This document shows positions 1 to 20,609 of a stretch of 20,609 nucleotides of DNA, in pieces; positions within the stretch are counted from its first letter, which is position 1; the number at the start of each line of letters is the position of its first letter. A program made the position numbers and the translations under genes. Source of the stretch: a virus; IMG/VR virus record IMGVR_UViG_3300003323_000521, positions 1 through 20,609 of that record; one strand, given 5' to 3'. The notes under the pieces are model-generated. The model did no database searches and was not told the origin of the DNA. It saw only the letters and a program-made list of their open reading frames with translations.

Positions 1-335
1 TACATGTCCAGCGTGTACAGGCTGCTCGACAGCGTCTGCGTGGCGCCCGCCGTGTCGACATAGGTGATGCTGTCGACCACGGTGACCGGCGAGACCGGCA
101 GTACGATGTCGCCCTCCGGAAAGCAGTCGAGCGCGCCCTCCAGCGTCACGGGCGCGAAGGCGCAGCCGGTGTAGTGCTCCGCGTACTCGCGCGACGCGGT
201 GATCGCGATCGTCACCAGCGGGTCGCTCGGCTGCGCCGTGGCGTCGCCGATGTCCGTGATGATGCGCAGCTGCAGGTTTGCCTCCTGCAACGTCACCGGC
301 TCGATGGAGACCGGCGTGACGACCTTGGTGCGCAT
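1..335 (-). CDS. Head-tail connector, phiE125 gp8 family (3' end outside window)
   Basis: Probable head-completion or connector protein that joins the portal vertex to the tail. The ATG at 335-333 opens a frame that stays open to the left edge, so about 111 N-terminal residues are visible and the C-terminus is missing. The residues follow the pattern I know for the phiE125 gp8 / gp6-like connector family: an early PVTLQEA segment, a helical stretch ending in REYAEHYTG, then FPEGDIVLPVSPV and a VDSITYVDTAG strand. The start lies 2 nt after the stop of the SGNH gene (338-340), so translation is probably coupled. The place downstream of the capsid gene fits a connector. Family assignment is from memory of the pattern, not from a search. 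Confidence 0.82.
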   Translation of the reverse strand, partial: MRTKVVTPVSIEPVTLQEANLQLRIITDIGDATAQPSDPLVTIAITASREYAEHYTGCAFAPVTLEGALDCFPEGDIVLPVSPVTVVDSITYVDTAGATQTLSSSLYTLDM

Positions 336-337
336 GC

Positions 338-1789
338 TCAGTTCAGCAGCAGGCCCTGGGGGCCGGCATTGACCAGCGCCATCCGGCCGACCTTCATCGT
401 GCAACCGCCACCGGCAGCGAGGTTCACGTTCACCCGCGGGTAGACGAGGCCCACGGCCGCGCCGAGGTTGAACTGCGAGATCGGCGTGGCGATCCAGAAG
501 TCCAGCAGGTCGGTCTGGTCGTAGTCGGTCGCCGCGGTCGCGGAGATCTGCTGGCCGAAGTTGCTCAGCGTCGGGCCGGCCTGCAGGTAGATGCCGATCT
601 CCACGCCGAGGACACCGGACATGCCAGAGAGCGACACATTGGCCAGCGCGTAGAGGTAGTCACCCGAGCTGACGTAGGAGATCGCCTCGGAGTTGTCGGA
701 GCGACAGAACACGGTGCAGCCCGCCGACGCGCCGCTGACGACGATCTGCTGGTCGTTGCCGAATCCGTCAGCGCGTGCCGGCGTGCTGCCCACAGTGGTC
801 GCTGTGCCGGCAGCGACGCCAGCCGCGCATGTTGCGGCGATCGTGCCGGTGATGCCGCCGGTTGCGGTGCCACCAGTTCCCTGGAACAGCGGATTCGAGT
901 TCAGGACGCGAGCAGTCGACCCGGCTCCGGCCACCTTGTTGTGATAGTTGCTGACCGGCCTGTACAGGCCGCCGACTGCCGGCGTGTGGTTGAGCGCCGC
1001 AGCAGCGAATGCCTGGCCCATGGCGCGATTGCCCTTGGACGTGAGGTGCGGATCGTTCCCCGACCGGATGAAATTCGTCTTCGGGCTCAGCGTGTTCGAG
1101 CTGTAGTCGATGGTCGCAGCCTCGCCATCTACCAGGATCACGCCACGAGTCACGGACGCCAGCATGCGGATGAAGTTGTTGTAGGCCATCAGCTTGCGGT
1201 TCCAGTCCACGAGCGCGCCAGGTTCTGAGGCCGGCTTCACGGTGCCGGTGGGGTGAGTCCAGAGGAACACCTGCACTCCGGCGGAGAGCGCCTGCTGGAC
1301 ATACGCGCCAGTACGCTCACACGCCTCCTGGAGAGACAGTCCGCCGCCGCCATCAGCGACAGGCACCATCGCATTGCGGCCCTCCATGAACGAGACGTGC
1401 GTCGGCGAGTACGGCAGCACCTCGGTCGCAAACGCTGCGATCCGCTGGTTGATGTTCGCCCCTGAGACCGCTGCATTGCGGACCCATTGCATGCGCTGCC
1501 CGAGAAAGCCCATCGCGTACCCGGCCCAACCGAAGTCGCTCGTCGGGCTGAGCGAAGCGTTCCGCGGGGATCCGCCCAGGGCGGTGAGGCTGTTGCCGTC
1601 CGTCACCAGACGTGCGCCGCTGAATCGCTCCAGGAGGGAGAGGCGCTGGAAGAGGCCGGTGGCGAGCAACTGCATTGCTTCCGTCTCACCACGCTCTTCC
1701 TGCTGGCCGGGCATCCAGGCAGACTGCTTCCCGGTGATGGACAGCTCGGGCCAGCGCTGCTGGCTTCCAACGTACTTGATCGTCGTCAT
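338..1789 (-). CDS. SGNH/GDSL-type hydrolase in the head operon, with small N-terminal phage module
   Basis: A 483-residue predicted esterase or deacetylase, probably virion-associated. SGNH landmarks are visible: nucleophile Ser67 in LVTDGNSLT (block I), Gly110 in NAAVSGANI (block II), Asn139 in MEGRNAM (block III), and Asp246/His248 in GNDPHLT (block V). Residues 1-50 (containing RWPELSITGKQSAW and LLATGLF) look like a separate short module resembling small proteins I recall near phage capsid genes. Residues from about 290 onward are Gly/Ala/Thr-rich and probably beta-structured, like a binding domain. The frame continues upstream of 1789, but ATG 1789-1787 has AAGGAA 5 nt before it and the upstream extension is Arg-rich read-through. 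It sits between the connector and a small post-capsid gene. Substrate unknown; surface polysaccharide is a guess. Confidence 0.8.
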   Translation of the reverse strand: MTTIKYVGSQQRWPELSITGKQSAWMPGQQEERGETEAMQLLATGLFQRLSLLERFSGARLVTDGNSLTALGGSPRNASLSPTSDFGWAGYAMGFLGQRMQWVRNAAVSGANINQRIAAFATEVLPYSPTHVSFMEGRNAMVPVADGGGGLSLQEACERTGAYVQQALSAGVQVFLWTHPTGTVKPASEPGALVDWNRKLMAYNNFIRMLASVTRGVILVDGEAATIDYSSNTLSPKTNFIRSGNDPHLTSKGNRAMGQAFAAAALNHTPAVGGLYRPVSNYHNKVAGAGSTARVLNSNPLFQGTGGTATGGITGTIAATCAAGVAAGTATTVGSTPARADGFGNDQQIVVSGASAGCTVFCRSDNSEAISYVSSGDYLYALANVSLSGMSGVLGVEIGIYLQAGPTLSNFGQQISATAATDYDQTDLLDFWIATPISQFNLGAAVGLVYPRVNVNLAAGGGCTMKVGRMALVNAGPQGLLLN

Positions 1790-1817
1790 GACTTTCCTTG
1801 CTGCAGGCTCAATCGAA

Positions 1818-1834
1818 TGCGCCCAGCGGGCGCA
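1818..1834 (-). other. Intergenic hairpin upstream of the SGNH gene
   Basis: TGCGCCC and GGGCGCA form a perfect 7-bp inverted repeat around a 3-nt loop, in the 62-nt gap between the small gene and the SGNH gene. No T-run follows on the minus strand, so it is more likely an RNA processing or stability element than a terminator. Confidence 0.4.
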
Positions 1835-1851
1835 TCTCGGCTGGGTCCGAG

Positions 1852-2079
1852 TTAGTTCTTGCCGCCCTTGTTCTTTGTCGTCACCGACTTCGGCGCGTCG
1901 GCGGGCGGCTCGGCCGGCGGCTGGCCTTCGGCCTCGCCGCACTGCTCGACCCACCCTTCGGCGATCCCGACTGCGATCAGGTCCGCGTCATCCGTCTCGA
2001 TTTCATCGCCAGAGGCATAGCTCTTGACGCGCACGTGCTCATGCGCCCAGGAGAAGTCCTGCTTCACGATCAGCTTCAT
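1852..2079 (-). CDS. Small hypothetical protein following the capsid gene
   Basis: A 75-residue acidic protein that I do not recognise. The N-terminal half (MKLIVKQDFSWAHEHVRVKS) looks like a small beta-rich fold. The C-terminal 25 residues are Pro/Ala/Glu-rich and end in a Lys/Gly/Asn tail, probably disordered. The ATG at 2079 is preferred over the in-frame GTG at 2085 because GAGG ends 5 nt before it, whereas for the GTG that motif would be too close. It lies directly after the capsid hairpin and before the SGNH gene. Many HK97-type head operons carry small proteins at this spot that act as decoration or adaptor proteins; that role is only inferred from position. Confidence 0.7.
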   Translation of the reverse strand: MKLIVKQDFSWAHEHVRVKSYASGDEIETDDADLIAVGIAEGWVEQCGEAEGQPPAEPPADAPKSVTTKNKGGKN

Positions 2080-2097
2080 TGGCACCTCGAAATTGGA

Positions 2098-2117
2098 GCG
2101 GGCCCCGAAGGGCCCGC
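2098..2117 (-). other. UUCG-tetraloop hairpin after the major capsid gene (attenuator or mRNA-stability element)
   Basis: On the minus strand GCGGGCCC-TTCG-GGGCCCGC forms a perfect 8-bp stem closed by a cUUCGg tetraloop, an exceptionally stable RNA loop. It lies 23 nt after the capsid stop codon. What follows is TCCAATTTC, not a T-run, so complete termination is unlikely. Partial attenuation or protection of the capsid mRNA 3' end would fit the need for far more capsid protein than later products. Confidence 0.6.
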
Positions 2118-2139
2118 GTGTTGCGACCGATGCGGCCGA

Positions 2140-3591
2140 TCAGGACGTGGCGATCTTCAGCAGCTTGATCGCCTGCGTGTTGCGCAGCTTGCCGCCGGTG
2201 CGCTTGCGCACGTAGAACTTCACGAAGCCCGGCGTCGTGATTTCGTCGCGAGTGATGCGCATGCCCACGCGGTCGGCGATCAGGTAACCCTCCTTGAAGT
2301 CGCCGAAGGCGAGCGGGAAGGCGTTCGCCGCGACGGCCGGCATGTCCTCGGCCTCGGTGATGCCGTAGCCGAGGAACGTCGACGGCTGGCCGGCGGTCAG
2401 CGCGGGCTGCCACAGGTACTGGTTCGTCGTGTCCTTGTACTTGCGCAGCGCCGACAGCACCAGCTTGTTCGTGACCCAGCGCGCGTTCGTGCGATAGCGC
2501 GCACGAACCGCGTAGACGATGTCGTAGAACACGTCGGCGCTGGTCGGCATCGCGGCCGCTTGGCCCGAAGCGATGTACTGCAGCGTGCCGAAGGCGCGCG
2601 AGCTGTCGGCGGTCGCCACCGGGGCCGGACCGGCGAGAAAACCGGTGGGCTTCTTCGTGCCGTTGCCGCTCACGTAGGCGGCGCCTTCCCCTTGCGCGAT
2701 GGCCTCAGCCGCGCTCATCGTCAGCCAGCTCTCGACGTCGAAGAACAGGTCGTCGAGCGATTCCTCGGACGCCTGCGGCTTCGCGCTGGCCATGCCGAAG
2801 GTCGGCACGATCTCTGCCAGGTCCGGCGTGTTGGTCTGGTTGCGCGTGTCGCCCTCACCCAGCCACTCGAAGCCGGTGCCGTTGATGTCGAACAACTCGT
2901 GGTAGTCCGTGGTGCCGACCGTGCGGACCGTGGCGATCTGGCGGATCGGCGAGATATCGACCGACAAGCGGGCGATCTGCTGTTCGATGGTCTTCGGAAG
3001 CGCGTAGCCGCCAGCCGAGTTGGTGCCGACCACGGTCTGGGTGGAACGCGTCTCCAGCATCTTGGACCACTCGGCGTCATCCTCCGCGGCCCGGGTCTGC
3101 AACTTCTTCAGCTCCTTCTGCGCACGCCACAGCGAGTCGCGGCGCTCGGGGTCGCTCGGGTTGCGGATCCACGAGAACAGGGCCGTCTTGTAGGCCACCT
3201 CTTCCTGCGACTCGCGCTTCTCGCCGCCATCGCCACCGCCCAGCACACCGGGCCGGGACAGCTTCTGCTCCAGCTTCTCCAGGCGGCTCTTGGCTTCGGC
3301 CAGGCTGTCCATGTGGCCGTCCATCTTCGCCAGCTTGGCGTCCATGTCCGAGGTCGACTGGCCTTTCTTGATGGCCTCGATCCGCTCGTCGTTGACGCGC
3401 TTGTACTCGGTGAAGGCGGTGTTGATCTTGTCCAGCGCCTCGGCGATGGACGCGATCGACGGCTCGTCGCGCTTCTCGTAGGTGACGGCGACGCCCGCGG
3501 CGAAGGCCGGCGTGGTGGCCACGGCCAGCGCGAGGGCGATGGTCGACAGCTTGGCGCGGAAGGCGCCGAAGTCACGATGCATTTGGTTCAT
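2140..3591 (-). CDS. Major capsid protein, HK97 family, with hydrophobic N-terminus
   Basis: A 483-residue HK97-fold capsid subunit that would build the icosahedral head. Residues about 45-112 form a charged coiled-coil stretch like the HK97 delta (scaffold) domain. The mature part starts after the Gly-rich linker near residue 117. It includes the N-arm region (SAGGYALPKTIEQQI), the E-loop region (FEWLGEGDTRNQT), the spine (SLDDLFFDVESWL) and a C-terminal P/A-domain ending (FGDFKEGYLIADRVGMRI). The length is normal for a subunit with an uncut delta domain, and the protease gene lies just upstream. ATG 3591 is chosen; Shine-Dalgarno support is weak, and a second ATG lies at 3582. Oddly, residues 13-33 look like a Sec signal peptide (hydrophobic core then TTPAFA-AG). 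Confidence 0.95.
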   Translation of the reverse strand: MNQMHRDFGAFRAKLSTIALALAVATTPAFAAGVAVTYEKRDEPSIASIAEALDKINTAFTEYKRVNDERIEAIKKGQSTSDMDAKLAKMDGHMDSLAEAKSRLEKLEQKLSRPGVLGGGDGGEKRESQEEVAYKTALFSWIRNPSDPERRDSLWRAQKELKKLQTRAAEDDAEWSKMLETRSTQTVVGTNSAGGYALPKTIEQQIARLSVDISPIRQIATVRTVGTTDYHELFDINGTGFEWLGEGDTRNQTNTPDLAEIVPTFGMASAKPQASEESLDDLFFDVESWLTMSAAEAIAQGEGAAYVSGNGTKKPTGFLAGPAPVATADSSRAFGTLQYIASGQAAAMPTSADVFYDIVYAVRARYRTNARWVTNKLVLSALRKYKDTTNQYLWQPALTAGQPSTFLGYGITEAEDMPAVAANAFPLAFGDFKEGYLIADRVGMRITRDEITTPGFVKFYVRKRTGGKLRNTQAIKLLKIATS

Positions 3592-3600
3592 TTGAGGCTT

Positions 3601-4329
3601 TCAGTTGGTGAGGGAGTGCAGCAGCCGCTGGGCTGCCTTCAGGGCTTGCGCGGTCGATTTCGCGGCCTCTCGCCGCTCCTCTCCCATCCGCATGACGCGC
3701 GACACGAATGCGGTCGCGCCGGCCTTGCTGAACCCTGCATCGCGCAGGATTCGCTCGGCATCTTTCGGGGCCACCATCTCTTCAGGGGCGGCCTTGATGT
3801 TGGTGACGGTGGCGGCCTTGTTGGCCTGGAAGGTGACGATCGACACCTCCCAGAGGTCGACTTCGAGCAGCGTGCGAACCTCGGTATCGCGGTCATACGA
3901 CCATTGCTTCGACAGAAAGCCAATGCTCAGGCCGTTGAGCGCGCCCATCTTGAGCAACGCGTAGGCCTCCTTACCGCGCACGGTGTCGAGCGCCAGCTTG
4001 CCGGTGACGCGCAACCCTTTGGAGTCCTCGACCATCGACGTCCAGACGCCGATCGGCTGATCCGGATCGTGCTGCCAGAGCATCGCCGGCATCGTACTGG
4101 CCGCCTTGTGCTCGGCCAGCGACGCCTTGAATGCGCCTGGCGCGACGACGTCATCCCAATCGTCGACGACATCGAACACCGAGCCGTAGCCTTCGATCGT
4201 GCCATCGTCGCCGACGGCCTTGAACTCGACGGCGACAGTCAGCGTCCGACGGGTTTCCAGGGCACCCTTCGTTTCGAGCACGCTGCGGCGCAGCTGGCCG
4301 CAATCACTGGTCGGCCGGCGGATCTTCAT
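3601..4329 (-). CDS. Prohead maturation protease, HK97 gp4 family (peptidase U35)
   Basis: A 242-residue serine protease that should cleave the capsid delta domain and itself inside the procapsid. The expected catalytic residues are present in the right order: His87 in MLWQHDPDQPIG, Ser135 in LNGLSIGF, and Glu161 in DLWEVSIVTFQAN. The N-terminal part (FKAVGDDGTIEGYGSVFDVVDDWDDVVAPGAF) is the typical family opening. The C-terminal third is Ala/Arg/Glu-rich and probably helical, as expected for the segment removed by self-cleavage. ATG 4329 has AAGGA about 7 nt upstream. The gene overlaps the portal gene by 26 nt and ends 9 nt before the capsid start, so the three should be cotranscribed. Confidence 0.94.
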   Translation of the reverse strand: MKIRRPTSDCGQLRRSVLETKGALETRRTLTVAVEFKAVGDDGTIEGYGSVFDVVDDWDDVVAPGAFKASLAEHKAASTMPAMLWQHDPDQPIGVWTSMVEDSKGLRVTGKLALDTVRGKEAYALLKMGALNGLSIGFLSKQWSYDRDTEVRTLLEVDLWEVSIVTFQANKAATVTNIKAAPEEMVAPKDAERILRDAGFSKAGATAFVSRVMRMGEERREAAKSTAQALKAAQRLLHSLTN

Positions 4330-5524
4330 TGCTCTTTCCTTTCGAGCCGCCGGCGCTCATGTTCATCGGCGTGAGGTAGGTGTCGCCGCCCGGCCGCGGA
4401 TCAAGGCCGACCGTGTCGCGCCACTCATCGGCGTTCATCAGGCCCATCTCGATCATCGTGCGGGCATACACAGCCTGATCCTTCATCGCGCCCGCCACCA
4501 TGTAGCGGGTGTCGAACTTGACGAACAGCGGGCCGCTCCCGTCGAGCAGCGTCTCGTCGATACGGTCGCGCCAAGCCTTGTGCCAAGGGGCAAGCGTGTG
4601 GATCAGGTGCGCCCCGAAGAACGCCTCGGAACTGGCAAAGGTGGAGGCCTTGTCCGAGTGGCCGACCATGATCGGGAACACGCCATAGCTTCGGCAGATC
4701 TCCTCAATCTGCAGCCGGCGCGTCTCCACGTGCTGCGCGTCGACACCAGTCATCGCGGTTGAGAGCCACTTGGCCGAGCGATCGAGCACGAGCGGCACAC
4801 CAGCCTTCTCCGGCCCGCTGTTGTCGCGCAGCCACTTCGTGATCCTGGCGTGCTGATCCGGAGCGAGGTTTCCTTCTACCGAGTACGTGCCGCTCGGCCG
4901 CATGCCGTTCGCGTGCATTGCGGCCTGGCTCTTCTCGGTCGCCATCGCGAGCCCGATCGCCGACCGGGCGAGCGCGACAGCGTTCATGCTCCCAACCCAG
5001 TCCCACTGCAGGTTGTTCAGCACAAACACATCGTCGGGCTCAAACTCGCCGATCAACCCAAACTCGTCCCAACAGCGGTAGCGGACCTCGTAGCGGGAGA
5101 CCTTTCGCACATCCCACCGACCCGGCTGAACCGGGATGAGTTCGCGCACCCGACGGTTTTCGCCGCGAACCTTCACCGACAATGCGGCGCCCGTCAGCGC
5201 CGCATGGATCGTCATCAGGCGGCGCCATTCAAACGACGTTTGCCACTCATTCGGGCGGCGCGACAGGAGCCGGTATTCCGGAATGTTCGTCGCCTTCTCT
5301 GACCGCCCGCCATCGAGTTCGCGATACACGTGCAGGTCTGGCGTCGCGCAGCCGTCGGCAATCGCCTTCACACATGCGAGCACCGTCGCAACCTGCAGTG
5401 CGGTTTTGTCAGTGACGGCAACGCCAGCGATCACACCGCCCGAGCGCCCATCGATCAGATCCGCGATCTGGTCGTAAGTGAGCTGGGCCGCCTTGCGCCC
5501 GAGGAGTCGGCCAAACCATTTCAT
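4304..5524 (-). CDS. Portal protein, HK97 family
   Basis: A 406-residue portal subunit. A dodecamer of it forms the DNA entry and exit vertex and docks the terminase. Typical family features are MKWFGRLLGRKAA at the start, VATVLACVKAIADG, YRLLSRRPNEWQTSFEWRRL, the central clip and stem region, and the EICRSYGVFPIMVGHSDKASTFAS segment before the C-terminal helices. The length matches short HK97-type portals. ATG 5524-5522 overlaps the terminase stop as ATGA (5521-5524), pointing to coupled translation. The frame is open further upstream, but that part is terminase sequence in another frame. The C-terminus overlaps the protease start by 26 nt. Confidence 0.94.
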   Translation of the reverse strand: MKWFGRLLGRKAAQLTYDQIADLIDGRSGGVIAGVAVTDKTALQVATVLACVKAIADGCATPDLHVYRELDGGRSEKATNIPEYRLLSRRPNEWQTSFEWRRLMTIHAALTGAALSVKVRGENRRVRELIPVQPGRWDVRKVSRYEVRYRCWDEFGLIGEFEPDDVFVLNNLQWDWVGSMNAVALARSAIGLAMATEKSQAAMHANGMRPSGTYSVEGNLAPDQHARITKWLRDNSGPEKAGVPLVLDRSAKWLSTAMTGVDAQHVETRRLQIEEICRSYGVFPIMVGHSDKASTFASSEAFFGAHLIHTLAPWHKAWRDRIDETLLDGSGPLFVKFDTRYMVAGAMKDQAVYARTMIEMGLMNADEWRDTVGLDPRPGGDTYLTPMNMSAGGSKGKSNEDPPADQ

Positions 5525-7200
5525 GCGGTTTCTACATCCCAGAATGATCGGCCGGCACCCGCCGGGTTCAGCGCCATCAACGACACCGCATCGAACAGCG
5601 CCATCAGCGGGTCGATCTTCGCGGTGCCGGAGGCCTGCTTCGTGATCGTGATCGCGTTGCCCTTCGGCTCGATGCGCGCATTGCTGACGCACCAAGCCAT
5701 GAGCGGCTGGCCGCCGTGCAGCAACTCGCCGCCTGCCAGCTTCCGCTCGGTCGTCTTGATCGCTCCGTTTAGTCGCCAGCCCTGCGAAACCGCGATGATC
5801 TGGTCGGCCGTGATGTCACGGCCCGGCGCCGTCAACTCGTCGACGATGTCGCCTATGCCCGCCGCGTCAACGCCGATCGCGTTCTTCTCAGGCAGCAGGC
5901 CGGCGTCGCGCACCTCGCACACCCGGTCGGCCACCGCTGCCACGTCCTCGCCCGGCCGCTTCACGATCGTCAGCGAGCCTTCGCGCTGGAAGTCCAGCAA
6001 CCGTGGCGCGATGTCCTTTCGCCGCTCCAGCGCGATCTCGTGCGCCCATGCGTGCATCCACGCCAGCCACTGCCCGGTATCGCGGTCGCGCCCCACAGCA
6101 GCCAGGCCAAGCAAGTCGTCCAGGCCTCCACCGTCGATGCCGAAGACGATCGCGTCGCAGCGGCGCTTCAGCTCTTCGAGCGTGACCGGGAACGCGGCCA
6201 TCGCCTGTTCCCAGAATTCCGCACCGGCCCAGCGGTCGGACCTCAAATTGAGGCCAATCTCGACGTTCAGGTGCTTGGCGAGAAACTGCTGGAAGGACCC
6301 GTCTTGCTTCGACTGGTTCTTTCGAAGGTTGTCCTCGAGCCATTCAGCGTTGACGGACTTCCCGAGGTTGGGGTTGGTCACGTAGAAGTTCTCAGGCTCT
6401 AGGTACGCCTTCGACTTCAACATTGCCTCCGGGAACTCGTACAGGATGCCGAGCGTCTTCGGATCTACGGTCTTTCCATCGCGGACATTGCGCCAGTAGT
6501 CCAACTTCTCTTTGAACACACCAGCTGGGGGCTCATCACTCTGGGTAGTTAGGTAGATCACCCAGCCTTCATCGCGAGATACCTGGCCGCCGAGAGCCTC
6601 CATGAACATGGCCGAGGCCGTCGGCTGCTTGCCGAACACCCATAGTTCATCGACCATCACGCGGCCCGATTTCTTCCCTGACACTGTGCCGGTGTCGGCC
6701 GCGACCACCTTCAGGCTGTTTCGGTTCACGCGGTGCGTGATCGTCCGAATGTGGTCCTGAATGTGGAAAAGCGCCTTGAGCTCGTCATCCTCCCGAACCA
6801 TCGCTGCGGCCGGCTTGAAGCTGTTGTCGGCCACCTCCTTCGTTGGCGCGAGGATCAGGTGCTCCTCTTCCTCACGCCAGCAAAGGATCAGGGCCGTCAG
6901 CATAATCCCGGCCGCGATCGTCGACTTCGTGTTCTTCTTGCTGATGAGAAGCCCGTACTCTCGGATCAGCTGCTCGCCGGTCTCGGCCTCGTAGCCGCCG
7001 AAGATGGCCGCCACGAAGTCGAACACCCACCGTTCGGAGCATTCTCCGAATGTTGGCTTTCCAGGGAGGTCGACAACCCGAAGCTCCTTGAAGATCGCCA
7101 ACGCGGCCTCGGCCTGATCGGCAAAGATCGGCTCAGGAATGATCGAGCGCCGCTCGACCAGCCTGCGCTCCCAATCGACGCAGGCGGTGCTCCACTTCAC
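5521..7200 (-). CDS. terL: Terminase large subunit (ATPase and nuclease), Terminase_1/HK97 gp2-like
   Basis: The packaging motor: an ATPase that pumps DNA into the procapsid and a nuclease that cuts concatemers. It is 559 residues from the GTG at 7200. Walker A-like SKKNTKST is at residues 87-94, Walker B VMVDE at 181-185 (Asp184, Glu185), and the RNase H-like nuclease acids are Asp356 (VFGIDGGG), Asp445 (IGVDAAG) and Asp530 (KIDPLMALFDAV). The GTG start is preferred over the TTG two codons earlier (7206) because AGAAGG lies 7 nt before the GTG but touches the TTG. The TTG, however, would give a 4-nt overlap with the small-subunit stop (7203-7205). The Walker A Thr/Lys/Ser variant is common in this family. 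Confidence 0.95.
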   Translation of the reverse strand: MKWSTACVDWERRLVERRSIIPEPIFADQAEAALAIFKELRVVDLPGKPTFGECSERWVFDFVAAIFGGYEAETGEQLIREYGLLISKKNTKSTIAAGIMLTALILCWREEEEHLILAPTKEVADNSFKPAAAMVREDDELKALFHIQDHIRTITHRVNRNSLKVVAADTGTVSGKKSGRVMVDELWVFGKQPTASAMFMEALGGQVSRDEGWVIYLTTQSDEPPAGVFKEKLDYWRNVRDGKTVDPKTLGILYEFPEAMLKSKAYLEPENFYVTNPNLGKSVNAEWLEDNLRKNQSKQDGSFQQFLAKHLNVEIGLNLRSDRWAGAEFWEQAMAAFPVTLEELKRRCDAIVFGIDGGGLDDLLGLAAVGRDRDTGQWLAWMHAWAHEIALERRKDIAPRLLDFQREGSLTIVKRPGEDVAAVADRVCEVRDAGLLPEKNAIGVDAAGIGDIVDELTAPGRDITADQIIAVSQGWRLNGAIKTTERKLAGGELLHGGQPLMAWCVSNARIEPKGNAITITKQASGTAKIDPLMALFDAVSLMALNPAGAGRSFWDVETA

Positions 7201-7202
7201 GG

Positions 7203-7655
7203 TCAAACCTTCTTGCCGCCAGCAGCAACCAACTTCGGCGGCGCCGAAGGCGCGAACCGGCTAGCCACCTTCTTCGCGTTCTCCTGCTGCTGCTCCTTCT
7301 TCCCACCCTCGCCCAGCTTCTGGTGAACGAAAGGCATCAGAGCTTTGGCCGCGTCGATCCGCATCTTCGGCTCGAGCGCGATGTCGTTCATGGCCGCCAG
7401 CAGAAAAGCCTTCGGATCTTGATGCTGCAGCGCCGCCGTCAGGTCGAAAGCCTTCCCGCTCGGTTCTGCCGGCGCCTGAGCGGCAGGCTCACGGGCTTTC
7501 TTGAGCGCTTCGGCCACCTTGGGGTGCCTTAACAACCGAGACGCAGCCACCTCCGCCCCGGCCTTGCTGTAGCCAGCCTTGATCGCCGCCTTTTTCCCAT
7601 TGGAATCAACGAGATAGGCAGCGACGAAGGCCGCTTGCTTAGGTGTGAGGGACAT
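7203..7655 (-). CDS. terS: Terminase small subunit (Terminase_2-like)
   Basis: A 150-residue DNA-recognition subunit that brings the packaging site to the large subunit. The N-terminal helix-turn-helix is visible as LTPKQAAFVAAYLVDSNGKK, AAIKAGYSKAGAEVAASRLL and HPKVAEALKK, a typical Terminase_2 opening. The central helices (DPKAFLLAAMNDIALEPKMR, IDAAKALMPFVHQKLG) would form the oligomerisation core. The Lys/Gln-rich end probably contacts the large subunit or DNA. ATG 7655 is chosen because the family motif begins immediately after it and GGAGGGG lies about 8-10 nt upstream; the longer frame to 7790 would cover the intergenic region. It ends within a few bases of the large-subunit start. Confidence 0.92.
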   Translation of the reverse strand: MSLTPKQAAFVAAYLVDSNGKKAAIKAGYSKAGAEVAASRLLRHPKVAEALKKAREPAAQAPAEPSGKAFDLTAALQHQDPKAFLLAAMNDIALEPKMRIDAAKALMPFVHQKLGEGGKKEQQQENAKKVASRFAPSAPPKLVAAGGKKV

Positions 7656-7805
7656 TAACAAACCCCTCCACGGGGGAAATTTTCTGCGCGTGAGAAACCG
7701 TGCGGTTTCGGCTGGCAGGGGCTCCAGAGATTTGACCCGCCCCCGCCCCACATTGGTGCATGAACCATGGGGTAGCCGATGGCCCGGCAAGGCCCCTGCA
7801 AGGCC
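7656..7805. other. HNH-terS intergenic region with dyad; candidate cos region
   Basis: This 150-nt gap holds a near-perfect dyad, GAAACCG-TG-CGGTTTC, at 7694-7709, and a 9-nt direct repeat GCAAGGCCC at 7787-7795 and 7798-7806 (period 11). It has no convincing ORF. In HK97-like phages with an HNH nuclease next to the small terminase gene, the cohesive-end site usually lies close to these genes. The dyad could be part of a terminase binding or nicking site. No overhang sequence can be determined from the DNA alone. Confidence 0.35.
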
Positions 7806-8129
7806 CTACAGGCTCCGAACTCGTGCAGCCCGTGCCTTTGCCTCGCCTGCGCTCTTGATGTCGTGGCAAGCCTTGCAGAGGCTCTGCAGGTTGGTGTCGT
7901 CGTCAGCCCCACCCATCTCCAGCGGGATGATGTGGTCGGGAGTGATGGCCACCGTCGTGCGGCCCTGCTCCCCGCAGTGCTTGCACAGCGGGTGCAGGCG
8001 CAGCCACCGAGCCCGGCGCTTGACTGCTGCGTCACCACGCAGGCGGGCTGTCACGTCAGGGCGCTGGCTCAGGGTGTTGAGGCTGGGGCGCAGCGTCTGC
8101 AGCCTGGGCTTCAGGGTCTTCAGCTTCAT
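7806..8129 (-). CDS. HNH endonuclease adjacent to terminase
   Basis: A 107-residue HNH nuclease. The motif is complete: HPLCKHCGEQG (first Cys pair), ITPDHIIPLEMGGADDDTNLQSL (DH, then Asn), and CKACHDIKS (second Cys pair plus His). The first 40 residues are basic and probably bind DNA. HNH proteins of this size beside terS/terL in HK97-type phages are known to act with the large terminase in cos cleavage and head morphogenesis, and the position here fits that exactly. ATG 8129 has only a weak ribosome binding site. It is the first gene after the late control region, so it should be the promoter-proximal gene of the late operon. Confidence 0.9.
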   Translation of the reverse strand: MKLKTLKPRLQTLRPSLNTLSQRPDVTARLRGDAAVKRRARWLRLHPLCKHCGEQGRTTVAITPDHIIPLEMGGADDDTNLQSLCKACHDIKSAGEAKARAARVRSL

Positions 8130-8283
8130 GAGGGGTCCATCGGTCTACGCTTCCCCGAAGGTACGGCGCTGGGCCCTGCCTCTCACCAGTGCGCCGATTG
8201 CCTGAGGTGCATCAGGCCCATGAGGAGCGCAGCGACTTTCCCCTCGCTGCCAGCGGTCGGGCTCGGCTGTGTGACGGGGTGCA

Positions 8284-8314
8284 AAATGAGAAAAGCCGCC
8301 TCGGTGGGCGGCTT
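8284..8314 (-). terminator. Intrinsic terminator between the early operon and the late operon (tR'-like)
   Basis: On the minus strand AAGCCGCC-CACCGA-GGCGGCTT forms an 8-bp stem with a 6-nt loop. It is followed by TTCTCATTTT, which together with the end of the stem gives a TTTT run. It lies about 120 nt downstream of the promoter at 8439-8467 and 155 nt upstream of the HNH gene. It would stop both early-operon read-through and late-promoter transcripts unless an antiterminator acts. Confidence 0.82.
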
Positions 8315-8438
8315 GGGGATGTTTTGGGCGTGCTTACCCTGCGGAGGGCTCAGCGTCTGGCGCTGTTGACCGGCACGGCCGGTGGTCGAATTCCCCTGCA
8401 AGGACTCACGTTGTCAGGGGCCGCGATGTGCAGGCGCG

Positions 8439-8467
8439 AGCATACGCGTTTGATTCTTTGATTGCAA
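8439..8467 (-). promoter_or_regulatory. Candidate late promoter (pR'-like)
   Basis: On the minus strand a -35 TTGCAA (8467-8462), a 17-nt spacer and a -10 TATGCT (8444-8439) start 8 nt after the stop codon of the zinc-finger gene. Each hexamer matches the sigma-70 consensus at four of six positions. The predicted start near 8432 would give a short transcript ending at the terminator at 8314-8284, the arrangement seen at lambda pR'-tR'. Confidence 0.6.
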
Positions 8468-8475
8468 GCGACGAA

Positions 8476-9078
8476 TCAAAAATCGCTCCGCAGGCGCTTT
8501 GCCAGCTGCTGGTCGAACCTGGAAGCCTTCTCCTCGATGTCGGCCAGCAGGGCGTGCGCAAAGGCGGTCTCAGCCTCGTCTGCACCCAGCCTGGATTTGC
8601 GGCGCCCGGTCGCCTTGCACGTGCCGCACTTGATCTGCGGGCCGCTCTGCTCGTGGCGCCCAGCCCCGTTGAATCCCCTGCCATCGCACTTGCCGCACAG
8701 CGGATCGAGGAAGACGTCGAGCACCCGACCAGCGAGCTTGTTGATCTCGTCTACCGGACGATCGAAGCCTGTCCTGGTGGCGCGCCCGCGAGCCAGGGCA
8801 CCGAGAACTTCTCTCGTTCCGCGCAGGGTCTTGAGCTGCATCAGCACCAAGGCGCGCTCGGTCACCGTGGCGTTCGTGGTGCTGCGGATCTCGGCGCGGA
8901 CGGTATCGAACTCCGTCTTCAGCCGCGCCAAGCTCGCGCCCAGCGTATCGCTGCACCAGCCGGCGGCTATCAGCACGTCCGCATCCCCGCGGCGATCTGC
9001 GATCACCCTGAGATTGCTGGATTCGGTGGCGTTCGCGTAGCGCTCGCCAGTGGTGGGTCGGTCTTCGATGGTGCTCAT
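8476..9078 (-). CDS. DnaJ-type zinc-finger protein in the lambda Q position; putative late antiterminator
   Basis: A 200-residue protein with two CxxCxxxG zinc-knuckle halves: Cys128/Cys131 (CGKCDGRG) and Cys151/Cys154 (CGTCKATG). This resembles the DnaJ-like zinc region found in some phage Q-type antiterminators. Flanking parts are helical, with a basic segment after the finger (RRKSR). It is the last gene of the early operon and is followed directly by a promoter, a terminator and then the packaging genes, the same order as lambda Q-pR'-tR'-late genes. The function is therefore inferred from position plus zinc finger; no direct family match was made. ATG 9078 overlaps the upstream stop (ATGA). 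The frame extends upstream to 9225, but that part overlaps the previous gene. Confidence 0.72.
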   Translation of the reverse strand: MSTIEDRPTTGERYANATESSNLRVIADRRGDADVLIAAGWCSDTLGASLARLKTEFDTVRAEIRSTTNATVTERALVLMQLKTLRGTREVLGALARGRATRTGFDRPVDEINKLAGRVLDVFLDPLCGKCDGRGFNGAGRHEQSGPQIKCGTCKATGRRKSRLGADEAETAFAHALLADIEEKASRFDQQLAKRLRSDF

Positions 9079-9317
9079 GAGGTCGCTTTCTCGGTGGGTT
9101 GCTGGGCTGCCGCGAACCGCTCGCGCGCCTCGATGGTTTCCTTGGGTGCCTGGGCGAAGTGGTCGCATAGGCGGATGTAGGTGCCGCTGTAGGCCTGCCA
9201 CTTGCCTGCGCTGAGAGGGGCGCAATGGCCAAAGCCGAGGCGCGCCAGCTCACCGCCACAGCGCTTCGGGCTCCAGTGGCTGCAGTCCATGCAGCGGACG
9301 CGGCCGTCGGGCGTCAT
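9075..9317 (-). CDS. Small Cys-rich prophage protein, probable zinc binder
   Basis: An 80-residue protein with conserved-looking cysteines: Cys9 and Cys12 (RCMDCSHW), Cys20, Cys32 (LGFGHC) and Cys51 (LCDHF), a pattern I associate with small zinc-binding proteins of Burkholderiales prophages. The C-terminal 25 residues are Ala/Glu-rich. ATG 9317 overlaps the stop of the membrane-protein gene (ATGA, 9314-9317) and its own stop overlaps the next start. There is no strong Shine-Dalgarno, so translation probably depends on coupling. The longer frame to 9377 would overlap the upstream gene. Function unknown. Confidence 0.75.
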   Translation of the reverse strand: MTPDGRVRCMDCSHWSPKRCGGELARLGFGHCAPLSAGKWQAYSGTYIRLCDHFAQAPKETIEARERFAAAQQPTEKATS

Positions 9318-9469
9318 TGGTAGAGCGCGTACACGGCCGCGCAGATGAGGGTTGCTGCGCAGAACGACCACACCCATATCGGGATGGCGCGCCGTGCGCC
9401 ACCGCCGATACAGTCAAGGACGAACAGCATCGCCCAGCCGGAGCACACGATGATGGGTGTCCACTTCAC
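9314..9469 (-). CDS. 51-residue predicted membrane protein (GTG start)
   Basis: A short gene starting at GTG 9469-9467 with AGAAGG 7 nt upstream. It overlaps the previous stop as GTGA and the next start as ATGA. The product has two hydrophobic segments, residues about 5-20 (PIIVCSGWAMLFVLDC) and 29-49 (IPIWVWSFCAATLICAAVYAL), separated by a short GGGARR loop, so it is probably an inner-membrane hairpin. The signal-like frame, good ribosome site and two-sided overlaps make it a real gene despite its size. Function unknown. Confidence 0.72.
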   Translation of the reverse strand: MKWTPIIVCSGWAMLFVLDCIGGGARRAIPIWVWSFCAATLICAAVYALYQ

Positions 9470-9900
9470 GTCAATCCCTTCTGGCGCAAGCGCACCAAGC
9501 TGCGCATGTGGCCAAACATCCAGGCGAGCAGCACGCTGTCGCGGGTCTCGCCAGGTGGGAGGGGGCGCTGCCCGTCGATCACGGCGTCGCAGGCGGTGCA
9601 GCAGTAGGCGCCGCAGAGGTCCAGGGCCTTCAGGCCCCTGCCCTTTCCGGCCGCTCCGAGCGGGGCGTGGCTCCAGATCACCGTCGCGGGGTCGAACGTG
9701 CACGCGCCGGGGATGCGCACCGTGCACTCCTCGCCGCGGGCCGACTGGCGGATCGACGTGCTGACGCGATCGGGCGTCTTCAGCACCGGGGCTGCGGCAG
9801 CCGTGCGGTCGATCCGCGCCATCGTGGCCCGGGCCGGCTCGGCCAGAGGCACCAGCTTTGGCTTCGGCGGCCGGACGTAGGGCTTGCGGCCGAAGCTCAT
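9466..9900 (-). CDS. DUF1364 protein, putative HNH-like nuclease (YbcO-like)
   Basis: A 144-residue protein whose C-terminal 90 residues match the DUF1364 pattern I know from YbcO of the E. coli DLP12 prophage: EECTVRIPGACTFDP, a His at 78 (WSHAP), then KALDLCGAYCCTACDAVIDG. Candidate zinc ligands are Cys59, Cys67, Cys101 and Cys104. The family is thought to be nuclease-like and belongs to phage nin-type recombination regions. The first 45 residues are Pro/Lys/Ala-rich and probably flexible. ATG 9900 has AGGAG 8 nt upstream and overlaps the DUF1367 stop (ATGA). The frame extends far upstream, but that part is the neighbour in another frame. Confidence 0.82.
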   Translation of the reverse strand: MSFGRKPYVRPPKPKLVPLAEPARATMARIDRTAAAAPVLKTPDRVSTSIRQSARGEECTVRIPGACTFDPATVIWSHAPLGAAGKGRGLKALDLCGAYCCTACDAVIDGQRPLPPGETRDSVLLAWMFGHMRSLVRLRQKGLT

Positions 9901-10418
9901 TCGCCGAACTCCTGCAGCAGCGCCTCGATTGCCTGTGCGCGGGCGTCCTCGGGCGCGTGCGGCCAAAGGGCCCGCGTGGCGTGGTCGGTACGCAGGAAGG
10001 CGACGGCGGCCTCGTGGAAGGCGCGCATGTCGTCCTCCTCCAGCTCGCTGTAGCTGATGGACTTGGGGACCGCGATGACAGCGCCCCGCGGGCCCGGGAA
10101 CCACTCGCAGTGGCCGGCGCCGATCTTCAGCCAGTCCCGGAAGCCCTTCTCGAAGTTCTCGAAGCGATCCTGGTTCTCGAAGATGGCCTGCTCCAGGGCC
10201 ATATGCCTGCGGTGGAACGGGCCGCTGCGCGCCTTGTGCGTGCGGATGGTGGTCATTTCGCCGGGCTCCATGCGCATCAGACCTGCGAAGAAGCGTCGCC
10301 ACTTCCGGCGGTTGGTCTCGCCCAGGCCGTCGACGATGCCGAACAGCACGCGGCGAGCTGCCTCGCGGTCCTGCTCCGGGATCTCGGCGCCCTGCCGAAC
10401 GAGGACGATCTCGCTCAT
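9897..10418 (-). CDS. DUF1367-like phage protein
   Basis: A 173-residue protein resembling the DUF1367 family of lambdoid nin-type regions. The central part reads RRKWRRFFAGLMRM and FENFEKGFRDWLKIGAGHCE. The hallmark segment is VPKSISYSELEEDDMRAFHEA, followed by a helical end. No enzymatic motif is visible. It directly precedes the DUF1364 gene, a pairing seen in E. coli prophages (the YbcN/YbcO pair, as I recall), which supports both calls. ATG 10418 overlaps the stop of the small membrane gene (ATGA). Function unknown; a role in recombination or DNA metabolism is inferred from neighbours. Confidence 0.75.
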   Translation of the reverse strand: MSEIVLVRQGAEIPEQDREAARRVLFGIVDGLGETNRRKWRRFFAGLMRMEPGEMTTIRTHKARSGPFHRRHMALEQAIFENQDRFENFEKGFRDWLKIGAGHCEWFPGPRGAVIAVPKSISYSELEEDDMRAFHEAAVAFLRTDHATRALWPHAPEDARAQAIEALLQEFGE

Positions 10419-10573
10419 TGGCAGGGCCTCGTGAGGAACCGCCAGGCACCTGCGATGCCACGGCAGAGCATGCGCGCTACGAACTCCAGCGCCAGCAGGA
10501 GCAGGGCGAACGCGACAACGATGGCCAGCGCTGCCGCGAGGCCGTAGTCGCACATGTCTTCGAGGGTGCTCAT
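10415..10573 (-). CDS. 52-residue predicted single-pass membrane protein
   Basis: A short gene from ATG 10573, overlapping the preceding stop (ATGA, 10570-10573) and the next start (10415-10418). The product has one strong hydrophobic helix at residues about 11-33 (GLAAALAIVVAFALLLLALE), flanked by an acidic N-terminus and a basic Cys/Arg-containing C-terminus. By the positive-inside rule the C-terminus would face the cytoplasm. No family recognised. Small membrane proteins in early phage operons can act in exclusion or host takeover, but nothing here shows which. Confidence 0.7.
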   Translation of the reverse strand: MSTLEDMCDYGLAAALAIVVAFALLLLALEFVARMLCRGIAGAWRFLTRPCQ

Positions 10574-10992
10574 TCGCTGTGGGTGTTGGTGCGCGTCGGG
10601 TCCGTGGGCGAACGGCCGTACGTGTACTTCGTGGCGGGCGTGGTGATCGGCAGCCCAGGCAGTCGCGCAGGGCCGCCGGGAACTGGCCGTCCAGGCGCCT
10701 GGACGACCGGCTTCTGGTGTGCCTTCGGCTTGGGCTTCGGCGCGGGCGGGATCGGGCTGATCGGGTGCTCCGCGCGATAGCGGTCCATGTCCGCGCGGTC
10801 GACGAAGAACCGGAACTTCCGGTGTGCGACCAGCAGGCGGAACACCCGGCCGGTGCGGTGCAGTTTCCAGGCGGCCTGCTCGAATTGCCGCTTCTCGATG
10901 CCGTCGGCCTCGTCGATCGTGAGGCCGCCAGGGCGTGCGGCGAGGTCCAGGAAGCGCGTCCGGACGCGCGCGGGGCGGTCCTGCGGGCTCAT
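10570..10992 (-). CDS. Hypothetical protein with possible winged-helix N-domain and Pro/Lys-rich tail
   Basis: A 140-residue protein. Residues about 10-80 (RTRFLDLAARPGGLTIDEAD, then EKRQFEQAAWKLHRTGRVFRLL, then a FRFFVDRADMDRY strand) look like a helix-turn-helix with a beta wing, as in small phage DNA-binding proteins. Residues 85-140 are low-complexity, rich in Pro, Lys and Thr, and probably disordered. ATG 10992 has GAGG about 8 nt upstream and overlaps the preceding stop. No family name can be given with confidence; DNA binding is inferred from the predicted fold. Confidence 0.72.
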   Translation of the reverse strand: MSPQDRPARVRTRFLDLAARPGGLTIDEADGIEKRQFEQAAWKLHRTGRVFRLLVAHRKFRFFVDRADMDRYRAEHPISPIPPAPKPKPKAHQKPVVQAPGRPVPGGPARLPGLPITTPATKYTYGRSPTDPTRTNTHSE

Positions 10993-11198
10993 GCGGTCAC
11001 CTCGTCGGCGGGCGTGTTGACGAAGGTGGGCACCGGCTGCAGCGTGATGCGGCGTCCGGGCAGGTCGCTGTGGCCATCCATGCCGGGCGTGCACAGGCGC
11101 TCGCTCGGCGTGGTGCGGTTGGCCGCGTGGTAGTGCTGGCAGTGGTCGCGCAGAGCGCACCAGCCGCCCATGCAGGCCAGGATCGGGGGATTGCTCAT
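10989..11198 (-). CDS. Small Cys/His-containing hypothetical protein
   Basis: A 69-residue protein with Cys9, Cys14, Cys20 and Cys36 and nearby His residues (LACMGGWCALRDHCQHYHAA), suggesting a small zinc-binding domain. ATG 11198 has GGAG about 8 nt upstream and sits in an ATGA overlap with the DUF1376 gene; its own stop overlaps the next start. No family recognised. The residues resemble short prophage proteins with a MGGWC..R..C core that I have seen without assigned function. Confidence 0.7.
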   Translation of the reverse strand: MSNPPILACMGGWCALRDHCQHYHAANRTTPSERLCTPGMDGHSDLPGRRITLQPVPTFVNTPADEVTA

Positions 11199-12259
11199 CG
11201 CGTCGCTCCTTCGGTTGCGAGAGGCTTCAGGACGCCGGGTAGGCCGGCGGGTTTGGGTGCGTTCCACGGCCCATCGCCAGCCTTGGCGAAGACCCGAGCG
11301 CGGTAGGTCGGGAACTGCTCGGTCTCGCTCCAGTCGCCGAGGCCGAGTTCCTGGCCGCGCTTGCGGATGCCGGCGCCGGTGTCCCACCAGTTGGCGACGC
11401 CCTCTTCCACGCCCTCCTCGCCTTCGCCGTCCTGCCAGCGCTTGCCGCGGAGGTAGGTGAGCGGCGCCTCGATGAAGCCCTCCGCCCACTTCGGGGTGCC
11501 GCGCTTCTTCCGCACGTCGGCCACGATCGCATCGGCGACCGGATCGAGCTCGTGCAGGCACCAGTGGTCGCTGCACTTCGCCTTGTCCTGCTTGCGGTCG
11601 TTCTTCGGCCATGCCAGCCAGAAGTCCGCGAACCGTTCGCCGCTCCCCCGCTTGCGGGGGCTGGGGGGGTTCTTCTTTTCTTGTCCCTGTCCCTGTCCCT
11701 GTCTCTGTCCCTCTCCCTGTCTCTTGGATGCCGTTTCTCGAGGGACTTTCGAGGGACGTTTGGTTTTGTCCCCAGGGACAGGAAGAAGCTGTCCGGCGGG
11801 ACAACCCGCGGACATCCACTCCTCGAACGTCGGCTTCGGAACGTCAGCGCCCTCGTGCCGGTCGTTGTGCTTCTTGATCCGCGCGCACTCGGTGCGCCAG
11901 CGCTGCTCGAGCTTCGCCTGCCACGCCTCGCGCGCCTTCTCGGCCACGACAGGGTGGTACAGCCGGCCGTCGTCGCACTCGACCCAGCCACGCAGCGCAC
12001 CGTCGCGAACCGCCGCCCACTCGCGCGCGATCTTCCCGCGCTGCGCGTAGCCGGCGGCCTTCGCGATCCACTTCTCGTCGTTCGGGATCGACGCGGCCGG
12101 CACCTGGTGCCACGACGCCGCCCAAAGCAGCACCGCGGCCCAGCAAGCCTCTGGCGTCTCGTTGCTGGCCAGCTCGGAGTCGCGCAGGCGCGCCACATCC
12201 AGCGGCATGAACGGGAAATCCGTCAGGTCACACTCGGGCGGGGTCAGCGGCTCGGTCAA
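11195..12259 (-). CDS. DUF1376-type phage replication protein (YdaU-like, TTG start)
   Basis: A 354-residue probable replication initiation protein. Residues 10-125 match DUF1376 (DLTDFPFMPLDVARLRDSEL, EACWAAVLLWAASWHQVPAAS, then GRLYHPVVAEKAREAW), a domain found at the N-terminus of phage replication proteins such as YdaU of the Rac prophage. A Gly/Gln linker at 181-193 is encoded by hexanucleotide repeats. The C-terminal domain begins FADFWLAWPKNDRKQDKAK (from 210), a motif common in phage replication proteins. The start is TTG 12259-12257, with GGGGAGG 4-5 nt upstream and a TTGA overlap with the preceding stop. The open frame runs further upstream to 12493, but that part belongs to the neighbours. 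Confidence 0.82.
   Translation of the reverse strand: MTEPLTPPECDLTDFPFMPLDVARLRDSELASNETPEACWAAVLLWAASWHQVPAASIPNDEKWIAKAAGYAQRGKIAREWAAVRDGALRGWVECDDGRLYHPVVAEKAREAWQAKLEQRWRTECARIKKHNDRHEGADVPKPTFEEWMSAGCPAGQLLPVPGDKTKRPSKVPRETASKRQGEGQRQGQGQGQEKKNPPSPRKRGSGERFADFWLAWPKNDRKQDKAKCSDHWCLHELDPVADAIVADVRKKRGTPKWAEGFIEAPLTYLRGKRWQDGEGEEGVEEGVANWWDTGAGIRKRGQELGLGDWSETEQFPTYRARVFAKAGDGPWNAPKPAGLPGVLKPLATEGATR
11684..11725. repeat. Hexanucleotide tandem repeat inside the DUF1376 gene
   Basis: Seven consecutive 6-nt units of TCCCTG or close variants (TCTCTG, TCCCTC, TCTCTT) encode the GQ-rich linker on the minus strand. Copy-number changes would keep the reading frame and only alter linker length. 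Confidence 0.85.
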
Positions 12260-12447
12260 GCGGCCTCCCCTGCTTCGTCGCTGCCGTCCGTGGCGAGGCG
12301 CACCAGGTCCTCGCGCTGGTAGGTCCGCTCGCGAACGAACGGCCAGCCCACTGGCGCGCACATCAGCGTCACCCGGTCGCCCACGCGGGTCACCTCGGTG
12401 CCGACCATGTCCTCGCCGCGGACCTTGTAGCGGTGGGGCGTCTTCAC
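12256..12447 (-). CDS. Small hypothetical protein (GTG start)
   Basis: A 63-residue protein with a beta-rich look (HRYKVRGEDMVGTEVTRVGDRVTLMC, then ERTYQREDLVRLA), similar to short SH3-like or KOW-like prophage proteins. The start is GTG 12447-12445 with GGAGG about 8 nt upstream, in a GTGA overlap with the methyltransferase stop. Its stop overlaps the TTG start of the DUF1376 gene. No family or function recognised. Confidence 0.7.
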   Translation of the reverse strand: MKTPHRYKVRGEDMVGTEVTRVGDRVTLMCAPVGWPFVRERTYQREDLVRLATDGSDEAGEAA

Positions 12448-13334
12448 GCCGTGGCCTCCTCGTCGGAGAACATGTCGACGGCGCGGTGCGCACGTGCGGC
12501 AGCGAGGTTCTTCACCGCCTGGGCGTAGTAGGACTCCTTCAGCTCAACGCCGACGAACTTGCGGTCCATCTGCAGCGCCACGTAGCCCTCGCTGCCGATT
12601 CCCATGAAGGGGCTGAGCACCACATCGCCCGGGTTCGTCCAGAGCAGGATGCCGCGGCGGATCACTTCCAGCTGCAGCGGGCAGATGTGGCGTTCGTCGT
12701 CGTGCTCGCGCGCCGACTTGAACTGCAGGGTGTCGGACGGGTTGATATCCATCCAGACAGGGCTGGCAACGCGCTGCCACAGATCGACGGGGAACTCGGC
12801 CGCCGCGTGCGTGACGCGCTCGCTCTCGCCCGGCGCGCGGACGGTGATGAGGTAGTCGGGGATGCCCATGCGGCACATTGCCGAGTTCTCGCGAACGCTC
12901 TTGTGCAGCAGGCCGAGGGCCTTCGTGCGCTGCATCGCGGTGACCGGGTCTTTCCAGATGGTCGCCTTGGCGTGGAAGATGAAGCCGTGACGTTGGAATG
13001 CGCGTAGCAGGTCGCCCGGGAAGTCTTTCAGCCCGATCACCCCGTCGCGCTCTTTGCTGCTGGGCATGTCCATGCAGTGGAACGAGATATTGCGGCCCGG
13101 CTTCATCACCCGGCGCAGCTGGGCCACCAGGTAGTCAAAGTGCTCGAAGAACTCGGCATCCGACTTCACGTTGCCCATGTCCCGCGGGCTGTTGCTGTAG
13201 GTGTAGAGGCTGGCGAACGGCGGGCTGAAAATCGAGTATCCGACCGACTGATCCGGAAGGCCGGCCAGCACCTCGACGCAGTCGCCGCGAATCGCGGTGT
13301 ATCGGTCAGCCACCTCTTGGGCGATGCAGTTCAT
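12444..13334 (-). CDS. DNA methyltransferase, N-4 cytosine/N-6 adenine type
   Basis: A 296-residue SAM-dependent DNA methylase. Catalytic motif IV is SPPF (residues 37-40, in YSIFSPPFASLYTYS) and the SAM-binding motif I is FMGIGSEG (243-250, after GDVVLSPFMG). Motif IV thus precedes motif I, the beta-class order. SPPF is more usual in N4-cytosine enzymes, while many N6-adenine enzymes have DPPY, so the target base is uncertain. The frame has no restriction partner beside it, so self-protection from host restriction or regulation of phage DNA is more likely than a full R-M system. ATG 13334 has GGAG 6 nt upstream and overlaps the helicase stop. Confidence 0.92.
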   Translation of the reverse strand: MNCIAQEVADRYTAIRGDCVEVLAGLPDQSVGYSIFSPPFASLYTYSNSPRDMGNVKSDAEFFEHFDYLVAQLRRVMKPGRNISFHCMDMPSSKERDGVIGLKDFPGDLLRAFQRHGFIFHAKATIWKDPVTAMQRTKALGLLHKSVRENSAMCRMGIPDYLITVRAPGESERVTHAAAEFPVDLWQRVASPVWMDINPSDTLQFKSAREHDDERHICPLQLEVIRRGILLWTNPGDVVLSPFMGIGSEGYVALQMDRKFVGVELKESYYAQAVKNLAAARAHRAVDMFSDEEATA

Positions 13335-14719
13335 GTGGGCTCCGTCAGGAAGTCAGGGATGCGCACCGCGGCGCGGGCGCTGTAGGCGTTGGTCTGGCGG
13401 GCCGTCGCGCCGACAACTTCGGCCATCACCGCGTCGCGGGTCTCGGCACCCAAGCTCTCGGCCATAGCGATCGCGTCGCGTTCCTTGCGGCGGAGGTTTG
13501 CGGCGACGGCGCCCTCCTGAGAGCTGGCGAACAGGTGCACGTCGACCGGCCGGCGCTGCCCGAACCGCCAGCATCGGCGGACGGACTGGTAGTAGCTCTC
13601 GAAGGAATCGGTGACGCCGACGAATGCCATGCGCGCGCAGTGCTGCCAGTTCAGGCCCCATCCGCAGATCGACGGCTTGCTGACCAACACGCGCACGCGG
13701 CCCTCGGCGAAGGCTTCGAGTTGGGATTCCTTTTCCTCGGTGGTGTGCCGGCCGGCGATCTGAACCGCGCCGTCGATCGCCGCCGTGAGCGCGTCGCCCT
13801 CGTCGTTGAGGTCGCACCAGACCACCCACGGCTCGCCCGGCTCGGCGTTCACCGCAGCGGCGCAGGCGGCTACGCGCTCGGCCATCGAATCGCGCCTGGC
13901 GCCGCGGCGCTCGCTGAGCGTCTGCGCCTCCATCGGGAAGAGCATGCCGTCGAGCGGCGCGTCAATATAGACGGTGTGCTCGTGCAGCTGAAGCGGCGGC
14001 AACACGTAGGCCGCGTCATCGAAGCCGAGGTCTGATGGGCGGCGAATCATCGCACCCCAACTGGCTACCCAGCGCCAGAAGACCTCGCGGGCGTGGCCCT
14101 TCAGGCGCCACACGCTCGTGTCGCCACCGTCATGCGTGAAGAACTCGGCCAGCATCTCGGCCCGCGTACACACGCCCAGGAACTCGGCGTGCGTGCCCAG
14201 TTCCGTCCAGTCATTCGGCGCCGGCGTCGCGGTGGCCGGCAGCTTGAACGGCGTATCGCGGTAGGCGTCCGTCAGCTGGCGGAAGGTCTTCGTGTCGTGG
14301 TGCTTGATGCACCCACTCTCGTCGAGCACCACGCCGCCGAAGATCGACGCATCGAACTTGTGCGCGCGGTCGTAGTTCGTGATGTTGATGCCAGGGACGA
14401 CCTGATCGGCTTCTCGCACGACCGTCGCCTCGATGCCGAACTTGCGGCCCTCCGCGGCCAGTTGCGCGGCGACCGCGAGCGGCGTGTGGATCATCACCGG
14501 CATGGCGGTGTGCCGGTTCACCACCTGCGCGAAGGCAAGTTCGATCAGCATCTTGCCGAGGCCAGTGTCCGCGAACACTGCCGCCCGCCCGCGGCGCAGC
14601 GCCCACGACGCGAGCGCAGCCTGGTGGCCGAAGAGGCTCTCAGGCAGCGCGATCGCTCCGGCGATGCCGCTGGGACGGTGAGCGACGAACTTCTGGCGAA
14701 GGAACGCTTCGTAGCTCAT
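13331..14719 (-). CDS. SNF2-like DEAD/DEAH superfamily 2 helicase
   Basis: A 462-residue superfamily 2 ATPase. Q-region: LFGHQAALASWALRRGR. Motif I: FADTGLGKM (Lys56). Motif II: VLDESGCIKH (Asp133, Glu134). Motif III: ATATPAPNDW (about 162-171). Motif VI: QSVRRCWRFGQRRPVDVH. DES instead of DEAD/DEAH in motif II, and GQ in motif VI, are typical of phage SNF2-like helicases. It is compact, without the large insertions of chromatin remodelers. Between the winged-helix protein and the methylase, and near the DUF1376 initiator, it probably remodels or opens phage DNA during replication or recombination. ATG 14719 gives an ATGA overlap with the upstream gene; GTG 14731 is an alternative. Confidence 0.9.
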   Translation of the reverse strand: MSYEAFLRQKFVAHRPSGIAGAIALPESLFGHQAALASWALRRGRAAVFADTGLGKMLIELAFAQVVNRHTAMPVMIHTPLAVAAQLAAEGRKFGIEATVVREADQVVPGINITNYDRAHKFDASIFGGVVLDESGCIKHHDTKTFRQLTDAYRDTPFKLPATATPAPNDWTELGTHAEFLGVCTRAEMLAEFFTHDGGDTSVWRLKGHAREVFWRWVASWGAMIRRPSDLGFDDAAYVLPPLQLHEHTVYIDAPLDGMLFPMEAQTLSERRGARRDSMAERVAACAAAVNAEPGEPWVVWCDLNDEGDALTAAIDGAVQIAGRHTTEEKESQLEAFAEGRVRVLVSKPSICGWGLNWQHCARMAFVGVTDSFESYYQSVRRCWRFGQRRPVDVHLFASSQEGAVAANLRRKERDAIAMAESLGAETRDAVMAEVVGATARQTNAYSARAAVRIPDFLTEPT

Positions 14720-15003
14720 GCCAGCTGCCACTCACGCTCAGCCCGCCCGCTGTCGCTAAGGACCGTGCGCCCGGTGGGCTTGATGAGGCCCTTGCGCTCC
14801 AGCTCGACGGTGCGGCGGGCGACCTGGACACCATCGAGCTTGGCGAGGGCGCCGATGCGGCTCTTGCCGCTCGGGCCGTAGGCGTGCAGGACGGCCAGGA
14901 TGGCGCGCTGGTGGGCCGCCTGCAGCTCGCGAGCGGCCTCGGCCGCGAGGTGGCTGGTGACGGGGTCGCCGTCGCGGGCCATGGGTTCGAGGGTCAGGTT
15001 CAT
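14716..15003 (-). CDS. Winged-helix DNA-binding protein
   Basis: A 95-residue protein with a clear winged-helix pattern: helix AHQRAILAVLHAYGPSG, turn KSRIGALAKLDGVQVARRTV, recognition region and wing LERKGLIKPTGRTVLSDSGRAEREW. The N-terminal DGDPVTSHLAAEAA segment is common in small phage proteins of this type. ATG 15003 has AAGG about 7 nt upstream (GAGGAAAGG) and overlaps the preceding stop. It probably acts as a small transcription or replication regulator; the target is unknown. Confidence 0.78.
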   Translation of the reverse strand: MNLTLEPMARDGDPVTSHLAAEAARELQAAHQRAILAVLHAYGPSGKSRIGALAKLDGVQVARRTVELERKGLIKPTGRTVLSDSGRAEREWQLA

Positions 15004-15224
15004 GCTGCGCCTTTCCTCACTTCAACGTGCGGGCACTTGCTCATGTCGATCAACATGTGCACGCCGAAGGCATCGAGGATTCGGCGCAAAGCGTCGGCAT
15101 CCTTGACGACCAAGATGGCTTCGTCCTCGGCGGGCGACCGATAGCAGAAGGCAAGCCCCGTGTACGCGAACTCGCCCTCGGCGACCTTGCGTTGTCCCAG
15201 CGTGCAAATGGACTTGGCGCTCAT
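15000..15224 (-). CDS. Small hypothetical protein
   Basis: A 74-residue alpha/beta protein (GEFAYTGLAFCYRSPAEDEA, then ILVVKDADALRRILDAFGV) with no family I recognise. ATG 15224 has GGAGG 5 nt upstream and overlaps the DUF4406 stop (ATGA). The next gene starts in its stop codon. The longer frames upstream are read-through of the DUF4406 gene in other frames. Confidence 0.7.
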   Translation of the reverse strand: MSAKSICTLGQRKVAEGEFAYTGLAFCYRSPAEDEAILVVKDADALRRILDAFGVHMLIDMSKCPHVEVRKGAA

Positions 15225-15535
15225 GCCGCCTCCGTGATCTCGTCGGCCATGCGGATTTCCAGGCCGAGGCTGTGGGCGATGGACCACTCAAGGCGGGCGC
15301 CCTTGCTGTGGAACCATCCGGGCAGCAGCGCGATGCCGGTGCACTTCAGCAGCTCGGGGATGTCGCGCTTCATGCAGTCGGCCCAGCCGGCGAACTCGCC
15401 CGCGTTGATCTCCGCCGGGTTGGTGACAGCGTGGCCGAGGGCGCGCAGGCGAGCGGCTTCGGCGTGGAAAGCCGGGAAGTTCAGCTCCGGCAGGCCAGAC
15501 ATGGGCCCGGCGATGTACCAGCGGCGGGCGCTCAT
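15221..15535 (-). CDS. DUF4406 protein (nucleoside deoxyribosyltransferase-like fold)
   Basis: A 104-residue protein matching DUF4406: WYIAGPMSGLPELNFPAFHA at the start, then AVTNPAEINAG, DCMKRDIPELLKCTGIALLPGW and SKGARLEWSIAHSLGLEI. The fold is related to nucleoside 2-deoxyribosyltransferases, with the AGPM nucleotide-binding loop and the LLPGW..S.GA..E segment carrying the active-site-like Glu. It may process or sense nucleotides during phage DNA metabolism, although the phage members are uncharacterised. ATG 15535 overlaps the ParB-like gene stop. Confidence 0.87.
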   Translation of the reverse strand: MSARRWYIAGPMSGLPELNFPAFHAEAARLRALGHAVTNPAEINAGEFAGWADCMKRDIPELLKCTGIALLPGWFHSKGARLEWSIAHSLGLEIRMADEITEAA

Positions 15536-16323
15536 TCCTCGACTCCCAGCACCCAGGCCAGCAGGGCCCGCTCGGCGGGGTCCTTGGCATCGGTGTAGCG
15601 GGCGTTGATGGTCGCGCGCGACTTCATCTTGGGCTTCTGCTCGCCGTCGACGACCGCCCGCTGCTTGCGGGCCCGCTCGTGTCCGGAGGCGCCCTCGCCC
15701 GCGGCGATGAGCTCGGCGACCTTGGAGCGCTGCTCCTCAGGCTCGAGCTTCGCGAGAGCCTTGGCGTGGCTGACGTTGATCTGGCCAGCGCCGATGGCGT
15801 CGCGCACGGCCTTGCTGCAGTCCAGCAGCGCGAGCGTGGCCTTCACGGTCGCGGCGGTGCAGCCGAAGATGATCGCCAGGTCGGCCTCGGTGCGGCCGAG
15901 CTGCATGAGCTTCGCCATCTTCTCCGCGCGGCCGATGTGGGTCTCGGCTTCCCGCAGCGCGTTCTCGGCCGCCGTAGCGCTGGCCAGCGTCATGCCGTCG
16001 GCGCGCTTCACGGTGGCCGGCACCTGGATGGGCTCGGCGCCCTTGGCCTCGAGGCGGCGGTTCGCTTCGCGTGCCGCCTTGACGCGCTGGCGGCCGGCGA
16101 CGACCTCGGTGGCACCGGTCTCGGTGTTCTTCGAAACGATGATCGGCTGCAGGACGCCGAGGTGCATGATGTTCAGCACCAGCTTCTCATCGACAGGCAG
16201 GTGCACGCGGCTGTCGTACAGAGGGGATGCCTCGTCGGTCACGAGATGCAGCGTGTTCGGGTCGAACATCAGGAGATTCGTTTTCCCAAGCGCCTGATAC
16301 GCCTGGATGCTGTTCTTGGCCAT
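15532..16323 (-). CDS. ParB-like protein (ParB/Spo0J N-domain plus helix-turn-helix)
   Basis: A 263-residue protein with a ParB N-terminal domain: HLPVDEKLVLNIMHLGVLQP, IIVSKN, and VVAGRQRVKAAREAN (about 75-88), a variant of the usual GxRRxRA box that binds CTP in true ParB proteins. A helix-turn-helix follows at about 143-165 (LGRTEADLAIIFGCTAATVK), then QINVSHAKALAKL. The tail is Lys/Ala-rich. No ParA gene is next to it, so plasmid-like partition cannot be assumed; lone phage ParB-like proteins may be regulators or nucleases. ATG 16323 has GGAGAG 4 nt upstream. The 22-nt gap before it is the only break in the overlap chain. Confidence 0.88.
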   Translation of the reverse strand: MAKNSIQAYQALGKTNLLMFDPNTLHLVTDEASPLYDSRVHLPVDEKLVLNIMHLGVLQPIIVSKNTETGATEVVAGRQRVKAAREANRRLEAKGAEPIQVPATVKRADGMTLASATAAENALREAETHIGRAEKMAKLMQLGRTEADLAIIFGCTAATVKATLALLDCSKAVRDAIGAGQINVSHAKALAKLEPEEQRSKVAELIAAGEGASGHERARKQRAVVDGEQKPKMKSRATINARYTDAKDPAERALLAWVLGVEE

Positions 16324-16345
16324 TGGCTCTCCGGTGGGGTTGTGG

Positions 16346-16684
16346 TCAGCGCACGAACTCGCGCTGGGGCTTCGGATGGAATTCCGGGTCGATGCGGGGG
16401 AAAGGGGAGTGGCCGGCGTGGTTCTCGCGGGCGAGCTTCGCGACCTCGTCCTCGCCATCGGTGTCGCGGATGGGGCGCAGGTAGCGGTGGAAGCACAGAA
16501 ACTCCGTCCCTGCTGGGTAGTCAACAGCGGGCCTGTGCGGTCCGTCCAAATTCCAGAGGGCCACGGTCTGCAGCGCGGTGACGTGCCAGTAGGTGGAGTC
16601 GTGCCGGTGGTTGACGTGGACGAGGCGTCCATAGTTGGACGGTTCGGTCAGCATGGCCGTGTCGCCACGACGGACGTCGCTCAT
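16346..16684 (-). CDS. Hypothetical phage protein with possible SH3-like N-domain
   Basis: A 112-residue protein that begins DVRRGDTAMLTEPSNYGRLV, a small beta-barrel-like opening seen in many short prophage proteins. Trp and Tyr residues follow (DSTYWHV, VALWNLDG), then a charged, His/Pro-rich end (RENHAGHSPFPRIDPEFHPK). ATG 16684 has AAGGAG 7 nt upstream and overlaps the zincin-like gene stop. No function assigned. Confidence 0.72.
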   Translation of the reverse strand: MSDVRRGDTAMLTEPSNYGRLVHVNHRHDSTYWHVTALQTVALWNLDGPHRPAVDYPAGTEFLCFHRYLRPIRDTDGEDEVAKLARENHAGHSPFPRIDPEFHPKPQREFVR

Positions 16685-17088
16685 GTGGCACTCCTTTCGA
16701 TCCGATTCGCGTAGTCCTGCATCAGTGCTTCCGCGATGTGCTGGATGGACCAGGCGGCGAATTCGTCGCTGGGCTTGTCCTCGCCCATCAGGTGGCACTG
16801 CTGCTGGAAGATGTGGACGGCCTCATGGCAGAGCCGGGCGGCGATCTGCGGGCCAGTCATGTCGGGCGTGACCTTGATGGCGACGATGGCGTGGTGCATG
16901 CCGTCGTGGGACTTCGCCCAGTTCACCGTCGCGCCCGCGGTCTCGTCCTTCAGCCAGTACCCGACGTGAGCCGCCGGGCCCTCGATCTCGCGCACGGCCT
17001 CCACGTACTCGGTGTTGTTGAGGACGAGGCAGTACTGCATCTGCAGGTCGACGATCGAGCGGTCGAGCCAGGTGGTGCCGCGCTTCAT
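16681..17088 (-). CDS. Zincin-like putative metalloprotease
   Basis: A 135-residue protein with an HExxH zinc motif: His88-Glu89-Ala-Val-His92 (ARLCHEAVHIFQ). A downstream acidic residue, Glu109 in KPSDEFAAWSIQHIAEAL, is placed like the third zinc ligand of gluzincins. The preceding strand (HHAIVAIKVTPDMTGPQIAA) fits the edge strand of a zincin fold. It is far shorter than secreted proteases and has no signal peptide, so it probably acts in the cytoplasm, like small phage or ImmA/SprT-type zincins. ATG 17088 overlaps the HNH gene stop. The substrate is unknown and the enzymatic role is inferred from the motif only. Confidence 0.75.
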   Translation of the reverse strand: MKRGTTWLDRSIVDLQMQYCLVLNNTEYVEAVREIEGPAAHVGYWLKDETAGATVNWAKSHDGMHHAIVAIKVTPDMTGPQIAARLCHEAVHIFQQQCHLMGEDKPSDEFAAWSIQHIAEALMQDYANRIERSAT

Positions 17089-17741
17089 GCTGAGGCCCCT
17101 TTCAGCTGCGCCTCGAACTCGAGATCCGTCTTGTCGGACTTCCGCAAGTTGCATGTGACGCAGGAGGCCACTAGGTTGTGCTGCTCACTGCCGCCCAGGA
17201 GGGCGCGGGGCATCTTGTGTTCGATGTGCCAGCGGCCATCGAGCGTCAGCGCTGTGCCGCAGTAGTGACACTTGCCGTTCGATGCGTTGAAGATCTTCTG
17301 GCGACGTTTCGGGACGGTCTTGATTGGGGTAACGCGCTCCTGCGCAGCAACCCACTCCTCGTGGCGTCGCTGTGCCGCCAGGCGCCGCTCTTCGCGCGCG
17401 GAGCGAATCGCGGCACCCGCCTTCCCAAGCAGGACGCTCAGCTGCGCCGGGCTGGCACGGCAAATGAGGATTCGCGCCTCGTGGAACGACTCGACCTGCG
17501 TCGGCGCAGACGACAGCAGGCAACCTGTCTCGCTGTGAACGACACAGTACGTGACCGCGTCCAAGCCACCCTTGATGTAGGTGTACGAGGCCATGTGATA
17601 GGCCGCGCTCCCGAACGCGCCGCCATGGATCTCGCGCCGACGCGTTGGCAGTTGCATCGCCTCCTGGATGATGGTCATCCTGGTCATCAACTCGACTGCC
17701 GTCGCGATCAGCTCCTCGACGCGCATCCCGTCGATGTTCAT
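17085..17741 (-). CDS. HNH endonuclease with long N-terminal extension
   Basis: A 218-residue protein. The HNH domain at about 150-205 reads FNASNGKCHYCGTALTL (Cys158, Cys161), WHIEHKMPRALLGG (His172, Glu174, His175), SEQHNLVASC (Asn189), and CVTCNLRKSDK (Cys194, Cys197), a complete motif. Residues 1-110 are unfamiliar, with a Tyr/Gly-rich region (AYHMASYTYIKGG) and a helical Arg/Ala-rich linker from 112 to 135. As the second gene of the early operon it might be a homing-type or recombination nuclease. ATG 17741 has GAGGG about 8 nt upstream and overlaps the CII-like gene stop. Confidence 0.88.
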   Translation of the reverse strand: MNIDGMRVEELIATAVELMTRMTIIQEAMQLPTRRREIHGGAFGSAAYHMASYTYIKGGLDAVTYCVVHSETGCLLSSAPTQVESFHEARILICRASPAQLSVLLGKAGAAIRSAREERRLAAQRRHEEWVAAQERVTPIKTVPKRRQKIFNASNGKCHYCGTALTLDGRWHIEHKMPRALLGGSEQHNLVASCVTCNLRKSDKTDLEFEAQLKGASA

Positions 17742-18088
17742 GCCGCCGCCCTCGTTGCCTGCATCTCCTCGAGGATCGTCAGTGCTGCACGAGCGGCAAC
17801 CCACTGCGAGACGAGGGTGTTGCCGACGATCGCCTCGAACGACGCGATCCGCTCGGCAGGAAGGTCGCGCCGCTGCGGCTTGTCGTCGGGATTCAGGTAG
17901 TCGGTGATGAGCTGCGGCCGCAGGCCAGCTTCGATCGCCAACTGACGCTGGGTCATCAGATGCACGCGCCGCAGCGCCCACGCCATGCGCACGGCATCGC
18001 GGTAGCTCTTGCAGCGGTCCACATAGGCTTGCGGCGCCACACTGGGCCCGTTTACGCGCCCCAGCAGGGGCAGCTTCAGTTGTTCCAT
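17738..18088 (-). CDS. CII-like helix-turn-helix regulator, first gene of the early operon
   Basis: A 116-residue DNA-binding protein. The helix-turn-helix is at about 46-66 (MTQRQLAIEAGLRPQLITDYL), preceded by a basic helix (YRDAVRMAWALRRVHL). The C-terminal helices (RIASFEAIVGNTLVSQWVAA) may mediate oligomerisation. Position after cro and a terminator makes it the counterpart of lambda cII, but sequence alone cannot show that it is an activator. ATG 18088 has CGAGG about 7 nt upstream; the much longer frame upstream is spurious. Its stop overlaps the HNH start, beginning the chain of overlaps. Confidence 0.82.
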   Translation of the reverse strand: MEQLKLPLLGRVNGPSVAPQAYVDRCKSYRDAVRMAWALRRVHLMTQRQLAIEAGLRPQLITDYLNPDDKPQRRDLPAERIASFEAIVGNTLVSQWVAARAALTILEEMQATRAAA

Positions 18089-18119
18089 CTCGGTGCCTCG
18101 AAATGAAGAAATCAATCGG

Positions 18120-18142
18120 ATCCCCCGTTGCATCCCCCGTTG
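18120..18142. repeat. Tandem 11-mer direct repeat upstream of the CII-like gene
   Basis: ATCCCCCGTTG occurs twice (18120-18130 and 18132-18142), with a 12-nt period, 32 nt upstream of the CII-like start codon. Direct repeats of this type near cII are binding sites for CII-type regulators in lambda (TTGC-N6-TTGC), but the sequence and period differ here, so a regulatory role is only a suggestion. Confidence 0.5.
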
Positions 18143-18163
18143 GCGGGGCTGAAAACTGAGGGC

Positions 18164-18328
18164 ATGACGAACACGAAGACCATGGCCTTCTTGGTGCGCC
18201 CGGCCAGCGCCACCCCCAACGACGGAGGCACCCACGTAAGGGGCCGCGCCGGAGGACGCACCAAGAAAGCCCCGGCAACCCGGGGCAACACGGCGAAGGC
18301 CGTGGAGGGAGGAGAAAGGAATGCGTGA
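18164..18328 (+). CDS. Possible small ORF antisense to the cro-cII interval
   Basis: A 54-codon frame from ATG 18164, with GAGGG only 2 nt upstream. It overlaps the next small ORF start by 8 nt. The product is basic and Thr/Ala/Gly-rich (MTNTKTMAFLVRPASATPND at the start) with no recognisable domain. It spans the inverted repeat and the minus-strand terminator, so the peptide may be incidental. Confidence 0.25.
   Translation: MTNTKTMAFLVRPASATPNDGGTHVRGRAGGRTKKAPATRGNTAKAVEGGERNA
18188..18267. repeat. Long-range inverted repeat, 11-bp arms
   Basis: TTCTTGGTGCG (18188-18198) and its exact complement CGCACCAAGAA (18257-18267) are separated by 58 nt. The right arm abuts the minus-strand terminator stem, so on the minus-strand RNA the arms could pair across the terminator's T-run side and influence termination. 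Confidence 0.5.
18262..18286 (-). terminator. tR1-like terminator between cro and the CII-like gene
   Basis: On the minus strand GCCCCGG-GTTG-CCGGGGC forms a perfect 7-bp GC stem with a 4-nt loop (18286-18269), followed by TTTCTTGG. It lies about 180 nt upstream of the CII-like gene and about 480 nt downstream of cro, so most pR transcripts could stop here unless antiterminated. Confidence 0.65.
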
Positions 18329-18452
18329 GGACGAAATCCAATGGACGCCAGACGACACGTGGGCCCGGGCCGCAGTGCGGCGCATGCTGCAAATGGCGCT
18401 GCTTGCGCTGGCAGCAGAGCTGCAGATGCAGGCACGGGAGGTGGGGAGGTGA
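18321..18452 (+). CDS. Small plus-strand ORF of 43 residues
   Basis: A short frame from ATG 18321 preceded by a strong purine-rich ribosome site (GGAGGAGAAAGGA). The product is acidic at the start (MREDEIQWTPDDTW) and then an amphipathic helix (ARAAVRRMLQMALLALAAEL). It reads opposite to the cro-cII transcript. No promoter could be placed. The good ribosome site supports translation; the function is unknown. Confidence 0.5.
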   Translation: MREDEIQWTPDDTWARAAVRRMLQMALLALAAELQMQAREVGR

Positions 18453-18518
18453 AGGGCGGGCGCCCGACCGTGGCAAGCTGCGGTCACCACAACTCCGCCG
18501 GCCACGGCCGGGACACCC

Positions 18519-18752
18519 ATGGACGAAGCCGCGCGCAATCGACTGCTCCACATCGAGGGGCACATCGCGACCATCGAGATGGTTCTGGGCCTGTTCATTG
18601 CGGACGACCCAAGGACGAAGACGGCACTTCGCCTGCTGCAGACGACAGGGAAACTCCGAGCGTTGATGCTTCAGACGGGTCAGCCAGAGGGGGCGATTCC
18701 AGGAGCAGAAGAAGCTCTGCAAGCAATGCTGGGATCAGCACCGGAAAGTTGA
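18519..18752 (+). CDS. Small plus-strand hypothetical protein
   Basis: A 77-residue, mostly helical protein (LLHIEGHIATIEMVLGLFIA, then RTKTALRLLQTTGKLRALML) with a protein-like amino acid pattern and no known domain. It ends 17 nt before the cro stop, so the two genes converge. The ribosome site is weak (GGGAC). It would be transcribed toward the repressor, antisense to the leftward early transcript. Coding is likely but not certain. Confidence 0.55.
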   Translation: MDEAARNRLLHIEGHIATIEMVLGLFIADDPRTKTALRLLQTTGKLRALMLQTGQPEGAIPGAEEALQAMLGSAPES

Positions 18753-18769
18753 TGGCTGCGGGCTTCATG

Positions 18770-18997
18770 TCAGCCCTCCCCTGCGGTTGCGGCGGCCAGC
18801 TCCGGCCAGATCTCCGACCAGTCGTCCGGCCGCAGGTCCTGCAACCTCGCATCGGGGTCGATCTCGTGCAGCCGGCGCGCGAGCGCCGGGCTCGCCGTCT
18901 TGATGCCCTTCGACACCTGGTAGACGTATTGCTCGTCGCAGCCGAGAAGCTGCGCGATCTCGCGGCGCCGGGCGGGGGTGTAGTTCGGGAGTGCCAT
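18770..18997 (-). CDS. Cro-like repressor (YdaS/Cro family helix-turn-helix)
   Basis: A 75-residue DNA-binding protein. Residues 7-33 form the helix-turn-helix (TPARRREIAQLLGCDEQYVY, then QVSKGIKTASP). The C-terminal DLRPDDWSEIWPEL is typical of YdaS-like Cro proteins in proteobacterial prophages. It should bind the operators at 19006-19067 and shut off repressor synthesis during lytic growth. ATG 18997 is chosen; an in-frame GTG at 19003 lies inside the space right after the -10 box. The predicted pR start falls at about the first base of this ATG, so the mRNA may be leaderless, although AGGA also lies 7 nt upstream of the ATG. Confidence 0.85.
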   Translation of the reverse strand: MALPNYTPARRREIAQLLGCDEQYVYQVSKGIKTASPALARRLHEIDPDARLQDLRPDDWSEIWPELAAATAGEG

Positions 18998-19003
18998 ATG
19001 CAC

Positions 19004-19031
19004 ATCCTAGCGTTTCGCTAGGCAATGTCAA
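19004..19031 (-). promoter_or_regulatory. pR-like early promoter for cro and the early operon
   Basis: On the minus strand a perfect -35 TTGACA (19031-19026), a 16-nt spacer and a -10 TAGGAT (19009-19004). Operator O1 occupies the spacer and O2 touches the -35 box, so repressor binding would block RNA polymerase directly. The predicted start is around 18997. Confidence 0.83.
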
Positions 19032-19067
19032 GCGTTTCGCACTTGCATGTTTCTAGCGTTTTGCTCG
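19006..19067. promoter_or_regulatory. Right operator: three CTAGCG-TTT-CGCTAG sites
   Basis: O1 at 19006-19022 is a perfect 17-bp dyad, CCTAGCG-TTT-CGCTAGG. O2 at 19029-19043 (CAAGCG-TTT-CGCACT) and O3 at 19053-19067 (CTAGCG-TTT-TGCTCG) are weaker copies. Centres lie at 19014, 19036 and 19060, so the spacing is 22 and 24 bp, about two helical turns. O1 and O2 cover pR; O3 lies 10 nt before the repressor start codon, the place for repressor autoregulation. Confidence 0.9.
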
Positions 19068-19076
19068 AATGACGGA

Positions 19077-19607
19077 ATGACCTACGAGGAACAGATCAAA
19101 GCGGCCCTCTCCGACTTGTGCTCAAGGCACGGCGGGGTCGAGGCAGTCGCAGACGCGGCGAAGCTCAGCGCAGAAAGCCTCAAGCAGGTCTTGGCGGGGA
19201 CGAAGCTCCCCTCAGGTAGGCCCCGGGGGCTTGGGCCGTCATCAAGGGAGAAGCTCGAAAAGGTGTTCCCGGGCTGGATGAGCAGTGCTCAGCAGGATGA
19301 TGCCGAGGACGAGCTGGAGAACGTGAGCAAGGATCCGAACACAGGACAGCTGCTGATCGATGGGCACCGCGTCACGGCGGAGGAGGTCCGCCTGGTCCAG
19401 GCGCTGCGCGAACTACTACCGGAACACCGCGGCGATGCGACCCGGGCGCTGTTCGACAAAGCGGAAGAAATGCGCAGAATCAAGGCGCATTTCCAAGCCG
19501 CGACCGGTGCGCCGGCGGCAATTCCGGATCACCGCCTGACGCGAATCAAGGCTGCGCCGTCAGAGCCTGGCAAGGCGACGAAGAGCCAGGTAAAAGGGAA
19601 GGGCTAA
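19077..19607 (+). CDS. CI-like phage repressor without a peptidase domain
   Basis: A 176-residue probable lysogeny repressor. The N-terminal DNA-binding part (LSDLCSRHGGVEAVADAAKL, SAESLKQVLAGTKLP) is a helix-turn-helix. A second stretch (LENVSKDPNTGQLLIDGHRV, then TAEEVRLVQALRELLPEHRG) is probably the oligomerisation region. There is no S24/LexA-type Ser-Lys self-cleavage domain, so induction by RecA-stimulated cleavage of this protein is unlikely. ATG 19077 is preferred over 19047, because the earlier codon lies between operators O2 and O3, where pRM must act. Divergent from cro, with the operators between, it fits the repressor role; the family was not confirmed by search. Confidence 0.8.
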   Translation: MTYEEQIKAALSDLCSRHGGVEAVADAAKLSAESLKQVLAGTKLPSGRPRGLGPSSREKLEKVFPGWMSSAQQDDAEDELENVSKDPNTGQLLIDGHRVTAEEVRLVQALRELLPEHRGDATRALFDKAEEMRRIKAHFQAATGAPAAIPDHRLTRIKAAPSEPGKATKSQVKGKG

Positions 19608-19634
19608 CAGGCCCTCAGGGCCAAAGGGGGAACG

Positions 19635-20099
19635 ATGAGAAGAAGAGATGTCGCTGGCCTGCTGGGCAGCTCAGCGCTCCTGCACGCCTGCGGAGGCAGC
19701 GGAGGCGGCCAGAAGGAAGACGGCCCCGGCCAGCTGGTGGTCACTCTGACTGGAGAGAAAGCCAGGCAGGTCGCCGTCAGCGACTGGTTCGAGGTGACGC
19801 GGTTCGACTTCCGTTCGCCGGGCCGGTACACGCTGGTCGCAACAGCTCTCTTCACGGCAGGGCAGGTCATCGCGCCCAGCTACTTCAACTTGCTATTCGA
19901 CCTGTCAGGTCAGGGGCAATCTACTGGGGATGGAAGCCCAGCATTTCCCATCTCGAAGGCTGGCCAGGTCGTTTCGATCAACAATTCGTTGGTCGTCGAG
20001 GAGGTCGACCCTGGGCCGTGGCAGGCGCGAATAATCTTCCGCTTCTACGGATTCGGCGGCGTGTTGACGGATCCAGTCCTGAAGGTCTACAAGAGGTAG
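19635..20099 (+). CDS. Predicted lipoprotein cotranscribed with the repressor
   Basis: A 154-residue protein. It begins MRRRDVAGLLGSSALLHACG: a twin-Arg-like basic start, a short hydrophobic core, and a lipobox-like LHAC with Cys19 as the lipidation site (His at -2 is unusual). A Gly/Ser linker follows, then a beta-rich domain (QLVVTLTGEKARQVAVSDWF, then GRYTLVATALFTAGQ and ARIIFRFYGFGG) of unknown family. AGGGGG lies 5-6 nt before ATG 19635. The gene is only 27 nt after the repressor stop, with a terminator at its end and no promoter between, so it should be expressed in the lysogen. That suggests lysogenic conversion, such as superinfection exclusion or surface modification, as inference. 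Confidence 0.78.
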   Translation: MRRRDVAGLLGSSALLHACGGSGGGQKEDGPGQLVVTLTGEKARQVAVSDWFEVTRFDFRSPGRYTLVATALFTAGQVIAPSYFNLLFDLSGQGQSTGDGSPAFPISKAGQVVSINNSLVVEEVDPGPWQARIIFRFYGFGGVLTDPVLKVYKR

Positions 20100-20121
20100 G
20101 TCGGGCGATCCGACGAACAAA

Positions 20122-20145
20122 TCCCGCTGCGGCGGGACTTTTTTT
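20122..20145 (+). terminator. Intrinsic terminator of the repressor-lipoprotein operon
   Basis: TCCCGC-TGCG-GCGGGA forms a 6-bp stem and is followed by C and seven T residues, a classic rho-independent terminator on the plus strand. It lies 23 nt after the lipoprotein stop and just before the pL operator, isolating the two units. Confidence 0.88.
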
Positions 20146-20154
20146 GCCCACCCA

Positions 20155-20191
20155 CTAGCGTTTCGCTTGACACCGTCTAGCGTTTCGCTAT
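20155..20191. promoter_or_regulatory. Left operator: two CTAGCG-TTT-CGCTAG-type sites
   Basis: The sites CTAGCG-TTT-CGCTTG (20155-20169) and CTAGCG-TTT-CGCTAT (20177-20191) have centres 22 bp apart, exactly the O1-O2 spacing of the right operator. One overlaps the -35 box and the other fills the promoter spacer, as at pR. Confidence 0.9.
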
Positions 20192-20194
20192 GAT
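20167..20194 (+). promoter_or_regulatory. pL-like promoter
   Basis: A perfect -35 TTGACA (20167-20172), a 16-nt spacer and -10 TATGAT (20189-20194, five of six consensus positions). Its layout matches pR base for base around the operator. It should be strong and tightly repressed, reading into the lectin-like gene with a leader of about 34 nt. Confidence 0.88.
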
Positions 20195-20234
20195 TGTCTC
20201 CAACGCAGCACCCCCCGCTGCGAAGGAGATGGAG

Positions 20235-20609
20235 ATGGCAACCCGGAAGATCTCGAAGACCGAGCCGAGCAACCTGCCGAAGATCGGCGCGGCCTGGCCG
20301 GGCGTGGAAGGCAGCATCTACGCTGGCGTCACGACGGACCCGAAGGGCCAGCTGTACGCGCTGGTGCTGCTGGCTGACAAGCCGATCTCGTGGCTGAACT
20401 TCAAGGGCGCGAACGACTGGGCAAAGAGCATCGGTGCGACGCTCTTCAACCGCGTCGAGGGCGCGATGCTGTTCGCGAACATCCGCGACCAGTTCGAGCG
20501 CGCGTGGTATTGGACCAGCGAGGCCGATGGCGCCTCGTACGCCTGGTACTGCGGCTTCGGCTTCGGCTACCAGAACTACTTCCACAAGAGCTACGAGGGC
20601 TGCGCCCGC
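20235..20609 (+). CDS. C-type-lectin-like (DUF1566/Lcl-like) phage protein, 3' end outside window
   Basis: The first 125 codons of a gene from ATG 20235. The N-terminus (MATRKISKTEPSNLPKIGAA) and the LYALVLLADKPISWLNFKGA segment match prophage proteins I recall from Betaproteobacteria. The C-terminal visible part, with WYWTSE, YAWYCGFGFGYQNYF and KSYEGCAR, is the Lcl/DUF1566-type lectin fold that usually ends in RAVRR. AAGGAG ends 6 nt before ATG 20235; the in-frame ATG at 20229 touches the ribosome site. It is the first gene under the repressor-controlled pL promoter, so it should be made early after induction. The function of this phage family is not known to me. Confidence 0.82.
   Translation, partial: MATRKISKTEPSNLPKIGAAWPGVEGSIYAGVTTDPKGQLYALVLLADKPISWLNFKGANDWAKSIGATLFNRVEGAMLFANIRDQFERAWYWTSEADGASYAWYCGFGFGYQNYFHKSYEGCAR

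Follow-up and report, generated by a model that had tools for sequence, protein, structure and literature searches.

The right end of the analysed DNA, which carries one palindrome five times (at 19007, 19029, 19053, 20155 and 20177), was recognized as very probably the immunity region of a temperate phage, built on the lambda plan in mirror image. The DNA was the IMG/VR record IMGVR_UViG_3300003323_000521, positions 1 to 20,609, and this whole stretch of 20,609 nucleotides is called here the window. Its minus strand encodes terminase, portal, prohead protease and capsid genes. The region reads as follows: a leftward cro gene, the promoter pR with the operators oR1, oR2 and oR3, the promoter pRM, a divergent cI gene, a lipoprotein-like gene, a terminator and, finally, the operators oL2 and oL1 at the promoter pL, which opens the rightward early arm. 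A temperate life was deduced from the presence of the CI gene, since the 20.6-kb fragment contains no integrase.

The operator copies were compared with the 15-mer CTAGCGTTTCGCTAG, a perfect palindrome. It is represented without mismatches by oR1 (19007–19021), which occupies part of the pR spacer and of its -10 box and has the same position in the relatives. The poorest of the five copies is oR2 (19029–19043, CAAGCGTTTCGCACT, four mismatches), in which the centre GCGTTTCGC is intact, while the right arm is decayed; nevertheless, its position is kept in the relatives, and it overlaps the -35 box of pR and touches the predicted -35 box of pRM. The third copy, oR3 (19053–19067, CTAGCGTTTTGCTCG, two mismatches), also conserved in position, extends across the spacer of pRM and reaches into its -10 box. 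On the other side, oL2 (20155–20169, CTAGCGTTTCGCTTG, one mismatch) extends into the -35 box of pL, and oL1 (20177–20191, CTAGCGTTTCGCTAT, one mismatch) lies over the pL spacer and -10 box. Thus, all five copies or variants of CTAGCG-TTT-CGCTAG listed in the first-pass annotation of this DNA were found, the one at 19029 with four mismatches. Scanning of the window with the 15-mer gave five matches against 0.35 expected, a total in which the perfect palindrome at 19007–19021 was counted on the minus strand too, and none of 100 shuffles reached five. With the looser core CTAGCN5GCTAG and at most one mismatch, four sites were found in the 20.6 kb, all four in this region. The tetranucleotide CTAG is rare in the window (8 copies against about 11–36 expected), and five of the eight copies are inside the operators. 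The scan for operator copies, proposed earlier as a check, showed these close matches clustered in the immunity region of the window. Neither the 13-bp nor the 15-bp operator core had a match in the non-subscription literature searched, in agreement with the earlier remark that the sequence could not be tied to a described phage; papers in which CTAGC occurred together with prophage terms proved to be primer or unrelated matches.

The two main promoters are near-identical, both with the perfect TTGACA and the 16-nt spacer previously ascribed to them: pR (19004–19031, minus strand, with TAGGAT as the -10 box) reads leftward into cro and pL (20167–20194, plus strand, with TATGAT) reads rightward. 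They were the two best of three sigma-70-like matches in a consensus scan with 0.2 expected. The operator-to-operator spacing is 22 bp in both modules. The operator at the promoter had been described as contained in the spacer, which holds for 12 of its 15 bases, while the other three belong to the -10 box. The second operator, 22 bp upstream, was said in the first reading to touch the -35 box; more exactly, the initial TTG of this box is part of the operator. A protein bound at either operator of a promoter would block RNA polymerase. The predicted pRM (19043–19070, plus strand; TTGCAT, 16 nt, TCGAAT) ends six bases 5' of the repressor ATG and was too weak to be detected in the sigma-70 consensus scan; the relatives have a -10-like box 6–7 nt 5' of the repressor ATG.

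The cro gene (18770–18997, minus strand, 75 aa, ATG at 18997) opens the leftward early transcript, and its ATG is located 6 nt past the -10 box of pR. With a profile of nine relatives it matched YdaS of prophage CP-933P (8co2/8c7k) at E 4e-16 (also given as 3.5e-16), while the predicted fold had its best match in 8c7k (Foldseek TM 0.72, E 0.005, probability 1.00); PHROG 35, annotated as 'transcriptional repressor', matched at E 1e-5. There was no match of the window protein to the Pfam family YdaS_toxin (PF15943) at the curated cut-off, although Cro proteins from other loci that have these operators do match it, with values up to 2e-20. The protein can, accordingly, be described as YdaS-like by profile and fold and not as a member of PF15943. 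A toxin pair of the YdaS kind was also considered, but YdaS has been argued to be a Cro analogue rather than a toxin (PMC8630535).

The divergent gene (19077–19607, plus strand) encodes a protein of 176 aa with an N-terminal helix-turn-helix and C-terminal helices, which was grouped with the aligned CI relatives. Its predicted structure is all-helical, with pLDDT above 90 in the N-domain. Pfam and NCBIfam searches with this protein found no match, and a structure search returned general XRE folds only, with E of 0.1 or more. The S24 peptidase domain was absent, according to Pfam, both from this repressor and from the whole record; it is present in 9 out of 25 related repressors, with which the window protein shares the helix-turn-helix but has helices in place of S24. 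The protein is CI-like by position and was not classed as an S24-type CI. Because of the lack of the S24 domain, it probably escapes RecA-dependent self-cleavage and SOS induction.

Next to it, in the rex position, is a lipoprotein-like gene (19635–20099, plus strand, lipobox LHAC) without a family match in Pfam, PHROG and NCBIfam-type searches. In the lysogen, its expression is probably driven by pRM. The two operator-promoter modules bracket the repressor and the lipoprotein genes, as had been stated. Different lipoprotein-like genes recur between cI and oL, in the window and in the loci L005, L008 and L013; such genes in the rex position are possibly involved in lysogenic conversion or superinfection exclusion. 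The following intrinsic terminator (20122–20146, plus strand; a 6-bp stem, a loop of 4 and a T tail) would end the repressor-lipoprotein transcript ahead of pL; its position is the main argument, since one such match was also expected by chance in the scan. The first gene under pL (20235–20609, plus strand, with the ribosome site AAGGAG) runs off the end of the window, and its product is weakly Lcl_C/DUF1566-like (Pfam Lcl_C E 0.17, PHROG 4245 E 5e-4); a similar protein is encoded directly after pL in L199. The pL transcript often starts near CATCG (L008, L013, L095, L214, L256 and L272), and a GCAGC...GCTGC hairpin is present soon after the pL start in the window (20208–20224) and in L095, which could be a leader element, e.g., an antitermination site. 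The cro and repressor transcripts are predicted to be leaderless from the distances kept in the relatives.

No match among GenBank phages was obtained by megablast with 8.6 kb of the window sequence or by tblastn with the repressor. The exact double-operator promoter was found by a pattern search in 103 IMG/VR stretches, and in 89 of the 99 loci fetched by pattern a Cro-family gene was present with an operator within 160 bp upstream. Many distinct contigs have both modules with the same spacing around a CI-type gene and cro divergent at a fixed distance, so that the suggested comparison with related prophages, as well as the anatomy (cro leftward of pR, a divergent CI gene and a terminator ahead of pL), supported the original oR/oL interpretation. 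Counted from the Cro ATG, the oR sites of the closest relatives start near -25, -47 and -71, while the oL pairs are mostly 0.6–3.4 kb away with 22–24 bp between the sites. The aligned relatives gave the operator consensus CTAGC-N5-GCTAG: the arms CTAGC and GCTAG were near-invariant and the central five bases variable in 37 module-like matches from 28 representatives, although part of the arms was prescribed by the scan and a small number of matches were off-register or due to chance. By this alignment, the TTT/AAA centre is not essential and CTAGC-N5-GCTAG is the true consensus; the window is unusual among its relatives only in the uniform operator centres. Whole virus records of the relatives contained 3–6 sites with at most one mismatch, and these were the immunity-region sites of the loci that were read base by base.

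The closest relative with a named host belongs to Delftia (Burkholderiales). In the prophage of Delftia acidovorans NBRC 14950 (L019) Cro is 65% identical to the window protein, and in the IMG/VR contig 3300048917_000385 (L005/L006) it is 81% identical; the operators occupy matching positions in both modules in both cases. Within the 6.6-Mb genome of D. acidovorans, 4 of the 16 sites with at most one mismatch were concentrated in a single 0.9-kb stretch. There were also differences from the window: L009, with Cro and operators as in L019, has a repressor with the S24 domain, and in L005 the interval from cI to oL contains 2.6 kb of different cargo. At one locus (L007, 1285–1421; L255, contig 3300014202_000400) oL and oR are arranged back to back with a distance of about 100 bp between the modules, and neither this interval nor the rest of the 21-kb record contains a CI gene.

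The immunity region of lambda consists of oR and oL, CI, Cro, rexAB and t_imm, with three operators at oR. The window mirrors its gene order and directions and likewise has three oR operators and an accessory gene plus a terminator between oR and oL; two like operator-promoter sets bracket the repressor gene, and cro is divergent from cI with operators common with pRM. In contrast to lambda, two and not three operators were recognized at oL, the repressor lacks the self-cleaving S24-type C-domain, Cro is outside the lambda Cro sequence family and the cro mRNA is predicted to be leaderless. Judged by the YdaS family membership of its Cro, the closest characterized switch is PaaR2/YdaS of prophage CP-933P from E. 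coli O157:H7. Its PaaR2 is described as an octamer-forming CI analogue without sequence similarity to CI; footprinting showed that the sites bound by PaaR2 and YdaS over PRM and PR overlap, and the two proteins also regulate PL, whose -35/-10 match those of PR, while a leaderless repressor gene has been reported for both paaR2 and lambda cI (PMC8630535). Common to CP-933P and the window are the YdaS-family Cro, a divergent CI analogue with a leaderless gene (in the window by prediction), repeated operators over PRM/PR, a second set at PL with the -35/-10 of PR and accessory genes between cI and PL. The likeness is one of Cro and layout. The operators of CP-933P are 18-bp inverted repeats with the consensus GTTTAGTAA and pseudosymmetrical sites, compared to CTAGC-N5-GCTAG in the window, and its cargo is a toxin-antitoxin pair instead of a lipoprotein. 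The window has the same kind of switch as CP-933P with a different operator code.

In such a switch, CI dimers at oR1/oR2 and oL2/oL1 would occlude both boxes, -35 and -10, at pR and pL and keep the prophage silent. Through oR3 over pRM, CI would limit its own synthesis and Cro would shut CI synthesis off, the YdaS-type Cro and CI competing for the same CTAGC-N5-GCTAG sites. Activation of pRM by CI at oR2, looping between oL and oR (1.1 kb apart) and leaderless translation of cI and cro may also take part.

The binding of CI and Cro to these sites is inferred here from the composition of the loci and of the recognition helices. Among 113 non-redundant Cro proteins from a protein search, all 12 with the helix EQ(Y/F/C)(L/V/I)YQ had the operators upstream, compared to 1 of the 101 others. 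A tree test of this covariation placed them mostly in one clade with two supported independent contrasts, too few for significance, and for this reason the association is regarded as a strong co-occurrence and not as a proof of coevolution. An invariant Gln was present in the recognition helix of all 25 CI representatives, in several CI proteins EEYIYQ or EQYIYQ takes the place of the EQYLYQ of Cro, and the CI profile weakly cross-matched Cro, centred on the EQYLYQ-helix region; in the window itself, the CI helix AESLKQ differs from the Cro helix DEQYVYQ. Sole binding by the Cro homologue, with the 19077–19607 protein acting elsewhere or not being a repressor, would fit the co-occurrence of the operators with Cro even at loci without a detected CI (ten aquatic phage records without integrase and S24, in six of which, as in L255 and L099, the CI profile detected the Cro gene alone), but is unlikely: the gene divergent from cro encodes a helix-turn-helix protein matching the CI N-domain profile in 41 loci (not all of them independent phages), oR3 overlaps the start region of the CI-type gene, Cro alone would hardly account for a second bracketing module and in CP-933P the sites of YdaS overlap those of its CI partner PaaR2 (PMC8630535). 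A phage-plasmid with the palindromes as parS-like partition sites was suggested by the ParB-like protein encoded in the window on the early strand (15532–16329; Pfam, PHROG), but this reading was rejected as highly improbable because ParB_N occurred in 1 of 14 operator-bearing records, i.e., the window itself, and was absent from the 13 relatives checked, and because the sites sit exactly in the promoter boxes. Chance repetition is a negligible explanation: short motifs do recur in long sequences, and about seven loose-core sites with two or fewer mismatches are expected per window, but the shuffling result for the exact 15-mer, the recurrence of the module in the 103 viral stretches and its conservation in the relatives refute it.

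Apart from the operator switch with both regulators, which remains the preferred reading for the window, many of the pattern-fetched loci were from aquatic phages and had no CI gene beside the double-operator promoter. They comprise most of the loci L173–L271 and the records G358–G367, in which a gene for a Cro homologue diverges from this early promoter. An integrase and an S24 repressor were absent from ten aquatic records, an absence that is provisional, as the records are possibly incomplete, and in a CI profile search of six of these ten records, L255 and L099 the Cro gene alone responded. These phages are apparently virulent and keep the operators and a Cro homologue without a recognizable CI. 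It is tentatively suggested, as a possibility with the odds rather against it, that the code CTAGC-N5-GCTAG is common to temperate phages with CI and Cro and to such virulent Cro-only phages. If true, the CI of a lysogen could shut down infecting virulent Cro-only phages, and control by Cro only would represent a lasting lifestyle and not a relic.

Overall, the type of the switch is already known, while its operator sequence was found in none of the literature searched and yet recurs in many phages. CTAGC-N5-GCTAG provides an operator signature by which a large phage group can be searched for, and it predicts the prophages and phages that should share immunity. The related repressors combine a single DNA-binding domain with either of two C-domains, S24 or helical, and offer a natural set for studying how SOS induction is acquired or lost by phages.
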